Source of the DNA: Candidatus Eisenbacteria bacterium
GTDB taxonomy: Bacteria; Eisenbacteria; RBG-16-71-46; CAIMUX01; JAHJDP01
DNA: 64,000 bases
NCBI GenBank assembly: GCA_018831195.1
Contig: JAHJDP010000097.1
Span: 1 to 64,000, forward strand
Reading direction: 5' to 3'
Part shown: in pieces, positions 1 through 64,000 of the stretch
How positions within the stretch are numbered: the first letter of the stretch is position 1
Layout: each line of letters begins with the position of its first letter
Translations under genes and position numbers: made by a program
Notes under the pieces: generated by a model
The model's database searches: none
Seen by the model: only the letters and a program-made list of their open reading frames with translations
What the model was told of the DNA's origin: nothing

Positions 1-322
1 GCCTGTCGGGATCGAGCGGGTCCCAGCGGCGCCTCTTCTTGAATATGGAGTCCAACCCAGGCCAAAAGACAGTCAGCAGAATGGTCACCCATCGCTGATC
101 AGGAACTTCGCCATGAGCCTTGAGGATTGGGTATAGAACGGTATCCTTGCGGGGATCGTGTGAATCCCCACCATGCATGAACAACAGCACCTCATCCCAG
201 AATACAAACTGCGGAAGAGGTGCATCCGTCAGGTTTAGGTTCGTCAGTAATGACTGGTAGGCATTGCTTTGCAGCTCCTTCTTAAGTTGCTCAAACCACT
301 GAGCCCATTTTGTCTCGCGCAC
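1..322 (-). CDS. Partial unknown protein, truncated by the window edge
   Basis: An open frame on the minus strand runs off the left edge. It reads as protein-like sequence, with WAQWFEQLKKEL near the start, then VFWDEVLLFMHGGD, and later LLTVFWPGLDSIFKKRRRW. I do not recognise the family. The best start in this frame is a GTG at 322; the next in-frame stop upstream is a TAG beyond the hairpin at 317-356. Because the frame crosses that hairpin, the true start is doubtful and the gene may itself be broken. It lies inside the mobile element marked by the recombinase at 1238, so it is likely cargo. No function can be given. Confidence 0.45.
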   Translation of the reverse strand, partial: MRETKWAQWFEQLKKELQSNAYQSLLTNLNLTDAPLPQFVFWDEVLLFMHGGDSHDPRKDTVLYPILKAHGEVPDQRWVTILLTVFWPGLDSIFKKRRRWDPLDPDR

Positions 323-356
323 GACACTCCGGCCTCTCTGGCCGGGCGTCGTGCGC
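317..356. repeat. Strong inverted repeat (hairpin) followed by a short direct repeat
   Basis: The arms GCGCACGACACTCCGGCC (317-334) and GGCCGGGCGTCGTGCGC (340-356) pair almost perfectly around a 5-nt loop. The 17-mer GGGCGTCGTGCGCCTCA at 344-360 recurs at 374-390, so half of the hairpin is duplicated downstream. No T-run follows on either strand, so it is not a classic terminator. It resembles a REP-like palindrome or a protein-binding site in the mobile element. Confidence 0.6.
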
Positions 357-442
357 CTCACATGGGCCAACTAGGGCGTCGTGCGCCTCAGGATTTTGAG
401 CAGTAACTGAACGCTACTGGCTATATGTACTCCCCGATTTGG

Positions 443-646
443 CTACCACCAGATCGGGAGTTCATTCAGTGTCTTGCAATGTCGACACTTGCAACAGGCG
501 GGCAAGCTAGCAAAATACTCGTGCCCACGCGTGAAGCGAATGTGTACCCTCTTGCCATTAAGCCTGGCGAGGAGCCTCTCGCATTTTATGCATCTCCAAT
601 CACGGCCTTCTTGACCGACATACGATTTTGCTTTGGAATTTTTCAT
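443..646 (-). CDS. Com-like small zinc-finger protein
   Basis: A 67-residue protein with a Com-type zinc ribbon: a CIKCERLLAR knuckle, then a CKCRHCKTLNEL knuckle. This is the layout of phage Mu Com-family proteins (Cys-x2-Cys, Lys-Leu-Leu-Ala-Arg, then Cys-x2-Cys-x-Thr-Leu-Asn). Compared with Mu Com there is an insert of about 20 residues between the knuckles. In Mu, Com is an RNA-binding translational activator of the DNA-modification gene mom; whether that role holds here is unknown. I chose the ATG at 646 because AGGA stands 7 nt upstream; an ATG at 685 would add 13 residues but has no ribosome site. Its place next to a serine recombinase supports a phage or mobile-element origin. Confidence 0.5.
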   Translation of the reverse strand: MKNSKAKSYVGQEGRDWRCIKCERLLARLNGKRVHIRFTRGHEYFASLPACCKCRHCKTLNELPIWW

Positions 647-1237
647 ATCCATTTCCTGGGCATAGCTCGCCCTTCTCTCGGACATATATTTCTATGCCGA
701 TTGACTTCAAACCCTCACACCCCTGCAGGGTTCTAGTGTCTATGGAAATGGACTGGTTGCTTCAGGGGTTAATCAAGCATCGGAGGATACACATCGCAAC
801 GCTCAACAAAGCTCTGCTCACAATCCACTCCCCATTGCGACTCACTTATCGCACCTCCTCAAAAGGACCTCCCGATAACCTCTCGATATCCTTTTGACAC
901 CAGTAAACTGGTTAAGTGAGTGGATCTGCCTTTTACTTTTCTGTTTGCTCCTCAGCTGAACCTCAGATGTGCATGCTGCCAATAGGATCTCTACCCACCA
1001 TTGTGCAAGCACCCATAACCTAGCGCGCGAGAAACACAATCGTCAAGCGAAAGAGCTATCACAAAATTAAAAATAATTGTCCCCATTGCCCTCTCCCAAC
1101 CCCCTTTTACATATAGAGAGCAGTGCCCCGGGTTCAACTTGATGTTCCGGCCAGCCAGAGCCAATTGTGGACAGGGGAGACTCTAATCGCCTTGAAATAA
1201 ACAAGTTAAAGCTTGCAGGCCAGAGGAGACAATTCAC
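647..1237. other. Non-coding stretch between Com-like gene and recombinase
   Basis: About 590 bases with no convincing gene. The short open frames here have no protein-like character or ribosome sites. It should hold the promoter of the rightward recombinase gene, but I see no good -35/-10 pair. An AGAGGAG sequence just before 1238 is the ribosome site of the recombinase. It looks more AT-rich than the flanks, as is common in mobile elements. Confidence 0.4.
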
Positions 1238-2962
1238 GTGAAAGCAGCCATCTACGCCCGCGTCTCATCGCAGGAGCAGCGGGAGAACCAAACCATCCAG
1301 ACCCAGCGGGAGTTCGCGGAAAAATATTGCGATCTCCACAAAATAAGCGTCATCGATATCTACTCCGATGACGGCGTCACCGGCACCCTGCCCCTCAGCC
1401 AGCGCCCCGCCGGAGCCAAGATGCTCGATGATGCCCGCACCGGCAAGATCGACACCGTTCTGTTCTACAAGCTGGACCGCCTTGGCCGCGATCCCCGGTT
1501 GACCCTGGAAGCCATCGACCAGCTGGAAAAGTGCGGTGCAAAGATCAAGTCCATGACCGAACCGTTCGATTCCGGCGAAGCGACAGGACGGTTTCTTATC
1601 GGCATCCTCGCGAGCGTGGCCGGGCTGGAACGCGAGACATTCCTTGAGAGATCCCATGCGGGCAGGGAACGCCTGGCGCGAGAAGGCGCATGGCTCGGCG
1701 GGATTGTGCCATTTGGCTATCGGGTCGAGGGTCGAAAGAAAGACGCCCGGCTCGTCGTCAACGAGGAGCATCTACCCACTGTTCCAATATCCGAAGCTGA
1801 TATCGTCCGGATGATCTTCGACTTGTCAGCCAACAAGGGCTGGACCTGCGGGGCCATTACCAGGCACTTAACGGACCTCGGTATCCCCCCAGCCTATGTC
1901 AAGGACGGCCGCAAGGTCGCGACGAGAGGGAAACGGAAGCAAGGTACCGCCGGGGTCTGGTGGCCGGGAAGGGTCGGATTGATCATCCGCAACACGACCT
2001 ACAAAGGTGTCCACTACTTCGGCCGCCGGGCGAAACGAATCAAGGAACCTATCAAACGCCAGGTCCCCGCTATTGTAAGCGAGGAAATTTGGGACAAGGC
2101 TCAAAAGACCCTCAAGAGGAACCTCATGAACTCCCCCCGCGGTGCCAAGAGGCGTTACCTGCTCAGGTCACTGATCAAATGCGGGATATGCGGCCTCAAC
2201 TTCGGTGGCCTAAACGACCACAATGACACGCCATACTACCGCTGCGGAGGGAAGAGGAAACTGCGCGGCATCTATGGCAAGACAGGAGAGCCCTGTCGAT
2301 CAAAATACGTCCCACTCGCAATTGAGGATATGATCTGGGCCGACCTGGAAGAATTTCTGCGGAACCCGGGCGATGTGCTGAAGACGCTGGCCGAGAATAT
2401 GGACGGCCTGGAGGATGATGACTCCATCGCCAAGAGAGAACTCGAACTGATCCAGGAGCAGCTCAAAGAGAAAGATATTGAAAGAGGACGCATCCTGAAC
2501 CTTTATCGCCGGGGCACGATCGACACCGCCCTCTTGGACGGCCAGATGACCGACATTGAGACGGAGCGCCAAAACCTCACACAAGCCCTCGTGTGCGTGC
2601 GGGAGCGCCTGGGAGGCGTCCAGGCCGCGGCGACCCGAATTGACTCGGCTGAGGCCCTCCTGAGCGAGTTAAACGGGCGACTGGACGGCACTCTGACGTG
2701 GGAGCTTAAGCGGGAGATCGTGGAGACGCTTGTGGAGGGAATTATTGTGGAGACGGTCGAGAAGAAGAATGGCAAGAAGGAAGCTATTGTACATGTGACC
2801 TACTGTTTTGATAAACCGAATACCGTACTTACAAACTACACGGACTCTCGTGCGAGTCGCAAACAGGGAATAAAAATTGACCGATCTGGGAAGAAAACGA
2901 ATACCTGTCTTACAAACCACACGCAGATTCGTGCAATTCGCTCGGAACAGCGCCGCAATTGA
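1238..2962 (+). CDS. Large serine recombinase (site-specific integrase)
   Basis: 574 residues with the domain order of large serine integrases. Residues 1-150 form the resolvase catalytic domain, with the nucleophile Ser10 in YARVSS and the helix motif [11 protein letters not shown] recombinase DNA-binding domain spans about 175-290. A zinc ribbon with CGICG and later paired cysteines lies at about 315-355, followed by a coiled coil at about 385-480. Such enzymes join attP and attB by double-strand cleavage through a phosphoserine link. The ATG at 1238 is preceded by AGAGGAG. The last 12 or so codons and the stop (about 2925-2962) lie in what appears to be host DNA, antisense to the interrupted sigma54 activator, so the C-terminus would change on excision. 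Confidence 0.93.
2817..2941 (+). repeat. 44-bp imperfect direct repeat at the integrase 3' end; candidate attachment site
   Basis: Copy one starts at 2817 (CGAATACCGTACTTACAAAC) and copy two at 2898 (CGAATACCTGTCTTACAAAC). They are 81 bp apart, and by eye 34 of 44 positions agree. The second copy straddles the predicted element-host junction: its left half is element DNA, and its right half (TTCGTGCAATTCGC) is the sigma54 gene. The first copy carries a similar right half (CTCGTGCGAGTCGC). This is what one expects of recombinase binding sites or of an att site beside an att-like relic. In the integrase it appears as a 27-residue protein repeat ([12 protein letters not shown] / [12 protein letters not shown]). 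Confidence 0.55.
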
Positions 2963-4685
2963 CTGGAACAAAGGCGCGGCCCCGCCGGTTACTGGCCTCA
3001 TGAATCGCACGGGCAATCAACTCCTTGCCGGTGCCGCTTTGACCGAGGATCAAGATCGGGAGATCACTGCCCGCGATCGGTTCGAGATCCTCAAGCCGCG
3101 AGAGGAGTTTCATGTCGCGGGTCAGAAAGGTTCCGACACCGAGACGCCGGTGCCTCCTGTAATACCCGGAGGCTTTCAGCCGCACTTGAGAAATCCCCGC
3201 ACCGCCGGCGGCCGTATCCGGCTCTCGCCAGGGACAGCGCAGCCAAAGTTCTTCCAGCATATGGTGAGCTTGGCTGACTAGATCCGCCCTCTTGATGCTG
3301 TTGAGAAGACCACGGGATTCCAGCAGCAGCTCCCGAATCTCACCGAGCCTTTTCATCGATCCCGTCTCGGTGGGACCGCCGCCGGGTTGCCAGGCCACGG
3401 TCTTGAAAGCCCGCTCCGCGAAGAGAAGCTCCAACCGCCCCATTTCGAAGGGATCGCCGACCGCCCTGAGCTCTTTGAGGGCCTCGTTGGCTTCAGCAAA
3501 AGCTTCATCCGACCCCTCTCCCAAAACGATCTTGGATGTGGCAAGTAGAATACGGGCCGCCGCGGCTTCCATCTGGTCCGGTATCTTTCGAGCCAAATGA
3601 TAAGCTGCCGCGGCTTCACGTTTCGCATCCTCGGGCTGATCCAACGCCAGATAACATTCGGCCCTGCGGCGATGCACCTCGCACACGACATCGCCGTCGG
3701 GCGCCATCTCATATCCGCGACGATACGCTTTATCCAGCCTTGATAAAGCCCCGAGGGGATCCTCTTCATCCAGATCCAGATCGGCCTGAAACTCCAGAAT
3801 CAGCGCTTCCTCCCTTGGCGAACCGGTGTTTAACAAAAGAGCCTTCGCCCGTTGAGCGGAAGATCGAGCCGCCGGGATCGCACCGCATCTTCGGTGAAGA
3901 AGCAGCGCCGTCAGGTGGAGCCGCATTTCAATCCGGGGATCTCCCAAACGCCGCGCGCGGCGAAGCGCGGTGGCCAAGACAGGCCTCGCCTCCGCGAGAG
4001 CTCCACTCTTGATACAGACAATGGCGAGATTGAGGCTGACATGGACCGTGCGATTCCACTGCCCTGTTTCCTCATAAAGATGATTCGCATTGTGAAGATG
4101 ATCGCGGGCCAGAGACCAGACACACCGATTTTTGGCTTGAATCCCGAGTGCGACCAGAACATCGGCCTCGCCGCCGCGATCGCCCACCTGGCGGTACAGC
4201 ACCCGGGCGGTTTCCAGCTCCCTGAGAGCTTCATCACCACGGCCCAAACGCATCAGAGAAAGGGCCATGACATGATAAAAACCAGCCAGTTGTCCGGCGG
4301 AACATCCATGATGAGGTTTTAATGTATACTTTTGACAGAGAACCAGCGCCTTTTTATACTCGCCGGTCTCAAAAAGGATATCCCTTTCGAGACGGTCCCA
4401 TTCCACCGGTCTCTTGCTGTTTTGCCGCAGAGAATGTGAAATGGAAGATTCCAAGTCTCCAAGCGCTTCCTGTCCGCGGCCGAGATTCCAAAGACTGGTC
4501 AACCGGGCCAACCATACCTCTTCCGCACCAGCGGACCGGTTGGGGATCTTGGGATTCTGGCCGTTGTTCAGCAAGATTTCGGATAGACGGAGAACCTCCT
4601 CATACGATTCCGTACGAATGTGCAACCGGAGGAGATCGAGATTAACATCCGCCGCACCCTGCATTTTCAGGCTAGAGTTTTCCAT
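2910..4685 (-). pseudogene. Sigma54-dependent transcription activator with N-terminal TPR array, truncated by insertion
   Basis: Residues 1-500 are helical TPR-type repeats (for example [20 protein letters not shown]), as in regulators that sense through protein contacts. From about 520 the sigma54-activator AAA+ domain begins, with Walker A GQSGTGKE at 548-555 and [16 protein letters not shown] at 571-587. Normally ELFGH, the GAFTGA loop, Walker B and a DNA-binding domain follow; here the frame gives ACGL and a stop. The protein cannot contact sigma54 or hydrolyse ATP, so the gene is most likely dead unless the element excises. The ATG at 4685 has GGGGAGG upstream and overlaps the 3' end of the small membrane-protein gene by 14 nt, so the two were probably co-translated. 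Confidence 0.85.
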
Positions 4686-5028
4686 AGTGGCCTCCCCTCA
4701 TGAGGAGCACTAATCTCTCCAACCAAAAACGCCATCCCCGATGGGGCTCGGGCGTCTTTTCCCGGTGCTGAATCCTCGATCCTCTTCGGACTTCAATGGA
4801 TTCACCAGGATTTTGAATGCAGGATTTTGGTCGGTAAATCGAATCATCCCCGCCGCCGGGATTGGAACGATGCGGCAAAGAATCCGGGTCTCCATCCGAT
4901 TCCACCGGTGCCCGTTCGTAGGCCTGCGTATGAGCCCAAACCCGGCTGGCGATGCCCCATCCTCCTAGGGTCGATAGAAGGAAGGTCGCCAGCAGGAGGA
5001 CCCATAACATTCTTTGATGTGCGAACAT
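4672..5028 (-). CDS. Small membrane-anchored protein of unknown function
   Basis: 118 residues. It starts with MFAHQRM, then one hydrophobic segment ([16 protein letters not shown], about 8-24) acting as signal anchor or signal peptide. The rest is polar and low-complexity, with a Trp/Arg-rich tail. The start is fixed by AAGGAG spaced 6 nt before the ATG at 5028; longer upstream readings lack a ribosome site. Its 3' end overlaps the start of the sigma54 activator gene by 14 nt, which suggests a functional pair (perhaps an envelope protein tied to its regulator). I recognise no family. Confidence 0.6.
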
Positions 5029-5844
5029 TTGAGACTCCTTACTTTCTTGGCACACGAAGCAGTAAATTATAGGATCCTTCGGAAATGGCATAGACATACC
5101 CTGGTCAAGACGTGGAAACCGCGTCTTGAATAACGGGCACATCCTTTGCCAGGGAGAATCCCTTTCCTGGGATCCTGGGAGGCGAGTCACTGAGGGGACT
5201 TGGGATAATCCCAACAGTGTGAAATGCACCCGAGTCGGCCGGATGAAAATTGATCAACTCGAATGACTTTTACTAATTGTGCAACAAATATTACCAATTG
5301 ATCGGAAAATTGTCAATATGCAAAGGTAAAGGTCGACGGATCTGAATCCGCCGCGGGTCAGCCGCCCTATACTCTTCCTTGAAGAATCCGATCGAACAGC
5401 TTGTACGACATTTCGACTTAGTGACGACATCAAGCCGACATCTGGATCTTCACCGCACATTGTATGCCAACACTGCCCACATCCTGCTTGGGAAGTGGAA
5501 CTCCATCTTATTTAATGACAAGGTGATAACTCGTCCACTTTTGGCGGGCTCAGGAAGAGAGCCGGCCTGTCGAGATTTCGTCGCTCTGATCAGAGCTGCA
5601 GGCCGAACCCCTCACCCCGCCCAAACGTGCATTCCCCACGAAGATTCATGCTTTTCGCAACGGAGATTTCATCTCCCGTGGGGAGTCTCGATAGGATGTC
5701 AAATCATACGGAGACGTAACCCCCTTACCAGCAATGCGCTACAAGTCCTCTGCTTGAAAGGTGACGACCGCCCTTTGTTGGCACATCACCTGCATATTGA
5801 TTCAGCAGTCATGAGTCGCCAGGAGCCTTGACAGGCCGTGGCGA

Positions 5845-5936
5845 TGGAAGCCGCCGTCGGTGGACTGAAACGGCGGGCCACCAGGCTCGCCCTTCCCGCT
5901 CCCTTATAGACACACCCCATTGGGCGGCGGCTTCCA
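5845..5936. repeat. 12-bp perfect inverted repeat enclosing a GC-rich segment
   Basis: TGGAAGCCGCCG at 5845-5856 is exactly complementary to CGGCGGCTTCCA at 5925-5936. The 68 nt between include further pairing potential (GGCGGGC with GCCC/CCGC runs). In RNA this would fold as a closed multi-branched element of about 92 nt. I match it to no known riboswitch or ncRNA family. It could be a small RNA, a leader element or a mobile-element remnant. Confidence 0.4.
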
Positions 5937-6057
5937 TTAAAAAGCATCTCCGGCGGTGACGGGATCTTAGATGATCTCGTCTTGGCCCCGCCTCCCCTCA
6001 CCCCTGCTATGCATCATGGGCCTCCGCCGGCAGTTCTCGTGTCCCTCCGCCGCCACA

Positions 6058-6086
6058 GCGGGCGGGTCCCTTGAGGGCCCGCCCGC
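6058..6086. repeat. GC-rich hairpin upstream of the PAS/zinc gene
   Basis: GCGGGCGGG-T-CCC pairs with GGGCCCGCCCGC across a short TTGA loop, with one bulged T. It lies about 50 nt before the start of the gene at 6138. No proper T-run follows (AAGACTTTTCC), so it may be a weak terminator or a leader structure. Confidence 0.4.
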
Positions 6087-6137
6087 AAGACTTTTCCGGC
6101 CGGCGGGAACGGAATAGCCCTTCCGGGGAGGCAATTT

Positions 6138-6746
6138 ATGGGCACTCTGCAGGTTGGTTTTGAAACTTTGCTTCGCGGATTCGATCCCGAAATTCTTAAA
6201 CAGGATTCTTGCGTCGCCTACGGACTCTGGCCCGATCTGAGTTTGTGCTATGTCAATAGGGGCTGGAAAGAGTTCGCCTCCAAAAATGGAGGGGATTCGG
6301 ATATATCAAGCCGGTGGCGTCTTGGAAGCAGAGTCTTGGATGCGGTCTCGGATGAGTTGAAGATATTTTATCAGAATGTCTACTCTCAATGTTTCAGTTA
6401 TTCAAAACCCTGGTCGCATGAGTATGAATGTTCAAGTCCAGAATTATTCCGGCGTTTTGAACAGACTTTCTTTCCGCTCAAAATGAATGAGGGGCTTCTG
6501 GTCGTCAACAGGCTCCTCACTGAAACGCTGCATGATCCCGCCGAGCATATTGCGACAAGCCCCGATGAAGAGTGGTATCGGAATGAAGCCGGTATTCTTC
6601 GCCAGTGCAGCAATTGCCGCAGGACACAGAATATCGGCTCTCTCGACCGGTGGGATTGGGTTCCCGAGTGGGTCCGTCAACCGGCGGACGCCACCCGGTT
6701 CGTGCTCTGCCCCTCATGTTTGGATAGCGACTATGCGCACCCGTAA
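6138..6746 (+). CDS. PAS-like sensor protein with C-terminal four-cysteine zinc site
   Basis: 202 residues. The N-terminal part (about 20-130) looks like a PAS fold, with GLWPDLSLCYVNRGWKEFA near its start and a strand-rich end (FFPLKMNEGLLVVNRLL). The C-terminal part has CSNC (157-160) and CPSC (191-194) with WVPEWV between, a pattern often seen at the end of PAS proteins and kinases (Cys-x2-Cys-Arg-Arg ... Cys-Pro-x-Cys-Leu). It probably binds a metal and may sense a small molecule or redox state. There is no kinase, cyclase or DNA-binding domain, so the output partner is unknown. GGGGAGG precedes the ATG. It converges on the SHMT-like gene with 23 nt between stops. Confidence 0.7.
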   Translation: MGTLQVGFETLLRGFDPEILKQDSCVAYGLWPDLSLCYVNRGWKEFASKNGGDSDISSRWRLGSRVLDAVSDELKIFYQNVYSQCFSYSKPWSHEYECSSPELFRRFEQTFFPLKMNEGLLVVNRLLTETLHDPAEHIATSPDEEWYRNEAGILRQCSNCRRTQNIGSLDRWDWVPEWVRQPADATRFVLCPSCLDSDYAHP

Positions 6747-6769
6747 TTGATTCAGCCTTCATAGGCGTG

Positions 6770-8203
6770 TTATTTTGCGGAGTTCAGTGCGGCCGTCAGC
6801 TGCGCTAAGATATCCTCTTCCGGTATGATCGTTGAAAAGAGCTTTGCGGCCATTGGAACCGCATCCTGAGCCGGCAGGCAATAACCCATTTTCGCAAACC
6901 GGCTTCTGAAACGGCTGACCTCTTCCCCAACTTCTTTTTTCTGCACAATGACATCGGCCATGAGCTGGGCCAAGCGGGCGAAGTCGGCTTCTTTCATTCC
7001 AAACCGGGTCATCTCTTGCACACCCAGCCGGATCCCGCTCGATTGAAGGAACGACTCATCATCGGGAAGAGCCTGATAATTGCAGACAATATTGCTTTCT
7101 TCGAGACGCATCGCCACCTCTTCCCCGGTACCATGCTGGGCCACGCGCACGATGACCTGATGCGTACGAGTATATCCATCCGCCGGATCCCCCTCGACGG
7201 AAAGTCCCGCGTCCGCCAAGGCCTTTGCAAAGGCTTTGGCATTAAGTATCACCTGCTTTTGATACAACTCCTTGAATTCATTCATTTCATAGGTCGCCAT
7301 CAGGAGGGCCAAGAGGGTCCCCAGATGATGATTGCTTGTGGAACCCGGGAAAGCGCGGCTCTTGATATCGTTCCAGAGACGCGCCGTCGGTGAGCCCTTC
7401 GGCAAATTCCCGACAATGACGCCGCGCTGGGGCCCGAAAAATGTTTTATGAGTGCTTCCCGTCACCAGATCCGCCCCTTCCTGCAGTGGTTCCTGGAAAG
7501 CGCCGTAAAGACCCAGGACATGCGCCATGTCGAAGTGAATGATCGGCGGATCCTCAAAGTCAGCAACAGCGGCCCGCGCTTCACGAACCGGTTCGGGATA
7601 AAGGAACATGCTCTTGCCAAAAACGATCAGCTCGGGTTTATGTTCCTGAATGAGTTCCACCATCCGTCCGACATTGATTTTGTATGGGTTGTCCTGCTGA
7701 ATGGGGAAATTGACTACAGACTCCTGGCCGGTTTCCGGATCGATCTCGACATAGTTAAAGAGAGCCCCCATCGGCTGGCTGCTGAGATGTCCGCCCTTGG
7801 TCAGGTCGTTATTCATGACGAGACGCATCCTGCGGAAGGTGCCTTTGGGGCTCTTGCGGTTTACAAATTTGGTGACGCCCTTGAAGAGCACCTCATTGGC
7901 CATCTGGCCGCTGATGGTTCGCAATTCGGCCCGCTCGGCGCCAAAGAAACGGCAGATCTCTTCCCGCGCTTCTTCCTCGACATCGCGGATAAAATTGATC
8001 CCCTGGTAGAAATAGACCTCGTTGCCCTTCATTGTGCGGTGTTCGGCGTAGCGGCCGGAGGGGTCGCAGATCTCGCAAAGTTTAACCAGAAGACTCGGCG
8101 TGTTCTCTGACGGGATAAGATTCACACATCGCTTCTGCCGCCAGATATTGTTTTCTGTCGCCCTCTCAACCAATCGCATGGCTTTCTCTTTCAACCCGGC
8201 CAT
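6770..8203 (-). CDS. glyA: Serine hydroxymethyltransferase-like PLP enzyme
   Basis: 477 residues of a fold-type I PLP enzyme closest to SHMT, which moves the serine one-carbon unit to tetrahydrofolate, giving glycine. The PLP lysine is Lys253 in GSTHKTFFGPQ, and the cofactor-binding DMAH is at 225-228. The N-terminal substrate region is ENTPS followed by GRYAEHR, where typical SHMT has ENYTS followed by KYAEGYP. It is about 50 residues longer than standard GlyA and rather divergent, so an SHMT-like aminotransferase or aldolase is possible. The start at 8203 is set by AGGAGAAGG just upstream; a frame 11 codons longer has no such site. Confidence 0.8.
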   Translation of the reverse strand: MAGLKEKAMRLVERATENNIWRQKRCVNLIPSENTPSLLVKLCEICDPSGRYAEHRTMKGNEVYFYQGINFIRDVEEEAREEICRFFGAERAELRTISGQMANEVLFKGVTKFVNRKSPKGTFRRMRLVMNNDLTKGGHLSSQPMGALFNYVEIDPETGQESVVNFPIQQDNPYKINVGRMVELIQEHKPELIVFGKSMFLYPEPVREARAAVADFEDPPIIHFDMAHVLGLYGAFQEPLQEGADLVTGSTHKTFFGPQRGVIVGNLPKGSPTARLWNDIKSRAFPGSTSNHHLGTLLALLMATYEMNEFKELYQKQVILNAKAFAKALADAGLSVEGDPADGYTRTHQVIVRVAQHGTGEEVAMRLEESNIVCNYQALPDDESFLQSSGIRLGVQEMTRFGMKEADFARLAQLMADVIVQKKEVGEEVSRFRSRFAKMGYCLPAQDAVPMAAKLFSTIIPEEDILAQLTAALNSAK

Positions 8204-8574
8204 CGTCCTTCTCCTTTTTTGCCCGTCAGACCCCATCCGGGATCCATCGCATCTTATCCAATGATCAGGATTCTCCCCTCAAGCGCTCAGCGCCGACGAT
8301 GCCTTACCTTAGCGAATTTTGGGGCTTTCCTGCAATGGGTTACGGCGTTCTATGGCTGCCGGGCGGATGAAATCCTCGAGGGAGTGTAAGAAACCCTTTT
8401 ATTATGTGGAGGCCTTGCTAATCTATTGTGTTCAATGGGTGCTGATCCTATCATTGTGGGACACGTTACGGTGTGGGTTGCGGCATAAGCTGCGGCCTGA
8501 ATTGCGGCAAGGGGCGGCGCGGGGCGGCGGCCCCGATCCCGCCAGAACCCTGAAAAGGAGAGGACATCCCGGCC
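8204..8574. other. Divergent intergenic region with TGCGGC repeats
   Basis: Contains a possible rightward promoter (TTGTGT at 8426-8431, 17 bp, TATCAT at 8449-8454). Downstream, TGCGGC occurs three times 12-14 bp apart (about 8475-8510), followed by a very GC-rich run. The evenly spaced hexamers could be an operator for a repressor bound on one face of the helix. No gene is visible. Confidence 0.35.
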
Positions 8575-8811
8575 ATGGAGATCCGGAAGACGATCGAAGA
8601 GATGGAATCCAGGATGCCTTGGATCCACTGGAAGGTATTAGAACCAGCCCAGGTTCAACCGATGCTGGCCAATCTTGGGTACGACGGATGGTATGACCGC
8701 TGCAAATACGATGTCATTGCCTTTCATGAAGAGGGCGAAGAGAAGGCTCTATTGATTTGGAATCTCGCCGTTGGACCTGACCGGGAGAATCCGGCCAAGT
8801 CCTGGAATTAG
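8575..8811 (+). CDS. Small acidic protein of unknown function
   Basis: 78 residues, soluble, rich in Trp, Glu and Met, with no signal peptide or membrane segment. It starts MEIRKTIEEMES and contains WNLAVGPDRENP near its end. AAAAGGAGAGG precedes the ATG, which supports it as a real gene. It ends 4 nt inside the 3' end of the convergent spermidine synthase gene. I recognise no family. Confidence 0.55.
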   Translation: MEIRKTIEEMESRMPWIHWKVLEPAQVQPMLANLGYDGWYDRCKYDVIAFHEEGEEKALLIWNLAVGPDRENPAKSWN

Positions 8812-9683
8812 TCCTCCTCTATCATCCGCCTTATAAAGCTCGGCAACGCAAAGACCGCATTGAAGAGTCCGCAATTCAGATATTTCAGATCATCTTCCAT
8901 CGAGGCCAGTCTTTTAGATCGATCCAAACCCCTCGGATCCTGCCCCTTCGACGCCACACAGAACGCCCAAAGAAATCCGGGATAGGTCGGCACCGTCGCC
9001 GTGTACATCGCGACCTTCGGGAATATTTTGCTGAGTTCTCGATAGACCAGCTTGGTCCATTCAGGATGGAAGTAGGGCGATCCCGCCAGTGTGCCGAAGA
9101 CCCCATTCTCCCCCAGCGCCCGGTGAATAGTGCGGTAGAAATCGGCGCTGTAAAGCCCGATCGCCATCGGCGTGGGATCGGTTCCGTCAATGATAATGAC
9201 GTCGACCGCTCCCTCGCGAAGCCCTTTGAGACGGGCGATCCCGTCTCCAATATTGAGTTTGAAGCGGGGATCATCAAACGATGTCGCGATCTGCGGGAAG
9301 TATTTCCGGCTGATTTCGCAGACCTTTTCATCGATTTCACAAAGCTCCAGATTTTTTACTTCGGGATGCCGCAAGGCCTCCCGGGCCGCGCCGCCGTCGC
9401 CCCCTCCGACAATGAGGATCCTTTCCGGCTTAGGGTGCACGAGCATGGGCATGTGGGTCAGCATTTCATGATAAATAAATTCATCGACGTCAGTAAACTG
9501 AACCGCCTGATCCAGCATCAAGATCCTGCCGAAAGCTTTCGTTTCAAAAACCTGGATTTGCTGATAGTCGCTCTGGCCGTTGTAGAGAATCTTCTCAGTA
9601 ACATAGGTGATGAATTCACTATCGCTCACCGTCTCGGTGATATAGCGCGTCATGTTCATCGCGATCGATTTTTTATCTGCCAT
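8808..9683 (-). CDS. speE: Spermidine synthase (polyamine aminopropyltransferase)
   Basis: 291 residues. It transfers an aminopropyl group from decarboxylated S-adenosylmethionine to putrescine. Visible features are the N-terminal beta domain with GRILMLDQAVQFTDVDEF, the nucleotide loop GGGDGG (93-98), the acidic ribose contact in LCEID (about 115-118), and the catalytic Asp166 in IIIDGTDP. Length and order fit SpeE. AGGGAGAGG precedes the ATG at 9683. No speD (decarboxylase) is next to it. A terminator separates it from the upstream PLP lyase gene, so it has its own promoter or is read at low level from upstream. Confidence 0.93.
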   Translation of the reverse strand: MADKKSIAMNMTRYITETVSDSEFITYVTEKILYNGQSDYQQIQVFETKAFGRILMLDQAVQFTDVDEFIYHEMLTHMPMLVHPKPERILIVGGGDGGAAREALRHPEVKNLELCEIDEKVCEISRKYFPQIATSFDDPRFKLNIGDGIARLKGLREGAVDVIIIDGTDPTPMAIGLYSADFYRTIHRALGENGVFGTLAGSPYFHPEWTKLVYRELSKIFPKVAMYTATVPTYPGFLWAFCVASKGQDPRGLDRSKRLASMEDDLKYLNCGLFNAVFALPSFIRRMIEED

Positions 9684-9724
9684 CTTAAAATCCTCTCCCT
9701 GCTCCGCTCCAATTCCCGAACCCA

Positions 9725-9763
9725 TAAAAAATGAGGACCCGGATTGAAATCATCCGGATCCTC
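9725..9763 (-). terminator. Rho-independent terminator of the Cys/Met lyase gene
   Basis: On the minus strand GAGGATCCGGAT pairs with ATCCGGGTCCTC (one mismatch) around a 7-nt loop and is followed by ATTTTTT. It lies 18 nt after the stop codon of the lyase gene at 9781 and just before the speE leader. Confidence 0.85.
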
Positions 9764-9780
9764 AAGTCGTAGATCACTCT

Positions 9781-10965
9781 TTAGATCTTGGCAAGCCCTT
9801 GATCAAGATCGGCGATGATCTCATCGACATCTTCGATGCCGACGGCGATCCGGACCAATCCATCGGTGATGTTCGCTTGGCGACGGGCTTCGGGACCCAG
9901 CGTGGCATGGGTCATCGACGCCGGATGCTCAATGAGCGTTTCGACGCCGCCCAAACTCACGGCCAGGGTGCAGAGCTTGACCGAATTCATGAGGGTCTTG
10001 CCCGCTTCGAGCCCCCCCAGGAGTCCGAAGGAAACAACCCCTCCCCCGCCCTTCATTTGACGCTTCGCGACCTCATATTGCGGATGGGAGGGCAGGTAGG
10101 GATAACGCACCCACTCGGTCTTTGCATGGGCTTCGAGGTATTTGGCGACCTTCATACCATTTATACAATGGCGTTCCATCCGAAGCGCCAGGGTCTTGAT
10201 CCCGCGCGCGACGAGGAATGAATTGAAGGGTGTGATCGTGCCGCCGAGCTGATTCAGGGTTTTGCGGAAATGAGTATAGTCTTCCTTGTTCTTCACCACG
10301 ATGATGCCGGCCACAACATCGGCGTGACCATTTAGATATTTCGTCATCGAATGGACGACAACATCAACACCAAACTTCAATGGCTGCTGAAGGATCGGAC
10401 TGGAGAAGGTGTTGTCAACAACAACACGCGCGCCTTTGGCGTGGGCGATTTCAACAACAGCCTTGAGATCGGCGACGACAAGGGTCGGATTGCCCGGCGT
10501 CTCGACATAGATCACTTTTGTCTCAGGTTTCATCGCCTCTCTGACAGCATTGGTATCGGATGTATCGACGAAGGTCGCTGTGATTCCAAAACGCGACAGG
10601 ACCGTCTTAACGAGTGTATTTGTCGGCCCATATACGGCATCGCTGCACACAATATGATCCCCGGCATTCAACATGGAAGCGAAGGCCGTGTGGATCGCAG
10701 CCATCCCCGATCCGCAACCGAGCGCCGCGAAACCGCCTTCCAACGCCGCCACAGTTTTCTCCATCGATTCTATGGTCGGATTCCCCATCCGGGTGTAGAT
10801 ATACCCCTTCTCTTCTCCGGCAAAGAGACTGGCGCCGTGATCCACATTTTTAAAGAGGAAGGTGGAGGTTTGATAAATCGGCGGAATGACGGCGCCGCAG
10901 GCGTCGTGATGATGACCGGCGTGGACACATTGGGTGTCCATGCTTCGCATTTTGGGATCTTCCAT
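9781..10965 (-). CDS. Cys/Met-metabolism PLP lyase (cystathionine or methionine gamma-lyase type)
   Basis: 394 residues of the trans-sulfuration PLP family. The PLP lysine is Lys209 in SMTKYLNGH. Asp184 in VVVDNTFSSP contacts the pyridine nitrogen, and YTRMGNPT at 57-64 holds the phosphate-binding Tyr/Arg pair. Where methionine gamma-lyase has YGCT with its key Cys, this protein has YGPT (112-115), so cystathionine beta/gamma-lyase or a broad lyase is more likely than a true MGL. The ATG at 10965 is preceded by AAGGAG; an ATG five codons earlier would use none. It is followed by a good terminator. I found no SAM riboswitch in its leader. Confidence 0.88.
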   Translation of the reverse strand: MEDPKMRSMDTQCVHAGHHHDACGAVIPPIYQTSTFLFKNVDHGASLFAGEEKGYIYTRMGNPTIESMEKTVAALEGGFAALGCGSGMAAIHTAFASMLNAGDHIVCSDAVYGPTNTLVKTVLSRFGITATFVDTSDTNAVREAMKPETKVIYVETPGNPTLVVADLKAVVEIAHAKGARVVVDNTFSSPILQQPLKFGVDVVVHSMTKYLNGHADVVAGIIVVKNKEDYTHFRKTLNQLGGTITPFNSFLVARGIKTLALRMERHCINGMKVAKYLEAHAKTEWVRYPYLPSHPQYEVAKRQMKGGGGVVSFGLLGGLEAGKTLMNSVKLCTLAVSLGGVETLIEHPASMTHATLGPEARRQANITDGLVRIAVGIEDVDEIIADLDQGLAKI

Positions 10966-11201
10966 GGCGGACTCCTTCATGGGCTTCGAGAGCCTGGGTT
11001 CAGATTCAGCAGTGTTTCTGGTGTCCCGCCGGGGTGGATACCCGGGGTGGCTTTCGGTTTCACCGTGGCGGATGAGTACAGTGTATCGAAAGGTTTGCGT
11101 AATGGCTAGTGTAAGATATTGGGTTATAACCTGTTGTTAGGTAGGGATTAGAAGCAAAATTAGACAGGGCGTTTGATGCATGAAACGAGTTCGGACCCTC
11201 T

Positions 11202-11663
11202 CTACTCCGAGGACGTTCTCTTTGGACGCACAACCATTTGAATGGATGAGGCGGGGAAAAAAGGCAGAGAGACAATTCTCTCTTCATCGAAATGAAACTC
11301 CTGATCCTCAATCACCAGTATAAATTCCGGTTCGTTGACCTCTCTACGTTCCGTTTGCGAGGAATCTGAACCGACCTCACCACGGATAAGAACGGCCACG
11401 GCGCCTTGTCCCGAAGCCTTCGGGAAAATCCTAACGAGATAGCTCCCATCCTCGGAAGCCAGTGAAAGAACCGGCGAATCAGTTGGAAAATAATTTTTCC
11501 CTTTCTCGGGTGAATCGGCCGCCAGGGAGAACGGTATTATCTGCTCTGGAGGCTTCAGAACATCAGCCTCCGCAATTCCCCAGGAGATGGGTTTCAGATC
11601 GATTTTCTGCTCCACCAATCGGTTGGCTATGATCTCCACATGATTTTCTCGCCGGCTGTTCAC
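11202..11663 (-). CDS. Unknown soluble protein, partner of the Lon-like membrane protein
   Basis: 153 residues starting with GTG at 11663, directly after AAGGAGGAG and 10 nt after the stop of the Lon-like gene, so the two are one transcription unit. The middle is strand-rich (SLASEDGSYLVRIFP, then GAVAVLIRGEV), ending EFILVIEDQEFHFDEE. No signal peptide or transmembrane segment. It may be a beta-sandwich that works with the protease, but I recognise no family and the role is open. Confidence 0.7.
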   Translation of the reverse strand: MNSRRENHVEIIANRLVEQKIDLKPISWGIAEADVLKPPEQIIPFSLAADSPEKGKNYFPTDSPVLSLASEDGSYLVRIFPKASGQGAVAVLIRGEVGSDSSQTERREVNEPEFILVIEDQEFHFDEERIVSLPFFPASSIQMVVRPKRTSSE

Positions 11664-11673
11664 GACTCCTCCT

Positions 11674-13860
11674 TCATTTCCCGGAATACTCCTCGATTCC
11701 AACCCACCCGTTCGGTGTCAAGATCATCACTTCCTCCGCCAATCGCAATTCTTCCGCCTGGATTTCCTCAAGTGTAATATCCGGATTATATTTTTCCCGG
11801 ATGGCGGCCCGGCCCGCATCGCTAAAATGAACCCATTTCAATTTCGGGCTCTTCAATTCTGAGAAATCAAAACTAAATAGAATTCTATCAGATCCATCCA
11901 CACCCGAGCAGGATATATTCGCGCAGGCGTGATCTTCCATGAACGCCACCCTACAGTGTGTTCTCTCGGCTGAATCAAAGCTTGTTTTTGCGAAACTCAG
12001 AGCAGTCAGAATACCCTTTTGCAGGCATTCAGGATCCATCATTGATTGCGCTTCGGTCACATCTGCGCTGACGTGAGACTTCATTTTATCAAGATTCCCG
12101 AAATTTTCCTCTGAGAGAACAAGGTACAGTCCTCTTCCGGTCGGATTGTTTGTTCCAACGATGGCATACTCATTGACTCCATCACTATTTAAATCGATTC
12201 GATGGATAGCATCCATATGACCGGCATTTTCAAATTGCGCTATGAGTTTTCCATTACTGCTATCAATGATATCCAGAAGACTAAATGATTGACGCATGGA
12301 TCTCCGCAAGGCCAGGATTCCCTTCGTCATCTCTCCAATCTGAACGGGACCGTAGATGCGCCACCAGTTCATATCCTCCCGTATCACCCCCCCCTCGAGG
12401 TCAAGATCCCGTGAGGATGCTTGCCAGATCCGATTTCCTTTCCTATCAAATATAGTGATCAAATCCGTCCGATTTACGCCACTCCCATGTAAAACCATAA
12501 TCTCATTCAAACCATCCCCGTCCAGATCCCAAACATTGGATTTGCTGTGCCAGTGTTCGAGACCGTAATCTTGATGAAGAGGAGGTGAAGGGAGCTTCAA
12601 TTTCATCGTTATCCAACCATGGCTATTTCGAACAACAATATCATTTCCCTCCCACACTGCGCTGTCCGGCTTATTTTGAGTGCTTAAAAGAATAAAAATC
12701 CAAAGAGCGATGAGGAGGATTGTGGATATGACGGATGTTACCATCCGCGAACGGCTGTAGGTGAACCAAGCCGTGATGGTGCGCGCCCCCTCAAGCAGGC
12801 CTCGACTTCGCCTTGCAAGAACCTCACCATACTCAACCTCTCTCGCCGGACCCAAGATGTCCCTGAGATCGTCAACACCTCGGATTTCCAATTGCCGTTT
12901 CGGGTACCTCTCACTAAGGGATGCCACCTCTTTTTTAAACATTTCCTTTTGTTGTCCAGGGACCCATAAGGTTTCTACATTGGAGAAAAAGCAGGCCCTG
13001 GCCTTGGGCTTCAATGTCGAGGCCTCAACCGGGGTGACGCGGTAACGATCCATGACACCCGTTGCGGCGGTTCTTCTATCGAGTTCGCAGATATGCCATC
13101 CCGGCGCCAGAGATTGCCATCCCGAAATGGCCGCAATGGCAAAAGGCAAACCAGCCGACCGGCCGACCAGAGTCGCCCCGGGCTGATCCCACCCCGTACC
13201 AAACCAGGTATGGGTCAGGTGCGGACCTCCCTTGGGTCGGAAGGGGTGCATTCTTTCCAAGACAGATAGAAAAGCCTCCTTCGCCTCGGGGCTTGTTGCC
13301 CCATCGACGTGGAGAATGGGTTTGGGTGATCGCCTAGAGACTGAATCTACTTGTACAGTAAACCGAAGCAGTTGCCCGCAGGACAATCCTGCAAAATCGG
13401 GGTGGGAAATCCTCATGTCCGGCACCTCGGCAACTACAGGCACAAATATCTCCACTGATTGCCGGGAGATGGGTTCTGATGACCCTTGGATCGCTCTCCC
13501 TGAAAGGAGATCATCTGTCTTTCGTTGCGCCTTGCCGACCGCTTCCAGGGCCGAATTTCCAGCTTCCCTCCAATCCTCACTCCCTGGAATATTCGGAACT
13601 TTAAACTCTAGGCATCTCTGTAAAGAGGTATGGATAACTTCTAATTCATCGGGGGAAAGCCCTTCCAATGGACATTTATTTATAAGGCCGGCGAGTTGAT
13701 ATGCTATTTTGAAACCATACCCTACCCACCCTTCCAACCCATGTGACAGTGCCAATTCCAGAAATCGAATTTCAAGTTTTATTTGAAGAAGCGGCGGCAG
13801 CCCCAGCACGAGGAGCCGTTGAAGTTCATCATAGAGATGATGTAGTTCAAGCGGTTTCAT
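11674..13860 (-). CDS. Membrane protein with cytoplasmic Lon-like (S16) protease domain and extracytoplasmic FG-GAP-like domain
   Basis: 728 residues. Residues 1-130 are helical and unknown. About 165-340 resembles the Lon proteolytic domain: GATLVGRSAGLPFA holds Ser235 where Lon has its catalytic Ser in GPSAG, and 49 residues on TLKPK (Lys284) stands where Lon has GGLKEK. The intervening ATGVMD...VTPVEA matches Lon's TGE...VLPVGG, and the following ETLWVP matches Lon's strand before the Asn/Asp turn. There is no AAA+ ATPase. One transmembrane helix (about 373-393) follows. Beyond it lie two calcium-type Asp motifs of the FG-GAP/VCBS kind, DLDGDGLNE (445-453) and DLNSDGVNE (556-564), and a tail of about 150 residues. 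The domain reading is inference from motifs. The start has no strong ribosome site and may be coupled to a short upstream frame. Function unknown; a signal-transducing protease is possible. Confidence 0.65.
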   Translation of the reverse strand: MKPLELHHLYDELQRLLVLGLPPLLQIKLEIRFLELALSHGLEGWVGYGFKIAYQLAGLINKCPLEGLSPDELEVIHTSLQRCLEFKVPNIPGSEDWREAGNSALEAVGKAQRKTDDLLSGRAIQGSSEPISRQSVEIFVPVVAEVPDMRISHPDFAGLSCGQLLRFTVQVDSVSRRSPKPILHVDGATSPEAKEAFLSVLERMHPFRPKGGPHLTHTWFGTGWDQPGATLVGRSAGLPFAIAAISGWQSLAPGWHICELDRRTAATGVMDRYRVTPVEASTLKPKARACFFSNVETLWVPGQQKEMFKKEVASLSERYPKRQLEIRGVDDLRDILGPAREVEYGEVLARRSRGLLEGARTITAWFTYSRSRMVTSVISTILLIALWIFILLSTQNKPDSAVWEGNDIVVRNSHGWITMKLKLPSPPLHQDYGLEHWHSKSNVWDLDGDGLNEIMVLHGSGVNRTDLITIFDRKGNRIWQASSRDLDLEGGVIREDMNWWRIYGPVQIGEMTKGILALRRSMRQSFSLLDIIDSSNGKLIAQFENAGHMDAIHRIDLNSDGVNEYAIVGTNNPTGRGLYLVLSEENFGNLDKMKSHVSADVTEAQSMMDPECLQKGILTALSFAKTSFDSAERTHCRVAFMEDHACANISCSGVDGSDRILFSFDFSELKSPKLKWVHFSDAGRAAIREKYNPDITLEEIQAEELRLAEEVMILTPNGWVGIEEYSGK

Positions 13861-13936
13861 GATGTGTGGCTCGGCTAACCTTTAAATCTTGGAGAAGGAC
13901 TCCCCGGAATTCGGAAGGATTCGGTGCAGTGATCAT
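13847..13936 (-). CDS. Possible 29-residue leader peptide of the Lon-like gene
   Basis: A short frame starting at an ATG (13936) right after GGGGAGG, ending with a TGA 14 nt inside the Lon-like gene. The Lon-like ATG has no good ribosome site, so translation may be coupled through this overlap. The peptide begins MITAPNPSEF. It is too short to judge by composition. Confidence 0.28.
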   Translation of the reverse strand: MITAPNPSEFRGVLLQDLKVSRATHHETA

Positions 13937-14268
13937 CCCACCTCCCCACCCCACACGAATTGTCTGTTCTCGGATGTCTGAAGAATGCGGTACACGAGAT
14001 AGAGCCTCAACGCCAACTTCAACCGCACTAGAAAGTTACATCATTCTGGCTGGGTTGGCAAGTAAGAAGCCGACGGGAAAGGCAAGGGCTCCAAGAAATC
14101 CACAAGACGCTTACATCTGTAGATATTTTGGCTTTAGGCGCAAAATCGTGTTATAATTGTTACAGATTGGCCTTGCTGGAAACATCCTTTTACATCTTCG
14201 GCCGGTTGGCAGTTCCGGCCGGATTGAGCCCTCTTTAAGGGGCTTTGCGCCAAGAAGGAGTCTGCACC
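13861..14268. other. Divergent intergenic region between Lon-like gene and lipoprotein gene
   Basis: Apart from the possible leader peptide at 13847-13936, no gene is visible. The right part has the promoter listed at 14129-14157. The left part should promote the leftward Lon-like operon, but no clear -35/-10 pair stands out. Confidence 0.4.
14129..14157 (+). promoter_or_regulatory. Sigma70-type promoter of the DNRLRE lipoprotein gene
   Basis: A perfect -10 TATAAT (14152-14157) lies 17 bp after TTGGCT (14129-14134, four of six match to consensus). Transcription would start near 14164, giving a leader of about 105 nt before the ATG at 14269. Confidence 0.55.
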
Positions 14269-15315
14269 ATGAGTAAAGCAACCACTCTATTAATGTTGGT
14301 GATGCTCCTACCGGTCTTGATTGTCGGCTGCAGCGAAGAGACCAACGTTGCGGAGCCCCAACAGGTACTGGATCCGGGAAACGGGAGCGCCCTCCCCATG
14401 GAGACATTGCCGGATGGCGCGATCCTCGAATCGGCGACCCTCTACATTTACGCCGTTGAGGCGAATCATCACACCATCAACGCTCACCAGATCACCACTC
14501 CATGGGATGAGATGACCGTCACTTGGAATAATTTCGGCGGTGGTTTCGCTCCTGAGGTCGTCAGTTCGTTTGTCGCCGATGCCGCCGATTGGCATAGCGT
14601 GGATTTGACGCCCCTCGTTCAGAGCTGGCTCGACGGCACCGCGGAGAATCACGGCGTGCTATTGGATCAAGCGACGATGGAGTTTCCCTTCGCCAAATTC
14701 AGAAGCACCGACTATTTCTATAACAATCCGTATATGGAAATTTGTTATCTGGTGGACGATCTTCTTGAATGCATGATTATCCCGGTGCTCGGCGACACCT
14801 ATATTTGGGAATATATGCCGGATGAAAATTACGGCGGCAATAACGCCCTCTACACCGGTTGGTACAATGAGAATTATCTCGAAAAGCAGACATTGATCAA
14901 GTTCGATCTCGAAATCCAAGAGTGCGGCGAGTGTGAAGGCGGCGTCAATGAATTGACGCTCCGCTATCTGGGCTCATCAGAGGATCATGTCATCATCTAC
15001 GCCGGCGATAAGCCCGATATGTCGATGATGCTCTTCAAAGGAATCGTTCAACCTAATGAAGATATCACTTTCGCGGGGATTGGCGATATGGGAACGATGG
15101 GTCCCAAAATCAATATCTGGGTGAACGAGAGGTTCCATGTCAAGATTCACACAAGCTGCTCCGAACCGATCGGTCCGGGGTTGCTCCGTGGAAATTTTAG
15201 AATATTAGCGGGCCGCAGCCGCCTCGGCGGCCCTCTGTGCCCCCTGGATTTGCCTTTCGATAAAGACGAGGCGATCTTTTACGCCCCTCATTATGCGGTG
15301 AAGGGCGGCAGGTAA
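14269..15315 (+). CDS. DNRLRE-domain outer-surface lipoprotein
   Basis: 348 residues with a lipoprotein signal peptide: a hydrophobic stretch ending LIVGC, with lipidated Cys21. Two DNRLRE-type beta domains follow. The first (about 45-150) has the hallmark TPWDEMTVTWNN and VDLTPLVQSWLDG. The second (about 170-300) begins GDTYIWEYMPDENYGG, the usual opening of such domains. DNRLRE proteins are extracellular and often carbohydrate-related or structural, with no known catalysis. The start at 14269 follows AAGAAGGAG; an in-frame ATG eight codons earlier lacks a site. It meets the M48 gene tail to tail with no gap. Confidence 0.75.
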   Translation: MSKATTLLMLVMLLPVLIVGCSEETNVAEPQQVLDPGNGSALPMETLPDGAILESATLYIYAVEANHHTINAHQITTPWDEMTVTWNNFGGGFAPEVVSSFVADAADWHSVDLTPLVQSWLDGTAENHGVLLDQATMEFPFAKFRSTDYFYNNPYMEICYLVDDLLECMIIPVLGDTYIWEYMPDENYGGNNALYTGWYNENYLEKQTLIKFDLEIQECGECEGGVNELTLRYLGSSEDHVIIYAGDKPDMSMMLFKGIVQPNEDITFAGIGDMGTMGPKINIWVNERFHVKIHTSCSEPIGPGLLRGNFRILAGRSRLGGPLCPLDLPFDKDEAIFYAPHYAVKGGR

Positions 15316-16119
15316 TTACGGCGCCGGTTTGTAATAGGTAAGCGCTTCCGGCATCCATTTCTGGAGCTGTTCGACCCGCGTTCCATGACTCGGATGGGTG
15401 CTGAGCCATTCAGGCGGCGCCGAACCGCCGGCGCTTTTCCCCATCCGCTCCCAGAATCGGATCGATTCCCGCGGGTCATATCCGGCCTTGGCCATATAGA
15501 CAAGGCCGATATGATCCGCTTCGCTCTCCTGCGCGCGGCTGAAGGGCAGAAGAATTCCGACCTGTCCACCGATCCCATAAGCTGCCAGCACCACGCTGCG
15601 CGTCGTCTCGCTCTTTTCATTCAGGAGCGCTTCAAGACCCATCCCGCCGATTTGAAAGGCGAGATCATCGGTCATTCTCTCTCCGCCGTGCCGGGCGATG
15701 GCGTGGGCAATCTCATGGGCCATGACGGTCGCCAATCCGGCTTCGTTTTCAGCAACGGGCAGAATCCCGGTATAGATCGCCACCTTCCCGCCCGGAAGGC
15801 AAAAGGCGTTGACCGTAGCTTCATCACGAATCAGGCTGAATTCCCATTCATATCCGGGGCGGTCGGAGGCGGCGGCGATCTTCCTGCCGACACGCCGGAC
15901 CATTTCAAATTCGGCGCCGGATTTCACAATCTCCGACTCCGAGAGGACTTGTTGGTAGCTCTCGAGGCCGAGGGCCAGCTCCTGGCTCTCCGGAATAAGA
16001 TTTAAACTCCGGCGCCCGGTGACCGGCACGGTGGCGCACCCGGCGATCATGAACATAAGAACGATGAGAGCAACCCAGTGGAGATTGTATAAAGTACGAA
16101 GTTGGTTTTCTCTCTTCAT
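15316..16119 (-). CDS. M48-family zinc metalloprotease lipoprotein (BepA/LoiP-like)
   Basis: 267 residues. The signal peptide ends in the lipobox IAGC (Cys28), which predicts a lipid-anchored periplasmic protease. HEIAH at 135-139 gives two zinc histidines and the catalytic Glu; the third ligand is the Glu of the downstream ESEAD motif. Such enzymes degrade misfolded outer-membrane proteins. It lacks the TPR domain of BepA, so it is the short LoiP/YcaL type. The ATG at 16119 follows GGGAGGGGAAGG; a longer reading has no site. It lies 34 nt after the S8 protease gene on the same strand, probably one operon. Confidence 0.88.
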   Translation of the reverse strand: MKRENQLRTLYNLHWVALIVLMFMIAGCATVPVTGRRSLNLIPESQELALGLESYQQVLSESEIVKSGAEFEMVRRVGRKIAAASDRPGYEWEFSLIRDEATVNAFCLPGGKVAIYTGILPVAENEAGLATVMAHEIAHAIARHGGERMTDDLAFQIGGMGLEALLNEKSETTRSVVLAAYGIGGQVGILLPFSRAQESEADHIGLVYMAKAGYDPRESIRFWERMGKSAGGSAPPEWLSTHPSHGTRVEQLQKWMPEALTYYKPAP

Positions 16120-16153
16120 GGACCTTCCCCTCCCTGGGAACAGTCTCGGCCTT

Positions 16154-18235
16154 CTAACGCAAGCGCACCCAGCGCTCCTGGGCGACAAGATCGCGCCCGC
16201 TCAAAAGACGGATCCAATAAATTCCCGCCGCCACGGCCCGGCCGCGGTCGTCGACGCCGTCCCATGTCCAGGAGGAGCCGGTGAGGGCGCGGGATAGAAT
16301 CCGCCGTCCCGTCGGCGCGATAATCACTACATGATAGGCGTCGCGAGCGAGGCCGTCATCGGCCAAATGCAGTTTCAATCCGCCGGATGAGGGATTCGGC
16401 CAAATCTGCAGCCGCGATGCCGATCCCGCGACGGGATCCGCAACGCCGGATCCGGTGGGCATTGTGAAAGTCCAGGTTTCGCGGCTCTTGCGGGAGTGTG
16501 ATTCTGCATCCACCGCGAAGACCTTCCAATTGTAGGTTACGCCGGGTATCAGAATATGATGAACGACGAGAAATGTATCGGCGGGAACCTCTTGTACCAT
16601 CGGAAGATCAAATGGAGAGGCGGTCACATCCTGTATCACGACGCGGTAGGTCGGCGGCACACCCGAATCGAGATCTTCCGTCGATTCCCAGACAAGGGTC
16701 ACGGGCAGCTCCGGCTCCTCGGAATCTCCGGGTGAAACGAGCGAAAAGGGCAGCGGATAAATGGGCGTCTCTGAGAAGATCGCCGCATAAACATCCGGAA
16801 TGCCGGCACCATAATCATTGTCGGGAAAGGCCGAGTTATCGCCCGAGGCTTTGAGCGCTTGAATCACGGCGTAGGGATCCCACTCGGGATGCGCTTCCAG
16901 CACCAGGGCGCAGGCGCCGGCGATGATCGGCGCTGAAAAAGAGGTCCCGTTCCCATCCCCGTAGTCTGTGTCGCTCCAGGCTCTGGCGACAGCGGCCTTC
17001 CAGCCCCGCGCGCAAAGCTCGGGTTTGATCCGGTTGTCATAGGTCGGTCCGCGGCTGCTGAAGTTTTGTAGAACTCCGGCGCTGTCGACCGCTCCGCAGG
17101 AGAGAATCGTGTCGGCATCCGCCGGCACGCGGAGGGTCCCCGGATCCGGCCCATAATTCCCGACGGAGTTGACACAGAGGATCCCCTTGGCCGCGGCGAT
17201 ATCAACCGCCCGCGTAATGACGGCGGTATTGCCGTCGAGGTCCTCATACGTATAGCCTGTTAAATCGTCAAAGGTCAGATAGGTCAGTGAAGCCGAGGTC
17301 AGCCAAACACCCAAGGTGTCGGCCCACTCAAGGGCGGCGACATAGTTGTCTTCTTCCACGGGCAGCTCGCTGCGGGTGTCCTCGGTCTTGGCCAATACAA
17401 ATGAGGCGCCGTAAGCGGGGCCGATCACATGTCCCGGGGAGTAGCCCCCGGCCGCGCTCCAGGTGCCCGTCCCATGGAATTGCGCATTTTCTTCATCTTC
17501 AGCCTCGTTTTGTACAATGCTGTCGCCATAAACATAATCATACTGCGCGACCAGATCGAGCGCGGCAAAGGCCTCATGATCGGTACGAAATCCGGTATCC
17601 AGCATCATCATAAGGACATGATCGCCGGTGATTCCCAGCGCATGCAGAGGTAGTACATTAATCTGATCCAGCTGCCAATAAGAAGGCCCATAATCCAAAG
17701 AGCGGCCCGCTTTCGGCGCGGCCTCCCGCCCCATATCCCCCGGATCCGATGACACACTCTCCGCCGGATCGACACCGCCCCGCGCCACAGGGATCACCTC
17801 TTTTACAAAAGGCAGCTCGATAACGCGGCGCAGGGTTTCGACACTCATGACGAAGCTGCCGCCGTTCAGCCAGCGGGTCCGGTGCCTGAGAATGCCGCCC
17901 AACTCAATGACAGCGTCGATATAGGAGGAACAGACCGGCAGATCCCGCTCATCGACAAGTTCCACATTCCTGACCCGGGACCGGCGGGCCAAAACATCAT
18001 CCGACAACTTATGCTTTGCGGATTGGAGGGCGGCGGCCTGTTGGGAAGATTCCAGCCCTCTATCGGAGAAAAGGACCCAGACCGTCCATTCCCGGCCGGC
18101 GCGGTCCTCGGATAGGGATCGGCTCAGGGTCGGGTGAATGGCGGTCCCAGCGGCCGGGCCGGCGCTGGAGAGCAGGATGAAGACACAAAAGAGAGCTGTC
18201 GCGACTGCTGGTAATCCCTTCTGAGACAACACCAT
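16154..18235 (-). CDS. Secreted S8 (subtilisin-like) serine protease with C-terminal FlgD-like sorting domain
   Basis: 693 residues. A signal peptide (1-30) is followed by a propeptide-like region to about 180. The S8 catalytic domain has Asp213 (MLDTGF), His254 (FHGTGTWSA), oxyanion Asn360 (SVGNYG) and Ser432 (NGTSFSAP). The His motif is HGTGTWSAAG, not the usual HGTHVAG. A fibronectin-like region (about 510-600) precedes a C-terminal domain that starts LQIWPNPSSGG and ends in GIYWIRLLSG, the FlgD-like/T9SS-type pattern of FCB bacteria. The ATG at 18235 follows AAAGGAA; an ATG at 18259 is possible. Likely cotranscribed with the M48 protease. Confidence 0.9.
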   Translation of the reverse strand: MVLSQKGLPAVATALFCVFILLSSAGPAAGTAIHPTLSRSLSEDRAGREWTVWVLFSDRGLESSQQAAALQSAKHKLSDDVLARRSRVRNVELVDERDLPVCSSYIDAVIELGGILRHRTRWLNGGSFVMSVETLRRVIELPFVKEVIPVARGGVDPAESVSSDPGDMGREAAPKAGRSLDYGPSYWQLDQINVLPLHALGITGDHVLMMMLDTGFRTDHEAFAALDLVAQYDYVYGDSIVQNEAEDEENAQFHGTGTWSAAGGYSPGHVIGPAYGASFVLAKTEDTRSELPVEEDNYVAALEWADTLGVWLTSASLTYLTFDDLTGYTYEDLDGNTAVITRAVDIAAAKGILCVNSVGNYGPDPGTLRVPADADTILSCGAVDSAGVLQNFSSRGPTYDNRIKPELCARGWKAAVARAWSDTDYGDGNGTSFSAPIIAGACALVLEAHPEWDPYAVIQALKASGDNSAFPDNDYGAGIPDVYAAIFSETPIYPLPFSLVSPGDSEEPELPVTLVWESTEDLDSGVPPTYRVVIQDVTASPFDLPMVQEVPADTFLVVHHILIPGVTYNWKVFAVDAESHSRKSRETWTFTMPTGSGVADPVAGSASRLQIWPNPSSGGLKLHLADDGLARDAYHVVIIAPTGRRILSRALTGSSWTWDGVDDRGRAVAAGIYWIRLLSGRDLVAQERWVRLR

Positions 18236-18549
18236 CCGGCGTTCCTTTCTGAGGTCCATCCGCCCTTTGACACCCGCGCGTTGACACCTCCATCAAAGAT
18301 CGGCGGCAGACCGTTGAGTGGATACAGACTGTTTCTATTATAGGGCAAATCCATCGAAAACTCACCTCCGAACGAAGAATAAAAAGTCGATGGAACCCCT
18401 GGCGTCGGCGAACCGTATCTATTGGAGAACGCGGGGTTGGGAGACTTTAAATTGAATGAGATGCCGGTGCGGAACGTATAAAGAGAAGTTCAGATAGGAC
18501 GTCAGGCCCGGTTTTAATCGAATGTCGAGGGGCTCAACGGGGAGGATCC
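18236..18549. other. Divergent intergenic region between S8 protease and RND operon
   Basis: About 310 bases without a gene. A possible rightward promoter, TTGAGT (18314-18319), 16 bp, TATTAT (18336-18341), would start RNA about 200 nt before the adaptor gene. GGGGAGG (about 18539-18545) is the ribosome site of that gene. No repeat or operator stands out. Confidence 0.35.
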
Positions 18550-19764
18550 ATGGAGAACATGGTGAAAACGCCGAAACGGCGGGGCCGCATCCGCTGGTTC
18601 ATCATTTTAGGATTTGTGATCGTGATCGCCGCTTCTTTAGTCTACTTCAAGCCCTGGACCCGCTTCTTGGAAGAGTCGGCCGCCGCCGATGAGGCGCTCG
18701 CGGATTCATCCGCCGTCGCGTCCGCCGATTCAACGAAGAAAGACGACACATCCGATGGCGACAAGGACAAGAAGAAGGAGGTTCCGATCGAGATGGCCAC
18801 GGTTGTCAGAGACTCCGTCTCGGCGACCTATACGGCCAGCGCTACATTGGAAGCCGAGCGCGATGTCGATATCCTGGCGAAGATCCAGGGCCTCGTCGAG
18901 AAGATCCATGTTGAGGAGGGTGATTATGTACAAGATGGGGATATTCTCGCCATCCTCGACGGACGGGAGTTGTCTATCCAAGTCGACAAAGCCGTCTCCT
19001 CACTCAACAATGCCACGACCGAATATGAGCGGATGCAAAGTCTCGCCAATAGAGATTTAGCCTCCCAAAAGGCCTTGGAAGACGCCCGGCATGCCCTGCA
19101 GCAGGCCGAATCGATTCTGGAAGAGATGAAGCTGAAGCTCTCCTACACGCAGATCCGGGCTCCTTTTTCGGGGATGGTAACCCAGCGTTTCATCGAGACA
19201 GGTCAGACCATCAATCCAGGTCATCAGGCCTTTTCGATCGCTGACATGGATCCCCTCTTGACCCGTGTCTATCTGCCCGAGGATGAAATCCCCAATATCA
19301 AGCGGGGCCAGCCGGTCCAGGTCCGTCTCGATTCCGAGCCCGATCTTCAACTTTCCGGTCGTGTCCGTCAGATCGCCCCGATGGTCGACCGGCAGACCGG
19401 CACGGTGAAGGTCACCGTTGAGATCGAAAAATGCGCCTCGCCGATCAGACCCGGTTCCTTCGCCCGCGTCTTCATCACCACCGATATTCATCCGCTGGCC
19501 CTGGTTCTACCCAAGAGGTGCCTCGTTGAGGAAGCCGGCAAACGGTATGTCTTTCTCATTGAGGGCGACACCGTCGTCGTCCGGGATGTTGAGCTTGGCT
19601 ACGAAGAGGCCGACCGGATTGAAATCGTCGAGGGACTGGGAGAAGGCGACCATGTCGTTCTTATCGGGCAAGGCAGCCTTAAAGACGGAAGCCACGTTCG
19701 TGTATTAAATCAGTTGAACGAACCGGAAGACGCGCAGGTCGACACGGCCGAGGCCACATCGTAA
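18550..19764 (+). CDS. RND efflux periplasmic adaptor (membrane fusion protein)
   Basis: 404 residues. One N-terminal membrane anchor (about 16-33), then a charged Asp/Lys/Ser linker (about 45-78). The barrel-sandwich half motif VEKIHVEEGDYVQDGDILA is followed by a coiled-coil hairpin (about 140-195), the second lipoyl half IRAPFSGMVTQRF, a beta-barrel and a membrane-proximal domain. Adaptors of this kind link an inner-membrane RND pump to an outer-membrane channel. It is the first gene of a three-gene operon with two RND permeases. GGGGAGG precedes the start. Substrate cannot be told from sequence. Confidence 0.92.
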   Translation: MENMVKTPKRRGRIRWFIILGFVIVIAASLVYFKPWTRFLEESAAADEALADSSAVASADSTKKDDTSDGDKDKKKEVPIEMATVVRDSVSATYTASATLEAERDVDILAKIQGLVEKIHVEEGDYVQDGDILAILDGRELSIQVDKAVSSLNNATTEYERMQSLANRDLASQKALEDARHALQQAESILEEMKLKLSYTQIRAPFSGMVTQRFIETGQTINPGHQAFSIADMDPLLTRVYLPEDEIPNIKRGQPVQVRLDSEPDLQLSGRVRQIAPMVDRQTGTVKVTVEIEKCASPIRPGSFARVFITTDIHPLALVLPKRCLVEEAGKRYVFLIEGDTVVVRDVELGYEEADRIEIVEGLGEGDHVVLIGQGSLKDGSHVRVLNQLNEPEDAQVDTAEATS

Positions 19765-19804
19765 TGCCGTACGGGATCGACATTGCCGACAGGAGGCTTC
19801 CGGC

Positions 19805-22800
19805 ATGCAGATAACAAGCGCCAGTATCCGCCGCCCCGTCACCGTCGCCATGATCTTCGTCGCGGCTCTGGTCTTTGGTCTCGTCTCATTGGGCCGGCTC
19901 CGCGTCAATCTGCTCCCCGATCTGACCTATCCGACGCTGACCATCCAAACAATCCTTCCCGACGCGGCGCCCGAAGAGGTGGAGAACCTTGTGACCCGCC
20001 CTCTCGAGGAATCGGCGGGCGTCGTTCATGGAGTGCGTGAGATTCGATCGGCTTCCCGTTCCGGGATGAGCGAGATCACGCTGGAATTCGCCTGGGGCAC
20101 AAAGATGGACTATGCCTCGCTGGATGTGCGCGAAAAGATCGATCTGGTGAACCTTCCGGATGAAGCGCGCAGCCCCGTTTTGCTGCGGTTTGACCCGGCG
20201 CTCGAACCGATTCTCCGCATCGGCATCTACGGCGACACCGAATTAACGCATCTTCGCTGGCTGGCCGAGCACCTTTATAAAAGAGAGCTCGAGAGTCTGA
20301 TCGGCGTGGCCTCGGCCAAAGTACAAGGTGGTCTCGAAGAAGAAATCCGCATTGAAGTTGATGACGCCAAGCTCGCCATCTACGGATTTTCAATGGCTGA
20401 GATCACACAGCGCTTGGCTTCTGAGAATATCAATCTTTCCGGCGGACGGCTGCGCGATCGCAATGCGGAGTTCCTGATCCGCACGCTGAACACCTATCGC
20501 GACCTGGATGACATAGGCGAAACGATCCTCCGGCATAATGAGGGACGTGTTCTCCGGCTCAAGGATGTTGCCAAAATCACCCGCTCCACCCGGGAGCGCG
20601 AGGTGATCAGCCGCATCGAAGGTAAGGAAAACGTCGAGATCGCCATCTATAAAGAAGGCGATGCCAACACGGTTGAGGTCGCGCGCAAGATCCGTGAGGA
20701 ATTCAAACAGATTAACAAACAGCTACCCGAGCTGGTTCATGCGCAAATTCTCTCTGATCAATCGGTCTTTATCGAGAACGCCGTGGGTGAGGTCCGTTCC
20801 AACGCCTTCGTAGGCGGGATTCTCGCCATCCTGATCCTCTTCCTCTTCCTGCGCGATGTCCGCAGCACCCTTACAATCGGCCTCGCGATACCCATCTCCG
20901 TCATCGCAACCTTCATGTTCATGCTGCGCGCGAATGTCAGCTTGAACATTATGAGCCTGGGCGGTCTTGCCTTGGGAGTCGGGATGCTCGTCGATAACAG
21001 CATCGTCGTTCTGGAGGCGATGGTGCGTCATCTCCGTGCAGGCGCCTCACGCGCCGAGGCCGCGGAACGAGGCGCTTCCGAGGTCGGGCAGGCGGTTGTC
21101 GCTTCAACGCTCACCACGATCTGCGTTTTCCTCCCCATCATCTTTGTTGAGGGAATGGCGGGTCAGATCTTTAAGGATCAAGCCCTGACCGTTACCTTTT
21201 CGCTTCTCATCTCGCTGGCTGTCGCCGTCACGCTCATACCCATGATGGCCGCGATCGACCGCAAAGGTCCCGCTCCGCTTCCGGAGATCATCGAAAGAGC
21301 GAGGAATCCCCGCTGGTGGCGGCGATATGCGAGCGCCACCGGCGGTTTCGTTTTCTTCAGCCTCCCCACCCAGTTCCTTTGGGGCGTCCGGATTCTCGTC
21401 AAATCAATCGGCTGGCTGGTCTTTACCCTCCTTTATCCGCTGCGGCGTTCATTCGACGCGATCTACCCGCGCCTCGAACGGGCTTATCCAAAAGTCCTCG
21501 AATCGACCCTGCGCCGCCGCACGACTTTGTACATTATTATTCTTATTGCCGGCGCCTTCACCGTTTTGCTCGGCGGCCGCCTGGGCCGCCAGCTTATCCC
21601 TCCCTTCTCACAGGGGGAGTTCGCCTTTCAGATCGAGCTGCCGGTGGGAACACCGCTGGATGAAACAAGCAAAGTCCTGGGACGGATGGAAAAACTCGCC
21701 GCGGGCATGGAGGGCGTTGAAAGCTATCTCGCCACCGTCGGGACAGCCAGCCGCTCAGGCATGAACGCCGCCATCCAGCAGGAGAACCGCGGAGAGTTCT
21801 TTGTCCGTCTGAAGCCGGGGATCTCCAAACGCCGTGAAGAGGAAATCGTAGACAATCTCCGGGATCGTTTCGCCGGTATCCCCGCCGTGACGGTCGAGTT
21901 CACCCGGCCCTCCTATTTCACATTCCGTTCGCCCGTGGAGCTTGTCATTCATGGGTACGATCTGAATGATCTGCGTCTCGTCGCGGATCAGATGGTGGAG
22001 CGCTTGCAGCATGTTGAAGGTCTGAAGGATATCACATCCTCCGTGCAGAAAGGACACCCCGAAGTCCGGATCATATTTGACCGGGATCGCCTCGCCGCTT
22101 TGGATCTTTCCATGGAAGGAGTGGCTCGCGCTCTGAGAGCTAAGATCCACGGCGAGGTGGCGACCCGGTTCGACGAAAAGGACCGGGAAATCGATATCCG
22201 CATCGCCACCAAAGAGGGCCGGTATGCCGATCTTGAATCGGTCGAGGCGCTTATCGTCGGCCATAGCAACGGCATTCCCATCAGGCTCTCGGCCGTGGCG
22301 GAAATCACGCGGGATCTCGGCCCGAGCCAGGTTCTGCGGATCGGCCAGCAGCGGGCCGCCATCGTGACCGCCAATCTTGAGGGCCGCGATCTTGGCAGCG
22401 CTTCACACGAAATCATGCAGCAGGTCCGGCAGGTGCCCCTCACATCCGACATGAGCGTCATCCTTGCCGGGCAGAATGAGGAGTTTCTTTCATCTTACAA
22501 ATCCCTGCTCTTCGCCATCGTCCTCGCGATTTTCCTCGTCTATCTCGTCATGGCCTCTCAATTCGAGAATCTTCTGCAGCCCCTTATCATCATGGTGACC
22601 GTGCCGCTGGGCCTCATGGGAGTGATCTGGATTCTCGCTCTCACCGGGATAGACTTCAGCGTGGTTGTCCTTATCGGGGTGATCATGCTGGCCGGCATCG
22701 TTGTAAATAACGGGATTGTTCTCATTGATATGATGAACCAGCTTCGCCGCGACGAGGGGCTGCCGCTGCAAGAGGCCGTTGTGAAAGCGGCGCATCTTCG

Positions 22801-23047
22801 TTTGCGGCCGATCGTCATGACGACAACCACGACGGTTCTCGCCCTCCTCCCCATGGCTCTGGGATTCGGTGAAGGTGGCGAGATCCGCGCACCGATGGCC
22901 GTCACCGTGATCGGCGGATTGTTGCTCTCGACCGCATTGACGCTGCTCGTCATCCCGAGTCTCTACACAACGATCAGCTCCTGGCGCCGGCGCGGTGTGG
23001 GAGCGGCCGGATCCGGGGCGCCGGACCACGCTGTGGTTGAGCCATGA
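19805..23047 (+). CDS. RND-family efflux permease, first of a tandem pair
   Basis: 1,080 residues with the twofold RND layout: a membrane helix, a large periplasmic loop, helices 2-6, then the same again. Proton-relay Asp in TM4 is seen in GMLVDNSIVVLEA; the second half has AGIVVNNGIVLID. It is longer than AcrB-type pumps because of an extra hydrophobic segment between the halves (about residues 510-550, from FVFFSLPTQFLWG to IGWLVFTLLYPL). AGGAGG lies before the ATG. It overlaps the second permease gene by 4 nt (ATGA), so the two are coupled and may form a mixed trimer as MdtB and MdtC do. Proton-driven drug, lipid or metabolite export is expected. Confidence 0.93.
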   Translation: MQITSASIRRPVTVAMIFVAALVFGLVSLGRLRVNLLPDLTYPTLTIQTILPDAAPEEVENLVTRPLEESAGVVHGVREIRSASRSGMSEITLEFAWGTKMDYASLDVREKIDLVNLPDEARSPVLLRFDPALEPILRIGIYGDTELTHLRWLAEHLYKRELESLIGVASAKVQGGLEEEIRIEVDDAKLAIYGFSMAEITQRLASENINLSGGRLRDRNAEFLIRTLNTYRDLDDIGETILRHNEGRVLRLKDVAKITRSTREREVISRIEGKENVEIAIYKEGDANTVEVARKIREEFKQINKQLPELVHAQILSDQSVFIENAVGEVRSNAFVGGILAILILFLFLRDVRSTLTIGLAIPISVIATFMFMLRANVSLNIMSLGGLALGVGMLVDNSIVVLEAMVRHLRAGASRAEAAERGASEVGQAVVASTLTTICVFLPIIFVEGMAGQIFKDQALTVTFSLLISLAVAVTLIPMMAAIDRKGPAPLPEIIERARNPRWWRRYASATGGFVFFSLPTQFLWGVRILVKSIGWLVFTLLYPLRRSFDAIYPRLERAYPKVLESTLRRRTTLYIIILIAGAFTVLLGGRLGRQLIPPFSQGEFAFQIELPVGTPLDETSKVLGRMEKLAAGMEGVESYLATVGTASRSGMNAAIQQENRGEFFVRLKPGISKRREEEIVDNLRDRFAGIPAVTVEFTRPSYFTFRSPVELVIHGYDLNDLRLVADQMVERLQHVEGLKDITSSVQKGHPEVRIIFDRDRLAALDLSMEGVARALRAKIHGEVATRFDEKDREIDIRIATKEGRYADLESVEALIVGHSNGIPIRLSAVAEITRDLGPSQVLRIGQQRAAIVTANLEGRDLGSASHEIMQQVRQVPLTSDMSVILAGQNEEFLSSYKSLLFAIVLAIFLVYLVMASQFENLLQPLIIMVTVPLGLMGVIWILALTGIDFSVVVLIGVIMLAGIVVNNGIVLIDMMNQLRRDEGLPLQEAVVKAAHLRLRPIVMTTTTTVLALLPMALGFGEGGEIRAPMAVTVIGGLLLSTALTLLVIPSLYTTISSWRRRGVGAAGSGAPDHAVVEP

Positions 23048-26000
23048 AAATCGTCAACTTCTCGCTCAACCGGCCCGTCACGGTGATCATGCTTGTCGTC
23101 AGCATCGTTCTTCTCGGCGCGGTGAGTATCACCCGCCTGCCGCAAGAGATGCTGCCACAGATGGATTTTCCCTTCATCGGCGTCGTTGTCGCTTACCCCA
23201 ACTCGATACCATCCCAGGTTGAGGAAGAGATCACGCGCCCCATCGAAGAAGTCTGCGCGACGATGGGCGGCATGAAGGAGATGTTCTCCGACAGCGGCAG
23301 CGACTATTGTTTCGTGGGGATGGTCTTTAATTGGGGCCAGTCCGTTGATGTCTTGCGGATGGGGGTTCGCGAAAAGATCGACCAGATTCGGGACGAGCTC
23401 CCCTCCGATATCCAGCAGATCGATATCTTTACATTCAACTCGAATGATATGCCGATCATGGTCGGCCGCATCGCCGCGCCGGGCATGGACCTTTCGGGAA
23501 GTTACGAGGTTCTCAATCGCAAGCTGATCGCCCCGCTCGAGCGGATCAACGGCGTCGGCCAGGTGAATATCGACGGCGTCGAGCCGAAAACGATCTCGAT
23601 CTATCTTCACCTCGACAAAATCAAATCACTGCAGGTCGATGTGAACCGCATCTTCCAGGTCCTGGGCGAGACGAATTTAACATTATCGGTCGGCAAGCTC
23701 GAGGATGGCGGCACACGCTATCATCTTCGCGCCTTCTCCGCCATGGAGGCGCCGCAGGATCTGGCAAGAATTCCCATCCGGCAAGATGGATTGCAATTGG
23801 GCGATGTCGCCACCGTCATTTACGATGAACCCCTCCTCACCTACGGCCGGCATCTGAATCAGGAGCCGGCGATCGCCTTTTGGATTCAAAAAGAGTCGGG
23901 CGCCAACGTTGTTGAACTCTGCCATAATGTTCACAAACGGATGGAAGAGCTGAAAGAGGACCCCGCCCTGGCGGGCATGGACATCCTCCTCTTTTTCGAC
24001 CAATCCGAGCAGATTACAAACAGTATCAACGGCCTGCTGCAGGCAGGTTTTGTCGGATCGCTGCTCGCGGTCTTGGTGCTTTATCTTTTTTTACGCCGCC
24101 TGATTACAACACTCCTCGTGGCGATCGCGATTCCCTTCAGCCTCATCGGCACCTGCACCTTCCTCTATCTCACGGGACGCACCCTGAACATTCTTACGAT
24201 GATGGGACTCATGCTGGCCGTTGGGATGATGGTGGACAATGCCGTCGTTGTGCTTGAATCGATTCACCGCCATCAGGGCAAAGAACGGGATCCAAGAAAG
24301 GCGGCGATCAAGGGCGCCTCTGAAGTCGGCATGGCAGTGACGGCGGCGACACTGACATCGATCATCGTCTTCGCGCCGATCACTTTCTCGAATGCGCAAA
24401 GCGGTTTGACTAATTATCTCGCCGTCGTTGGGATCACGATCTCATCCTGTCTTGTCTTCAGCCTTCTTGTCTCGCTGATTCTCATCCCCCTCATGGCAAG
24501 CAAGATCCCTCCCCCAAAATCGAACGGCGAGGTTCGATGGATCACAGCGCTCAAGAAACGCTACAAGATCGCCCTCAACTGGGCCGCGCTGAAGCACCCG
24601 AAAATCATGGGGCTGCTCATTGTGCCCGCGGTCCTGGCATTGACCATCCTTGTCGCAAAGGTCGGCGGTATCGAATCGGATCCTGAAGCCGATGTCCAGC
24701 AGGAGAACCTCTATATTTCGTACAAGTTCACCGACAACATGACCTATACATTGACGGAGCCCCTTGTCTTTCAGGTTGAAGACTCCCTACTCGCGCACAA
24801 GCAGGAATTGGAAATCGAGCAGGTCTACTCCTGGTTTGCCGACAACGGCGCCGCCACAACCATTTACTTTAACGATAAGACTCTGAAGCCGAAACAACTT
24901 ATCGATATCAGAAATAGAGTCCGCGAGGTTCTCCCGACGCTGGCCGGAGTTGAATTGAACCTCGGCGGAAATGAAGAGAGCAATATCTCAGGCGCCACCT
25001 TTATGCAGGTCACCATCTTCGGCGAGGACCACACGGCGCTCTCAGAGATCGCCACCGAGGTTAAACGCCGTTTTGAGCTGGTCGATGGGATGTACGATAT
25101 TACATCGGATGATGTCCAGGGCAAACAGGAGATCCGCCTGAGATTCGATCCGGAGAAGGCCGGTCAATATAAGGTGAATCCATCCTTCATTGCGCAGCTC
25201 CTGAATCTGACCTTCCGGGGCGCCCCGCTTCCCGATTTTAAATCGGATGACGGCGAGATCCCGATGTCCATTTTATTAACACCCGAGGATCGCACGAATA
25301 TCGAGAACCTTCTCGATCTCCCTATTTCAATCATTGAGGGACGTGAGGTGACATTGGCCGCTGTGGCCGATCTCGATATCGTCCGCGGCCCGGAACAGAT
25401 CAGCCGCAGCAATCAGCGCACTTCGCTGACAATCTCGGGCACCTATGAAAGCGAAGACTCGGAGAAAATGAAAGAGATCACCCGGGGTATCATGGACAAC
25501 ATCCAATATCCCACGGGTTATGGTTGGAATTTCGGCCGGTCCATCCAGGATGCGGAAGAAGACCAGACGACGATGCTGATCAATACGCTTCTCGCCCTGG
25601 TGAGTGTCGGGCTCGTCATGGCCGCCCTCTTTCAATCTTTTCTGCACCCGATCGTGATCATGGTCTCCCTGCCCTTTGCCTTCATCGGGGTGGTCCTCAT
25701 CCTCCTGCTGACCGGCACGCCCTTCTCGATTATGGTCTCGATCGGCGGGATCATCCTGATCGGTGTCGTCGTTAACAATGGCATCGTCCTCGTTGATCAT
25801 ATCAATGGCCTGCGGCGGGAGGGATTGTCGCGCGCGGAGGCGATCATAGAGGGCGGCCAGGGGCGGCTGCGGCCGATCCTGATGACCGCGGCGACGACGA
25901 TCCTCGGCCTGCTGCCGCTGGCCGTCGGCACCGTCTCCGTCGGCGATGTCTTATACAAAGGACTGGCATTGGCCGTCATCGGCGGATTGGGGCTCTCCAC

Positions 26001-26145
26001 CCTATTGACACTGCTCGTGATGCCGACCTACTATGTCCTCGCTGAAGAGATTACGGCGCATCTCAAGAAAATCTGGCACGCGAGCCGCAGATCGCCGCTC
26101 CGGCGGCTCCCCTCACGGCCGGCCTGGCTGAAGGCAAAGGGATAA
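23044..26145 (+). CDS. RND-family efflux permease, second of a tandem pair
   Basis: 1,033 residues with standard RND length and topology. The TM4 relay motif is GMMVDNAVVVLES, and the second half has GVVVNNGIVLVDH. It begins within the ATGA overlap of the preceding permease gene. The pair differs strongly in sequence, so it is an old duplication, not a recent one. No outer-membrane TolC-type gene follows, so the pump must use a channel encoded elsewhere. Confidence 0.93.
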   Translation: MKIVNFSLNRPVTVIMLVVSIVLLGAVSITRLPQEMLPQMDFPFIGVVVAYPNSIPSQVEEEITRPIEEVCATMGGMKEMFSDSGSDYCFVGMVFNWGQSVDVLRMGVREKIDQIRDELPSDIQQIDIFTFNSNDMPIMVGRIAAPGMDLSGSYEVLNRKLIAPLERINGVGQVNIDGVEPKTISIYLHLDKIKSLQVDVNRIFQVLGETNLTLSVGKLEDGGTRYHLRAFSAMEAPQDLARIPIRQDGLQLGDVATVIYDEPLLTYGRHLNQEPAIAFWIQKESGANVVELCHNVHKRMEELKEDPALAGMDILLFFDQSEQITNSINGLLQAGFVGSLLAVLVLYLFLRRLITTLLVAIAIPFSLIGTCTFLYLTGRTLNILTMMGLMLAVGMMVDNAVVVLESIHRHQGKERDPRKAAIKGASEVGMAVTAATLTSIIVFAPITFSNAQSGLTNYLAVVGITISSCLVFSLLVSLILIPLMASKIPPPKSNGEVRWITALKKRYKIALNWAALKHPKIMGLLIVPAVLALTILVAKVGGIESDPEADVQQENLYISYKFTDNMTYTLTEPLVFQVEDSLLAHKQELEIEQVYSWFADNGAATTIYFNDKTLKPKQLIDIRNRVREVLPTLAGVELNLGGNEESNISGATFMQVTIFGEDHTALSEIATEVKRRFELVDGMYDITSDDVQGKQEIRLRFDPEKAGQYKVNPSFIAQLLNLTFRGAPLPDFKSDDGEIPMSILLTPEDRTNIENLLDLPISIIEGREVTLAAVADLDIVRGPEQISRSNQRTSLTISGTYESEDSEKMKEITRGIMDNIQYPTGYGWNFGRSIQDAEEDQTTMLINTLLALVSVGLVMAALFQSFLHPIVIMVSLPFAFIGVVLILLLTGTPFSIMVSIGGIILIGVVVNNGIVLVDHINGLRREGLSRAEAIIEGGQGRLRPILMTAATTILGLLPLAVGTVSVGDVLYKGLALAVIGGLGLSTLLTLLVMPTYYVLAEEITAHLKKIWHASRRSPLRRLPSRPAWLKAKG

Positions 26146-26251
26146 ATTAAAAGGCTATACTGAATAAAAGGCGACGGCCGGAGTATAGATGGAGCGTCGA
26201 TGAATAGGGAAACCCATAGATCAGGGCCAATGGAACGAAGGAAGGTGAAAA

Positions 26252-26527
26252 ATGCTTTGTATGATTGAACTCGCCCTTCCACTTCTCCTGGTGCTGGGAG
26301 TCGCGGGATTGGCTTTGGGGCTGGTGGGATTGGTTTTTAAGCTGATCCTGCTGCCGCTGAAGCTCGCTTTCGGTTTGATCGGCGGCATCTTGGGGTTGGT
26401 TGCGGGCTTGCTGATTCTTCCGGTCGTTTTGCCGATTCTGATCGGAATGCTGGGGCTCGGCCTGTCGATTCTCGCCATCCTGGGGCTCGTCCTGGTGCCG
26501 ATCGGTCTCTTTTGCTGGATCTTTTAG
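26252..26527 (+). CDS. Small, very hydrophobic membrane protein
   Basis: 91 residues, almost entirely Leu, Gly, Ile and Val, enough for two or three membrane helices with almost no charged residues. GAAGGAAGGTG precedes the ATG, so it is probably real. It lies 106 nt after the RND operon in the same direction and could be a late member. I recognise no family; the composition is like small envelope or phage-shock-type proteins, but that is a guess. Confidence 0.6.
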   Translation: MLCMIELALPLLLVLGVAGLALGLVGLVFKLILLPLKLAFGLIGGILGLVAGLLILPVVLPILIGMLGLGLSILAILGLVLVPIGLFCWIF

Positions 26528-26533
26528 CGCCGG

Positions 26534-27430
26534 CTAAGGCTGCGCATCGGCCGCGGAGAGACATTGCGAGAGTTCATCGTGTAAGCGGCCGTTGGTCGCC
26601 ACGACCTCCCATCCGTCACGCCATTTTTCGCCACCGGTGACATCGGTCACCCGGCCACCCGCTTCACGCACCAAAAGTGTACCCGCCGCCACATCCCAGG
26701 GATTGAGATAGAGCTCCCAGAATCCGTCGAAGCGGCCACAGGCGACATAGGCGAGATCCAAGGCCGCCGAACCGCCGCGCCGGATACCACGGGCCTTGAG
26801 GGTCACATTCTCAAAATTCCGGATATTCGTATTGCGCCGTTCATCTTGAAGATAGGGAAAACCGGTCGCCATGAGCCCGTCCCGCAATGCATCCGTCTCG
26901 GTCACACAAAGTTTTTTGCGCCGGACCGGATGTCCTTCGCCGGGCGCGTCGCGTATAGATATCAACTCGCCGCCGCGACCCTTCTCCGCCCAAAAGAGCT
27001 CCCCGAGATAGGGCGCCCAAATAACGCCGAGCCGCCCCTCGCCCTCCGCCTCGAGGGCGATGCTGACACAGAACATCGGATGCCCGTGGATAAAATTGGT
27101 TGTGCCGTCGAGGGGGTCGATCACCCACCGGCGGCCGCTACGCCCCATCCGCCGGCTGCTTTCCTCGGCATGAATCCCATCATCAGGCCGCTCCCGCTCC
27201 AGACGCCGCGTCACGGCCGCCTCCGAGGCCAGATCGGTCTCACTGACGAGATCACGCCATCCCTTGCGGGTCACGCTATGCTGCCGGTGGAGCCCATCCA
27301 TGAGAATGGCCCCCGCCTCAAAGGCCAGCTGGAAGGCGAGCGCGAGGTCATCCGACCTGTGCGGCGGTTCGATGGGAAAGCCGGAGGTATGAGGGTTTTC
27401 AGGATGATGGGGCGGATTCTGGGGATTCAT
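26534..27430 (-). CDS. suhB: Inositol-monophosphatase family phosphatase
   Basis: 298 residues. Metal and phosphate motifs of the family are present: EES (the Glu of motif 1), WVIDPLDGTTNF (motif 2), and WDVAAGTLLVREAGG (motif 3), with the usual order and spacing. The family hydrolyses inositol-1-phosphate or related sugar phosphates with Mg2+; in E. coli SuhB also acts in rRNA transcription. The first 25 residues are Pro/His-rich and unlike the family, so the true start may be lower down. It converges with the small membrane protein gene (6 nt apart) and diverges from glyS. Confidence 0.9.
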   Translation of the reverse strand: MNPQNPPHHPENPHTSGFPIEPPHRSDDLALAFQLAFEAGAILMDGLHRQHSVTRKGWRDLVSETDLASEAAVTRRLERERPDDGIHAEESSRRMGRSGRRWVIDPLDGTTNFIHGHPMFCVSIALEAEGEGRLGVIWAPYLGELFWAEKGRGGELISIRDAPGEGHPVRRKKLCVTETDALRDGLMATGFPYLQDERRNTNIRNFENVTLKARGIRRGGSAALDLAYVACGRFDGFWELYLNPWDVAAGTLLVREAGGRVTDVTGGEKWRDGWEVVATNGRLHDELSQCLSAADAQP

Positions 27431-27613
27431 CGACTCCTCCGAAGGATGGTGGCTGCGATGGGCCGCAAGGGTGCGTGATCATTGCTGATCTTAAGCCCAA
27501 CTTACCTTTCAACTCAAAACTCCAATTCATCCCTTGTCGTACCGATGCTTCACAGTGTAGATTGCAGGCTTAATGCATGCTGGATGGGAAGCAGGAATGG
27601 ACCGGGAGGACCC

Positions 27614-28936
27614 ATGGACAACACGATGGATAAACTGGTTTCGCTGTGCAAACGACGCGGTTTTGTCTTTCCTTCGAGCGAGATCTACGGCGGCATCAAT
27701 GCCTGCTGGGATTACGGTCCATTGGGAACGGTGATGAAAAACAACGTCAAGGCCGCCTGGTGGCGGGCGATGACGCAGCTTCGTGACGACATCGAGGCGC
27801 TCGACGCGGCGATCCTGATGCATCCCAAGGTCTGGGAGGCGAGCGGCCATATCGAGAACTTCACCGATCCGCTGGTTGACTGCAAACAATGTAAGGCGCG
27901 CTATCGCACCGATGAGCTAAAGGGCGACCCCACCGATCCGGAGACGGTTTGCCCCAAATGCGGCAACCGGGGGACTCTCACCGAGCCGCGGCTCTTCAAC
28001 CTGATGTTCAAGACCTTTATGGGCCCTGTTCAAGACGATGCCTCCGTTATCTATCTGCGCCCGGAGACGGCGCAGGGGATCTATGTGAACTTTGATAATG
28101 TTCGCACCACCTCCCGCCAGAAGATTCCCTTCGGCATCGCCCAGATCGGGAAGGCGTTCCGGAATGAGATCACACCGGGGAACTTCATCTTTAGGACGCG
28201 CGAATTCGAGCAGATGGAGATGCAGTTCTTTGTGAAACCATCGGATGATGAGATCTGGTTTGAACATTGGAAGCAAGAACGGTATCAGTGGTACCTCGAT
28301 TTGGGCATTCGCAAGGAGAAGCTGCGGTTTCATGAGCACGGCCCCAATGATCTGGCCCACTATGCAAAGAAAGCGTACGACGTCGAGTATGAGTTCCCCT
28401 TCGGCTGGAAAGAGCTGGAAGGGATTCACAACCGCACCGATTTCGACTTGGGCCGGCATCAGAAATATTCGGGCAAGAAACTGGAGTATTTCGACGATGC
28501 GAACAAGGAGCGCTACATCCCCTACATCATCGAGACATCGGCCGGATGCGACCGCACTCTCCTCACCTGCCTCGTCGACGCCTATCGCGAAGATGAAGTG
28601 GGCGGCGAAAAGAGGGTTTATCTTTCCCTGCACCCCCGCCTCGCACCGATCAAAGCCGCCGTCTTTCCTTTGGTCAAGCGCGACGGCATGCCGGAGACGT
28701 CCAAGGAAATCGTCAAGACGCTCCGCAAGGACTTCCCGGTCTTCTATGATGAAGCCGGAGCCGTGGGACGCCGCTATCGCCGGCAGGACGAAGCGGGAAC
28801 GCCCTTCTGTATAACCGTCGATTCCCAGACGAAGGAAGATGAGACGGTCACCATCCGCTACCGCGACACCCTCGAGCAGGAACGGTGCAAGATCGCCGAC
28901 CTGCCCAAGCGGATGAAAAAGCTGATCTGGGTTTAG
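27614..28936 (+). CDS. glyS: Glycyl-tRNA synthetase, homodimeric (alpha2) type
   Basis: 440 residues of a class II synthetase that charges tRNA-Gly. The N-terminus [20 protein letters not shown] and the DYGPLG loop are typical of the alpha2 form. A four-cysteine knuckle follows (CKQC, then CPKCGNRG). Motif 2 is [17 protein letters not shown], and the C-terminal anticodon domain runs from [14 protein letters not shown]. The alpha2 form contrasts with the GlyQ/GlyS tetramer of many bacteria. The ATG at 27614 follows GGGAGG; the upstream 44 codons in frame look untranslated. No T-box is visible. Confidence 0.95.
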
Positions 28937-28996
28937 ATTAAGTTCGATTGAAATGCCGTGAAATGAGATGGCGTGGAAACTTCCAATTTGTACAAG

Positions 28997-30217
28997 TTAG
29001 AGGATTTCACGCCATAATTCTACGGTGCGGTTGACCATGGATTCGATCGAATAGCTCTTCTCGAGCGCGCTCCAATTCATGCGAACGCCTTCCCGCCCTT
29101 CACCGCCACTCTCCAAAACATCCATGACGGCGGCGGCTAGATCCTCGGCGTCACCCGAATGGACAACAAACCCGTTCTCGCCCTGAACAATCATGCGCTC
29201 GACATCTCCAACATCGGTCGAGACAACCGGTGTCCCCAAACCCAGCGCTTCCAAAACGGCGTTGGGGCATCCTTCCGACAAAGAAGTGACCAGCAGGCAA
29301 CTCATGTCGGCCACCAAAGCTGGAAGATCTTCACGCGTCCCAAGAAAATGGATCCGTTCCTTTGGAAGCTGAGGATAGAATTTATCCCGTGCAAATTCAC
29401 TGAGGCCACCGCCCAAAAGCACGGCGTGTGTTCCTTCAACACATGACATCACGCGATGGGCGACATCCAGAAAAAGAGGAACGTTCTTGCCCGGGGTGTC
29501 CTTTCCCACAAATCCGAGAATCGGCGTTTCCGGCGGAAGATTCAGCATGGCGCGCAGGATCGGCGGTTCGGCCTGCCGGCGGAGTTCCTTGAAGTCAACA
29601 CCATTGGGAACGATAGCCAGCCGCTCCCTTGGGGCGCCGAGAGCATCACAAACAAATTCCGCGCCGCTGTGGGAGTTGGCGATCGCCCGGGGGGAATCGT
29701 TGAACATTTTGCGATAGATCCATTTTCTCGCCCACCCCGGATAAACTTCCGCACATCGGATAGACGGCACCGCCCGAATCCCGCTTGAGCCGAATTGAGA
29801 CAGCCAGGTATACCCCGAAGCCAGCAGATGAACCGCATGGACTATTTGAATCCGCTCCCGGCCGAGCAGGCTCCTAAGTTTGTATAACCGATCAAGATCA
29901 AAAGATGAATGTCTTTGCAGAACCTCCAGCCGGTAACCGAGCCGCTGCACGGTGGAGGCATACGGTTCGAGTTGATCCGACAGACAAACGATGAGGGAGG
30001 GCTCCCAATCGGTGCTTTTAAGAAGGCGGAGGAGCTCCACCGTCTGCCGCTCCGCGCCGCCGAAACCAAGCTGCGTCAGGATAATCGCGATACGGGGCCG
30101 GCTGCCGTTGGGAGGAGGGGGCAAATGCAGCTGATGCCCATTGCCGCGAACGGTTCTCTCCACCTCTTCATCAGGGGATTTTATGATGTGGGTAGAGGGA
30201 CGAAAGGGTGCCGGCAT
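28997..30217 (-). CDS. GT4-family glycosyltransferase
   Basis: About 406 residues of a GT-B retaining glycosyltransferase. The N-terminal domain starts RIAIILTQLGFGGAERQ, the glycine-rich acceptor loop. The C-terminal domain has GFVGKDTPGKN and the nucleotide-sugar motif SEGCPNAVLEALGLGTPVV (E-x7-E). It likely adds a sugar to a lipid-linked glycan. The start at 30217 is chosen for AGGA seven nt upstream; ATGs at 30325 and 30367 extend the frame but lack ribosome sites. It faces glyS tail to tail. Confidence 0.88.
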   Translation of the reverse strand: MPAPFRPSTHIIKSPDEEVERTVRGNGHQLHLPPPPNGSRPRIAIILTQLGFGGAERQTVELLRLLKSTDWEPSLIVCLSDQLEPYASTVQRLGYRLEVLQRHSSFDLDRLYKLRSLLGRERIQIVHAVHLLASGYTWLSQFGSSGIRAVPSIRCAEVYPGWARKWIYRKMFNDSPRAIANSHSGAEFVCDALGAPRERLAIVPNGVDFKELRRQAEPPILRAMLNLPPETPILGFVGKDTPGKNVPLFLDVAHRVMSCVEGTHAVLLGGGLSEFARDKFYPQLPKERIHFLGTREDLPALVADMSCLLVTSLSEGCPNAVLEALGLGTPVVSTDVGDVERMIVQGENGFVVHSGDAEDLAAAVMDVLESGGEGREGVRMNWSALEKSYSIESMVNRTVELWREIL

Positions 30218-30425
30218 ATGCCTATCCTGGAAGAAGTCCGCGCAACTCGTTGATTCCCAATAAAATAAAAGATCCGGCCCTTTTGGTGCAACGCAAAGGA
30301 GACGGACTTCGGCGTCAGGATTCATTATAACAGAAGAGCTGTGGATTTGGAACGAGGAGCTTCCCATAACAGGGCCGGGCTTTGGCGGCGCCGGAGAGTT
30401 CGATTGAATATAAGCCGCAGGGCGG

Positions 30426-30454
30426 CCTGGAACGGAGGGTCGCTCCGTTCCAGG
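30426..30454 (-). terminator. Perfect 12-bp hairpin downstream of the mosaic secreted-protein gene
   Basis: CCTGGAACGGAG pairs exactly with CTCCGTTCCAGG around a 5-nt loop. It lies 33 nt after the stop codon of the gene at 30487. The minus strand has no T-run after it, so it may protect the mRNA 3' end or act with Rho; the plus strand has loose T-runs. Confidence 0.5.
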
Positions 30455-30486
30455 TTTAGGCTCGGCTTTTGAAGGGTGCTGCGAGT

Positions 30487-33400
30487 TTACTTCTTCTGTT
30501 CGAGATGCTGCAGTGACGATCCGTTGATGATCCTCTGGAAGCCGACGCCTTCGTCGCCTTCCGGCACGGTAAAACCGATCGTCGTTGATGCTCCCAACCC
30601 GATAGGCAGCTCATCGCCTCCAATGGCGGGTCCGCCAAATATGACTATATACACACATGCGGTCCCGATATCATCGGCAACTCCAAACTCACCGCCATCA
30701 TCCAAGCAGGTAAGCATAACAGCATGTGGCCCCGGCGACAGCTCAATGTTAAAGGTGTTCGCCGCCCCCTTGGGTGTCACGCCGAGATCCTTGCCGTCAA
30801 CAGCGATCAGGAAGACATCGTCCGCCGCAGTCCCGCAGTCGGTGACGGTGACCTGTACATTTTTATCACAGCACCCGGCATCGCACTCATCGATCTCATT
30901 GTCGCCGTCGTTGTCGATGCCGTCGCCGCAGACCTCGACCCCGCCTCCGATGTCCTCAGGAGCGATGTTATCATCGGCCACATCGTCGGAATCGGTTTCA
31001 GAAGCGTCCTTGTCGCACTCGAAGGCGGCGTAGATCGCCTGCATCCCCGCAAAATAGCTCTGTATCGCCGTACTGGTATTGATGGCTTCCGAATAATCCT
31101 CCTCGGCCTGGGCCAGCTCGGATCCATCAACGCAGGAAGCCGCCACATCCCCCAGGAGCCCGGCCAGTAGATCAACCGAAACCTGGTAGGAATCGATCGC
31201 GCGCGCGGCATTGGTCAGAGCGTATTGGACTTCCTGATTCGCGCAGACCACTTCGCGCTCGTCGCGGACTCCCTGGTCGAAAAATGAGGAAAGTTCATAA
31301 AAGTCGGCGGCCAAACCGTCCAGCTCAAACATCATTCCGGAGAATTGGACCATCGCCTCGTCGCAATCGCCCATCACATCATCGTTGATATCATCAATCG
31401 CATCATCGATGTCATCATCGGTGGCGCCGGGCTGATCATCATCATCGTCCTGCACCCAATCGGTGCATTGCCCATCCGGTGTGCAACGCCAGGAAGGGCA
31501 GTTCTGATTCACCCATAGGCGGGCGTCCGGCTCCCCTAAAAATCCACGGGCCAGGATCGGGTTGCTGTGATGGGTGGGCTCCTGACCGCTCCCGAGCATC
31601 ACCGCGCCGTCAGCGGAACAGAAGACATACCAATCCCCGCCGGTGGCCGGGCCGGTGGCGCAAGTGCCGTCCTTGGTGCAGCGCCAGGAGGGGCAGTTGG
31701 TGTTCACCCAGAGTCTCGCATCCGGCTCGCCGCGGAAATTCCCATCGAGAATCCGGCGGTTTCCAGTGGCGAAGCCCTTGCCGATGGTAACCTCCCCGCT
31801 CTCCGGATCGCAGAAGACATTCCAGTCGCCGCCGCGAACCGGCCCTGAGGCGCAGGCGCCGTATTCATCACAGCGCCAACTGGGGCAGTTTTGTTCAACC
31901 CAGAGCCGCGCATCCGGCTCACCGAGGAAACCCTCCGCCAGTATGAAAAATCGAGTGAAATCAGACTCCTTCCCCAGCACAACCGATCCGTCGGTTTTAT
32001 TGCACAGGACTTTCCATGGCCCGCCATGGGCCGGATCGTCGGCGCAGGCCCCTTCTAATGTACAACGCCAGCGCGGGCAGTTATCGTCGATCCACTTCTT
32101 GACCGATCGCGGTCCCGGGAAAGGCCCCGCCATGACGAAGAAACGCGTCGGATCGCGATCCTTGCCGTAGTAGACCTCGCCAACGCCCTTCTTGCAGAGG
32201 GCGTACCATTCATACATGTCCGGTGTCGGTTGCAGGCCGACGGCCAGAGTGTCGTCGGCATGGCTGATCGGATCACCCCAGCCCCAGAGATCCGAATCGT
32301 CGTCATCGGCCACAACCGCGACCGTCGCCGCCCCCTGGGCATCGCGGTAGACGGCCGTGATGATGAAGGTACCGATGGTGGTCCCCCTGAAACTATTTCC
32401 GGGACCGGGCGTCCACTGCACTTGAGCCGGATTGAGCACCTCTTCGGCGCCGTCCTCGTAGATCAGGGTCGCCGTGAAGGCCACCGTTGAATCGACGGTG
32501 ATGGTCGAGCGCGGCGGATCGAGGTAGATGAATTTCGGATCCGATTTCGACACCCAAAAACTGACGGCGGTCTTCGCCGGCACCTTCGTGCCCGCAGCCG
32601 GCGTCTGGCGCGTGACCCGTCCCGGTGACACCACATCGCTGGATTCGTTCTGTACCGTTCCGACCGTCAGGCCCGCCTCCCGGATGTCGTATTCCGCCGT
32701 CGCCTCGAGGAGATCGTAAAGATCGGGGACGGTTACCAGTCCGCGGATGACAGTCACCGTCACGGCCGCCGCATCGGTGACGGCGGCGCCCCCCGGTCCG
32801 ATGCCCGTGACCGTCGCCGTATTGACCACCGGTCCCGGCTGGCTGAGAATCTGGGCGCCCTTGTAGGTCCAGACCTCCAGCGTATCGAGCACGCCGTTGC
32901 CGTTGCCGTCGCCCGACACGAATTGCAGGTTGGGACAGACATTATCACTCAGCCGGATGCCCGTGAGGGGAACATTCCCGGCGTTGGAGACGGTCAGGGT
33001 ATAGACAACCGAGCTGTCAACCGGCACCTCGGCCGCCGAGGCGGCCTTCGTCAGACGGATGCCTGGGCGATCCTGGCGTTGTCTTTCTTTTTTCTTTTCG
33101 ATGCACTGCTTGGTGAGTTCATCCCAAACATACCCGCTGTCGCAGACGCACTTCTTGAGCATGGGATCCCAATGCTCACGGGGCGGGCAGTCGGGCACCG
33201 GCGGCGGTTCGGGAGCCTTCACCTGAATCTGCGCCGTGCCGGTGATCGAGCTCCCCGATTCCGGCTCGGTGTAACTCGCCGAGATTGTGAAGGAACCTTC
33301 GACTGTGGCCTCGAAGCTGTTTTGCAGCGTGCCCCCCGTCCAGACAATGTTGGGATCATTGGTCACGTCCCGGGAGCTCCCGTCATCCAAGGCGAGCAGG

Positions 33401-34800
33401 GCCGTGAAGGTCTGGCTTTCCCCGATCGTGAGCTCGACGGAGGGAGGATTAATCGCGAGAGCGGTCGGTTTCGGTCCCTTCTTCTTCGAAATGGCGATCG
33501 GTATGTCGATCGTAAAGGTCTCTTTGTTGATCCGGCTGGTGAGGGTGGAGCCGCTGATATTGCCGGTGTGGGGTTCATATCCCTCGGCCTCAGCGTAAAC
33601 CTCGAACTGGTTGAGCCCGCCATTCGCCTGCAGCTCGGCCAGGGAAGCCCGGAAGGTGGCCGTGCCGCTCGAGGCGGTCTTCGAGTTGGAGCCGAATTTA
33701 ACCGTCGCCCCGGGAATCACCTCCCGCGTCTCATTGTCTTTGACGGTAATGTTTATGTTCACGTCTTTCGGGAAATCGATCCCGTCGAGAATCGTAATCA
33801 GGGTCTCCTCCCCCTGCTTCATCCCGGTGCGGATCTCTTCAAAGATCATCCGATCGGCGCGCTTCTTCCCGCGGCTGATCGCCTCCTGCATTTTGCTTTT
33901 ACTCGTATGCCTTCCGATATAGCAGGCTTCCAGAACGTTCATCACCTGGTCCCTATCCATATTATCGGCACCGTAGAAATAGCCGCCCAGGACGATCATA
34001 TCCTCAATTGGAACCGGCGCTCCCTTTTCACCGGAGGGGTTTAGTCTCATCGCATCATCAGGAGACCACCCCATCTCCTTGCGGTTATATTCGTATTGCG
34101 TGCAGAGCTCGCGATGTTCGACAGATCCATCAGGCTTTTTAACCTGGAAGGTCGAGAAATAGTATTTTGACCACTCCTCAAAGGCCTCAATCGCCATGAT
34201 TTCCAATTCGATAATCTTTAAAAAGATACCGCCGGCATTCGTGATGACGTGGCCCAATGCCTCGTTCATGCCGGCTTCAATCATTTCCAAAGTAAATTTC
34301 TTCAGGCGCCCTTCAACCTGGGATTTGATTTCGGCCTTCACATGTTCAAAAAGAATGTCGCCGGCCCTGCCGTAATTGCCCTCCCAGGCCTCGTCGGCCA
34401 TCGCCAGCAGCGCACCCCCGTGCTTCTCGGCATAGCCGATATACGTCATCGTATTGCCGCCGAGCAGTTCGTTCTGGGCCGCATAGGCCTTGCCCCTTTC
34501 ATAAAGGTCCGTCATGATGGCGTCTTTTTGCTCATTGAGGATGTCGTTGATAACGGCGCCGTACTCACCGGCGCTGAGTCGCCCCGCATATTGACCCCAC
34601 TTCTTGGGATCCATCTGCCCGAAGAACTGAGCGACCCTGGGATAACCGCGGCGATCCAATTCGGCAATAAGCTTGTCCTTCGCCTGATTCAGGACAGCTT
34701 CCGAAATGTCGTCATCCGCCGGCGCAGGCTTCACAACCATGGCCATAAACACGACGGCGAGTATAAGGAGGACAGCCCTTCGGATCTTTATTCCGCCCAT
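30487..34800 (-). CDS. Giant mosaic secreted protein (Ig-like, DUF11, PASTA-like, four Cys/Trp repeats)
   Basis: 1,437 residues. A signal peptide ends near PAPADDD, followed by a helical region to about 330. A carboxypeptidase-regulatory-like domain (VIPGATVKFGSNSKT) and a Big-type Ig domain (about 444-530) follow. Then come a short Cys-rich knot (CPPREHW...CVCDSGYVW), a DUF11 domain (about 581-680), a PASTA-like domain (VTVPDLYDLLEA ... TPAAGTKVP, about 685-757), and a second Big-like domain. Four tandem repeats of about 64 residues span about 864-1112; three share GEPDARLWV and CPSWRC. An Asp-rich linker, a helical domain and a Cys-rich CGDGIDNDGDNEIDECD motif end it. ATG at 34800 follows AAGGAG (GTG at 34803 also possible). 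It probably works at the cell surface as an adhesin or scaffold, beside the barrel protein gene upstream. Confidence 0.8.
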   Translation of the reverse strand: MGGIKIRRAVLLILAVVFMAMVVKPAPADDDISEAVLNQAKDKLIAELDRRGYPRVAQFFGQMDPKKWGQYAGRLSAGEYGAVINDILNEQKDAIMTDLYERGKAYAAQNELLGGNTMTYIGYAEKHGGALLAMADEAWEGNYGRAGDILFEHVKAEIKSQVEGRLKKFTLEMIEAGMNEALGHVITNAGGIFLKIIELEIMAIEAFEEWSKYYFSTFQVKKPDGSVEHRELCTQYEYNRKEMGWSPDDAMRLNPSGEKGAPVPIEDMIVLGGYFYGADNMDRDQVMNVLEACYIGRHTSKSKMQEAISRGKKRADRMIFEEIRTGMKQGEETLITILDGIDFPKDVNINITVKDNETREVIPGATVKFGSNSKTASSGTATFRASLAELQANGGLNQFEVYAEAEGYEPHTGNISGSTLTSRINKETFTIDIPIAISKKKGPKPTALAINPPSVELTIGESQTFTALLALDDGSSRDVTNDPNIVWTGGTLQNSFEATVEGSFTISASYTEPESGSSITGTAQIQVKAPEPPPVPDCPPREHWDPMLKKCVCDSGYVWDELTKQCIEKKKERQRQDRPGIRLTKAASAAEVPVDSSVVYTLTVSNAGNVPLTGIRLSDNVCPNLQFVSGDGNGNGVLDTLEVWTYKGAQILSQPGPVVNTATVTGIGPGGAAVTDAAAVTVTVIRGLVTVPDLYDLLEATAEYDIREAGLTVGTVQNESSDVVSPGRVTRQTPAAGTKVPAKTAVSFWVSKSDPKFIYLDPPRSTITVDSTVAFTATLIYEDGAEEVLNPAQVQWTPGPGNSFRGTTIGTFIITAVYRDAQGAATVAVVADDDDSDLWGWGDPISHADDTLAVGLQPTPDMYEWYALCKKGVGEVYYGKDRDPTRFFVMAGPFPGPRSVKKWIDDNCPRWRCTLEGACADDPAHGGPWKVLCNKTDGSVVLGKESDFTRFFILAEGFLGEPDARLWVEQNCPSWRCDEYGACASGPVRGGDWNVFCDPESGEVTIGKGFATGNRRILDGNFRGEPDARLWVNTNCPSWRCTKDGTCATGPATGGDWYVFCSADGAVMLGSGQEPTHHSNPILARGFLGEPDARLWVNQNCPSWRCTPDGQCTDWVQDDDDDQPGATDDDIDDAIDDINDDVMGDCDEAMVQFSGMMFELDGLAADFYELSSFFDQGVRDEREVVCANQEVQYALTNAARAIDSYQVSVDLLAGLLGDVAASCVDGSELAQAEEDYSEAINTSTAIQSYFAGMQAIYAAFECDKDASETDSDDVADDNIAPEDIGGGVEVCGDGIDNDGDNEIDECDAGCCDKNVQVTVTDCGTAADDVFLIAVDGKDLGVTPKGAANTFNIELSPGPHAVMLTCLDDGGEFGVADDIGTACVYIVIFGGPAIGGDELPIGLGASTTIGFTVPEGDEGVGFQRIINGSSLQHLEQKK
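31462..32215 (-). repeat. Four tandem repeats of about 193 bp in the mosaic protein gene
   Basis: Conserved blocks start near 31489, 31681, 31874 and 32067 on the plus strand (each begins CGCCA followed by GGGCAGTT). Each unit encodes about 64 residues with a fixed Trp-Tyr/Val-Cys start, then a Lys-rich strand, FRGEPDARLWV-like and CPSWRC-like blocks. The fourth (N-terminal) copy is the most divergent. Confidence 0.8.
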
Positions 34801-34862
34801 CACTTTTGCTCCTTCGAATATTTGTACAAGACCGCCGACATGACCCCGGTTCGCCTTTCGGC

Positions 34863-36878
34863 CTACTGAACAACATCAAAGAGGTAGCGAACCCGGACGG
34901 CGATATCGGACTCCTGCAAATCGCCGGCGGCGTCCGTATCGGCTGTTGTCAAACGGATATTCGCCCATCCTTCAACCTCCACCTGCGGGTTGACGGAATA
35001 GAGTCCCGATAGCTTGATTTCGACTCGCGCGAGTTTTCTTTTCGGCTCCGCGTTGTAGTAGAACCTTAGTTTATAGAGACCGTCGCCTCGAATCCTCAAG
35101 GCGGGGGTGGCCATAAACTGCGCCCGCGCTTGGATCCCACCCAGCGCGCTGTTAGCCGGATTTGTCAAAATATAATCGATATCGTTATCAAAGGCGTCAT
35201 TGCGTTCGGTATCGATATGGAACGTCGCGCCCCAGATCGGCCCGATCGTGAGATTCCTGAGAGCGCCCGATGTGGCGCCGGTCCAGCCGATCGAGTGGTA
35301 GTAATCCAGCGTGTGCGGCGGGTGAACATTGGCGAAGCGGAGTGGATCGTCTTTGTTGGATTCCTCGGTGTAGTAACGCGCCGCGATATTCATCTCAGTA
35401 TCGGCGCCGGATCCCATGGGCCGGGATGACCGGCGAAAAGTGATTTGCGCGAAATCGAATTTCGTTGTGTCACTGTAGGCTCGATAAACCGCACGCCAAG
35501 AGGCTATCGAAATTTTCCTGCCGCGATCTTGCTTTTGATACATTAAGGCGAAATCCGAAAAATTATTGTCCTCAGCATTGGGGTACCGGTAAAGCGCCAC
35601 TTCCGGACCGAAAATGACACTGCCCGCCGGACGGTTTTTTTGATTGTAATAACTCGCTTTGAGCCGGTTGTTATCAAGAGGCGATTTGTCGACTTCTGTA
35701 TGTGTGAATTGCTCATAGCGGAGATTGATTGAAGAACCGCTGCCGGCAATCAACCATGTGGCGTAGGGCGTCACCTCGCGATGATTGAAAAGCTCTATCT
35801 CATTTGATTTCTTCAGGTAGTCGATCCCGAACTTCGCCTTGCCGGTTCCCACCGGCAGAATGACATTGGGTTGAAATGATAGAATGTTAAAATTGGCGTT
35901 TTTCGCCTTTCCATAGGATCGCTTCATATAATTCAAATTCGCGGCCGCCTGGAGGCGGGGGGTTTCGTAATTAACGCCTCCAGCGAAGGAGACATCCCCG
36001 AAATTGCGGAAATCTTCCTTGTCATCAGAGTATCCGCTGTAATCCAATTGAGCCCTAATGGCGAGATCTTCCTGTACTTGATGCTGCACCCCGGCGCCGA
36101 GTTTTGTGAGACCGATCTTCTTTTGCTCAATCTTGCTCTCATGGCTTCCGTGAAAGTTGATCGCGGTTGTTTCGGAAGGTATCAGCGACCCCTTCACGTT
36201 GAAGTTCAATTGCCCTGATGAGAGATCAACCTTCGGATTGGCATGGGGCCTCTTATAAGAAGCGCTTCCCGCCATGCCGCCCACCTCACCCTTAATCCGC
36301 ATCCCCTTGGGTCCGCGGACAGGTGCGAGATCATCGGAAAGCCCCCCCGTTACCGGCTGAATCGGCGGGCCGAAATCATCCACCGCGCCTTGATAATACT
36401 TTTTGAGATACCGCCCGAGTTTTTCCATCTCAGACTGGTAACGATTCATTTCACGCTGCAACGCTTGAACCTCGCCGGACGAATCCTTCAACCGGGCGAA
36501 GCCGGTGTTAAATTCCTGCATGAGACGGCTTGCCTCTTTCTGGCAGGTGGTAAAAGAGGTGTGTATCGGCTCGAGCCGGCCCAGCGATTTTCTCGCCTCC
36601 GCCTTTTGCGCCGGGAGCGGTTGCCCACTCGGATCCCGGTGGTTCTGATCGATCGTCTTTATCTCTTTCAAAATGGTGAGGATCAAACCCCGCGCCCGAT
36701 TTGTATTTTGCGACATGTCATTCCGCGTATTACGGAGATCCTTCGGGCTGGCCGCCCAAGCGCCGGCTGGGATTGAGAGGGAAAAAAGGCCGGTGAGGAA
36801 CAGGACCCATATGACGCGACGAAAAATGATCCTTCCCGGTTGTGGACCGGGACCGCAACTCTTCATTTTTGAAAGCAT
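34863..36878 (-). CDS. Outer-membrane beta-barrel protein with N-terminal periplasmic coiled coil
   Basis: 671 residues. Signal peptide ends near GAWA (about 45). Residues 50-200 are helical and Gln/Lys/Glu-rich, a likely coiled coil (LQREMNRYQSEMEKLGRYLKKYY). From about 230 the sequence alternates aromatic and polar residues in beta strands to the end (for example ASYYNQKNRP, VRVRYLFDVVQ), as in barrel proteins of about 18 or more strands. The coiled coil may trimerise or span the periplasm. It lies 62 nt before the giant mosaic secreted-protein gene, suggesting that the barrel exports or anchors that protein. GAGGG precedes the ATG. Confidence 0.7.
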   Translation of the reverse strand: MLSKMKSCGPGPQPGRIIFRRVIWVLFLTGLFSLSIPAGAWAASPKDLRNTRNDMSQNTNRARGLILTILKEIKTIDQNHRDPSGQPLPAQKAEARKSLGRLEPIHTSFTTCQKEASRLMQEFNTGFARLKDSSGEVQALQREMNRYQSEMEKLGRYLKKYYQGAVDDFGPPIQPVTGGLSDDLAPVRGPKGMRIKGEVGGMAGSASYKRPHANPKVDLSSGQLNFNVKGSLIPSETTAINFHGSHESKIEQKKIGLTKLGAGVQHQVQEDLAIRAQLDYSGYSDDKEDFRNFGDVSFAGGVNYETPRLQAAANLNYMKRSYGKAKNANFNILSFQPNVILPVGTGKAKFGIDYLKKSNEIELFNHREVTPYATWLIAGSGSSINLRYEQFTHTEVDKSPLDNNRLKASYYNQKNRPAGSVIFGPEVALYRYPNAEDNNFSDFALMYQKQDRGRKISIASWRAVYRAYSDTTKFDFAQITFRRSSRPMGSGADTEMNIAARYYTEESNKDDPLRFANVHPPHTLDYYHSIGWTGATSGALRNLTIGPIWGATFHIDTERNDAFDNDIDYILTNPANSALGGIQARAQFMATPALRIRGDGLYKLRFYYNAEPKRKLARVEIKLSGLYSVNPQVEVEGWANIRLTTADTDAAGDLQESDIAVRVRYLFDVVQ

Positions 36879-37008
36879 AGGAGACCCTCAAACCGAAAAT
36901 TTCGCTGGGTAAACCTTTCGCCGTTGTCGCCTGCAAGCTTACTATGGCGGGTCCGTGAGGTCCAACAAGATATTCAGCGGTATGAGACGGTGGGAGAATG
37001 AGATCCCG

Positions 37009-38523
37009 TTACTTCCCAGGATCGGCGATCCACTCCCGAAGACGTTTTCGATCGAGTTTTCCGTAGAGATTCCGCGGCAGGGATTGCCGGAGATGGATTT
37101 TCCTGGGGATTTTATAGGCTGAGACGAGCTCCTTGAGATAGGAGCGGCATTTAAGGGTCACTTCTGATTCGGTGAGGGTGTTCTGTTCAACGACTTGAAC
37201 CACCGCCTCCACCGCTTCACCAAGGAGCGGGTCTTCGACACCGAGAATCGCCGCCTCCTGGATCTCGGGCAATTCCTGGATATACCCCTCGATTTCGCCG
37301 GGATCGACCTTTTCATTTCCGATATTGATCGAATCGGTCATTCGTCCGATAAGAACAAGATTCTGCTCGGAATCGAGCAAACCGACGTCACCGGTTTTGA
37401 GCCAACCTTTGATAAATTTCTCTTTCGTTTCGCCCGGCATCCGCCAGTAGCGGCTCATCAGACTGGTCCCGCGAATCATCACCTGGCCGATCTCGCCCTC
37501 GGAAACCGGATTCGCCTGCTCGTCAGCGACCATCAGTTCTGTTCCACGCACGGCCCGTCCCACCGGTAACGATTTTCCGGTTAGGGGTTGCTCATGATCA
37601 CGAACCCAGTGATAGCTGATCCGGGGAGAATTTTCCGTGCATCCATACTGATTCACAACCCCGCTGTTCGGGAAACACTGTTGCATGTCATCGACGACCT
37701 GACGGGCGAGAAACTGCCCCCCGCCCATCGCATATCGGAGCGAGGTCAGATCGAGATCTTCACCGGCGGCCGTCTTCATGAGGATTTTAAAACTTGTCGG
37801 ATTCGCCGAGAGCCCCTTCAGACCGAACTGCTGGATCGCCTCCAAAATGAGGATCGGATATCTCAATCCGCGGCGGATGGGACAGATGGCGGCCCTCCCC
37901 AAGATTTGTACAAGAACCTGTGAGACCGCATAGGCATAGCAGGTGGGGGTAAAGAGAGGGGCAGCATCCTTTGCCTCTACCTCGAGATATTCCCTGATGG
38001 CGGCGACATTTGAAAGAAGGCCTCCTGCAGAGAGAACGACGCCTTTAGGCAACCCGCTCGTACCGGATGTAAAGATAATCACGGCATCACCGGGCCGTCC
38101 GGCCTCAAGCGTCCCGCGACGGCAATCGAGAATACGGAGTGACTTTTCATCCGTGTCGATCGTGGAATGGACGCCGCCCGTCCCCGGATTCGCCCCATGT
38201 GTGAGAAGAAAAGAAGGGTTCACCGATTGGATACAACGATCAACCTCGAACCGGGTCCAGGTCGGGCTCAGCATCAAAGCCGTCGCCCCACTGCGAAGCA
38301 CCGCCAGAAGCGAAACGATATATTCTGGAGACGGATCGCAGCAAATCCCGACCCGCATCGAGTCTTCGAGTCCGGCGCCGCGCAATCGATCCGCTAGACA
38401 ATCAACCCTCTTCAGAAGACCCGGATAATGACAAATCTCGGGCCCCAAGACAGCCGGGCCGGTGAACGAAGCCAGCGGTTCAAAGAGGATTTCATTGAAG
38501 AGATCACGGCTGGAACGGTTCAT
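37009..38523 (-). CDS. AMP-forming acyl ligase (ANL superfamily)
   Basis: 504 residues. Core motifs: the P-loop-like IIFTSGTSGLPKGVV (149-163), YGCTENSP as the adenine/acyl motif, TGDVGLLD with the ribose-binding Asp, and Lys489 in NLYGKLDRKRL, the adenylation lysine. It activates a carboxylic acid with ATP and passes it to CoA or to a carrier protein. It is the last gene of a five-gene unit; its ATG overlaps the stop of the NeuD-type gene (ATGA). The acyl carrier protein three genes upstream is the likely acceptor. Substrate unknown, perhaps the hydroxy-acid made by the homocitrate-synthase-like enzyme. Confidence 0.88.
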   Translation of the reverse strand: MNRSSRDLFNEILFEPLASFTGPAVLGPEICHYPGLLKRVDCLADRLRGAGLEDSMRVGICCDPSPEYIVSLLAVLRSGATALMLSPTWTRFEVDRCIQSVNPSFLLTHGANPGTGGVHSTIDTDEKSLRILDCRRGTLEAGRPGDAVIIFTSGTSGLPKGVVLSAGGLLSNVAAIREYLEVEAKDAAPLFTPTCYAYAVSQVLVQILGRAAICPIRRGLRYPILILEAIQQFGLKGLSANPTSFKILMKTAAGEDLDLTSLRYAMGGGQFLARQVVDDMQQCFPNSGVVNQYGCTENSPRISYHWVRDHEQPLTGKSLPVGRAVRGTELMVADEQANPVSEGEIGQVMIRGTSLMSRYWRMPGETKEKFIKGWLKTGDVGLLDSEQNLVLIGRMTDSINIGNEKVDPGEIEGYIQELPEIQEAAILGVEDPLLGEAVEAVVQVVEQNTLTESEVTLKCRSYLKELVSAYKIPRKIHLRQSLPRNLYGKLDRKRLREWIADPGK

Positions 38524-39176
38524 AAAACCGCTTTCAATGGATCTTGGTACCGAATGACCCGGCCGGGATTACCGAGGACCACCGCATTGTCGGGTATATC
38601 TTTGAAAATGACCGATCCGGCGCAAAGAAACACATTGTTGCCGATTGTTTTGGAACCGGCGGCGATATTGACTCCCGTCCCGGCAAAAAAATTATCGCCG
38701 ATTTTTGCGGAAGCTCCGACGATCGTGTTGCCCCCGATGACGCAATTCGTGCCGATCGTGATGTCGTGCCCGATACTGACTCCGGTTCCGATCTGCGCAT
38801 AGGGTCCGATGTGAACACCGGTTAATATATTCGTGCCCAGTGAAATGACCGCTCCCTCTCCGAGTTCCACATCGCTGCAAAGATTCACCGACGGATCGAT
38901 GACGGATGGGATTTTGAAACCCAGATCCTTCACCTTCTTAAAAAGCCGCCTTCGCGCCGCCATGTTTCCCAGAACGGGAAGCGCGCCCTCCAATCCCCCC
39001 TCGCGCAGAGATTCGAGGCGATCCGTACCGCCGATGACGGATAGATTGTAAAAGATCCGGCCGTGGAGGTCCGCGTTGTCATCGAGATAACCGATGCACT
39101 CCAATTGGGTCTGCCGGCGCATGAACTCACCCACCATCCGGCCGGTCTGCCCCGCACCGATGACAACAAATTTCAT
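38520..39176 (-). CDS. NeuD/PglD-type sugar O- or N-acyltransferase
   Basis: 218 residues. Residues 1-80 form a small nucleotide-binding fold (FVVIGAGQTGRMV). About 95-205 is a left-handed beta-helix built of hexapeptides (VSIGHDITIGTNCVIGGNTIVGA). Members of this family acetylate or acylate an amino or hydroxy group on a nucleotide-linked sugar. The catalytic His is probably in IGHD. It overlaps the ligase gene by 4 nt. In this cassette it could transfer the acyl group from the carrier protein to a sugar. Confidence 0.88.
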   Translation of the reverse strand: MKFVVIGAGQTGRMVGEFMRRQTQLECIGYLDDNADLHGRIFYNLSVIGGTDRLESLREGGLEGALPVLGNMAARRRLFKKVKDLGFKIPSVIDPSVNLCSDVELGEGAVISLGTNILTGVHIGPYAQIGTGVSIGHDITIGTNCVIGGNTIVGASAKIGDNFFAGTGVNIAAGSKTIGNNVFLCAGSVIFKDIPDNAVVLGNPGRVIRYQDPLKAVL

Positions 39177-39214
39177 CTCAACACCTCATCGCCGGGCTCC
39201 TGATGGAACAGTTT

Positions 39215-40414
39215 TCAGAAACCCTTTCCCAGTTTCGCCCTGATGATAATCGAAAGTTCTTCATCCGTCAGATAGCGGCCCGCTTCCACGGTTCTCGCCG
39301 CGATCATCGGCAGCAACTCCTCCAACTGCTTTTCGGTCATTTCGAAGCCCAAGCGGTTGGCGTTGGTTTTAAGGGCGACCCGCCCGCTGTGCTTGGAAAC
39401 ACCGATAGTACGCGCCGAGGCATCCCGGCCGACAAGTTCAGGTGAAATCAGTTCATAGGTGTTGAGCGCCTTGAGAACACCGTCGACATGAATACCGCTG
39501 GAATGCCGCCAGTTATTATCCCCCACCACGGGGTGATTCACCGGCAAGGGCCGGTCGGCCGCGACTTGCACATAATGACATAATTCATGGAATCGGGTCA
39601 TGTCGATTCCGGTATCGACATTGAGCGTCAGCTCCATCGCCGCCGTGACAACCTCGAGGGCGGCATTACCCGCCCTCTCTCCGATACCGTTCACCGCCGT
39701 GGAAACAAAATACTTTCTGGCGCCGGATATTTTCCCCGACTCTTTTAAATCCAGATAGGTGCGCGCCCCGACAACGGCATTCGCAGCCGCCATACCCAAG
39801 TCATTGTGGGCATGAACCTCGATGTCGATATCTTCCTGCTCCCAGACCTCTTGTAATATCCGTTGCACACTGATCGGATCGGTACGCCCCACCGTATCAC
39901 AGAGGCGGATCCGGTCTGCTCCCGCCTCCCGCACGGCGGCGATCAATTCCATCCGGAAGACAGGATCGGCGCTGAAAGCATCCTGAAAATCGGCGACCAT
40001 ATAGAGGTCGAGACTCTTGCCATGCCTCATCGCGTCCGTCATCGCTTTTAGAACAAAGGATCGATCCTTTCGCAGGACATTCGCGATCATGAACTCGGAA
40101 GACGGAATCGACGCGCAACAACCATCCATTCCCCTCTTCCGTGACCAGTCGATTTCGGCTGGGATCGGCCGGTGCCATCCCAAAATTCGACACGCCAACA
40201 GGCCGTCACGGCGTCTCGACACCAACTCATCGAGATATTCCCCTTCGTATCCTCCTGAAGCCGGAAATCCCGCTTCAATCTCGGTGACACCGGCCTGATT
40301 CAGTAACGAGGCGATTTGCAGCTTCTGCTCATTGGTGAAGACAATCCCATAGGTTTGTTCCCCATCCCGCAGAGTCGTGTCTGATAAAATAACGCCTGTA
40401 GCCTTTTCCGTCAT
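39215..40414 (-). CDS. Homocitrate-synthase/isopropylmalate-synthase-like enzyme (DRE-TIM metallolyase)
   Basis: 399 residues. It starts with the catalytic DTTLRDGEQTYG, has the metal-binding pair EVHAHNDLG, the GIGERAGNA motif and SSGIHVDGVLK, all in NifV/LeuA order. It lacks the C-terminal LeuA regulatory domain, so it is of homocitrate-synthase/NifV size. Such enzymes join acetyl-CoA to a 2-oxo acid. No nif, lysine or leucine genes are nearby; the neighbours are an acyl carrier protein, a NeuD-type transferase and an AMP ligase, so a role in making a branched hydroxy-acyl group is more likely. The ATG at 40414 follows GGAAGGG. Confidence 0.85.
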   Translation of the reverse strand: MTEKATGVILSDTTLRDGEQTYGIVFTNEQKLQIASLLNQAGVTEIEAGFPASGGYEGEYLDELVSRRRDGLLACRILGWHRPIPAEIDWSRKRGMDGCCASIPSSEFMIANVLRKDRSFVLKAMTDAMRHGKSLDLYMVADFQDAFSADPVFRMELIAAVREAGADRIRLCDTVGRTDPISVQRILQEVWEQEDIDIEVHAHNDLGMAAANAVVGARTYLDLKESGKISGARKYFVSTAVNGIGERAGNAALEVVTAAMELTLNVDTGIDMTRFHELCHYVQVAADRPLPVNHPVVGDNNWRHSSGIHVDGVLKALNTYELISPELVGRDASARTIGVSKHSGRVALKTNANRLGFEMTEKQLEELLPMIAARTVEAGRYLTDEELSIIIRAKLGKGF

Positions 40415-40485
40415 GGTTGTCCCTTCCGCTCCCATATTAATGATCTGATGTCTTATACAAGATCCCGTGGAAGATGAAAACAGGC

Positions 40486-40737
40486 CTAATTTATTCCGCC
40501 ACGTTTCCTATTGATGAATTGAGCGGTTGCGGCGACCGTATCGAAATGCTCCGGCCGCACCTCGCGATCCAGAACGGTAATCCCAAATGAGTTTTCAATA
40601 AAATTGATAAACCCGAACATCTCGAGGGAATCCAATGAATCCAAAGAGCACGTCTGCGGCGGGCACCCGTTCAGCCGGATCGACGTGGATCGCTTCAAGT
40701 ACGATACAATCTCATTAATGATGGGATCGGTCATCAA
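40486..40737 (-). CDS. Acyl carrier protein
   Basis: 83 residues, acidic and helical. The phosphopantetheine site is Ser34 in LDSLDSLEMFGF, which aligns with DSLDTVEL of E. coli AcpP. It lies between the phosphoglycosyl transferase and the homocitrate-synthase-like gene. No fatty-acid synthesis genes are around, so it is a dedicated carrier, probably loaded by the AMP ligase of this unit. Confidence 0.88.
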   Translation of the reverse strand: MMTDPIINEIVSYLKRSTSIRLNGCPPQTCSLDSLDSLEMFGFINFIENSFGITVLDREVRPEHFDTVAATAQFINRKRGGIN

Positions 40738-40896
40738 CAGCCATCACCCTTCCATTTTCACCCTTCAGTGATCTTTCTGCACCCTTATGGCATACAGCAA
40801 CTTAGCATAGCAGATCCCGGCAGTTCCGTCAGGACCCTAATCTTCAGATCAAACCCGCAAATTCATGGCATGATGCCGCTGGTTCCTTTGGGAGTT

Positions 40897-41631
40897 TTAA
40901 TCCGCCGGATCGACCGGATCCCCGGAGCTTGGAGTCGATTCTTTAACCTCTTCTCCCTCATGGCGTTGGGCGGTTCGCGCTCTCAATTTATCCCCCCAAT
41001 AATCCGAGGTGGCGATCACGTCGGAACTATAAAGAACGGTGGGGATCGTTTTGAGCAGTACGAGAAGATCCATCGCCAAGGAGAGACGCCGGATATATTC
41101 CAGATCGAGCTGGATCCGTCGTTCCCAATCAATCGTGTTCCGGCCGTTAACCTGGGCCCAGCCGGTGATCCCCGGCCGGACGAGAAGCCGGCCCCGCTGG
41201 TTTTCATCATAAAGATCGACCTGAAATCTCAACCCGGGTCGCGGTCCGACAATGCTGATATCCCCCTTGATCACGTTAAAGAGCTGTGGAAGTTCATCCA
41301 AACTCGTCTTGCGAAGAAACCGCCCGATGCCGGAAACACGGGAATCGTGCTCCATCACCCGGATCCCCGCCCCCTTATGCTCGGCCCCGACGACCATCGA
41401 ACGGAACTTTATGAGGTGGAAGGGGCGGCCGTCTCTGCCGATGCGCTCCTGGCGGTAGAAAACCTCTTCTCCATCCTCCAGTTTGACGAGGAGGGCGATG
41501 AAGAGCATAGGAAGTGCGAAGATCAGCAGGATCGGCAGGGCCATCAGGACGTCAAGCATCCTTTTGCCGCTCCGTGCGTAGAAATTGCGGGGGGCCGCCG
41601 CATTGTCGGATTTTCCGCTTTCTGGACTCAT
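40897..41631 (-). CDS. Undecaprenyl-phosphate sugar phosphotransferase (WcaJ/PglC family)
   Basis: 244 residues. One N-terminal re-entrant or membrane helix (about 24-48), then the catalytic region FYRQERIGRDGRPFHLIKFRSM, the KTSLDELPQLFNV motif with the Asp-Glu dyad, and IVGPRPGL. It moves a phospho-sugar from a nucleotide sugar onto the polyprenyl carrier, the first step of O-antigen, capsule or glycoprotein glycan synthesis. It is the short form without the N-terminal CoA-binding/membrane region of WcaJ. As first gene of the unit it ties the acyl genes downstream to glycan assembly. Confidence 0.92.
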   Translation of the reverse strand: MSPESGKSDNAAAPRNFYARSGKRMLDVLMALPILLIFALPMLFIALLVKLEDGEEVFYRQERIGRDGRPFHLIKFRSMVVGAEHKGAGIRVMEHDSRVSGIGRFLRKTSLDELPQLFNVIKGDISIVGPRPGLRFQVDLYDENQRGRLLVRPGITGWAQVNGRNTIDWERRIQLDLEYIRRLSLAMDLLVLLKTIPTVLYSSDVIATSDYWGDKLRARTAQRHEGEEVKESTPSSGDPVDPAD

Positions 41632-41801
41632 CCTGGCTTCAATTTAAGAGGGATTATCCTGCCAGTCCACTGCATGAATCACCGGCTCTCGATAAATAAA
41701 ATTCTTACTAATTTTGATTCCCAAGTAAACGTTTGCAAGATCTCCCGCGACTCCACATGCAAACCACCTACCCCGGGCTGCCGAATGGAAGGGAGTTAAC
41801 A

Positions 41802-43058
41802 ATGGAACGATCTTGGTTTCTATGCCTTCTCTCCTTAAGTCTTTTGATCCCTCTGACCTCATCCAATGCGAATCTCTCTGAGTCAAAGAACGTATTTGAC
41901 GGATCACAACCGCGCCTGGCGCAGGAGGAACTGATCCGGCAGATCGCGGACATGAATCACTTTTCTCTGAATCTCTATCTTCGTTTGAGCCGTAAACCCG
42001 GAAACTTGTTCTTCTCCCCCTACAGTGTATCGGAAACTTTGGCAATGACCTATGCCGGGGCCAGGGGCGAAACGGAAAGGCAGATGTCCCAGGTCCTAAA
42101 TTTCCCCACCGACCGTGAAAGGCTCCATTTGATTCAGGCCGGATCTCGGAAGCAGCGGGAACAATATACATCGGGGGGGTTGCGTTTCAGTATGGCGAAT
42201 TCCGTGTGGGGTCAGAGAGATCACACGTTCAGAGCCGATTATATTGAATTGATTCAGAAGCAATATGGCGCCCTCTTCACTGCGGTCGATTTCAGATCCC
42301 AAACGGAAGAGGCGCGGCAAGCGATAAATCACTGGGCGGAGAAAGAGACACATTCACGGACGGAGGATTTTATTGAAAGCAGCCTCCTGGACACTTCCAC
42401 CATTTTGGTTCTGGCGGATATCATTTACTTCAAGGGAATGTGGGCCCGCCGCTTCCCGATCGAGAATACCGCCGAAGCTGATTTCCATCTGTCCAGTGAT
42501 CGGAGGGTAAAATCCCTCCTGATGTCGCAACTTACAGAGCTCAGGAATTACGACTTTAACGATTTTCAAGCCGTCGAAATCCCCTATGACGGTCATGACC
42601 TCTCCTTGGTCCTCCTCCTTCCCAAAGAGATAGATGGATTGGCCCGGCTGGAGGCCGCGCTGACCCTGGATCATTTGGATGACTGGCTCGATAAATTGGG
42701 GGAATCGAGGCCGAAATTGGTGCGGATTACGATTCCAAAGCTCAACCTTGCCTCCCGCCTCGAATTGTCGGCGCCCTTGGCGGATCTTGGAATGCCGGAT
42801 CTCTTTCAATCAGGTCATGCCGATCTCTCGGGGATAGATGGATCCGGCGCTCTCTTTGTCGATAGTGTTATCCATCAGGCGACAATAGAGATCGATGAGA
42901 TGGGATCCGAAGCCTCCTCCTCGACCGCCGCCGTCATAAAGAAAAGGGAAAGGATCACAGACCTCCGGGCGGATCACCCCTTCCTCTTCATGATTCTGGA
43001 TCGCCACACAAGGACCCTTCTTTTTATGGGAAGGATGATCGATCCTTCCCGGCCTTGA
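41802..43058 (+). CDS. Secreted serpin (serine-protease inhibitor)
   Basis: 418 residues with an N-terminal signal peptide (about 1-23) and a full serpin fold (NLFFSPYSVSETLAMTYAGARGET; KGMWARRF; HPFLFMILD). The hinge of the reactive loop, EMGSEASSSTAAV (366-378), keeps small residues, as inhibitory serpins do. Counting from Gly368 as P15 puts Arg382 at P1 (KKRE at 380-383), which predicts inhibition of trypsin-like or furin-like proteases. GAAGGGAG lies before the ATG. It probably protects the cell from its own or foreign proteases; several secreted proteases are encoded in this window. Confidence 0.93.
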   Translation: MERSWFLCLLSLSLLIPLTSSNANLSESKNVFDGSQPRLAQEELIRQIADMNHFSLNLYLRLSRKPGNLFFSPYSVSETLAMTYAGARGETERQMSQVLNFPTDRERLHLIQAGSRKQREQYTSGGLRFSMANSVWGQRDHTFRADYIELIQKQYGALFTAVDFRSQTEEARQAINHWAEKETHSRTEDFIESSLLDTSTILVLADIIYFKGMWARRFPIENTAEADFHLSSDRRVKSLLMSQLTELRNYDFNDFQAVEIPYDGHDLSLVLLLPKEIDGLARLEAALTLDHLDDWLDKLGESRPKLVRITIPKLNLASRLELSAPLADLGMPDLFQSGHADLSGIDGSGALFVDSVIHQATIEIDEMGSEASSSTAAVIKKRERITDLRADHPFLFMILDRHTRTLLFMGRMIDPSRP

Positions 43059-43447
43059 ATGAGCCTCACACAAGAGGAGAATCGATGACAATGTCAACAT
43101 TTCCCATCACATTGCCCCACAAGATATTACAGGGCATGCCCGGAAAGCCGTCCCACAAATCCCCTGATTCGGACCCCAAAACGCCGGAACCGCCACTCTC
43201 GGTCCCGGCGGTACGGGCTCGATGAGCCGCTCCATGCTCCTTTTTTTATTGAAACCTTTCAAAATAAATGAGGTATAGTACCCGGAGGTGGGGTATTCCC
43301 ACCTGGGCGATTTAGTGATTTCTCTCCAGAAAAGATGTGGTTTCGTTTCCGCCCTCCCTTTCGGAGTTCAGGTCTCACTGATTACCCCTGGTATAGTCAG
43401 ATTGTTAGAATTGTATTCATCGCACGGTGAATACGAAGTGAGGAACA
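43059..43447. other. Intergenic leader region of the RRM protein gene
   Basis: No gene. GGCTCGATGAGCC (43216-43228) with a T7 run at 43241-43247 may terminate the serpin mRNA, though the gap between stem and T-run is long. TTGAAA (43249-43254) and TATAGT (43274-43279) are a possible promoter with a loose 19-bp spacer. Two hairpins then follow: AGGTGGG with CCCACCT (about 43286-43305), and the one just before the start codon, listed separately. Confidence 0.4.
43413..43434 (+). promoter_or_regulatory. Hairpin directly upstream of the RRM gene ribosome site
   Basis: GTATTCA (43413-43419) and TGAATAC (43428-43434) pair exactly around an 8-nt loop. GTGAGGAACA and the ATG follow at once, so the structure can control access to the ribosome site. 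Confidence 0.5.
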
Positions 43448-43750
43448 ATGTCCAAGAAATTGTATGTTGGTAATTTGCCCTTCAGCGCGACTGAAGAGGC
43501 ACTCCATGAACTCTTTTCCCAATACGGATCCATCGAATCGGTCAAGTTGGTCACAGACCGGGACACAGGCAGACCCCGTGGTTTTGGTTTCGTAGAAATG
43601 GCGGATGGCGCAAGTGAGGCGATAGCCGCACTCAACGATCGGGAATTCGGCGGCCGGAATCTCAAGGTCAACGAAGCCAAGCCCCGCGAAGGCGGCGGTG
43701 GCGGCGGTGGCCGTGGCGGCGGCGGCGGTGGCGGCCGGCGTAACTGGTAA
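43448..43750 (+). CDS. Glycine-rich RNA-binding protein (single RRM)
   Basis: 100 residues. One RRM fold with RNP2 KLYVGNLPF and RNP1 RGFGFVEM, then a tail of about 25 residues made of Gly with a few Arg. This is the layout of bacterial Rbp proteins, often cold-induced RNA chaperones. A strong terminator follows. The leader is about 150 nt or more with hairpins, which suggests post-transcriptional control, perhaps by the protein itself. Confidence 0.93.
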
Positions 43751-43770
43751 CCTTTAGATTTTAAAGGTGT

Positions 43771-43820
43771 GCCCGCTGGAGAATGGACTCACAACTCCTC
43801 TTCAGCGGGCATTTTCTTTC
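43771..43820 (+). terminator. Rho-independent terminator of the RRM gene
   Basis: GCCCGCTGGAGA (43771-43782) pairs with TCTTCAGCGGGC (43799-43810), one G-T pair, followed by ATTTTCTTTC. It lies 20 nt after the stop codon and before the convergent phosphatase gene. Confidence 0.85.
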
Positions 43821-43850
43821 GCCCTATTTTCTTGAATCTCTTCCGCTGGC

Positions 43851-46376
43851 TTATAGATTACTTTTGCAAATGACTATAGTTATATCATCCGACTGTGGCA
43901 TTCCAGCGGCGAAAATGCGAACAGCGTTTCGAACATGTTCCACGATCTCTTCGGCCGATTCTCTGCGATTGTTTTTGACAATTTCAAGCACACCCTCGAT
44001 GCCAAAATACCTGTCATCGGCTGTCTGTGTTTCCGTAATTCCATCCGTAAGGAATATCGCGATTTCACCAGGCCTTAGCTCTATCGAATCACTGACAGAG
44101 TATTCCTGCCCCGATAAAACACCGAGAGGCAATCCCGTGCTCTGCAGCTCAACCCTTACCTCTCCAGCGGGATCAATGATGAAACCGGAGGTATGGCCGG
44201 CACTGGCATAGACTATTCGCCGCGCCGCGATATCGAGCCGCGCATACAATAACGTTACAAACCGGTGCAATTCCAAATCTTTGACAAGAACTTCATTGAG
44301 ACGCTTTAGGATTTCATTGAGATCTTGATGATTCTGCAAGAGAGATCGGAGATAGGCCCGTGTTTGTGTCATGACCATAGCCGGACCGAAGCCGTGGCCG
44401 CTGACATCACCGATCGCGATTCCCAATGAGCCGTTCGTCGAACGGATGAAGTCATAGTAGTCGCCGCACATGGCATCAGCGGGAAAGGTCGCACCCGCAA
44501 TATCGAAGCCGGGGACGTGAGGCGGTTTCTTTGGATAAAGGTGCTTTTGTACCAGGGCGGCCACCTGCATTTCGATGTCCTGCTCTTTCGTCCTGAGCTT
44601 TTCGGTCATGTCTTTGACGACAGATACAAAATGATGAATCCGGCCGCTTGCATCTCGCATGGGTGTAATACTCTGCTCGGCGTAATAGATCTCGCCGTTC
44701 TTCTTTCGATTGATGACGGTATCCCGATAGACCTCTCCTCTAAGTATCGTGTCCCAGAGCTTTTTATAACTTTCTTCCCCTTGCAGCCCGGATTTCAGGA
44801 TGCGCGGTGTCCGACCCATCACTTCTGCTCTTGAATAGCCGGTGGTCTTTTCAAATGCCGGATTGACATACTCTATCTTTCCCTTCAAATCCGTAATAAG
44901 AACGGTATCGTTGGTTTGCTCGACGGCGCTGGAAAGCCTTTGGACCAATTCCTGTGACTTTTTCTTATTCGTTACGTCGCGAAAAAAGGCGACGCCTCCC
45001 CGCAGTATCCCGGACTCATCCACCATCGGGGTTGCGCTGGCGCTGAGCCACATCTCTCCCGGCAGTTCAGAATTCCGGACATAGATCTCTGCCTCCCGCA
45101 CCTCTTCACCCCTCACCGCCCTCGGGATCGGCAATTGATCCAGCGGGTAGGGAGTGACGGTGTCCGGCAGAAAGAATCCGCGAGCCGATAGGATCCCGGC
45201 ATCGAACCTATCCCCCGTTGAGCATTTCAACATTCTCTGAGCCGCGGGATTGGTAAAGATGATGACGCCGTCGCGGTCGGCTACAACAACCCCTTCCGCC
45301 AGACTGCGGCTGATGGATTTGAGAATCCTATCCTGTTTCCTGAGAGCCGCGTTCCGGTAAAAAATGATCAGCGAAAAGATGATGCCAAGTATCATTTCCC
45401 ATCCAAAGAAAGCCATCAATCCCCGGATAAGCGGTTGCTTTGATTTATTCTTGGAGAAATACTTTTCGGTGGGGTGAAGGGATAGACTCCACGTTTGGCC
45501 GCCCAGCTCAATCTGCTTCTCGCAGGATTCAGCCGGTGAGGATGCTTCAATAAAACCGGCTGATAGCCATATCGATTCCGGCCCGCCGTTGACATCCAAA
45601 TCAACCAACTTGAAGTGTACTAAATTCTCCATATCTTCCTGAAAAAGCAGAAAGGAATGTTTGAGGACTTCTTCAATACTCAGCGCAAGCGTCGCAAAAC
45701 CCAACAACCCGCCTTTCTCAGGCAAGACTTCCTCAACGGGCTTTTCATAAACCGGGAGAAAACCGAGAAACCCAATTGAGTTGCCCTCCACTGAGGCAAG
45801 CAGGACCGGATCCGATAGAGCGAGATCCGCCGATTCTATGGCCCGATCGAGAGCGGCGCGGCGGGTCGATTCGGAACCGACATCATAGCCGATAAGATCT
45901 TCATTCCCTTTCAGGGGCTCTACACAGAAAATTGGATAGTACTCATCCCTCTGGGGCGATGAGATCAAATCACCGCCAAGAGTGACGTCACTAACCGTAA
46001 AGTTTTCAAACCCTGAAGCCCGCGCGTGCGATTCGAAATTCGTGCGCATGTCTCCAGGTATACGAGGGATCCATTCGAGCGCTTTTATCGAGGGATGCCG
46101 TGAGATCGCGCGGGCGGTGAAGGATCTAAATTCCTGGCGTGAAACATCAGTACTGCTGTCAAAGAGAGACCTGATGCCGTACAGGACTTCAAAAAGATTC
46201 GACATTTTTATTTCAAGTGAGGAGACCCGCTCAGAGAGATAGTCGCCGCAATGAGCCAACAATTCTTCCCGTTCCTGCCGGCCGACAACCTGATAGGTCA
46301 GCATCCCGAGAAGGGGTCCCAGGAGGATCAGCACAATGATGATGACCGACCCCGTGCTCCTGTAGAAGGGTTGCAT
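43851..46376 (-). CDS. Membrane sensor phosphatase: CHASE, two PAS and SpoIIE-type PP2C domains
   Basis: 841 residues. A first membrane helix (about 9-28), a periplasmic CHASE domain (about 65-270, with IKALEWIPRIP and YYPIFCVEPL), a second helix (about 325-345), and two PAS domains (about 355-465 and 475-600; the second has GYSRAEVMGRTPRIL). A SpoIIE PP2C phosphatase ends it (about 620-841), with metal-binding GDYYDF and GDVSGHG. Such proteins dephosphorylate an anti-sigma-factor antagonist and so switch a partner-controlled sigma factor. No RsbV/RsbW-type gene is next to it. CHASE domains sense small ligands such as cytokinin-like compounds or peptides; the ligand here is unknown. Confidence 0.92.
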   Translation of the reverse strand: MQPFYRSTGSVIIIVLILLGPLLGMLTYQVVGRQEREELLAHCGDYLSERVSSLEIKMSNLFEVLYGIRSLFDSSTDVSRQEFRSFTARAISRHPSIKALEWIPRIPGDMRTNFESHARASGFENFTVSDVTLGGDLISSPQRDEYYPIFCVEPLKGNEDLIGYDVGSESTRRAALDRAIESADLALSDPVLLASVEGNSIGFLGFLPVYEKPVEEVLPEKGGLLGFATLALSIEEVLKHSFLLFQEDMENLVHFKLVDLDVNGGPESIWLSAGFIEASSPAESCEKQIELGGQTWSLSLHPTEKYFSKNKSKQPLIRGLMAFFGWEMILGIIFSLIIFYRNAALRKQDRILKSISRSLAEGVVVADRDGVIIFTNPAAQRMLKCSTGDRFDAGILSARGFFLPDTVTPYPLDQLPIPRAVRGEEVREAEIYVRNSELPGEMWLSASATPMVDESGILRGGVAFFRDVTNKKKSQELVQRLSSAVEQTNDTVLITDLKGKIEYVNPAFEKTTGYSRAEVMGRTPRILKSGLQGEESYKKLWDTILRGEVYRDTVINRKKNGEIYYAEQSITPMRDASGRIHHFVSVVKDMTEKLRTKEQDIEMQVAALVQKHLYPKKPPHVPGFDIAGATFPADAMCGDYYDFIRSTNGSLGIAIGDVSGHGFGPAMVMTQTRAYLRSLLQNHQDLNEILKRLNEVLVKDLELHRFVTLLYARLDIAARRIVYASAGHTSGFIIDPAGEVRVELQSTGLPLGVLSGQEYSVSDSIELRPGEIAIFLTDGITETQTADDRYFGIEGVLEIVKNNRRESAEEIVEHVRNAVRIFAAGMPQSDDITIVICKSNL

Positions 46377-46647
46377 TCTATAGATTCCTGCCCCGTGGAT
46401 TCAGAAACATCCGTTGTTTCATTGCCGACCTTCAGTTCACAAAATTATGAGTAACTGATAAGACTACCCTAATTACGGCATTCTGACCAGTAAATCTTTA
46501 CTATTCTTTATGTTATAAGATTTACTCAAAACAATAAACGGTTGGCATTAGGAATGGGTATTGTGTTTCAGGCGTGTGGTTTTTTGGATACCTTGCGGGA
46601 AACAAGAGGATGTCCACGGCCGTTTCATCAGGGAAGGAAGGTTCGTG

Positions 46648-48189
46648 ATGCCAGGATACAGGGCTATCGTAGGTCATTTCACCCTATTTCTATTGTTGAT
46701 GAATCCGCAACCGGCTCAAGCCACGGATGCTTCACTGGTGAATGGCGAAGTGGGGCTTTATCCGGTCGGCTTTAGACTCTATGCGGATCGAGATGGAGCG
46801 CGAACCTTCGCATGTCCCATCCGGCCCGATGGAGACGCCTTCGCGCCGGGTCGTCCCGTGCGGATCTATATCTGGTATCCGGCGCAGGATTCCGATCGTG
46901 GACGTTTGCTCATCCGGGATTATATCCAGATGGCGGCGGATGACTTCGGGCTCCGGGGTGAGAATTCCGAACCGGTTCTTCCCGTTCAGCTTATGAAGGG
47001 GCTCGACGATGAACCTCTTGCCGCTCTTCTTAATGTTAAAACCATGGCCGTTCAGGGCGCGGAGCCGGAAAGTTGCCCGTTCCCCTTGATCATCCTGGGC
47101 CAGGGTCTTTATTACGAATCCCCCTTCACACATTATGCTCTCTGTGAATCGCTTGCGGGTCACGGATACGTTGTGGCGACCTGCCCGTTAATGGGAACTC
47201 ACGCCAGATTGGTCAATATCAATGCTGTCGATCTGGAGACACAGATCCGGGATATGGAATTCGTCCTTTCCAAAGCCCGGGAACTCCCCTTTGTTGATTC
47301 TGAGGAATTGGGTGTCATCGGCTATGATTTGGGCGGGATGGCCGGACTGATCCTGTCCATGCGCAATCTTGATGTAGACGCTTTTCTGAGTCTCGATTCA
47401 GGAATTCTCTTCCCTCATTATTCGGGTCTTCCAAACACTCATCCCAATTACGATGAAAATAGGTTTGTCATCCCCTGGCTTCATGTGACTCAAGCGAGGT
47501 TTGGGCAGGGCGAGCCATCCCGGGGAGATCCCTCTTCACTGATGGACCGGAAAAGATTCGGCGACTCTTATCTCTACCTCGCTGAGACATTCAATCATGG
47601 AGATTTCACATCTTATGCGGCTTTCAGGATAACCAAAGCGGTTCCAGGCTATTGGTCTTCCCCGACTAATGATAGTGAATTGCTGCATGAACAAATCTGT
47701 CTCGCCGGCAGGGAATTCTTCGATGCCTACCTAAAAGATGACGGGGATGCCTTGTCGCGCCTTCAAACCATGCCGGGCGATCCGGCCGTGAGTAGGGCGT
47801 TCCCTGAAATGATTCACAAGCCTGGACAACCCCGCCATCCCCATCCGGACGACATCGTACAAGAGATCATTGAAAAGGGATTTGAGGCGGCCAGACCCAC
47901 GATCCTTGAGGCTCGCAAAACCTATCCCGACAGCCTCTTGTTTCGTGAGCCCTTCATCAATTGGCTAGGTTATCATTTCCTCTATTGGTGGGGCCGCGAA
48001 TCGGAAGCAGTTGAGGTTTTCAAGCTGAATACTGAGATATTTCCGCAATCAGCGAACGCCTTTGACAGCCTCGGCGAAGCCTACTCATTCACTGGAAATC
48101 GAGAGAAGGCGATCGAGAGTTACCGCCGATCCCTCGAACTGAATCCCGAAAACCAGAACGCAAGAGAGATCCTGGAGCAGCTCGACTGA
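46648..48189 (+). CDS. Secreted alpha/beta-hydrolase-like protein with Asp at the nucleophile position and C-terminal TPR
   Basis: 513 residues. A signal peptide ends near PAQA (about 25). About 70-400 resembles dienelactone-hydrolase or PAF-acetylhydrolase folds (FPLIILGQGLYYES, then GHGYVVATCPLMGTHA). The nucleophile elbow is GVIGYDLGGMAG, so the residue is Asp227 (codon GAT) where Ser or Cys is usual. The end (about 465-513) is one or two TPRs (AFDSLGEAYSFTGNREKAIESYRRSLEL). With Asp it may be a dehalogenase- or epoxide-hydrolase-like enzyme, or inactive. AGGGAAGGAAGG precedes the ATG at 46648; longer readings have no site. Confidence 0.75.
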   Translation: MPGYRAIVGHFTLFLLLMNPQPAQATDASLVNGEVGLYPVGFRLYADRDGARTFACPIRPDGDAFAPGRPVRIYIWYPAQDSDRGRLLIRDYIQMAADDFGLRGENSEPVLPVQLMKGLDDEPLAALLNVKTMAVQGAEPESCPFPLIILGQGLYYESPFTHYALCESLAGHGYVVATCPLMGTHARLVNINAVDLETQIRDMEFVLSKARELPFVDSEELGVIGYDLGGMAGLILSMRNLDVDAFLSLDSGILFPHYSGLPNTHPNYDENRFVIPWLHVTQARFGQGEPSRGDPSSLMDRKRFGDSYLYLAETFNHGDFTSYAAFRITKAVPGYWSSPTNDSELLHEQICLAGREFFDAYLKDDGDALSRLQTMPGDPAVSRAFPEMIHKPGQPRHPHPDDIVQEIIEKGFEAARPTILEARKTYPDSLLFREPFINWLGYHFLYWWGRESEAVEVFKLNTEIFPQSANAFDSLGEAYSFTGNREKAIESYRRSLELNPENQNAREILEQLD

Positions 48190-48320
48190 CAAGGAGAGGT
48201 GCCTCGCCAACCATCTGCGCCACAATAGAATACAGCCTTGTTGTTTTCCGTATCTGAGATGCTCGAACCCGATCCGCCGCGGCGCATGCTGTTTTCCCCA
48301 TTACCTGCTATACTTATTAA

Positions 48321-49664
48321 ATGAAAGTAATGCCATCAAGAATCACTCACTTGTATGATAACAAGGGATTACTATTCTTCCTGGTCCTCATGATCGGTTT
48401 CATTCTCAATCCCGCGGAAGGAAAAGGCGCCCGGAGAGATCATCCTATACGCCCCTTCACCGATACCAGGCCTGTAAAAGCGGTGGTGCAGAGGCAGTGG
48501 ACACCTCTTCTGGAGGCCGACCCGGTGATACAGGGGGTCGTCGATGAAATCGATTGGAACGGACTGGCAGCTAAGATTGGTTGGCTCGAAAACTTCGAGA
48601 CGCGGTATAGTTATACACCGCAGTGTGAAGCAGCGGGAGACTCACTCTTCGAATACTTTTCAAATCTTGGGCTGTCGGTCGTCAAACGGCATTTTATCTG
48701 GGATGACGTCGATATGTGGAATGTGGAGGCCACTCAAACCGGTACGATCTATCCCGACTCCATCTTCATCATCTGCGGCCACTATGATTCCATCTCGGAG
48801 GATGCCTATAACCTGGCGCCGGGGGCCGATGACAATGCCAGTGGTACGGCCGCCGTCATGACCGCCGCGCAGATTTTGAGTCAACATCCCACAAATTATG
48901 CAATCAAGTATGTTCTCTTTGCCGGCGAGGAGCAGGGTCTCATTGGAAGCTATTATTATGTTCAAGATGCGGTTTCTCTGGGTATGGCCATTGTCGGCGT
49001 GCTGAATGCCGACATGCTCGGTTGGTGGAGCTCGGGTGCTGATTTCGATTTGGAGATCGAAACAAACACTGACTCCCAGTGGCTGGCGGCGGCCGTGACC
49101 AATGCGGCCGATCTCTATACAAATATGCCTTATGAACTGCATATAGAGGATAATGCCTGGTGGGGGGATCATTGGTACTTTTGGCAGGCCGGGTTTGCCG
49201 CGGTCAATCATGAAGAGTCATATGATTTGGTCGATCCTGACTTCAATCCCTATTATCATACAACTCAGGATGTGCTCGATCATATCGATCCCGATTTCAC
49301 TGTCGGTAATGTCAAAATTCTTGTGGCGGCCTTGACGACATTGGCACAACTTCAAGATGCCACGGGAGTCACTGATCAATTCGAAACCCCATCATTGACA
49401 CTCCGGGCCGACCCGAACCCTTTCCACAATGGCGTGACAATTTGCCTGACCACCTCCGGAAAGTTACTGGCTGCAGATCTTGGAATTTTCAATATAGGCG
49501 GAAGGTTGATCGCCACCCTGCCGGTCAGGTTACAAGGCGGCCGGGGAACCGCGACTTGGCGGGCCTCCGAATTGTCTTCGATACACCTCTCCTCAGGGGT
49601 TTACTTCTGCCGTCCTCTGGGAATGCGTTCCGCCCGTCCGATTGAATTGATTTATATAAAGTAG
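48321..49664 (+). CDS. Secreted M28-family zinc aminopeptidase with C-terminal sorting domain
   Basis: 447 residues. Signal sequence about 15-35. Zinc ligands and catalytic residues of M28 are present: His154 (CGHYDS), Asp170 (PGADDNASGTAA), Glu203-Glu204 (AGEEQGLIGS), Asp231 (LNADMLG) and His313 (YYHTTQD). The C-terminal 85 residues begin LRADPNPFHNG and end in a SGVYFCR strand, the FlgD-like/T9SS-type sorting pattern seen also in the S8 protease of this window. It probably trims peptides outside the cell. No clear ribosome site is seen at the ATG. Confidence 0.92.
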   Translation: MKVMPSRITHLYDNKGLLFFLVLMIGFILNPAEGKGARRDHPIRPFTDTRPVKAVVQRQWTPLLEADPVIQGVVDEIDWNGLAAKIGWLENFETRYSYTPQCEAAGDSLFEYFSNLGLSVVKRHFIWDDVDMWNVEATQTGTIYPDSIFIICGHYDSISEDAYNLAPGADDNASGTAAVMTAAQILSQHPTNYAIKYVLFAGEEQGLIGSYYYVQDAVSLGMAIVGVLNADMLGWWSSGADFDLEIETNTDSQWLAAAVTNAADLYTNMPYELHIEDNAWWGDHWYFWQAGFAAVNHEESYDLVDPDFNPYYHTTQDVLDHIDPDFTVGNVKILVAALTTLAQLQDATGVTDQFETPSLTLRADPNPFHNGVTICLTTSGKLLAADLGIFNIGGRLIATLPVRLQGGRGTATWRASELSSIHLSSGVYFCRPLGMRSARPIELIYIK

Positions 49665-49818
49665 TTTTCAGATCCAGCCTGCAGGAGACCTCCCTGGATT
49701 GTTAGGGAGACCCCGTCTTTTCCGCGGGTTGTATATAATATCTTCTGATATTCAATCATGATGGTGCCCTGACCGGAATTCGCAAGATTGCGGGCGCCGG
49801 CGGCACACGCAGCAGTGA

Positions 49819-50547
49819 TTAGTGGGAACGGATAAAAATCAAATATCCAAGGCCCAGAAGCAAGATCCCCACCAGCCCAATGGTCAACTCAATGCCATAA
49901 CTATCGATGACCGGCTGTATGAAACTCACGCTGCGTGTGGAAATAGAAACGACACCGCCCCAGAGATTATTGGTCACATCACCAAAGCTGCTCGGCAGTT
50001 CGGCCACCAACTTGCCCTCTTCATTTCGATTGACGCCGACGCCGCTGGCGAGGAGATATAGTACAACGGCCAGGATAATAAGCCTCGTGGCAACACGAGC
50101 CATCTTAAGACCATTGGAGGGCATCCTGCGTCCACGGGGGATTCCGGTCGATACACTCCGCATCATGGATTTGCGTTTTTGATCCTTGCTGGCCAGGGTG
50201 ACACCCTTGAGCTTGTTGAGAAAAATGAAGACGTGGTGCCATCTCTTTTCAAAAGTGGACCACTCCTTCTCTTCCATGCCGACACCCGCATACAGTGTCC
50301 CCTTCTGGTTTAACATATCTGTCATGAGACCGACATGCGCCTGTGTTTCTTGTGTCAAGGCATTAGGAACGGCATCCGCAACAAAAGGAATCTGCTTGGC
50401 GATCCGTGCCTGCAGTTCAAGGAAATCCGATTCCTCCTTGTGCGTCAGACCGGCTGAATCTTTGAATTGCAGAAGGGTGTCGCGATACTTCAACCAATCA
50501 CTTAACAGATTGCGAAGACGCCGTTTCGTAGCTAGCTTCTCGAACAT
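49819..50547 (-). CDS. Membrane protein at the end of the type IV pilus operon, unknown function
   Basis: 242 residues. The first 150 are helical and charged (MFEKLATKRRLRNLL). Two membrane segments follow (about 155-172, LIILAVVLYLLASGVGV; and about 220-238, IGLVGILLLGLGYLIF) with a polar loop between. GGGAGGG precedes the ATG at 50547, 22 nt after the pilT-like stop. By position it is a pilus-associated factor, possibly interacting with the ATPase, but no family is recognised. Confidence 0.7.
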   Translation of the reverse strand: MFEKLATKRRLRNLLSDWLKYRDTLLQFKDSAGLTHKEESDFLELQARIAKQIPFVADAVPNALTQETQAHVGLMTDMLNQKGTLYAGVGMEEKEWSTFEKRWHHVFIFLNKLKGVTLASKDQKRKSMMRSVSTGIPRGRRMPSNGLKMARVATRLIILAVVLYLLASGVGVNRNEEGKLVAELPSSFGDVTNNLWGGVVSISTRSVSFIQPVIDSYGIELTIGLVGILLLGLGYLIFIRSH

Positions 50548-50569
50548 AGTTATTCCCTCCCACACCCAA

Positions 50570-51640
50570 TTAGTATTTCCCCATGATGAGTCTCATTTTC
50601 TCAGGATCTTCAAGTCGCGGTAGAATTTCAGAAGGACTAACGATTCCCTCATTATACAATTCGAGCAAAGAGGAATCGAGGAGAATCATCCCCTCACTGT
50701 AACTTCCAGCAATGATATTTGTCAGCTGATGGATTTTCCCCTCACGAATGAGATTGGAAATCGGACTATTAACAATCAAGATCTCCCGCGCGGCAATTCG
50801 TCCTTCTTGATCCTGGCGCCGCAGAAGAACCTGGGAGACAACCATTCTGAGAGTCAGCGCCAGACGGCCGCGTATCTCAGCCTGATCATCGTTTGGGAAT
50901 ACATCGATGATTCGATTGATGGTCTTTGTCGAACTCTGGGTTGAAAGCGTGCTAATGACAAGATTGCCCGTTTCGGCGGCGGTCAATGCGATCTCCATCG
51001 TTTCTCGATCCCTCATCTCCCCAACAAAGATAATGTGAGGCATTTGCCGGAGGGCGCTTCGCAGACCTCTCGCATAGCTTGAGGTATCGGCCCCCAGTTC
51101 ACGCTGATCAATCACACAGGTCTTAGATGACAACATGAATTCGATGGGATCTTCAATGGTAATAATGTGTTTTGATTCTTCACCTTCAGTATTTAGATAT
51201 TCCAGAAAACTGGCCACTGTTGAAGATTTTCCCGCCCCGGTTGGCCCGGTAATCAAGATCAATCCATTGGGTGTGTTGGTCATTTGGATTAAAAGCCGTT
51301 CAGAAATGCCCAGCTCGACGTAGTTGGGAACACTGAAAGGGACCAGGCGCAGAACAGCGGCCACTGAACTCCTTTGTCGATAGACATTCACACGAAAGCG
51401 GCAGATGTCTTCAATATGAAAAGACATATCCAACTCATTTTCCAACTCGAATTTCATGCGTTGATCAGAATTCAGAATTTCATAAACAAGTAACTGGCTA
51501 TCCTTGGCTGAGAGGATCTTGTCGGAATCCTGCCACTCGAGACGTCCGAAGACATGGTAGGTAACGGGAGCTCCGGCGGAGATAATAATATCCGAAGCCT
51601 GCCGCTGGAGAGCCTCCTTTAGAATATCAACTATATGCAT
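50570..51640 (-). CDS. pilT: PilT-like type IV pilus ATPase lacking the conserved histidines
   Basis: 356 residues of a PilT-type retraction ATPase. Walker A is GPTGAGKSS (132-140), the Asp box is IITIEDPIEF (159-168), and Walker B lies around HIIFVGEMRD (202-211). The PilT signature NLIREGK is also present. Where PilT has GHLVFGTLHT, this has GNLVISTLST: Asn226 and Ser233 replace both His-box histidines. That may alter coupling or activity. It lies 5 nt after the secretin gene in the pilus operon. Confidence 0.88.
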   Translation of the reverse strand: MHIVDILKEALQRQASDIIISAGAPVTYHVFGRLEWQDSDKILSAKDSQLLVYEILNSDQRMKFELENELDMSFHIEDICRFRVNVYRQRSSVAAVLRLVPFSVPNYVELGISERLLIQMTNTPNGLILITGPTGAGKSSTVASFLEYLNTEGEESKHIITIEDPIEFMLSSKTCVIDQRELGADTSSYARGLRSALRQMPHIIFVGEMRDRETMEIALTAAETGNLVISTLSTQSSTKTINRIIDVFPNDDQAEIRGRLALTLRMVVSQVLLRRQDQEGRIAAREILIVNSPISNLIREGKIHQLTNIIAGSYSEGMILLDSSLLELYNEGIVSPSEILPRLEDPEKMRLIMGKY

Positions 51641-51645
51641 TGTAA

Positions 51646-52983
51646 TTATCCTTCATCATCAGTCTGGGGATCATTAAGAGTCTCCGGAATCGGTCTTGCG
51701 GAGGCATCATCCACCCCTTCATCGCTCACAATTCTTGGGGTAATCTCGATGATGAGATCCAATTGCGATTTCTCTGTCTTGCGGTGCTGGAAAAAATAAC
51801 CGAGAAACGGGATATCCCCTAATAAAGGCACTTTTTTAACTGAATTCCGTTCTTCTTCAGCGAGGAGACCTCCGATATAGATCTTCCCGCCATCCCTGAC
51901 ACGCACATAGGTCCTGGTGCGCCTGGTCGAGGTCTGCGGGAGGTCATCGTCTGGTCCAATGAAGGCCACGATTCGGGAAACCTCAGGTTCAACTAATGTC
52001 GTTATATAACCATTTCCGGATATCCGGGGCGTAATACCCAGCTTCACCCCGACATCGATCTTTTCGAGTTGGATTGTTTGCAGCACGCCGCCCGCGGCCG
52101 TCGGAGACTGCAGCGAGGTAATGACAACCGGCACGGTCTCACCGGCGAAAATTTCTGCCGGTTCATTATCCAAGGTGACGACCTTTGCGTTGGAGAGGAG
52201 CCTCGCCCTACCTTCTGTGACTAAGGCTTCAATGGTGACCTCAAAGGCCGCCATTTGCCGCTGAATATCGCCATTCTTTTCAAAGGGCGTAAAGGGGATT
52301 CTCGGAGGTATCTGACCGGCGGCGCTTCCCTCGTAGGATCCCTCGGCGACTACGGTCGTCCAATTCGTGATCTTCTCCCAATCGATTCCAATCTCCAACA
52401 ATCCCGTCGTATTCACCTCAAAGAGGCGGGCTTCGAGGAGTATTTGCGCCGGTTTCTCATCAAGGCCGGCAATAATCGATTCAGCCTGTTCAATGACCGA
52501 GGGGCTCGCCCTCATGACGATTTTATTCCCCTGAACATTGGATGTGACGGCCTTTGTGAGGAGTTCGAGCATCCGGCTCACGTCTGCGGCGTTGGCGTAC
52601 TTTAAATGGAATGTCTTTGTTACCAGTCCGGTTTCGGTATTCAGCCGTTGCACATCCGCGACGAGGATGGATTTCCCAACCCTCTCATACCCCAATCCGG
52701 CTGCCCGAACCACCAGGTTCAAAGCCTCATCAAAGGGCGTATCTTTGAGATGAATCGATATCCGGCGGCCCTGAAGCTCCGGCGAGGTCACGATATTGAG
52801 CCCCGTCCGGCTCGCCAATATTTGGAGGATATCAACCACCGAAGTGCTGTCGGCGTCCAGCGTTATCAGGTTTTGCTCCGGTTCATCCTGCGCCAGCGGT
52901 CCATAGGGCGCGGGAGACAGGCACATTCCGAGGACCAAGACCAGGATTGCGGCCTTTAGAATAAGAGTTCTGTTCAGACTCAC
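51646..52983 (-). CDS. pilQ: Type IV pilus secretin (PilQ-like)
   Basis: 445 residues. Signal peptide to about 30. An STN/N0-type domain (about 40-110) and one N1-type domain (about 120-180, TKTFHLKYANAADVSRML) are followed by the secretin pore domain (about 185-430) ending in VPLLGDIPFLGYFFQHR. It forms the outer-membrane ring through which the pilus passes. It is short for PilQ and has no AMIN domain, so it lacks the usual peptidoglycan-binding part. Last canonical gene of the pilM-Q series. Confidence 0.92.
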   Translation of the reverse strand: MSLNRTLILKAAILVLVLGMCLSPAPYGPLAQDEPEQNLITLDADSTSVVDILQILASRTGLNIVTSPELQGRRISIHLKDTPFDEALNLVVRAAGLGYERVGKSILVADVQRLNTETGLVTKTFHLKYANAADVSRMLELLTKAVTSNVQGNKIVMRASPSVIEQAESIIAGLDEKPAQILLEARLFEVNTTGLLEIGIDWEKITNWTTVVAEGSYEGSAAGQIPPRIPFTPFEKNGDIQRQMAAFEVTIEALVTEGRARLLSNAKVVTLDNEPAEIFAGETVPVVITSLQSPTAAGGVLQTIQLEKIDVGVKLGITPRISGNGYITTLVEPEVSRIVAFIGPDDDLPQTSTRRTRTYVRVRDGGKIYIGGLLAEEERNSVKKVPLLGDIPFLGYFFQHRKTEKSQLDLIIEITPRIVSDEGVDDASARPIPETLNDPQTDDEG

Positions 52984-52993
52984 CTTTCACCTC

Positions 52994-53482
52994 CTAGGGT
53001 GACTGCAAAAACACCTCTTCTTCGTCTTTTACAACCGTGATTCCACTCGAAGTGATGTCTTGGATGAACCAGCCCTGAAAGGTGTCTCCTACCCGAAGCC
53101 AGCTTGATTGTGTGGAACCAACGCTGAGTTGCACAGATGGATTAACATTATCAAAGAGCAATGCCCGCAGAACCGGTTTAACAACCTCATTCTTGGATTT
53201 GAGTTTAACATCAGAGGTCCGCGGCCGGGACTTCGGCCGGCTTGGAACCTTAAACGGATCTCTTGTCAGCTCGACGTCAACACTGAGCAGGCTGTCCTTC
53301 GCGCTGAGTCTGTCCAGGAGGTCCCCATTCTCGACGACGATCTGCTGTTCCCCCGTGCTGTTTCCATTCCAGAGCACTGAAGTGACGACGGTTTGGGTCC
53401 TGAATCCTAGAAAGAGACAGACCCCGAAGAGAACGGCCAAGGCGTACCAGATAGTTCGGTTTTTCTGTGCAAGTCGGCTCAC
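52994..53482 (-). CDS. pilP: PilP/GspC-like pilus assembly protein
   Basis: 162 residues. One N-terminal membrane anchor (about 11-27), a variable linker, RDPFKVPSR (about 75-83), and a C-terminal beta domain (about 105-162, PSVQLSVGSTQSSWLRVGD ...) like the HR domain of GspC/PilP. It links the inner-membrane PilNO complex to the secretin. It starts as a membrane-anchored protein, not a lipoprotein as PilP usually is, which makes it closer to GspC. Confidence 0.75.
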   Translation of the reverse strand: MSRLAQKNRTIWYALAVLFGVCLFLGFRTQTVVTSVLWNGNSTGEQQIVVENGDLLDRLSAKDSLLSVDVELTRDPFKVPSRPKSRPRTSDVKLKSKNEVVKPVLRALLFDNVNPSVQLSVGSTQSSWLRVGDTFQGWFIQDITSSGITVVKDEEEVFLQSP

Positions 53483-53485
53483 GAA

Positions 53486-54019
53486 TTAGGACTCCATCCG
53501 CGGATCATAGATCGAGAGATTCAGGCGTAGTTCCAGGTCGCTTGAATCGATTATTGGTTCAATGGAGAAGGCGTCGATAGTGGATAATTGCCCTCCCCTC
53601 TCCAGCCATTTAAAAAAATCGATGATTTGGTTGTAAGAACCATTCGCCCGCAGAAAATACCGATTGCGCGTTAGCTGGCCGGTCTGGCTGCTTTTTTCCG
53701 TTCTCAACTCAAGTCTCTTGAGATTCGATTTCCGCAGCCCCCCCGCAAGAAAATCTATGGGATCAACAAGTTTTGCCGGAATCGCGAGTGAATCTCCCTT
53801 CATACCGGCAAAGTAGCCGGCCAATCGGTCTTCATATGCGCTCTGATTCTCGATCTTCGTCAACTGCCGGCGAAGTTGTTCCCTCTGCACCTTTAAATCC
53901 TCGTATTCACCGAGCTGCCGGTTCACGGCGCCCAAATCAATGACAAGCCCAAGGAGAAGCAGAAGGACGGCGGTACCGATCGTCAATCCGGCCCGTTTTT
54001 TCCATTTTTGCAGCGTCAC
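53486..54019 (-). CDS. pilO: PilO-like inner-membrane pilus assembly protein
   Basis: 177 residues. One membrane helix (about 11-29, LTIGTAVLLLLLGLVIDLG), a coiled coil (about 35-60), then a ferredoxin-like periplasmic domain with YFLRANGSYNQIIDFFKWLER. It starts with GTG at 54019, in a GTGA overlap with the pilN stop; a longer frame upstream only repeats pilN in another frame. PilO pairs with PilN and holds PilP. Confidence 0.88.
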   Translation of the reverse strand: MTLQKWKKRAGLTIGTAVLLLLLGLVIDLGAVNRQLGEYEDLKVQREQLRRQLTKIENQSAYEDRLAGYFAGMKGDSLAIPAKLVDPIDFLAGGLRKSNLKRLELRTEKSSQTGQLTRNRYFLRANGSYNQIIDFFKWLERGGQLSTIDAFSIEPIIDSSDLELRLNLSIYDPRMES

Positions 54020-54573
54020 AACGCTTCTTCCCCACGGCGGCAAAAGACCTGAAAGCGGCTGGAGCTCCGCCCCTGCAAATTGCCGAGTGTCACATCCGGA
54101 AGATCGCTTGCAATCCTTGGATCTCCTCGGAGGGCCTCGACGAATTCGGAGATCGATTCCATATCGGATCCCCCACTCAGGAAAAAACCGGAAAGCTGGA
54201 AACTGACAGAATGGCCTCGTTGTGCGAGTTCCGCGTTCATGCCCTCCAATTGCAGCGATGGGTTGATGAGTCGCGATACCGCCGCGAGTTTTGGGGACCA
54301 ATTGATGCGGTTCTCCCGGGCTTCCAAAAGCTCCAATATCAATTTTGTTCCAGGCTGCATCTCCGTCTTGCGATTCACCTGGTCGGCCAGTCTGGCCACC
54401 TCCGCCCGGATGGCATTTGTACGTTCCCTAACGAGGGACGCGCTGAGCAGGAGAAGAAAGATAATCAAAATTCCAATGGTCGTCATTGCAGAAAGAACTA
54501 TTGTATAAATCATACGCTCTTTGGCAAGCCGTCGATTCTCGATGTACTCAGGATATAGATTAATTTTAAACAT
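54016..54573 (-). CDS. pilN: PilN-like inner-membrane pilus assembly protein
   Basis: 185 residues. It begins MFKINLYPEY, the PilN motif that binds the groove of PilM. One membrane helix (about 24-44), a coiled coil, and a periplasmic ferredoxin-like domain (FQLSGFFLSGGSDMESISEFVEAL) follow. Its ATG at 54573 overlaps the pilM stop by 8 nt, and its stop overlaps pilO. Confidence 0.9.
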   Translation of the reverse strand: MFKINLYPEYIENRRLAKERMIYTIVLSAMTTIGILIIFLLLLSASLVRERTNAIRAEVARLADQVNRKTEMQPGTKLILELLEARENRINWSPKLAAVSRLINPSLQLEGMNAELAQRGHSVSFQLSGFFLSGGSDMESISEFVEALRGDPRIASDLPDVTLGNLQGRSSSRFQVFCRRGEEAL

Positions 54574-55537
54574 CGGTATGATCCCACCAGCGGCAGAGTC
54601 CACAGGCTGTGATATAGTGTGGCCCCTTTGCCGCTATCTCTTGCTCTGCCTTCTTGGATTTTTCGAGTCCTTCGAGAGGGTCCAATATGGACAGATCGAC
54701 GCCGATCTTCGCATTCAATTTTTCGCATAATCCAGTATTGAGGGCGCCTCCTCCACCGACCATCAGCAATCCGAGATCCTTTCTAAATCTTGATCGATAG
54801 AAAGTTTGGGTCTCGCGGATTTGTTCAGCAAGACGGTCCAGATATCCATTCACCTCGTCAGCATCCGCGCTATCGGGCACACCGGGTCCAATGGTCCGGG
54901 TCAGAATGCCGCCATCGGCCTGTGTCATATAGAGCCGGGTATGCTGCGCCCCAAGATCTAATAATCCTAAGACTCCGGTCTTCGCCGACGATTTTGCGGC
55001 CAGCAGCGCATTGAGCCCGGCCAAAGGTTCAAGATCAACAACATTGGGCTCCAGCCCCAACTGAGAGAGCACCTTTAAAGAAAATTCACGCTGCGAAAGT
55101 GGAGCGGCCGCCAACAAAACCCGCATCTCTTCAGGATCGCCCTCCTTCTCAGGCGCTTGTTTTCCCATAATCTGAAAATCAAGGATCGGAGAGATCATAT
55201 CCTCAAGATTGAGATGTTTTTTTGCCTCAAATGGAAGCGCCAGGCGAAGCTCAGCAGTACTCAATCGGGGCAGGGCAACTTCGCGTACATTCGCCTCCTC
55301 GCCGCGTACGGCGACGGCGATCGTACCCAGTTTCTTTCCATTGAGACCGAGCCGATTCAGCAAACGCTTCAAGGCCTCGGCTGTACGGACAATTTCATCA
55401 TCCGAACTCTTTATATCGATCTCTTCAACACCGGCATGCGTTATTCGCTTCAGCGTTGAAGCCCCTTGGCCCCGAAGCAGTTTCACCCAGCGATGGCCGA
55501 GGTCGATACCGGTTCGAACCGGTCCTGAAACAGACAA
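54566..55537 (-). CDS. pilM: PilM-like actin-fold pilus assembly ATPase
   Basis: 323 residues of an actin/FtsA-like fold: TGIDLGHRWVKLL as the first phosphate loop, GLLDLGAQHTRLYM as the second, and LLMVGGGGALNTGL as the adenosine motif. It is a cytoplasmic ring protein that binds PilN. The start is probably the TTG at 55537, because AGGAGAAGG stands 7 nt upstream; a TTG at 55558 overlaps the previous stop and has no site. Confidence 0.9.
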   Translation of the reverse strand: MSVSGPVRTGIDLGHRWVKLLRGQGASTLKRITHAGVEEIDIKSSDDEIVRTAEALKRLLNRLGLNGKKLGTIAVAVRGEEANVREVALPRLSTAELRLALPFEAKKHLNLEDMISPILDFQIMGKQAPEKEGDPEEMRVLLAAAPLSQREFSLKVLSQLGLEPNVVDLEPLAGLNALLAAKSSAKTGVLGLLDLGAQHTRLYMTQADGGILTRTIGPGVPDSADADEVNGYLDRLAEQIRETQTFYRSRFRKDLGLLMVGGGGALNTGLCEKLNAKIGVDLSILDPLEGLEKSKKAEQEIAAKGPHYITACGLCRWWDHTDV

Positions 55538-55554
55538 TACCCTTCTCCTATCCT

Positions 55555-56883
55555 TCAATTCGCCAATGCGGCGATTTCACGCCAATTTAGGATTTTTAGC
55601 GTCCCGGAGACCCCACCCGGCCACTCTTCTTCAAGGTATCCAGGAAGATTGGGGATGAAGCCGCCGTTGTAAGTGACATCAGGCCCCCCTGTCGTCACGA
55701 GATCACGAAGACAAACGAGACTTCCAACGAGGGCAAAATTTGAATTTATCCTGTCAATATCACGAGTGACATACAGCAGAGCCGGCCATGTCGTTGTGCC
55801 GATCTGAACCAAGGCGCTTCCATTCTTGTCAACATCGTAGGCGATCATCGCGATTCCATAATAGGGTTCGAAGATCACCTGTGATACTTCGACGACAGCG
55901 CCTATCCAATAGTTATAATCAATGCGGTCCGATTCCGTAACGCCCGTAAATCGAGCGCCGATGATCGTCGCATGAATCGTCGTGCTGGAATTTCCATCGA
56001 AGATGAGGGATGTGACGCCCAATATTCCGGGCGGATCAACGATCGGGACCTCCCCAAAATTAACAACGACTCCGACGTCTCCCGCATTGCGTTTGAAAAC
56101 ACCCGTTGCGTCATCGAAATATGCGGTGATCGTGGCATTATTATCGAAGTCATATGTGAAGGTCTTTTGCCCGCTGTTGTAACTTATCACACTTTGACAG
56201 CTATCCCCGCAGCTTGAGGTGATCTCCGTGCCGTCACCCGTAAAAATACGCGCATAGTATTTCGATCCATCCTTGGCAGCGCGTACATTATAGTAGGTCG
56301 CATCCGGGAAATGACCGGGATCGGTGTAGATCGGAGGCGGCGTGATGATGAATCCAGAGGTATAAGAATAATCGCAGGCCAAATGCGAATCATGCGGCCC
56401 GAAGTCCGGATCCCCGTTGACATGGGCATCACCATTCAGGCAGAAATTGCCTCCTACATCGGCATCCCCCATGATCAGCATGCTGAGGCCGTAAATCGAC
56501 GGCGGCACCTCGGCCATGACCTCGATACGCCGCTGCGCATCCAGAACGTCGCCCGTCGCCAATAATTGTACAACATTCGAATGACCGCCGAAAGTCGTAT
56601 CCGTCACGGTGAGGTCGTAACTGCCCCTGCCCGCAGGCTCATCGACCCAACCGGTACGCCATGATCGGTCTTCCAGGAATTTGGCGCGAGCGCGTTCGAT
56701 GGCGCCATCGGCAAGAAGAAAGGCCTCGCTGGATTTTTGACGGTAGAGGGCGCTCTTTGTTTCATAGGAAGTCATGGCGAAGAAGGACACACCGGCGATA
56801 AGAATGACGAGGATGAAAATCATGACAGTAAGCAGAGCAAAACCCTTGCCGTGATGTCCCAAAGGGTGCTTTAGTCTTTTCAC
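55555..56883 (-). CDS. PilX-type minor pilin-like protein with long unique domain
   Basis: 442 residues. The N-terminus KGFALLTVMIFILVILIAGVSFFA resembles PilX/GspK-type prepilins, without the usual Glu5. After the membrane helix (about 16-38) lie a helical link and a long, strand-rich, Cys-containing domain (from about 130; CLNGDAHVNGD, CGDSCQS) like proteins annotated as 'pilus assembly PilX-like'. It may sit at the pilus tip as an adhesin. Confidence 0.75.
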   Translation of the reverse strand: MKRLKHPLGHHGKGFALLTVMIFILVILIAGVSFFAMTSYETKSALYRQKSSEAFLLADGAIERARAKFLEDRSWRTGWVDEPAGRGSYDLTVTDTTFGGHSNVVQLLATGDVLDAQRRIEVMAEVPPSIYGLSMLIMGDADVGGNFCLNGDAHVNGDPDFGPHDSHLACDYSYTSGFIITPPPIYTDPGHFPDATYYNVRAAKDGSKYYARIFTGDGTEITSSCGDSCQSVISYNSGQKTFTYDFDNNATITAYFDDATGVFKRNAGDVGVVVNFGEVPIVDPPGILGVTSLIFDGNSSTTIHATIIGARFTGVTESDRIDYNYWIGAVVEVSQVIFEPYYGIAMIAYDVDKNGSALVQIGTTTWPALLYVTRDIDRINSNFALVGSLVCLRDLVTTGGPDVTYNGGFIPNLPGYLEEEWPGGVSGTLKILNWREIAALAN

Positions 56884-56894
56884 TATTCCATCCC

Positions 56895-57365
56895 CTAGAA
56901 TTCAAAAATCCGGTTGCGAAGCCTGGCACGGGTCATTTCTAGAACAAGATTTCCCGCGTTATCTTCCAGTTCCAGCGTTAAAGAGAGACTGGTCGTGTCG
57001 CTGTCGGGCACAACATTAAACTGAGTACAGCGTCTGTCGACAAGGTTGACTCCATCCTCCTGAATCCGGGGATCGCCTCCCCCTGTCAGCTGATAGGTAT
57101 GGATTAGGACGCCGCTCGAATCATGAGTCGAGAACGAAGTTGCGGAACTCGTACTGAGAGATCCAGCCGCACGTATGGAACGAGCCATCCATTCAAGCGC
57201 CTCGGTCGAATTCTGTTGAAGAACGGCCTTATCACGGCCCCATTCCCAAGATCTTTGATTTGTAAGAATAAGTCTTCCTAGCGCGAAGACAATGATCAAG
57301 CCGAGGAAAGAGGCAATGAGCATCTCGATCGCCGTATAACCTGCATTTCCGCCGCGGCGTCTCAT
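56895..57365 (-). CDS. PilW-like minor pilin
   Basis: 156 residues. The type IV prepilin motif GYTAIEMLIASFLGLIIVFA has Gly before the cleavage site and Glu5. The body is one strand-rich pilin domain. It overlaps the PilV-like gene by 4 nt. Minor pilins of this set prime pilus assembly at the tip. Confidence 0.85.
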   Translation of the reverse strand: MRRRGGNAGYTAIEMLIASFLGLIIVFALGRLILTNQRSWEWGRDKAVLQQNSTEALEWMARSIRAAGSLSTSSATSFSTHDSSGVLIHTYQLTGGGDPRIQEDGVNLVDRRCTQFNVVPDSDTTSLSLTLELEDNAGNLVLEMTRARLRNRIFEF

Positions 57366-57790
57366 GGCATTCCTCGCCCCAGCATCGTGGTGACCTCAAG
57401 TGTCCGGTCTACATTGTTTCCATAGACGCGCGCGGTCCATGAGACATTGAGCGTCACGGTCGTCGCCTCCGCCTCCGGAACGCCGGCGAATATCTGATGC
57501 GAGACCGTGAAATTTCGATTGTCGACAACATAGGTTGTGTCGTTTCCGTCCAACCCCGGCAGGGTATCGTACCGGTAATCACTTCTTATGCCGTCAATTC
57601 GCGCCTGGGCCACGGCGATCGCTTTCCGGCGATCCTCCTCATAATCCAGCTGGTTCCGGCCCCGCATATACAATTGCGCGAGGCCGAAAAAAACGATGAT
57701 AAGAAGCACCGCCGCTATCAGAACTTCAAGAAGCGAGAATCCGCGTTCCTTCCCGGCAGGATGTGTTCTATCATCAGTGTTGCTGGACAT
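57362..57790 (-). CDS. PilV-like minor pilin
   Basis: 142 residues. Prepilin motif GFSLLEVLIAAVLLIIVFF with Glu5, after a polar leader of about 17 residues. It then has LDYEEDRRKAIAVAQARIDGIR, as PilV proteins do. The ATG at 57790 is chosen for the weak AAGG before it. It overlaps the PilW-like gene. Confidence 0.85.
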   Translation of the reverse strand: MSSNTDDRTHPAGKERGFSLLEVLIAAVLLIIVFFGLAQLYMRGRNQLDYEEDRRKAIAVAQARIDGIRSDYRYDTLPGLDGNDTTYVVDNRNFTVSHQIFAGVPEAEATTVTLNVSWTARVYGNNVDRTLEVTTMLGRGMP

Positions 57791-57864
57791 ACCGACACCT
57801 TTCAAAATCCCGGCGTCCACCGGGTCTGCCTGACGCAGAAGCCCGGTGGATCAATCCTGGATCT

Positions 57865-58302
57865 CTACAGATTGGTTATGATCGGCGGACTACCATTCGA
57901 GTTTATATTAGGAACGGTAACATCCACCAAGACACCAGCCATCTTCAGCCCGACGGTTCCAGTCGCACGGATAGTCAAAGGGTTTGCGCTGGCATTAGCT
58001 CCGCCGCCCGCGGTTATCGTATAAGTGAATAGCTCGGTCGCACTCAAATCGACAATCCCGCCCCCCACTGCAGGCGGCCAAGTGGGATTTCCAGCCACAT
58101 CCTGGTGCTCTTGAGCATAGGCTTTCGATGCGGTGATGATCTCACCGATCCGGCCGGTCGCCTCGGTTAGCCTGGCGTTCCGGATATACTTGCCATAGAG
58201 CGGAACGGCAATTGCCGCGAGAATGGCGACGACAACAACGACCACCATCAACTCGATCATTGTAAAACCTTTTTGATTAAGTCTCTTGTGGAAAAAACTC
58301 AT
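57865..58302 (-). CDS. pilA: Major-pilin-like type IV prepilin (PilA)
   Basis: 145 residues. Prepilin motif KGFTMIELMVVVVVVAILAAIAVPLYGKYI, split here as GFTMIELMV then the helix, with Gly-1, Phe1 and Glu5. The remaining 100 residues are a small pilin head with Gly/Ala-rich loop and no disulfide Cys. AGGAGGG precedes the ATG at 58302, the strongest ribosome site in the operon, as suits a major subunit. The longer frame upstream is not translated. Confidence 0.9.
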   Translation of the reverse strand: MSFFHKRLNQKGFTMIELMVVVVVVAILAAIAVPLYGKYIRNARLTEATGRIGEIITASKAYAQEHQDVAGNPTWPPAVGGGIVDLSATELFTYTITAGGGANASANPLTIRATGTVGLKMAGVLVDVTVPNINSNGSPPIITNL

Positions 58303-58410
58303 CTTGAACCCTCCTGCCACACATTGCAGCAATGACCCGGACCAAGTTACGGGACCAGCAGGTGCCTGCCGGGATACGGCACGCCGCCTGGATAACCCAG
58401 TCAACTTTGA

Positions 58411-59655
58411 CTAGTAGTTATATCCCCCTTTCATAATCGCTTCCCCCAAATGGAAAATCGGGAGGAACATTGCGATGACAATGACCCCGATCATTGAACC
58501 CACTATGACAATCATCAGCGGTTCAATGAGCGAGGTTAATCCCTGCACTGAGGCCTCCACTTGTGTATCATAGAAATCCGAAGATTTTATGAGCATGGCG
58601 TCCATCTCTCCGGATTCCTCACCCGTACTCATTAATTGCAAAACCATTTCAGGGAAAACCCCTGTTGAACGGAACGAATCCGTAATTCCCTGTCCGGCCC
58701 CCACGCTTCGCTTTACTTTGCCGAGGGCATGGCCCACATAGGCATTGCCAACGGCCCCTTTTACCAGATCGATGCTTTCTAGGATCGGCAATCCCGATCG
58801 AATAAGTATGCCAAAAGTCCTGGCGAACCGGCTCATGACCGCCTTGCGTATGATCGGCCCAAAGATAGGTATCCGTATGAGAAACAGGTCACGCATATAG
58901 CGCCCCGATCTGGTTCGTGTCCAGACAAAGATAAGAGATAGAAAGAGAATCAAAGCTCCAGCTGTTAAGAAGGCGTTACTTCGAATGGTCTGCGAGATCG
59001 AAATCATCAAGAGGGTCAAACCGGGCAATTGTTGACCCAGATCCGCATAAATCCCTTCAAATGTCGGCACAATTTTCAGGAGAAGAAAAAGACCAGCGGC
59101 CACCGCGAACAGAAAGACAAAAACGGGATAGGCCATTGCCGACCGAACTTTTGTCTTTATAGCGTCAATTTTCTCAAGATAAACAGCGAGATCCTCCAGG
59201 ATCTTGTCCAGGGTCCCTGCTCGCTCGCCGGCACGAATCATATTGATATACATGGAACTGAAAGCGGCCGGATGGGCTGACATGGCATTCGAAAGACTTT
59301 CTCCGCGTTCGATTTGTACGGCGATATCTTCGATAGCCCTGGATAAAGTCCGACTGCCCGCATCATCCGCCAACCCACGGAGTCCGCGAACCAGCGGGAT
59401 CCCCGCCTCCATGATAGTCGCCAGCTGGCGGGTGAAGAGAGCGATTTCACGGACGCCGACCGATGTAATCGGTGTGCGGGCGAAACGCTTGAACCACGAA
59501 ATATCCAGGCCCTGTCCGCGATCTTCGATGACATTGAGCACCGTGAGCCCGTTGGAATGCAGATCCCTGACGACATCATCAATGCTATTTCCGGAAATGA
59601 GGCCGGAGCGTTCCTCACCGGATCTCGTTTTTGCAATGTAAGCAAAGTTACCCAT
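58411..59655 (-). CDS. pilC: PilC-type inner-membrane platform protein
   Basis: 414 residues. It begins MGNFAYIAKTRSGEERSG, the usual PilC/GspF start, and has two T2SSF helical domains each followed by membrane helices (about 170-195, 220-240, 380-402). GIPLVRGLRGLADD and GLPILESIDLVKG are the paired family motifs. It anchors the PilB/PilT ATPases to the membrane. Confidence 0.93.
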   Translation of the reverse strand: MGNFAYIAKTRSGEERSGLISGNSIDDVVRDLHSNGLTVLNVIEDRGQGLDISWFKRFARTPITSVGVREIALFTRQLATIMEAGIPLVRGLRGLADDAGSRTLSRAIEDIAVQIERGESLSNAMSAHPAAFSSMYINMIRAGERAGTLDKILEDLAVYLEKIDAIKTKVRSAMAYPVFVFLFAVAAGLFLLLKIVPTFEGIYADLGQQLPGLTLLMISISQTIRSNAFLTAGALILFLSLIFVWTRTRSGRYMRDLFLIRIPIFGPIIRKAVMSRFARTFGILIRSGLPILESIDLVKGAVGNAYVGHALGKVKRSVGAGQGITDSFRSTGVFPEMVLQLMSTGEESGEMDAMLIKSSDFYDTQVEASVQGLTSLIEPLMIVIVGSMIGVIVIAMFLPIFHLGEAIMKGGYNY

Positions 59656-59686
59656 TATGCGCCTCAAAGGGTCAAGTGGCGGCGAT

Positions 59687-61486
59687 TTATTCGTCGCCCA
59701 AACAAACTCTCATTACTTCTTCAAGCGTGGTTAACCCTGTCTCTACCTTCTCAAATCCGCTCTGACGCAACGTTTTCATGCCTTCTTTCAAAGCCAAGTG
59801 CCGGATTTCGCCGGCGGGACGGTTTTCTGCGATGAGTTGCCGTATGCCCGTTGTAATCGGCATCATCTCGACTATCGCAACTCGACCCGTATAGCCTCTT
59901 CCTTTGCAAAGGGCGCAGCCGCCGCCGCGCATAAAACGGATCGGCTTATCATTAACGTTCAACTGGCCGGGACTGGACACGGCGAGCAAGACCTCATCAG
60001 GAGGTTGATACTCTTCGAGACAATGACGGCAATTGCGACGTACCAAGCGCTGTGCAGCGACAAGCGTTAACGCGCTGGCCGCCATAAAGGACTCAATACC
60101 CATTGAGACAAGCCGCGTCGCGGTCGCCGGGGCGTCATTTGCATGAATAGTACTGAAGACCATGTGTCCGGTGAGTGCGGCTCGAACAGCAATATCAGCC
60201 GTATCAGCGTCACGGATCTCTCCAACCATAATAATATCGGGGTCCTGCCGGAGAAATGAACGCAGCGTGTTCGAAAATGTAATCTTTTTGCGGATATTTA
60301 CTTGAACCTGATTAATCCGATCGATTTGATACTCCACAGGATCTTCAATCGTCGTGATGTTTCGCGTCTCATTCCGCAGTTCGAGAAGGCTCGCATAAAG
60401 CGTTGTCGATTTCCCAGACCCGGTCGGTCCTGAAAGCAAGATCATGCCATATGGATTATGAATCGCATTAGTAAATACCTTGTAATTGGTTTCGGAAAAC
60501 CCCAAGTCCCTAAGGGAGAAATTAAACGTTGTTTTATCAAGAAGACGAAGGACAAGTTTTTCACCATGTAATGTTGGAATGGCTGAAACCCGAATATCCA
60601 CTTCGCGCTGGTTCTTTTTATATGTAAACCGGCCGTCCTGGCAGGCGCGTCGCTCAGCAATATCCATATTGGCCAATATTTTGATCCGGGAGATAACACC
60701 GGTATAGACGGCTCGCGGGGGTGTTAGGGCATCATAGAGCAGGCCATCCATGCGAAACCGAATTACAAGATTATGCTCCTGCGGTTCTATGTGAATATCG
60801 GTCGCCCGATCCTCAAGCGACATTCCAATCATTTGATCAACGAGTTTAATGACCCCGGCATCCTGCGCCCGCCGTTGAACTTCATCTTCGTCGGGTTCGT
60901 CATCGGACGGGAGCATAACCTCAATCTCACCCATTACTTTATCGATGAGTTGATTGACGTTCCGGCTGCCTTCAACCCGGTTGTAATTCGTTTCACGGGT
61001 GCGCTCCAGGACGTCAGGAGGCGCCAGCAGATATTCGACGGATAGACCTTTGCGCATCGTAATTTTTTGTAACTGATCGCGGGCTTCAACGTCCAGAGGA
61101 TCAGAAAGAGCCACGGTGAGGAACTCGTCGGCAAGCCGGATAGGCAAAACATTGTATCGCCGGGCGAATTCCAGCGGAATAAAGTCTATGGCGGCCGGCT
61201 CTATGGCATCCTTGGCGGGTTCAAACATGCGTAGGTTGAACTGCGTGGCTAGTGTATTGAGAAGATCGCTCTCGCCGATATATCCAAGTTTGCAGAGAAT
61301 GCCACCGAGCCGCTCACGCGAATCCGATTGCAGCGCAAGTGCTTCATCCAATTGGCCGCGGGTAATCAATCCCCGCCCAACCAATAGATCACCAAGCTCA
61401 GATTTCCCATACCCTGAGACTTCAGGCGCTACACGACCCTCTCCATCCCATGAAGAGGTCGAATCAGGGTTTCCCGATGGCAACAT
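59687..61486 (-). CDS. pilB: PilB-type pilus extension ATPase with MshEN cyclic-di-GMP-binding-like domain
   Basis: 599 residues. About 28-85 follows the MshEN pattern: ELGDLLVGRGLITRGQLDEAL, then RLGGILCKLGYI with the Leu-Ala-x-Gln end. In known proteins these paired motifs bind cyclic-di-GMP; here the first Arg/Lys is Glu30. The ATPase part has Walker A GPTGSGKSTT (353-362), the Asp box TTIEDPVEY, DPDIIMVGEIRD, and His441/His448. Zinc cysteines are 486, 489, 524 and 527. It drives pilus growth. First gene of the long leftward pilus operon. Confidence 0.95.
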   Translation of the reverse strand: MLPSGNPDSTSSWDGEGRVAPEVSGYGKSELGDLLVGRGLITRGQLDEALALQSDSRERLGGILCKLGYIGESDLLNTLATQFNLRMFEPAKDAIEPAAIDFIPLEFARRYNVLPIRLADEFLTVALSDPLDVEARDQLQKITMRKGLSVEYLLAPPDVLERTRETNYNRVEGSRNVNQLIDKVMGEIEVMLPSDDEPDEDEVQRRAQDAGVIKLVDQMIGMSLEDRATDIHIEPQEHNLVIRFRMDGLLYDALTPPRAVYTGVISRIKILANMDIAERRACQDGRFTYKKNQREVDIRVSAIPTLHGEKLVLRLLDKTTFNFSLRDLGFSETNYKVFTNAIHNPYGMILLSGPTGSGKSTTLYASLLELRNETRNITTIEDPVEYQIDRINQVQVNIRKKITFSNTLRSFLRQDPDIIMVGEIRDADTADIAVRAALTGHMVFSTIHANDAPATATRLVSMGIESFMAASALTLVAAQRLVRRNCRHCLEEYQPPDEVLLAVSSPGQLNVNDKPIRFMRGGGCALCKGRGYTGRVAIVEMMPITTGIRQLIAENRPAGEIRHLALKEGMKTLRQSGFEKVETGLTTLEEVMRVCLGDE

Positions 61487-61791
61487 ATCGGCAGACGCTC
61501 CATCCCATAATGACCGTGTATCGAGATAATGAAATGCCAGGCCAGGGCGCTAAAGACGCCCGGACCCCAAAGTCCATTCCCGCTCCTCTAGTTGGATATC
61601 GGCCGCTCAACCCGGCATCCTTCAACCTTTCGGCCCCCCAGAGAACCCTTAAGCTCTTGTGGAAGTTTAAGCTATCGGCCGGGATCGATAGAGACAGCGG
61701 GAGCCGTTCGAAGGCATGAGGTTTGATACGGTTGGAAGTTGCGGGATCCGGGAACGGGTCTAGTCTACCAACATGTTGTTATTCATGACGA
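61487..61791. other. Gap between the FlhG-like gene and pilB
   Basis: About 305 bases on the path of leftward transcription. No gene, no clear terminator and no good promoter on the minus strand were found by eye. By position it should hold the pilus-operon promoter and leader. Confidence 0.35.
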
Positions 61792-62757
61792 TCAGGCCGC
61801 GGCATCTCTCGCTTCTGGCTGAGTTATCAGGTTATAGGCAATCTGATAGGCGGATTTTAGGGCGCCATCCTGAGCGTTTTGTGCGAATGTCCCCTGGTTC
61901 ATCCGGGTCGCCCACCGCTCACAACTCATATCAAAGGGAATGGACCCCAGCGTTGTGCTCCCGATTTGCAGATGCTGCCGGCAGACTTCATGGATGACCT
62001 CGGCGATCCGCTTTTCACGGGGATCACGAACCATATTCAGGATGATGTCCACATGGAAAGATTCGACCGCCTGCGTTATGGCTGGAAGGGATTCCGGTAT
62101 CTCTGAGGAAACCTCTTCAAAGATTTCCTCGACGGACCTGGGGATACTCTCATCCGGGTGATCACCCGAGCCATCAAGCAAGCCCCGCAAAGGTGTTGGC
62201 CAGAGGATGCGAGATATTTTCCGATACAACGCCGCTTTGATAAATCCATAGGCATTCTGGACTGATGTCGGCTGCGGTCGCAGCACGACAATCTTGCGCG
62301 GGCTGGCAAGAAAGAAATCAAGGGCTGTCAGATTCGTTCCCGCACCGAGATCGACTAATAGGAAGTCCGTGTCCAGTTTATCAATGGCTCGCAGAATTCG
62401 CGTTTTCCGGCTGAAGTTCGGATTAGCCAAGGACGGAATGTCCATGCCCCCGGCCAATAACGAGACATTCGGCATGAAAGTCTCTTGAAGAACTTCCTCG
62501 AGATTCTCCACTCGCCGCAGCAAGAAATCCTCGAGAGTGACCTCGGGCATTCTGTTTCCGAGCATTGTATGAAGGTTGGCGCCCCCAAAATCACCGTCCA
62601 TTAAGATGACCCGTTTCTTCAGCCGGCCCAGCCAGTAGGCCAAGCTGATAGCCACAAGGCTCTTGCCCACACCCCCTTTACCGCCGCCGATACTGATGGT
62701 CTGCCGCGGTAATTCCACACTCAGAGATTGGTCGTTTTTGTGTCCCAGAGGCTCCAT
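61792..62757 (-). CDS. FlhG/MinD-like P-loop ATPase
   Basis: 321 residues of the ParA/MinD group. The deviant Walker A is GGGKGGVGKS (about 25-34), the switch is ILMDGDFGGANLH, and LLVDLGAGTN is the Walker B region. It is closest to FlhG/FleN proteins, which count or place surface organelles with FlhF or pilus partners. The C-terminal membrane helix of MinD is not seen. It starts 37 nt inside the 3' end of the PilZ gene. It may place or limit pili. Confidence 0.88.
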   Translation of the reverse strand: MEPLGHKNDQSLSVELPRQTISIGGGKGGVGKSLVAISLAYWLGRLKKRVILMDGDFGGANLHTMLGNRMPEVTLEDFLLRRVENLEEVLQETFMPNVSLLAGGMDIPSLANPNFSRKTRILRAIDKLDTDFLLVDLGAGTNLTALDFFLASPRKIVVLRPQPTSVQNAYGFIKAALYRKISRILWPTPLRGLLDGSGDHPDESIPRSVEEIFEEVSSEIPESLPAITQAVESFHVDIILNMVRDPREKRIAEVIHEVCRQHLQIGSTTLGSIPFDMSCERWATRMNQGTFAQNAQDGALKSAYQIAYNLITQPEARDAAA

Positions 62758-63677
62758 AAGAGTTGTTGATCCCTTTTTCTTTGTTTAATTAGCTGTTGAA
62801 TGACTGCGACCTGCTCAGGTATCGCCTCCTGAAACTTCGCGCCGAATCGAATCATTTTCCGTCCACGAACTTCTTCTTCCTTGCACCACATGATTGTGGC
62901 GAATGTATGTACATTGTCTTTCCTCGAAGGGAGAACGATTTCCAGGCGGATACGCCGGTCTTTCAACTCCGCCGGCTTTAAACAGCCGTAAAGATCCACA
63001 AGCTGGAGCCCCATACCCATCGGCGAAAGGTCCACCAACGCGGCTTCATATTTTTGGAATTTGAGATTTGAGTCGGGGTGTCCCACCAATGAAAAGTAAA
63101 CCGGCATCGGGACTTTCGTTCTCGTGTTCTTTCTATTCCAGACCGGACTTGAACTATCCGGCAGCGAATTCACAATGCGAAGGTAGAGGAGCATACCATG
63201 GGGCGCATCCGGTTGAATCGGGGTCTCATCATGACAGACCAGCCAATCACTTTGAGGCTTATCAACCTCCCCCGCTGACGCAGCCTGAAAGATCAAAGAG
63301 GTTTTCATCAAGTTGTTCCATGCAACCGATGGCCGGTTTGTCCCCAATAACTTCGTTGCCAAGAGATCGACCGTCGCCGGGCGGATATCGGATAGAGCCT
63401 CCCTCTCCAACAGCGAGGCAAGCAGAGGGGCCAAGTCATTCCCTTCCCGGTCATTCAGAGACAGAATTTTAAGAAGGGTCAGAGCGCGGAGAATGGATCC
63501 TTCTGAAATGAAATGTTCGAAGAGTTCCTTGACCTCATCATCAGAGATACTTTCTCGGTCTATTCCAATGACGGATGAGAACCGATCGGAAATATTCCCC
63601 GGACTTGAATCGCTGAAGAGATCCAGGATCTCAAAGCGTCCCTCGAGGACCCTCTTTAACTTGTCCCTAGGACTCAT
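62721..63677 (-). CDS. PilZ-domain cyclic-di-GMP receptor protein
   Basis: 318 residues. The first 170 are helical and unknown. The C-terminal PilZ domain has the binding motif RKNTR (182-186, R-x3-R) and VDLSPMGMG (215-223, D-x-S-x2-G), then a strand-rich barrel. Both cyclic-di-GMP contact motifs are intact. The gene overlaps the FlhG-like ATPase gene and lies just upstream of the pilus operon, so it likely reports cyclic-di-GMP to pilus placement or assembly. The ATG at 63677 is favoured over a longer frame from 63719. Confidence 0.85.
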   Translation of the reverse strand: MSPRDKLKRVLEGRFEILDLFSDSSPGNISDRFSSVIGIDRESISDDEVKELFEHFISEGSILRALTLLKILSLNDREGNDLAPLLASLLEREALSDIRPATVDLLATKLLGTNRPSVAWNNLMKTSLIFQAASAGEVDKPQSDWLVCHDETPIQPDAPHGMLLYLRIVNSLPDSSSPVWNRKNTRTKVPMPVYFSLVGHPDSNLKFQKYEAALVDLSPMGMGLQLVDLYGCLKPAELKDRRIRLEIVLPSRKDNVHTFATIMWCKEEEVRGRKMIRFGAKFQEAIPEQVAVIQQLIKQRKRDQQLLWSLWDTKTTNL

Positions 63678-64000
63678 AACCTGAACCCTCACATTTAGCT
63701 TTAAAGACACCACAATCAAAAGACCAGGCTCTTTTACTCATCGGCAGACATGCCCATCTTCTCGATTCGATTTCATGGAGTTCAGTGGACTTTGGAGAAT
63801 TCCTGAAGTGAGAGGGCGCCCCGATCAGAAAGCGCTCTAACGTGTTATGATATAATGAGATAGATATATGGAGCCGTTGAGAATAGCACGGAGGGCTCTC
63901 CTTCGCCCTGCCCAAGGTGGAGGATGCGGCGTGAATCTCATCATTTCCGGTGCTGTCTGAGGTAAGATAAACACGGTATAATAGCCTCCGGGAGGATAAC
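63678..64000. other. Right-edge intergenic region with a rightward promoter
   Basis: No gene. Near the edge TATAAT (63977-63982) is followed by GGGAGG (63990-63995), so a rightward gene seems to begin just past the window, with a very short leader. Another plus-strand TATAAT lies at 63851-63856 without a good -35. No clear leftward promoter for the PilZ gene was found. Confidence 0.45.

Follow-up and report, generated by a model that had tools for sequence, protein, structure and literature searches.

Which function should be assigned to a protein that joins a Lon-like protease domain, free of any ATPase, to FG-GAP-like motifs through a single membrane helix, and that is encoded next to a small partner gene? 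Such a pair, here called gene A and gene B, resides on the reverse strand of the window, by which we mean the whole 64,000-nucleotide stretch of Candidatus Eisenbacteria DNA that was analyzed; its host genome comprises 5.24 Mb and is 99% complete. A first-pass annotation had suggested a transmembrane signaling or defense protease. We consider it reasonably probable that gene A encodes a transmembrane Lon-like protease which is gated by a ligand and has an anti-sigma factor as its substrate.

Gene A (11,674–13,860) starts with ATG and encodes 728 residues. The open reading frame and an alignment with 20 relatives outline an N-terminal helical region, a Lon-like protease domain, a membrane helix and an FG-GAP-like outer domain, in this order. 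The AlphaFold2 model of the protein was built from seven sequences and has a mean pLDDT of 66.9, with values mostly of 60–90 in the domain blocks. Its N-terminal region (residues 1–122; 13,495–13,860) is all-helical, comprising five helices with a pLDDT of about 72–89, and is also found in the relatives but matches no known family.

Lon-like protease domain and catalytic dyad

By itself, the gene A protein scores below the Pfam Lon_C cut-off, and neither Pfam nor phmmer gives a significant Lon match. Since the single sequence is too diverged for these searches, the homology to Lon was established through the relatives. Three aligned domains from the order of the window sufficed to match PDB entries for the Lon protease domain (E = 0.0012), and a profile of seven domains reached them at E = 2.2e-9, with the serine and the lysine aligned with those of Lon. 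The homology of gene A to the Lon protease domain is beyond chance. Among the relatives, one (L032) passes the Lon_C cut-off (26 versus 21.1 bits). The domain covers residues 133–339 (12,844–13,464), for which a Foldseek search with the model retrieved the protease domain of human LONP1 with a TM-score of 0.71 over the domain length. The Lon-like domain of the first-pass annotation is thus borne out by the profile as well as by the predicted structure. Elsewhere in the host genome, a second and weaker Lon_C match lies in an open frame of 817 residues (L016; G000:C95:15106-15417), and C107 carries a stronger Lon_C match than C95.

The catalytic residues were located by aligning the gene A protein with its 20 relatives; the 21 proteins come from 16 genomes. 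Ser235 (13,156–13,158), sitting in a GRSAG motif, is a serine in all 21 proteins, and Lys286 (13,003–13,005), which aligns with the catalytic lysine of Lon, is a lysine in all 21. Even at the lowest full-length identity to the gene A protein, about 16%, the dyad is kept. The dyad had originally been placed at Ser235 and Lys284, which was correct for the serine but two positions off for the lysine: the column of Lys284 holds a lysine in only two of the 21 proteins. Lys284 was therefore rejected as the catalytic residue, and the conservation of the pair holds once the lysine is moved to position 286.

None of the 21 members contains a Walker A motif, and Pfam gives no AAA+ family match for the gene A protein, in agreement with the motor having been annotated as absent. 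The gene A family has the fold and the Ser/Lys dyad in common with LonA and LonB (MEROPS S16). Whereas these carry an AAA+ module within the chain, the gene A family has neither AAA+ motor nor Walker A and differs further in being membrane-anchored, with the layout of a single-helix receptor.

Many proteins have Lon-like folds without performing proteolysis. The domain could accordingly be a non-catalytic binding module that signals by sequestering the anti-sigma factor through a change of conformation, as the low overall identity to Lon and the lack of a significant Lon match for the gene A protein alone might suggest. We regard this as improbable because serine and lysine occupy the catalytic positions in 21 of 21 proteins while nearby residues, including Lys284, vary, and we favor a catalytically active protease.

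Membrane helix and shared outer domain

A single membrane helix (residues 374–392; 12,685–12,741), with a hydropathy peak of 2.66, follows the Lon-like domain as first annotated, and every aligned member has one strong hydrophobic segment after this domain. Three lysine or arginine residues precede the helix of gene A and one follows it; in nearly all aligned members, the positive charges before the helix outnumber those after it. According to the positive-inside rule, the excess of basic residues ahead of the helix predicts an N-in orientation with the protease side in the cytoplasm.

The remaining residues 397–728 (11,677–12,672) are predicted to form an extracytoplasmic, β-rich FG-GAP-like domain. 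The model has low to moderate confidence here, and the gene A protein itself scores 12.9 bits against the FG-GAP family of Pfam, below the cut-off. FG-GAP models score in relatives, however, and exceed the cut-off in L072, supporting the FG-GAP-like character proposed earlier. The two Dx[DN]xDGxNE motifs that had been noted are both present, DLDGDGLNE at residues 445–453 (12,502–12,528) and DLNSDGVNE at residues 556–564 (12,169–12,195), but only the second is conserved in the family. Its D-x3-DG residues D556, D560, and G561 are invariant in seven of seven aligned proteins, whereas the first acidic motif varies. In one relative (L069:5721-5723, genome G283), an in-frame stop interrupts the outer-domain region of the protease gene, indicating either a sequencing error or a pseudogene.

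An HMM of the outer domain of the protease family also matched the outer part of two membrane-spanning Ser/Thr kinases found in the same order (E = 3.4e-34 and 3.1e-7) and gave no match against reversed sequences. Both kinases (L014:8782-11022 and L015:12725-14992) are encoded directly beside a PF07638 ECF sigma gene. Judging from these sequences, it looks as if kinase and protease outputs had been exchanged behind one shared sensor.

Partner genes and sigma factor neighborhood

The 20 relatives of gene A are distributed over several phyla. A pattern search of genome contigs returned only three Eisenbacteria loci; the wider spread comes from a profile search of 385 genomes, in which weaker matches (about E = 1e-14 upwards) were mostly taken as ordinary AAA+ Lon proteases and only individually checked matches were counted as family members. 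Outside the phylum of the window, members occur in the genomes G145/G283/G389/G390, G218, and G333/G195/G385, each group representing a small phylum of its own (7, 3, and 3 genomes in the search), and in G343. No relative was found in IMG/VR with the patterns used or on plasmids in PLSDB, and we dismissed a mobile or viral origin on this basis. The genomes of the small phylum with G333, G385, and G195 (L079, L088–L091) each carry several diverged protease copies, including a tandem pair of protease genes in L091; where sequence is available, these copies mostly have no sigma or anti-sigma neighbors.

A soluble anti-sigma-type gene with an H-x3-C-x2-C finger adjoins 12 members (L012, L013, L032, L034, L035, L069, L070, L072, L073, L075, L092, and L093). 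The partners are putative anti-sigma factors as judged by this motif and their context; the best zf-HC2 score in Pfam is 21.9 bits against a cut-off of 22.2 bits (L013), and the match is weak or absent in the other partners. Six of the 12 loci (L013, L032, L034, L069, L072, and L075) hold complete sets of an ECF sigma factor, a finger-bearing anti-sigma-type protein and the protease, in a convergent arrangement in the case of L034. Sigma family cut-offs are passed in L032, L072, and L075; the sigma assignment is weak in L013, and those in L034 and L069 come from sequence reading and alignment. The finger-bearing gene of L012, L035, L070, L073, L092, and L093 is found without a recognizable sigma gene. 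Five members have no finger-bearing neighbor in the available sequence, four of them from one small phylum and the fifth from G028, and a partner-like fragment of G008 lies on another contig. As the gene order varies among the loci, simple inheritance of an old neighborhood is less likely. The anti-sigma-type and ECF sigma neighbors, together with the outer domain common to sigma-linked kinases, support the earlier suggestion of a transmembrane signaling protease.

Operons resembling that of the window conserve, at the position of the sigma gene, another gene (gene X) for a helical protein of 390–500 residues belonging to no known family (L012:11061-12248, L070:8602-9939, L092:4184-5677, and L093:7146-8312); a gene at L073:6145-7245 is placed similarly. 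The possibility that gene X is a divergent sigma factor was unsupported by Pfam, by the PDB profile, by hhalign comparison with six sigma factors and by a fold search of its model. Gene X thus appears to be a helical protein without recognizable sigma identity by sequence, profile, or fold.

In the window, gene B (11,202–11,663) encodes a partner of 153 residues without the H-x3-C-x2-C finger. Its GTG start codon at 11,663 lies about 10 bases past the stop codon of gene A, and its Shine-Dalgarno sequence (AGGAGGAG; 11,666–11,673) is located directly 3′ of that codon. Because this strong Shine-Dalgarno (AAGGAGGAG) abuts the gene A stop, the two genes are probably translationally coupled. We built an HMM of the partner family from the partners of four relatives, leaving out the window, with 203 positions. 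It matched gene B at E = 3e-21 over model positions 103–203 only. By this match, gene B represents the C-terminal domain of the anti-sigma-type partners and lacks their finger. The small partner gene noted as unknown in the first-pass annotation is indeed present and can now be placed in a family; the finger-bearing partners stand beside the 12 relatives, while the 153-residue protein of the window corresponds to their C-terminal domain alone.

The protease occurs in 7 of the 47 genomes of the window's phylum and the partner family in 6 of the 47, all six among the seven with the protease. Were the genomes independent, an assumption that fails for related ones, the chance of such an overlap would be about 6.5e-7. 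Gene B is the sole copy of the partner family in its genome, and neither a finger-bearing paralogue nor gene X was found there; no ECF sigma gene is adjacent to the pair. Lacking both the finger and a neighboring sigma gene, the window locus looks like a reduced form that retains the protease and the C-terminal domain of the partner. The survival of precisely this domain suggests that it is the part recognized by the protease, and it is presumably either docked on or cut by it.

The same observations could also mean that sigma control has been lost from the window pair. Without its finger, the partner might then act as an adaptor, an inhibitor, or an alternative substrate of a protease directed at another cytoplasmic target, or the locus might be a decaying remnant. 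The loss of the finger, the single partner copy in a 99% complete genome without an adjacent sigma gene or gene X, and the occurrence of stand-alone protease members in another phylum would fit this explanation. Nevertheless, we find it rather unlikely: an ECF sigma factor could act in trans from another part of the genome, and plain decay agrees poorly with a full-length gene A, an intact dyad and a partner domain kept under tight coupling.

Proposed mechanism and comparison with known systems

Our analysis establishes the Lon homology, the invariant dyad, the one membrane helix, the conserved neighborhood, and the homology of the partner to an anti-sigma-type family; the topology, the cleavage, its substrate, the ligand, and any sigma output in the window organism are what we infer. 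The outer FG-GAP-like domain would bind an extracytoplasmic ligand or report the state of the surface, and the membrane helix would transmit the change to the Ser235/Lys286 domain in the cytoplasm, probably through a shift in the way that this domain oligomerizes. Once active, the domain would cleave, independently of ATP, the soluble anti-sigma factor encoded with it, at a site within or close to the C-terminal domain of that factor, thereby freeing the ECF sigma factor and changing transcription. For the window copy, we envisage a reduced circuit, in which the C-terminal domain is all that is left of the partner and the adjacent genes include none for a sigma factor. The steps from ligand through cleavage to sigma release form part of this proposal.

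Across the membrane, ECF sigma factors are known to be controlled either through a proteolytic cascade acting on membrane-bound anti-sigma factors or through kinases in the membrane. The RseA/DegS/RseP system resembles the gene A family in that an extracytoplasmic signal leads to anti-sigma proteolysis, as we propose here. However, RseA spans the membrane and is cut outside as well as within it, whereas in the gene A family it is the protease that crosses the membrane and the anti-sigma factor appears soluble, so that a single step would be enough. Systems that pair an ECF sigma factor with a membrane Hanks kinase (ECF43-type, EcfP/PknT, EcfK/PknS) likewise have a one-helix membrane receptor beside an ECF sigma gene. 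Their inner domain is a kinase acting on the sigma factor, in contrast to the protease proposed to act on the anti-sigma factor in the gene A family. If the proposal is correct, one protein combining an outer sensor with cleavage of the anti-sigma factor inside the cell would represent a third and simpler type of ECF wiring, and kinase and protease outputs would be swappable behind one sensor.

As modes of ECF regulation, two reviews (PMC8103513, PMC8999054) name anti-sigma factors, both membrane-bound and soluble, along with kinases, extensions and transcriptional control, and their passages on this subject make no mention of a Lon-like membrane protease. Our literature search for a membrane Lon-like/sigma system, from whose reach most subscription journals and preprints were excluded, matched only Calp. 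In this system, a ligand on the sensor causes the Lon-like protease CalpL to oligomerize and to cut the anti-sigma factor CalpT, thereby freeing the ECF sigma factor CalpS, which is left with a fragment whose degradation is presumed (PMC11417357, PMC12751052). Six relatives of gene A share with CalpL/CalpT/CalpS a sensor-fused, ATP-independent Lon-like protease encoded together with an anti-sigma-type protein and an ECF sigma factor; this likeness does not extend to the window locus, where only the C-terminal domain of the partner is found. The Calp sensor is an intracellular SAVED domain, whereas the sensor of the gene A family is FG-GAP-like and predicted to lie outside the cytoplasm, beyond a membrane helix. 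The finger-bearing partners also differ in their make from the Calp anti-sigma factor, and Calp is associated with type III CRISPR, while no CRISPR genes occur here. Pfam gave no SAVED match in gene A, and the Lon-domain profile reached no chain labeled CalpL in the PDB. By the defining features tested (SAVED and type III CRISPR), the gene A family is not a member of Calp; we regard Calp as its closest functional precedent. Calp, an intracellular CRISPR effector, is the only described Lon/anti-sigma/sigma circuit that we found; the Lon/anti-sigma switch would, if our proposal holds, also serve sensing of the outside. We lean, by a small measure, towards a broader view of a widespread class of one-component transmembrane receptors, so far undescribed, whose ATP-free Lon-like output would cleave a soluble anti-sigma factor in one step and whose outer sensors would be interchangeable with those of sigma-linked kinases.

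That CalpL is a type III CRISPR effector (PMC11417357) would also be a precedent for an antiviral role, the defense protease of the first-pass annotation. We consider such a role very improbable here. PADLOC gives no match for the window pair, no SAVED, CRISPR, Cas10, or other defense gene occurs among the surrounding ORFs, no match was found on plasmids or, with the patterns used, in viral contigs, and the sensor is predicted to lie outside the cell. The neighborhood instead consists of metabolic and secreted-protein genes. A spermidine synthase and a PLP enzyme of Cys/Met metabolism are encoded on one side of the pair; the other side holds genes for a lipoprotein-like protein that carries CBM96, for an M48-like peptidase and for a subtilase.

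Of these neighbors, the ORF of the M48-like peptidase (15,316–16,188, reverse strand) overlaps the end of the ORF of the secreted subtilase (16,154–18,259, reverse strand), and both peptidases read as exported.
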